This document shows, one piece after another, positions 1 through 6,114 of a stretch of 6,114 nt of DNA. The translations under genes were made by a program, and so were the position numbers. The DNA comes from Clostridia bacterium (GTDB lineage Bacteria; Bacillota_A; Clostridia; Oscillospirales; Acutalibacteraceae). Position 1 is the first letter of the stretch. The number at the start of each line of letters is the position of its first letter. The stretch spans positions 1-6,114 of the forward strand of contig JAILQN010000141.1 in NCBI GenBank assembly GCA_024699005.1. The letters are read 5' to 3'. The notes beneath the pieces were generated by a model that made no database searches, was not told the DNA's origin, and was given only the letters and a program-made list of their open reading frames with translations.

Positions 1-2069
1 AGACGGAGCCTTATGACGGCTTCGCATTCCGCGCCGACTCCCGTGAGAGTCACTTTTCCGTCCCGCTCCGTCAGAGATTCCACTCTGACGGACGTTCCGA
101 CCACCGCCGGGGCGGGATCGGTGAACCGCGCAAGATCAAGCAGCACCGAAAAGCCGTCCGGTTTCACCGTTTTATGAGTTATTACCGGCAGTCCGGGCGA
201 CAGCATATCGCAGAAAAGCCCGTCTAACCCGACTGACTCATCCGGCCTCTCACCCTCATCCATAACGGCGGTAATAACGTATTCCCCGCGCCTTAACTGA
301 ATATAATTCTTATCAAGCTTTACGTTCAGCAGTTTTTCCACAGTACCGCGGTACTCCGCGCAGAGCGTTTCTTCCACGCAGAGGTCCGCGGGGTCGCGGC
401 GCATAAGGACGAATCTGCCTTTGCCGAAAGGATATTCGCCGGCGGGCGCGTCCGCCGGGAGCCCGAACAGCTCAAACAGGTGTTCCGCCGGATTATTATA
501 GGTTTTTCCGCCGCTGTTCCACCACGATCTGATCTTGTGGAACGGGTCTGCGCCGTCCCCGACGTATACCAGGATGCCGCCGTCCCGGACGTAGGACGCG
601 AGAGCGATATTGATATCCGCTCCCTGCGGCTTCTGGAATTCATAACTCAGAACGAGCAGTTTATAACCGCTCAGGTACTCCGGATAGCGGACGATATTCT
701 CAAGCTGAACGGGGCGTATCGGCAGTCCGCCTTTGAGCAGCGGAAGAGCAAGGCCGTAGAACAGCGGAAACGCGAAGGATTCGTAAAAATCCAGCCGGTC
801 GCCGTTTGTCAGCTTCGTTTCGAGCCCGATTTCGTAGTTGGCGTGACATCTGACGTTTATTTTTCCGACTGGTGCGAATGAAGAGCGCTTTGCGAGTACG
901 TCGTCGCTGAAGCAGCGCTGGAACAGGGCGGTATCGGAGAGGAACACGCCGGCTTCGGGCATATCGTCCGCGTATTCGTAATCCTCCGTGCCGAAAGTCC
1001 CCTGCATCTGGAATATATTCATCAGAAGCGTCCTGTAATCTTCAGGTATGGGCTTGGCGTCGGGACTTCCGGAGGGGTATTCGCGGTCGGGAGAAAAGAT
1101 CCTGGACGGCCACGGGCAGATCTGGAACCTGTTGATCTTCGGCTGAAGCAGAGAACCGGCAAGAGTTTTTATATAATTCCCGCGGTAGCTGTCCCAGGTG
1201 TAGTCGGGCCTGTCCTCGATCGGGTCGTTGTCGAACCACATATCGCGGCCGGTGCCCCGGACCAGCTCCTGCATAACGCCGTATTCAAGGAACGCCGTCT
1301 CGAACGTCCTCTCTTTATAAACGCCCTTGTATACGTTAGCCTCGCGGGAGGTCCCCATCCAGATCTGGGCCTTGTAGCCGTCGAGGGTCGGCACGTCGGT
1401 CAGGGTCCCCTCCGGGCTCATCACCTTCCACTGCGAGTAATTCAGCAGGCTGTGGGTCGGCACGTAAAACCGCAGATAACGTCCGTATTTACTGAGGGCG
1501 TAGTCCTTAAGACTCTGCGAAGCCCTTTCTATCGCCCTGCGGTAGAGCCACGCTTTGAGCTTCGCCGCCCGGTAATGCGCGTCCGGACTTAAGTGCGGGG
1601 CGACCCACGGCTCGTGGTAATACATCAGATACTCGCGCCTGAACGCCTCGGAATATCCGCCAGCCTCCAGAAACTCCGGTTCCTCAACGTGTATGGCCTC
1701 AACTCCAGCGTCGACGGCCCTTTTCATCTTCTGTATCAGGAAATCCACGTAAGGTATGGTGGGAACGTAGTACCCGAGCCCGTGTATGGAGCCCCCGGTA
1801 AGCGAACCGTCACGGCTGCGCTGCTGGATATCCCAGTGCTCCTCTCCGTCGTAAGCGCCGGAGAGGAATTCGGCGTAATTGCCCCAGGCGATACCGGTCA
1901 TCAGATGGACCCTGTAGCCGTTTTCGCGGTATTTGCGGACGCGTTCGGGCATATTGTCGTCGATGCCGTAAACGCATACAATGTCCTGGCCTATGTTTAT
2001 GTATTCTGTGAGCGGGCCGCCCTCCTGATAGCAGGTGCGCTCCGTTTTTCTGTCGCGTACGTAGTTCAT
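1..2069 (-). CDS. Uncharacterised glycoside-hydrolase-like protein, partial (C-terminus beyond the window)
   Basis: The frame is open from an ATG at 2069 down to base 1, giving 689 codons with no stop. An in-frame TGA at 2102-2100 and a GGGAGG site 8 nt upstream fix the start. There is no signal peptide or membrane segment, so it is probably cytoplasmic. Residues 1 to about 370 alternate hydrophobic strands with amphipathic helices, as in a TIM-barrel glycosidase. An acidic motif, HVEEPEF (residues 127-133), ends a strand, and a second acidic cluster, WFDNDPIED, lies at 278-286; these are possible catalytic regions. Residues about 430-510 (with KLLVLSYEF and GGILVYVGDG) resemble the glutamine-amidotransferase-like trimerisation domain of GH42-type beta-galactosidases. 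Beta-rich sequence follows. I do not recognise the exact family, and the substrate is unknown. It is transcribed divergently from the phosphorylase, consistent with a carbohydrate role. That a real gene is present is near certain; the enzymatic role is inference. Confidence 0.9.
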   Translation of the reverse strand, partial: MNYVRDRKTERTCYQEGGPLTEYINIGQDIVCVYGIDDNMPERVRKYRENGYRVHLMTGIAWGNYAEFLSGAYDGEEHWDIQQRSRDGSLTGGSIHGLGYYVPTIPYVDFLIQKMKRAVDAGVEAIHVEEPEFLEAGGYSEAFRREYLMYYHEPWVAPHLSPDAHYRAAKLKAWLYRRAIERASQSLKDYALSKYGRYLRFYVPTHSLLNYSQWKVMSPEGTLTDVPTLDGYKAQIWMGTSREANVYKGVYKERTFETAFLEYGVMQELVRGTGRDMWFDNDPIEDRPDYTWDSYRGNYIKTLAGSLLQPKINRFQICPWPSRIFSPDREYPSGSPDAKPIPEDYRTLLMNIFQMQGTFGTEDYEYADDMPEAGVFLSDTALFQRCFSDDVLAKRSSFAPVGKINVRCHANYEIGLETKLTNGDRLDFYESFAFPLFYGLALPLLKGGLPIRPVQLENIVRYPEYLSGYKLLVLSYEFQKPQGADINIALASYVRDGGILVYVGDGADPFHKIRSWWNSGGKTYNNPAEHLFELFGLPADAPAGEYPFGKGRFVLMRRDPADLCVEETLCAEYRGTVEKLLNVKLDKNYIQLRRGEYVITAVMDEGERPDESVGLDGLFCDMLSPGLPVITHKTVKPDGFSVLLDLARFTDPAPAVVGTSVRVESLTERDGKVTLTGVGAECEAVIRLR

Positions 2070-2077
2070 ATATTCAG

Positions 2078-2083
2078 CCTCCC
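2078..2083 (-). promoter_or_regulatory. Ribosome binding site of the divergent glycosidase-like gene
   Basis: GGGAGG on the minus strand lies 8 nt before the ATG at 2069-2067. An in-frame stop lies at 2102-2100 and there is no other ATG between, so this site decides the start. Confidence 0.85.
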
Positions 2084-2131
2084 GTTGCTGTATTTTCAGT
2101 CATGACGCCTAATGACACCTTGAAAAAACAG

Positions 2132-2160
2132 TTGCATTTTTTTCGGAAAACGATTAGAAT
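2132..2160 (+). promoter_or_regulatory. Candidate sigma-70-type promoter for the phosphorylase gene
   Basis: A -35-like TTGCAT (2132-2137) and a -10-like TAGAAT (2155-2160, five of six consensus bases) are separated by an ideal 17-nt spacer. The spacer contains a small dyad, TTTTC-G-GAAAA (2140-2150). Transcription would start near 2167, leaving a leader of about 57 nt. The -35 box matches consensus only moderately. I could not settle on a convincing promoter for the minus-strand gene in the same interval. Confidence 0.5.
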
Positions 2161-2169
2161 ACAAAAGTT

Positions 2170-2188
2170 ATACAATGCGGAATTGTAT
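2170..2188. promoter_or_regulatory. Perfect inverted repeat ATACAAT-N5-ATTGTAT, candidate operator
   Basis: Two perfect 7-bp arms (2170-2176 and 2182-2188) flank a GCGGA spacer, just downstream of the predicted start of the phosphorylase transcript and within the divergent region. This is where a repressor would block the phosphorylase promoter. The dyad does not resemble a typical LacI-family operator, which has a central CG and even symmetry, and no regulator gene is in the window. As RNA it could form only a weak, AU-rich hairpin. The operator role is inference. Confidence 0.45.
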
Positions 2189-2211
2189 GAACATCCGGAA
2201 CAAAACCATGC

Positions 2212-2217
2212 AAGGAG
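2212..2217 (+). promoter_or_regulatory. Ribosome binding site of the phosphorylase gene
   Basis: AAGGAG lies 6 nt before the ATG at 2224. This strong, well-spaced Shine-Dalgarno sequence supports the chosen start. An overlapping out-of-frame reading that begins further upstream has no comparable site. Confidence 0.9.
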
Positions 2218-2223
2218 ATTTAT

Positions 2224-4632
2224 ATGGATTACAGACTTACAAAAGCCAAGGCCAGAGAGCTTCTGGAGAACAAGCTGTCGCACTTTTTCGGAGTGGATTC
2301 TTCCACAGCTTCCTATGAGCAGCTTTACCGCGCCGTGGCGATGATTCTGAACGATCTTATGGCGCCGGGCAGGGCCGAATTCACCGCGAGGGGTGAAAAG
2401 GCGGGCTGCAAGCGCGTCAACTATATTTCGATGGAGTTCCTGATGGGCAGGTCTTTAAAGAACAATCTTTACAACCTGAACCTTCAGAAGACCTTCACTT
2501 CCGTGCTTAAGGACATGGGCGTCGATATAGAGCGGCTTTATGAGCAGGAACCGGACGCGGGCCTCGGCAACGGCGGTCTTGGGCGGCTCGCGGCGTGCTA
2601 TCTGGACGGCCTCGCCACCGACGAGATCCCCGCCAGGGGCTATTCCATCCTTTACGAATACGGTATCTTCAAGCAGAAGATAATCGACGGTATACAGACC
2701 GAGATGCCCGATAACTGGCTTCCCGGCGGCGACGTGTGGCTGCTCCCGCGGGAGGAGAGCGCCGTGGAGGTCCGCTTCGGCGGTCATCTCAACGAATCCT
2801 GGGACAATCAGTATCACCACGTGGAGCTGGTCGATTACGATCCTATCAAAGCCGTTCCCTACGATATGTTCGTGGCCGGCAAGGACGGCAAGGGCATCAG
2901 CGTCCTGCGCTTATGGAGCGCGAAGGCGCCCGGCATAGACATGAAGGCTTTCAACGAGGGAGCTTATCTGCGCGCGGTCGAACGCAGCGCCATGGCGGAG
3001 GTCATAAGTAAGATACTCTACCCCGAGGACAACCATCCCGAGGGCAAATCGCTGCGTCTGCGCCAGCAGTACTTCCTGGTCTCCGCTTCCGTGCAGGATA
3101 TAGTCAGAGGGCATCTGAGGCGCTATAACTCGCTGGACAATCTTGCCGAAAAGACGGCGATCCAGATCAACGATACTCATCCGACTCTGGTCATCCCGGA
3201 GCTTATGCGCATCATGCTCGACGAGTGCGGCTACGGCTGGGACGACGCGTGGAATATAGTCACACGGGTGGTCTCTTACACCAATCACACCGTGCTCAAG
3301 GAGGCGCTTGAGTGCTGGAGCGAGGACCTTGTCCGCCGCCTTATGCCCCGTATCTACGGGATCATCAAAGAGATCGACAACCGTCTGCGCGCTTTCGTGT
3401 GGAACGCCACCCGCGACGCCGCTTACGTTGAGCGCACGGCTGTTATATCCGGCGGCATAGTCAGAATGGCAAATCTCTGCGTCGCCGCCTGCCACAGGGT
3501 CAACGGCGTGTCCGAGCTGCACAGCCAGATACTGAAAGACACCGTTTTCAACGATTTCTATAAGCTCACCCCCTCCAAGTTCACAAACGTGACGAACGGC
3601 ATAGCCTTCCGCCGCTGGCTCTGCCAGGCGAATCCCGGGCTCACGGAGCTCGTCACAGAACTTATCGGCAGCGGATTCATCAAAAACAACACCGAGCTTG
3701 AGAAACTGGCGGCTTATAAGGACGACGCTGCCGTGCTTGAGAAAATAGCGGCTGTCAAGCGCGAAAACAAGGCGCGCTTTGCGAAGGCAGTCAGGAGGTC
3801 TCAGGGTATAGAGATAGACCCCGATTCCGTCTTCGACGTACAGGTAAAGCGTCTGCATGAATACAAGCGGCAGTTCCTGAACGCTCTTGAGATCCTGGCG
3901 CGCTATCTGGAGATAAAGGACAATCCGAACGGCAATTATCAGCCCCGCACTTACATCTTCGGCGCGAAGGCGGCTCCCGGCTACGTCATGGCGAAACGCA
4001 TAATCAATTTTATTTATGCCGTAATGAACATGGTCAACTCCGACCCGGACGTCAGCAAGTATATGAAGGTCGTCTACGTTGAAGACTACAACGTCACAAA
4101 AGCTGAGGCGCTTATGCCTGCGGCCGATCTGTCCGAGCAGATCTCCCTTGCCGGCACGGAGGCTTCCGGCACCGGCAATATGAAGCTGATGCTCAACGGC
4201 GCGGTCACTATAGGCACCATGGACGGAGCGAATATCGAGATCTGCGAAGCCGTGGGCAGGGACAACATCATAATCTTCGGCATGAATACCGAGGAGGTCA
4301 ACGCAGTCAAGGCCGCGGGATACGATCCCCAAAGCTATTATTACAACAACGCCGACCTGCACAGGGTCATTGATTTCATAAACAACAACGAGATCGGCGG
4401 GCAAAGGTTCTCTGACCTCGGGAACGGCATAATCCACCGCGATCAGTATATGGTGCTTGCCGATTTCGCGGATTACCGCAGGGCAAGGCAGCTCTCCGAG
4501 GAGCTGTATGCCGACAAGGCGGTCTGGGGCTCCATGTCGCTCATGAACACCGCCATGGCGGGCGCGTTCTCCGCCGACAGAGCGGTATGGGACTATGCGA
4601 GGGATATCTGGGGGACCAAGGCGGCAAAATGA
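2224..4632 (+). CDS. glgP: Glycogen/maltodextrin phosphorylase (GT35), PLP-dependent
   Basis: This enzyme cleaves terminal alpha-1,4 glucosyl units of glycogen or maltodextrin with phosphate, releasing glucose-1-phosphate in the cytoplasm. The 802-residue length is normal for bacterial phosphorylases. Family landmarks appear in order: NYISMEFLMGRSL near the N-terminus, the glycine loop GLGNGGLG (113-120), QINDTHP (314-320), YTNHTVL (352-358), NVTNGIAFRRW (455-465), KRLHEYK (542-548, the phosphate-contacting Lys/Arg/Lys set by analogy with the muscle enzyme), GAKAAPGY (580-587) and the PLP site EASGTGNMK, with the cofactor lysine at K654. Where many homologues read NGITPRRW, this one has NGIAFRRW, which I regard as a clade variant. 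The gene is complete and undamaged. It is the first gene of a rightward pair with the GH13 gene, but a 262-bp repeat-bearing gap separates them. The glycogen versus maltodextrin preference (GlgP or MalP) cannot be decided from sequence alone. Confidence 0.97.
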   Translation: MDYRLTKAKARELLENKLSHFFGVDSSTASYEQLYRAVAMILNDLMAPGRAEFTARGEKAGCKRVNYISMEFLMGRSLKNNLYNLNLQKTFTSVLKDMGVDIERLYEQEPDAGLGNGGLGRLAACYLDGLATDEIPARGYSILYEYGIFKQKIIDGIQTEMPDNWLPGGDVWLLPREESAVEVRFGGHLNESWDNQYHHVELVDYDPIKAVPYDMFVAGKDGKGISVLRLWSAKAPGIDMKAFNEGAYLRAVERSAMAEVISKILYPEDNHPEGKSLRLRQQYFLVSASVQDIVRGHLRRYNSLDNLAEKTAIQINDTHPTLVIPELMRIMLDECGYGWDDAWNIVTRVVSYTNHTVLKEALECWSEDLVRRLMPRIYGIIKEIDNRLRAFVWNATRDAAYVERTAVISGGIVRMANLCVAACHRVNGVSELHSQILKDTVFNDFYKLTPSKFTNVTNGIAFRRWLCQANPGLTELVTELIGSGFIKNNTELEKLAAYKDDAAVLEKIAAVKRENKARFAKAVRRSQGIEIDPDSVFDVQVKRLHEYKRQFLNALEILARYLEIKDNPNGNYQPRTYIFGAKAAPGYVMAKRIINFIYAVMNMVNSDPDVSKYMKVVYVEDYNVTKAEALMPAADLSEQISLAGTEASGTGNMKLMLNGAVTIGTMDGANIEICEAVGRDNIIIFGMNTEEVNAVKAAGYDPQSYYYNNADLHRVIDFINNNEIGGQRFSDLGNGIIHRDQYMVLADFADYRRARQLSEELYADKAVWGSMSLMNTAMAGAFSADRAVWDYARDIWGTKAAK

Positions 4633-4722
4633 GGTTCCGGCGATAATAAGCAGACGCTTTTATCAATGAAAATCGGCTTTGAATAATTTGCAATGTGCAA
4701 TTTTCAATGTGCAATTTCGGTT

Positions 4723-4742
4723 CATTTCTGCAAGCAGAAATG
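4723..4742. repeat. Perfect 9-bp inverted repeat in the core of element 1
   Basis: CATTTCTGC (4723-4731) and GCAGAAATG (4734-4742) are perfect complements separated by AA. In RNA this would give about an 8-bp stem with a 4-nt loop. The downstream sequence lacks a T-run, so it is not a standard intrinsic terminator. It is the only compact hairpin I see after the phosphorylase stop codon. Confidence 0.55.
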
Positions 4743-4795
4743 TGTATTGTTGCACGGCGGGATGCTGAAAATCGTGTATAGTTAAAGTGGCTATA

Positions 4796-4801
4796 TATAA
4801 T
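4796..4801 (+). promoter_or_regulatory. Candidate -10 box for the GH13 gene inside element 1
   Basis: A perfect TATAAT lies in an AT-rich stretch about 94 nt upstream of the GH13 start, within the core of element 1. No good -35 box is found at 16-18 nt (the sequence there is around TCGTGTA), so the promoter is weakly supported. If real, the GH13 gene is driven by a promoter carried by the repeat element. Confidence 0.3.
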
Positions 4802-4875
4802 CAAACACCTTATTCATTGCACATTACACATTGCACATTGCACATTATTACTTCGAAGCCTTTGTCGAAAAGCAG

Positions 4876-4881
4876 AAAGGA
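4876..4881 (+). promoter_or_regulatory. Probable ribosome binding site of the GH13 gene
   Basis: AAAGGA lies 13 nt before the ATG at 4895, a longer spacing than usual. The frame stays open upstream to a TGA at 4766-4768 and so runs through the right arm of element 1. However, 4895 is the only ATG in that stretch, and the protein starting there (MYFNSR) begins as GH13 relatives of this type do. Confidence 0.55.
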
Positions 4882-4894
4882 ACAGTCAGAAGTT

Positions 4895-6114
4895 ATGTAT
4901 TTCAACTCCCGCGACTGCCGTCACAAGCCGACTTTCGGCGCAGTCGCGGCGGGCGAAGGACAATGGTTTTCGGTGGAGATGCCCCGGGATATGGGAGTGC
5001 GCGCAGTGCGCCTCATCGCCCATACCGACGATCATTACCTGCCGGCTCAGGATCTGGAATGGAAATCCACCGACGGTTTCACCGAATGGTGGAGTACGTT
5101 CTTTACCTTCTCACAGCCCGGAATATACTTCTATCACTTCGAGTATGAGACTTCGTGGGGCACGGGGCTGATCTGCCTTGCCGGGCACGGCGCGGGGGAA
5201 TTCTCTGATTCCGGCAGCGAGTGGCAGCAGACAGTATATATGGCGAATGCGGAATGCGGAATGCGGAATGCGGAATTGGCCGGCAACAAAGTTTCTTCCG
5301 TTGGTTGTGCTGGTTTGCAGCCGTCAGATCCGGTGACCGGAATTAAGCTCAATACCGAAGATAATTCCGAATTCCGAATTCCGAATTCCGCATTTATCAT
5401 GTATCAGATCTTCCCCGACAGGTTCTTCTGTTCGGGAGAGAAAAAAAACGGAGTGCCTGCCGACCGGCGTATGCACGCCGATATGACAGATACTCCGGAG
5501 TATACAGCCGATCCGGCGACCGGCAGATGGAACAAGGACTTTTTCGGCGGGGATCTTAAAGGCATTGAACAGAAACTTGATTATCTTGCGTCTTTAGGCG
5601 TTACTCATATATATTTGAACCCCATATTCGAGGCGCACTCAAATCACCGCTACGATACCGCCGACTATACGAAGATCGATCCGCTGCTCGGCACGGAGGA
5701 GGATTTCGTCAGCCTGTGCGAAAGCGCGAAGGAAAAGGGTATAGCCGTCATCCTCGACGGCGTTTTCAGTCACACCGGCGACGACAGCGTTTATTTCAAC
5801 AAACTCGGCAGATATGGTTCCGCCGGCGCGTATAATGATCCGGATTCTCCCTACCGCCCGTGGTTCAAATTTACGCCGGACGGCGATTACGTCGCCTGGT
5901 GGGGAATAAAGACCCTGCCGGAGACTAACGAGGACGATCCCTCTTTCCGCGGATATATCGGCGAAGTCGTGAAAAAATGGCTGCGTCTCGGGGCGTCGGG
6001 TTTCCGTCTGGACGTAGCGGACGAGCTGCCGGACGATTTTATCGTATTTTTGCGAAAGGTCATCAAAACCGAAAAACCGGACGCGATACTTCTGGGCGAG
6101 GTCTGGGAGGACGC
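4895..6114 (+). CDS. GH13 alpha-amylase family enzyme (neopullulanase/cyclomaltodextrinase-like), partial, with an in-frame repeat insertion
   Basis: The gene has 406 complete codons and runs off the right edge. Residues 1 to about 115 form the N-terminal beta-sandwich typical of intracellular neopullulanase/maltogenic amylase types, ending in EWQQTVY. The catalytic barrel begins at YQIFPDRF (170-177). SNHRYDTADY (249-258) is characteristic of this GH13 group. Conserved region I is DGVFSHT (D288, H293), region II is GFRLDVADE with nucleophile D373, and region III is GEVWED with acid/base E402. The region IV Asp lies beyond the window. The expected role is hydrolysis or transglycosylation of maltooligosaccharides, branched dextrins or cyclodextrins in the cytoplasm; there is no signal peptide. 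Residues 116-169 are anomalous: they are encoded by a heptamer-array element and replace the short linker (about 15 residues, often with a TPDW-like motif) I expect from relatives. All visible catalytic residues are intact, so the gene may still be functional. Confidence 0.93.
   Translation, partial: MYFNSRDCRHKPTFGAVAAGEGQWFSVEMPRDMGVRAVRLIAHTDDHYLPAQDLEWKSTDGFTEWWSTFFTFSQPGIYFYHFEYETSWGTGLICLAGHGAGEFSDSGSEWQQTVYMANAECGMRNAELAGNKVSSVGCAGLQPSDPVTGIKLNTEDNSEFRIPNSAFIMYQIFPDRFFCSGEKKNGVPADRRMHADMTDTPEYTADPATGRWNKDFFGGDLKGIEQKLDYLASLGVTHIYLNPIFEAHSNHRYDTADYTKIDPLLGTEEDFVSLCESAKEKGIAVILDGVFSHTGDDSVYFNKLGRYGSAGAYNDPDSPYRPWFKFTPDGDYVAWWGIKTLPETNEDDPSFRGYIGEVVKKWLRLGASGFRLDVADELPDDFIVFLRKVIKTEKPDAILLGEVWED
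5246..5394. repeat. Heptamer-array inverted element 2 (149 bp, inside the GH13 gene)
   Basis: The left arm, 5246-5273, is four perfect tandem copies of AATGCGG. The right arm, 5367-5394, is CCGAATT three times followed by CCGCATT, which is the same unit type inverted (AATGCGG, then three AATTCGG on the complement). The core, 5274-5366, is 93 bp and contains a compact dyad, CCGGT-G-ACCGG (5330-5340). Short inverted similarity continues outside the arrays: ATATATG at 5236-5242 against ATACATG on the complement of 5404-5398. The element is translated in frame as residues 118-167 of the GH13 protein, giving NAECGMRNAEL on the left and NSEFRIPNSAF on the right. Confidence 0.85.

Follow-up and report, generated by a model that had tools for sequence, protein, structure and literature searches.

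The window, by which we mean the whole 6,114-nucleotide stretch of DNA analysed here, carries a glycogen phosphorylase family gene and a GH13 coding sequence, together with two short elements with inverted arms, one between the two genes and the other inside the second. The features are as follows.

2224..4632, + strand: glycogen phosphorylase family gene, upstream of element 1
4685-4846: element 1, 162 bp, in the intergenic stretch that separates the glycogen phosphorylase and GH13 genes
4685..4712, + strand: left arm of element 1, AATTTGC AATGTGC AATTTTC AATGTGC, with a fifth AAT anchor at 4713-4715
4713..4818, no strand: core of element 1, 106 bp
4819..4846, - strand: right arm of element 1, reverse complement AATGTGC AATGTGC AATGTGT AATGTGC
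4895..6114, + strand: GH13 (alpha-amylase family) coding sequence, truncated at the end of the window and host to element 2
5240..5395, + strand: 52 codons in place of the 17-residue loop of the homologue P0002 (TVY...IMYQIFPDRF)
5246-5394: element 2, 149 bp, within the GH13 coding sequence and in frame
5246..5273, + strand: left arm of element 2, AATGCGG four times, plus a fifth AAT anchor
5274..5366, no strand: core of element 2, 93 bp, open in the GH13 frame
5367..5394, - strand: right arm of element 2, reverse complement AATGCGG AATTCGG AATTCGG AATTCGG

Both elements were confirmed at these positions by a reading of the window combined with a repeat analysis, and both have the single layout ascribed to them in the preliminary description: four heptamers, a core and four inverted heptamers. 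Read inward, all four arms display five AAT anchors at 7-bp steps, the fifth being the beginning of another heptamer after the four complete ones. For inverted 28-mers at the element span, the best match was 25/28, compared to 17-19 in 20 order-1 shuffles. The period-7 scores of the four arms were 9, 19, 25 and 22; none of 200 shuffles exceeded 10, and the left arm of element 1 (score 9), taken alone, is not significant by this measure. The two arms of each element resemble one another (identity 0.86 and 0.89) more closely than they resemble the arms of the other element (0.57-0.71), a relationship that had been noticed beforehand and with which other loci agree. The cores are unrelated, as they had appeared to be, with only a 7-bp match common to both (E 0.41). 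Neither core holds a frame for an IVP gene between its arrays (for element 1, an IVP-like frame is absent among the ORFs listed). The elements do not lie in a 23S rRNA gene, the window having no Rfam match at gathering score, and the phage records contained no DNA match to them.

Element 2 stands in place of a loop of the GH13 protein. P0002, a GH13 homologue that is 96% identical in alignment (87% over the whole local match) and probably comes from the same species as the window, has 17 residues (RRGDPVRSPDRAGFPGG) between TVY and IMYQIFPDRF where the window has 52. The loop is about 13 residues long in 16 other aligned homologues (from the best 120 of 7995 matches), and the relatives L001-L004 are also without the insert (L005 ends before its position). 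It is these homologues, compared at the protein level in the case of P0002, that place the element at the loop. We propose that element 2 is tolerated inside the gene because it is open in frame, and its position suggests that elements of the IVP type described below can rewrite a protein loop in frame. Rickettsia palindromic elements are likewise found open in frame within protein genes; as they are generally described, the heptamer-array arms set the window elements apart from them. P0002 has in addition a second in-frame insert near its C-terminus (HGANVQCAKCNVQCSQDEQ...), whose residues fit an array of AATGTGC, the unit of element 1. At the protein level, this second insert is absent from the 16 other aligned homologues.

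Arrays of this kind recur in related genomes. A pattern of four AAT anchors was found in all five first relatives (draft genomes labelled Clostridia or Bacillota, analysed in one scan), with 16-61 matches each, compared to 0, 0, 0, 1 and 10 matches for a backward control of the same pattern. It was also present in 64 of 79 relatives of genome G001, giving 3254 matches versus 876 for the control. Matches per genome across these relatives range from 0 to 318, counts which are a rough guide because the backward control itself has period 7 and exceeds the AAT pattern in some genomes (in G267, by 135 to 0). The preliminary description had expected the heptamers to occur as inverted pairs, and this held in part. 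In a recount of 18 pattern-fetched arrays with 1 kb on both sides, an inverted partner (score at least 14) lay inward of five and outward of none, direct copies within 1 kb were seen for 0 and 1 of the 18, and for the remaining 13 no such partner turned up within 1 kb at this score. Across all fetched loci, many of them selected because they held IVP genes or resembled known elements, inverted partners lay inward in 30/50 and outward in 4/50, with 2 and 1 direct copies. The inward inverted tendency is real, though many arrays look single.

The elements so delimited, some of which were counted from both ends, fall into lengths of 123-238 bp (12 elements) and 403-554 bp (15), with three longer. 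The longer members (approximately 400-560 bp) hold the gene of an IVP/S23 four-helix-bundle protein: L041 and L039 contain a frame of the IVP family (for L041, TIGR02436 with E 1.1e-30), and PF05635 matches fall at the places of L039, L041 and L051. An IVP gene (PF05635) is present in all five first relatives and in none of 14 control genomes; it occurs in 64 of 196 genomes from the class, with 59 above the cut-off, and in 57 of the 79 relatives of G001, with 55 above it. The array pattern has a median of 23 matches in IVP-positive genomes (n=57) compared to 1 in IVP-negative genomes (n=22); G211 has 37 matches and no IVP match. Alongside short members of approximately 120-260 bp there are members with other cargo. 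Heptamer arrays bracket a sigma-70-family factor and a neighbour without a family match at L036:811-2533 and L037:838-2560, and a cytidine-deaminase-like protein, below curated cut-offs, at L038:534-1147. The 1.7-kb element of L036 and L037 was considered as an autonomous transposon and set aside, since it encodes the sigma factor and the protein without a family match but no recognised transposase.

Arms around the IVP genes of relatives and of plasmids are mostly period-7 arrays of free sequence. The relatives were represented by 29 loci new to the set (L196-L224), each from a different genome among the 57 with a match. Inverted arms (score at least 14) were found in 23 of these, period 7 in 43/58 near flanks compared to 1/55 far flanks, and a period-7 score of at least 10 on both sides in 21/29; the arms of L222 are not heptamer arrays. 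The plasmid set comprised all 26 plasmid records with a match, forming 21 distinct groups by shared DNA and drawn from Cyanobacteriota, Spirochaetota, Bacteroidota, Chloroflexota and Bacillota. Here, inverted arms flank 25/26 IVP genes, L249 being the sole exception, versus 0/26 at a distance and 11/104 with swapped partners, the latter matching because related Nostoc loci share units. Period 7 occurs in 41/52 near and 4/52 far plasmid flanks, with arrays on both sides (score at least 10) in 21/26, and other periods give 0-1 matches apart from the harmonic 14. The arms of plasmid locus L246 are present, although not as heptamer arrays by score, and both phage IVP loci are without arrays.

Class-wide, the association is sparser. 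This set contains 103 IVP genes, 11 from the first relatives and 92 from the class search, and leaves out two rows of G091 (C125 and C177) and class rows weaker than E 1.1e-20. Tandem period 7 (score at least 12) was found in 35/204 flanks within 300 bp compared to 1/188 at 650-950 bp, and other periods gave 0-2 matches with the exception of period 14. Inverted arms of any kind (score at least 16) occur at 20/102 loci, the flank of L128 being too short for the test, versus 4/204 with swapped partners; some of these 20 pairs (L062, L108b and L124) are not heptameric. By either measure (arms with a score of at least 14, or period 7), 31/103 IVP genes have arrays or arms, and 54/103 have neither arrays, arms nor a nearby tRNA gene, implying that arrays are not obligatory or that they decay.

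The unit sequence is free, and what is kept is the period, the register and the match of one arm to the other. Units vary by locus (AATTCGT, AAATTCA, GATTTAC, CCAGTGA, TAGTGAT, GAAAGTG, AAGTCGC and GAGGTCG, among others), and element 2 shares its units, AATTCGG/AATGCGG, with arrays beside the IVP genes of L057 and L208. At L018:1552-1650 and L051:390-570, a similar subterminal motif (..TGATACACCGCC) comes after each of the neighbouring AAT-type and AAACGCT-type arrays, such that the unit differs and the subterminal part is kept. The subterminal motif of the G001 and G005 elements was not found in the window. The ends are inverted arrays most often presenting five anchors 7 bp apart: with one reading per place, three consecutive AAT anchors were counted in 46 arrays, four in 28, five in 63, six in 10 and eight or more in 11, where fetching with a four-anchor pattern biases the low end of the counts and not the drop from five to six. 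The right arm of element 2 can additionally be read as four anchors on the opposite strand. Five chains are present in each of the solved structures of IVP relatives, 2RLD and 2GSC, and a Xanthomonas IVP-family protein is described as a homopentamer in the portion of PMC4990558 available. We infer that one IVP protomer may correspond to each anchor.

Sites differ between related species, and one is empty. The comparison of orthologous sites covered 10 of 20 fetched loci for the L041 site and 6 of 20 for the L040 site. Comparison with close relatives for empty sites, as had been proposed, was successful at the L041 site, which holds an IVP element in G001 and is empty in G211, where 8 bp separate flanks of 88-90% identity. 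At the same site, G205 has AATTCGC/AATGCGC-type arms, G208 has AATGCAA-type arms, G206 has GGGCCAA and GGGCCGA arms (GGGCCRA) and G005 has the left array only; G203 and G221 show no arrays by eye, and L179, L185 and L187 aligned too weakly to judge. At the L040 site, G211 has AATGCAA-type arms and G005 one arm, with four others aligned weakly. The two arms at a site thus change together, either by replacement or by concerted evolution. P0002 and G211 suggest that targets are replaced rather than cleanly interrupted, and no target-site duplication was found at the orthologous sites compared. A TA target duplication, which ends read by eye had brought up, was not upheld: the dinucleotides before 87 arrays include TT (16), TG (14), TA (10) and AT (10), with no single target. 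No movement of an element was observed.

These comparisons bear on the idea that the arrays are not mobile at all, but are transcript-end or mRNA-stability hairpins that have grown in place by slippage and palindrome correction. The predicted folds of the two window elements are strong (-52.7 and -60.6 kcal/mol), the arrays of L036 and L039 start at stop codons or a few bases from them, and many arrays are unpaired, all of which would suit such hairpins, as would the change of unit type at one site between species. Growth in place nevertheless sits poorly with the bracketing of one protein family across five phyla, with the position of element 2 inside a coding sequence, and with one allele (P0002) and one orthologous site (G211) that are without the element, and we regard it as unlikely.

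The window elements are short, end in terminal inverted repeats and carry no gene, and in these respects they resemble MITEs. A conventional DDE or Y1 transposase might therefore have mobilised them, with the heptamers serving as its binding sites and IVP as a passenger; the inverted arrays at the termini, the short IVP-less copies beside longer ones and the several copies per genome are in keeping with this. We nonetheless judge it improbable. The longer copies examined in relatives (L039, L041 and L051) consist of an IVP gene with no second gene, rather than a transposase-encoding element from which the short copies could derive; array ends of free sequence would hardly be tolerable for a sequence-specific transposase; and no target duplication was seen at the sites compared. 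Furthermore, 25 of 57 IVP-positive genomes have no RVT_1 or Y1_Tnp match (for example G208, with 230 pattern matches), an absence that is soft because these genomes are drafts. Eukaryotic Foldback elements also have long inverted ends built of short tandem repeats around variable interiors, and from these the window elements differ in being bacterial, much shorter and linked to IVP.

A tRNA gene lies within 400 bp of 27/103 class-wide IVP genes (L059, L060, L087, L094, L112, L113, L137-L139, L148, L150, L152 and others), with 36 tRNAs in 80,396 bp near IVP genes compared to 20 in 113,433 bp at 400-1000 bp. Many of 17 tRNA-linked loci share an order of tRNA, terminator-like hairpin, repeat array, short loop (a part-repeat of the hairpin), inverted array and IVP gene. 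In an Rfam search of 20 loci, the families recovered were tRNA, Gut-1 and a c-di-GMP riboswitch, and no others. Gut-1 RNA (RF01706) matches the leader that runs from the tRNA to the IVP gene in two of these 20 (L134:1464-1539 and L146:1453-1527), which suggests that Gut-1 forms part of an IVP element. The proximity of tRNA genes would be compatible with movement through RNA, in which IVP, like the Avd protein of DGRs, would mobilise a transcript via a reverse transcriptase supplied in trans. A weak match of IVP to Avd (NF033474, E 0.00044, 20.5 bits where the cut-off is 80) points the same way, as does the description of PF05635 as Avd-like in the accessible part of PMC10053308. Such movement appears quite unlikely to us, however, given that RVT_1 shows no association with IVP in these draft genomes (12/57 IVP-positive versus 5/22 IVP-negative). 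Y1_Tnp was found in 30/57 IVP-positive and 7/22 IVP-negative drafts. As required partners, neither a reverse transcriptase nor a Y1 transposase is supported by the genome counts.

The layout of the window elements is real and belongs to a broad class. With a probability of roughly 0.6, we conclude that elements 1 and 2 are IVP-less, non-autonomous members of a widespread superfamily of IVP elements. Their membership rests on anatomy, namely the period-7 inverted tandem arrays at both ends that they share with IVP elements, and on units shared with the IVP elements of L057 and L208, not on an IVP gene in the window. They are called non-autonomous because their cores hold no IVP gene, by analogy with the short members in relatives. 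The initial interpretation of the locus is supported in part overall, and contained neither the link to IVP genes nor the in-frame position of element 2 nor the fifth anchor.

We infer that the elements are mobile and that IVP acts in trans. The arms would form a paired stem, either in single-stranded DNA or in a transcript, and an IVP oligomer acting as a putative end-binding factor would hold the paired ends, perhaps with one protomer on each anchor. Insertion would then be guided by IVP, with no transposase, through strand annealing or template switching at a replication fork. Palindrome correction, in which one arm is copied from the other, could keep the arms alike, and slippage could change the unit. 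A still broader proposal gives IVP the role of dedicated mobility protein in a superfamily that has no transposase and spans at least five phyla. IVP would read spacing and self-complementarity (five anchors 7 apart, one for each protomer of a pentamer) over sequence, and traces of the superfamily would survive in the rRNA intervening sequences, in part of the tRNA-linked Gut-1 RNA, and in the Xanthomonas and Nostoc heptamer arrays. This we advance tentatively, as a possibility that is more doubtful than the assignment of the two window elements.

Several of these features have precedents. It had been thought that no described family has this layout, which is only partly right: the excerpts available of PMC4692102 report 70 and 75 inverted ('convergent') pairs of GGGAATC heptamer arrays in Xanthomonas. 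Those arrays, and the GGGGA(C/T)T arrays of Nostoc, were studied there as quadruplex-forming repeats, and according to the same excerpts the authors generally found no link of the Xanthomonas arrays to mobile elements. They resemble the window in being heptamer arrays, which in Xanthomonas frequently form convergent inverted pairs, but differ in the unit. In the Coxiella rRNA intervening sequence, tandem heptamers (two or three, by strain) adjoin an S23p gene, and the sequence is excised through RNase III, with mobility having been proposed earlier (PMC4990558, in part). IVP genes also occur in rRNA insertions of CPR bacteria (PMC11270868, in part), and the function of IVP (S23p) is called unknown in the passages available from both papers. 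Intervening sequences of 23S rRNA that contain an S23p/IVP gene are like the elements of the relatives in having inverted ends around that gene, whereas the window elements lie in a protein gene and in intergenic DNA, are without an IVP gene, and bear a heptamer array in each arm. Degenerate heptamers pair into a hairpin in the Nostoc tRNA-Leu intron, which is unlike the window in that they lie inside a tRNA intron, with no IVP gene described there in the excerpts of PMC3488679. TAACTGA repeats are known in Beggiatoaceae (PMC4679880, in part), and the words 'S23' and 'four helix' are absent from the text of both that paper and PMC4692102.

Among the literature matches listed, which mostly excluded subscription journals, no link between heptamer arrays and IVP genes was found beyond the Coxiella case. 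The Xanthomonas inverted pairs and the Coxiella heptamers beside one S23p gene are known, and the novelty of a general link is provisional because the literature was covered only in part. With an IVP gene placed between inverted heptamer arrays in several phyla, observations that stood apart (short palindromic elements, rRNA intervening sequences and heptamer arrays) can be brought together as a single class open to testing, whose ends of free sequence and fixed spacing are unlike those of ordinary transposons.

Some of the plasmid IVP genes have defence-like genes next to them or on both sides (L226, L229, L230, L235, L240, L248, L251 and L252). These neighbours include hsdS/hsdR, cas2/cas1, cas1, drmD with MmeI or PglX, and DUF1156/Swt1-HEPN, the last pair being found beside an IVP gene in both Chlorohelix and Gloeocapsa.
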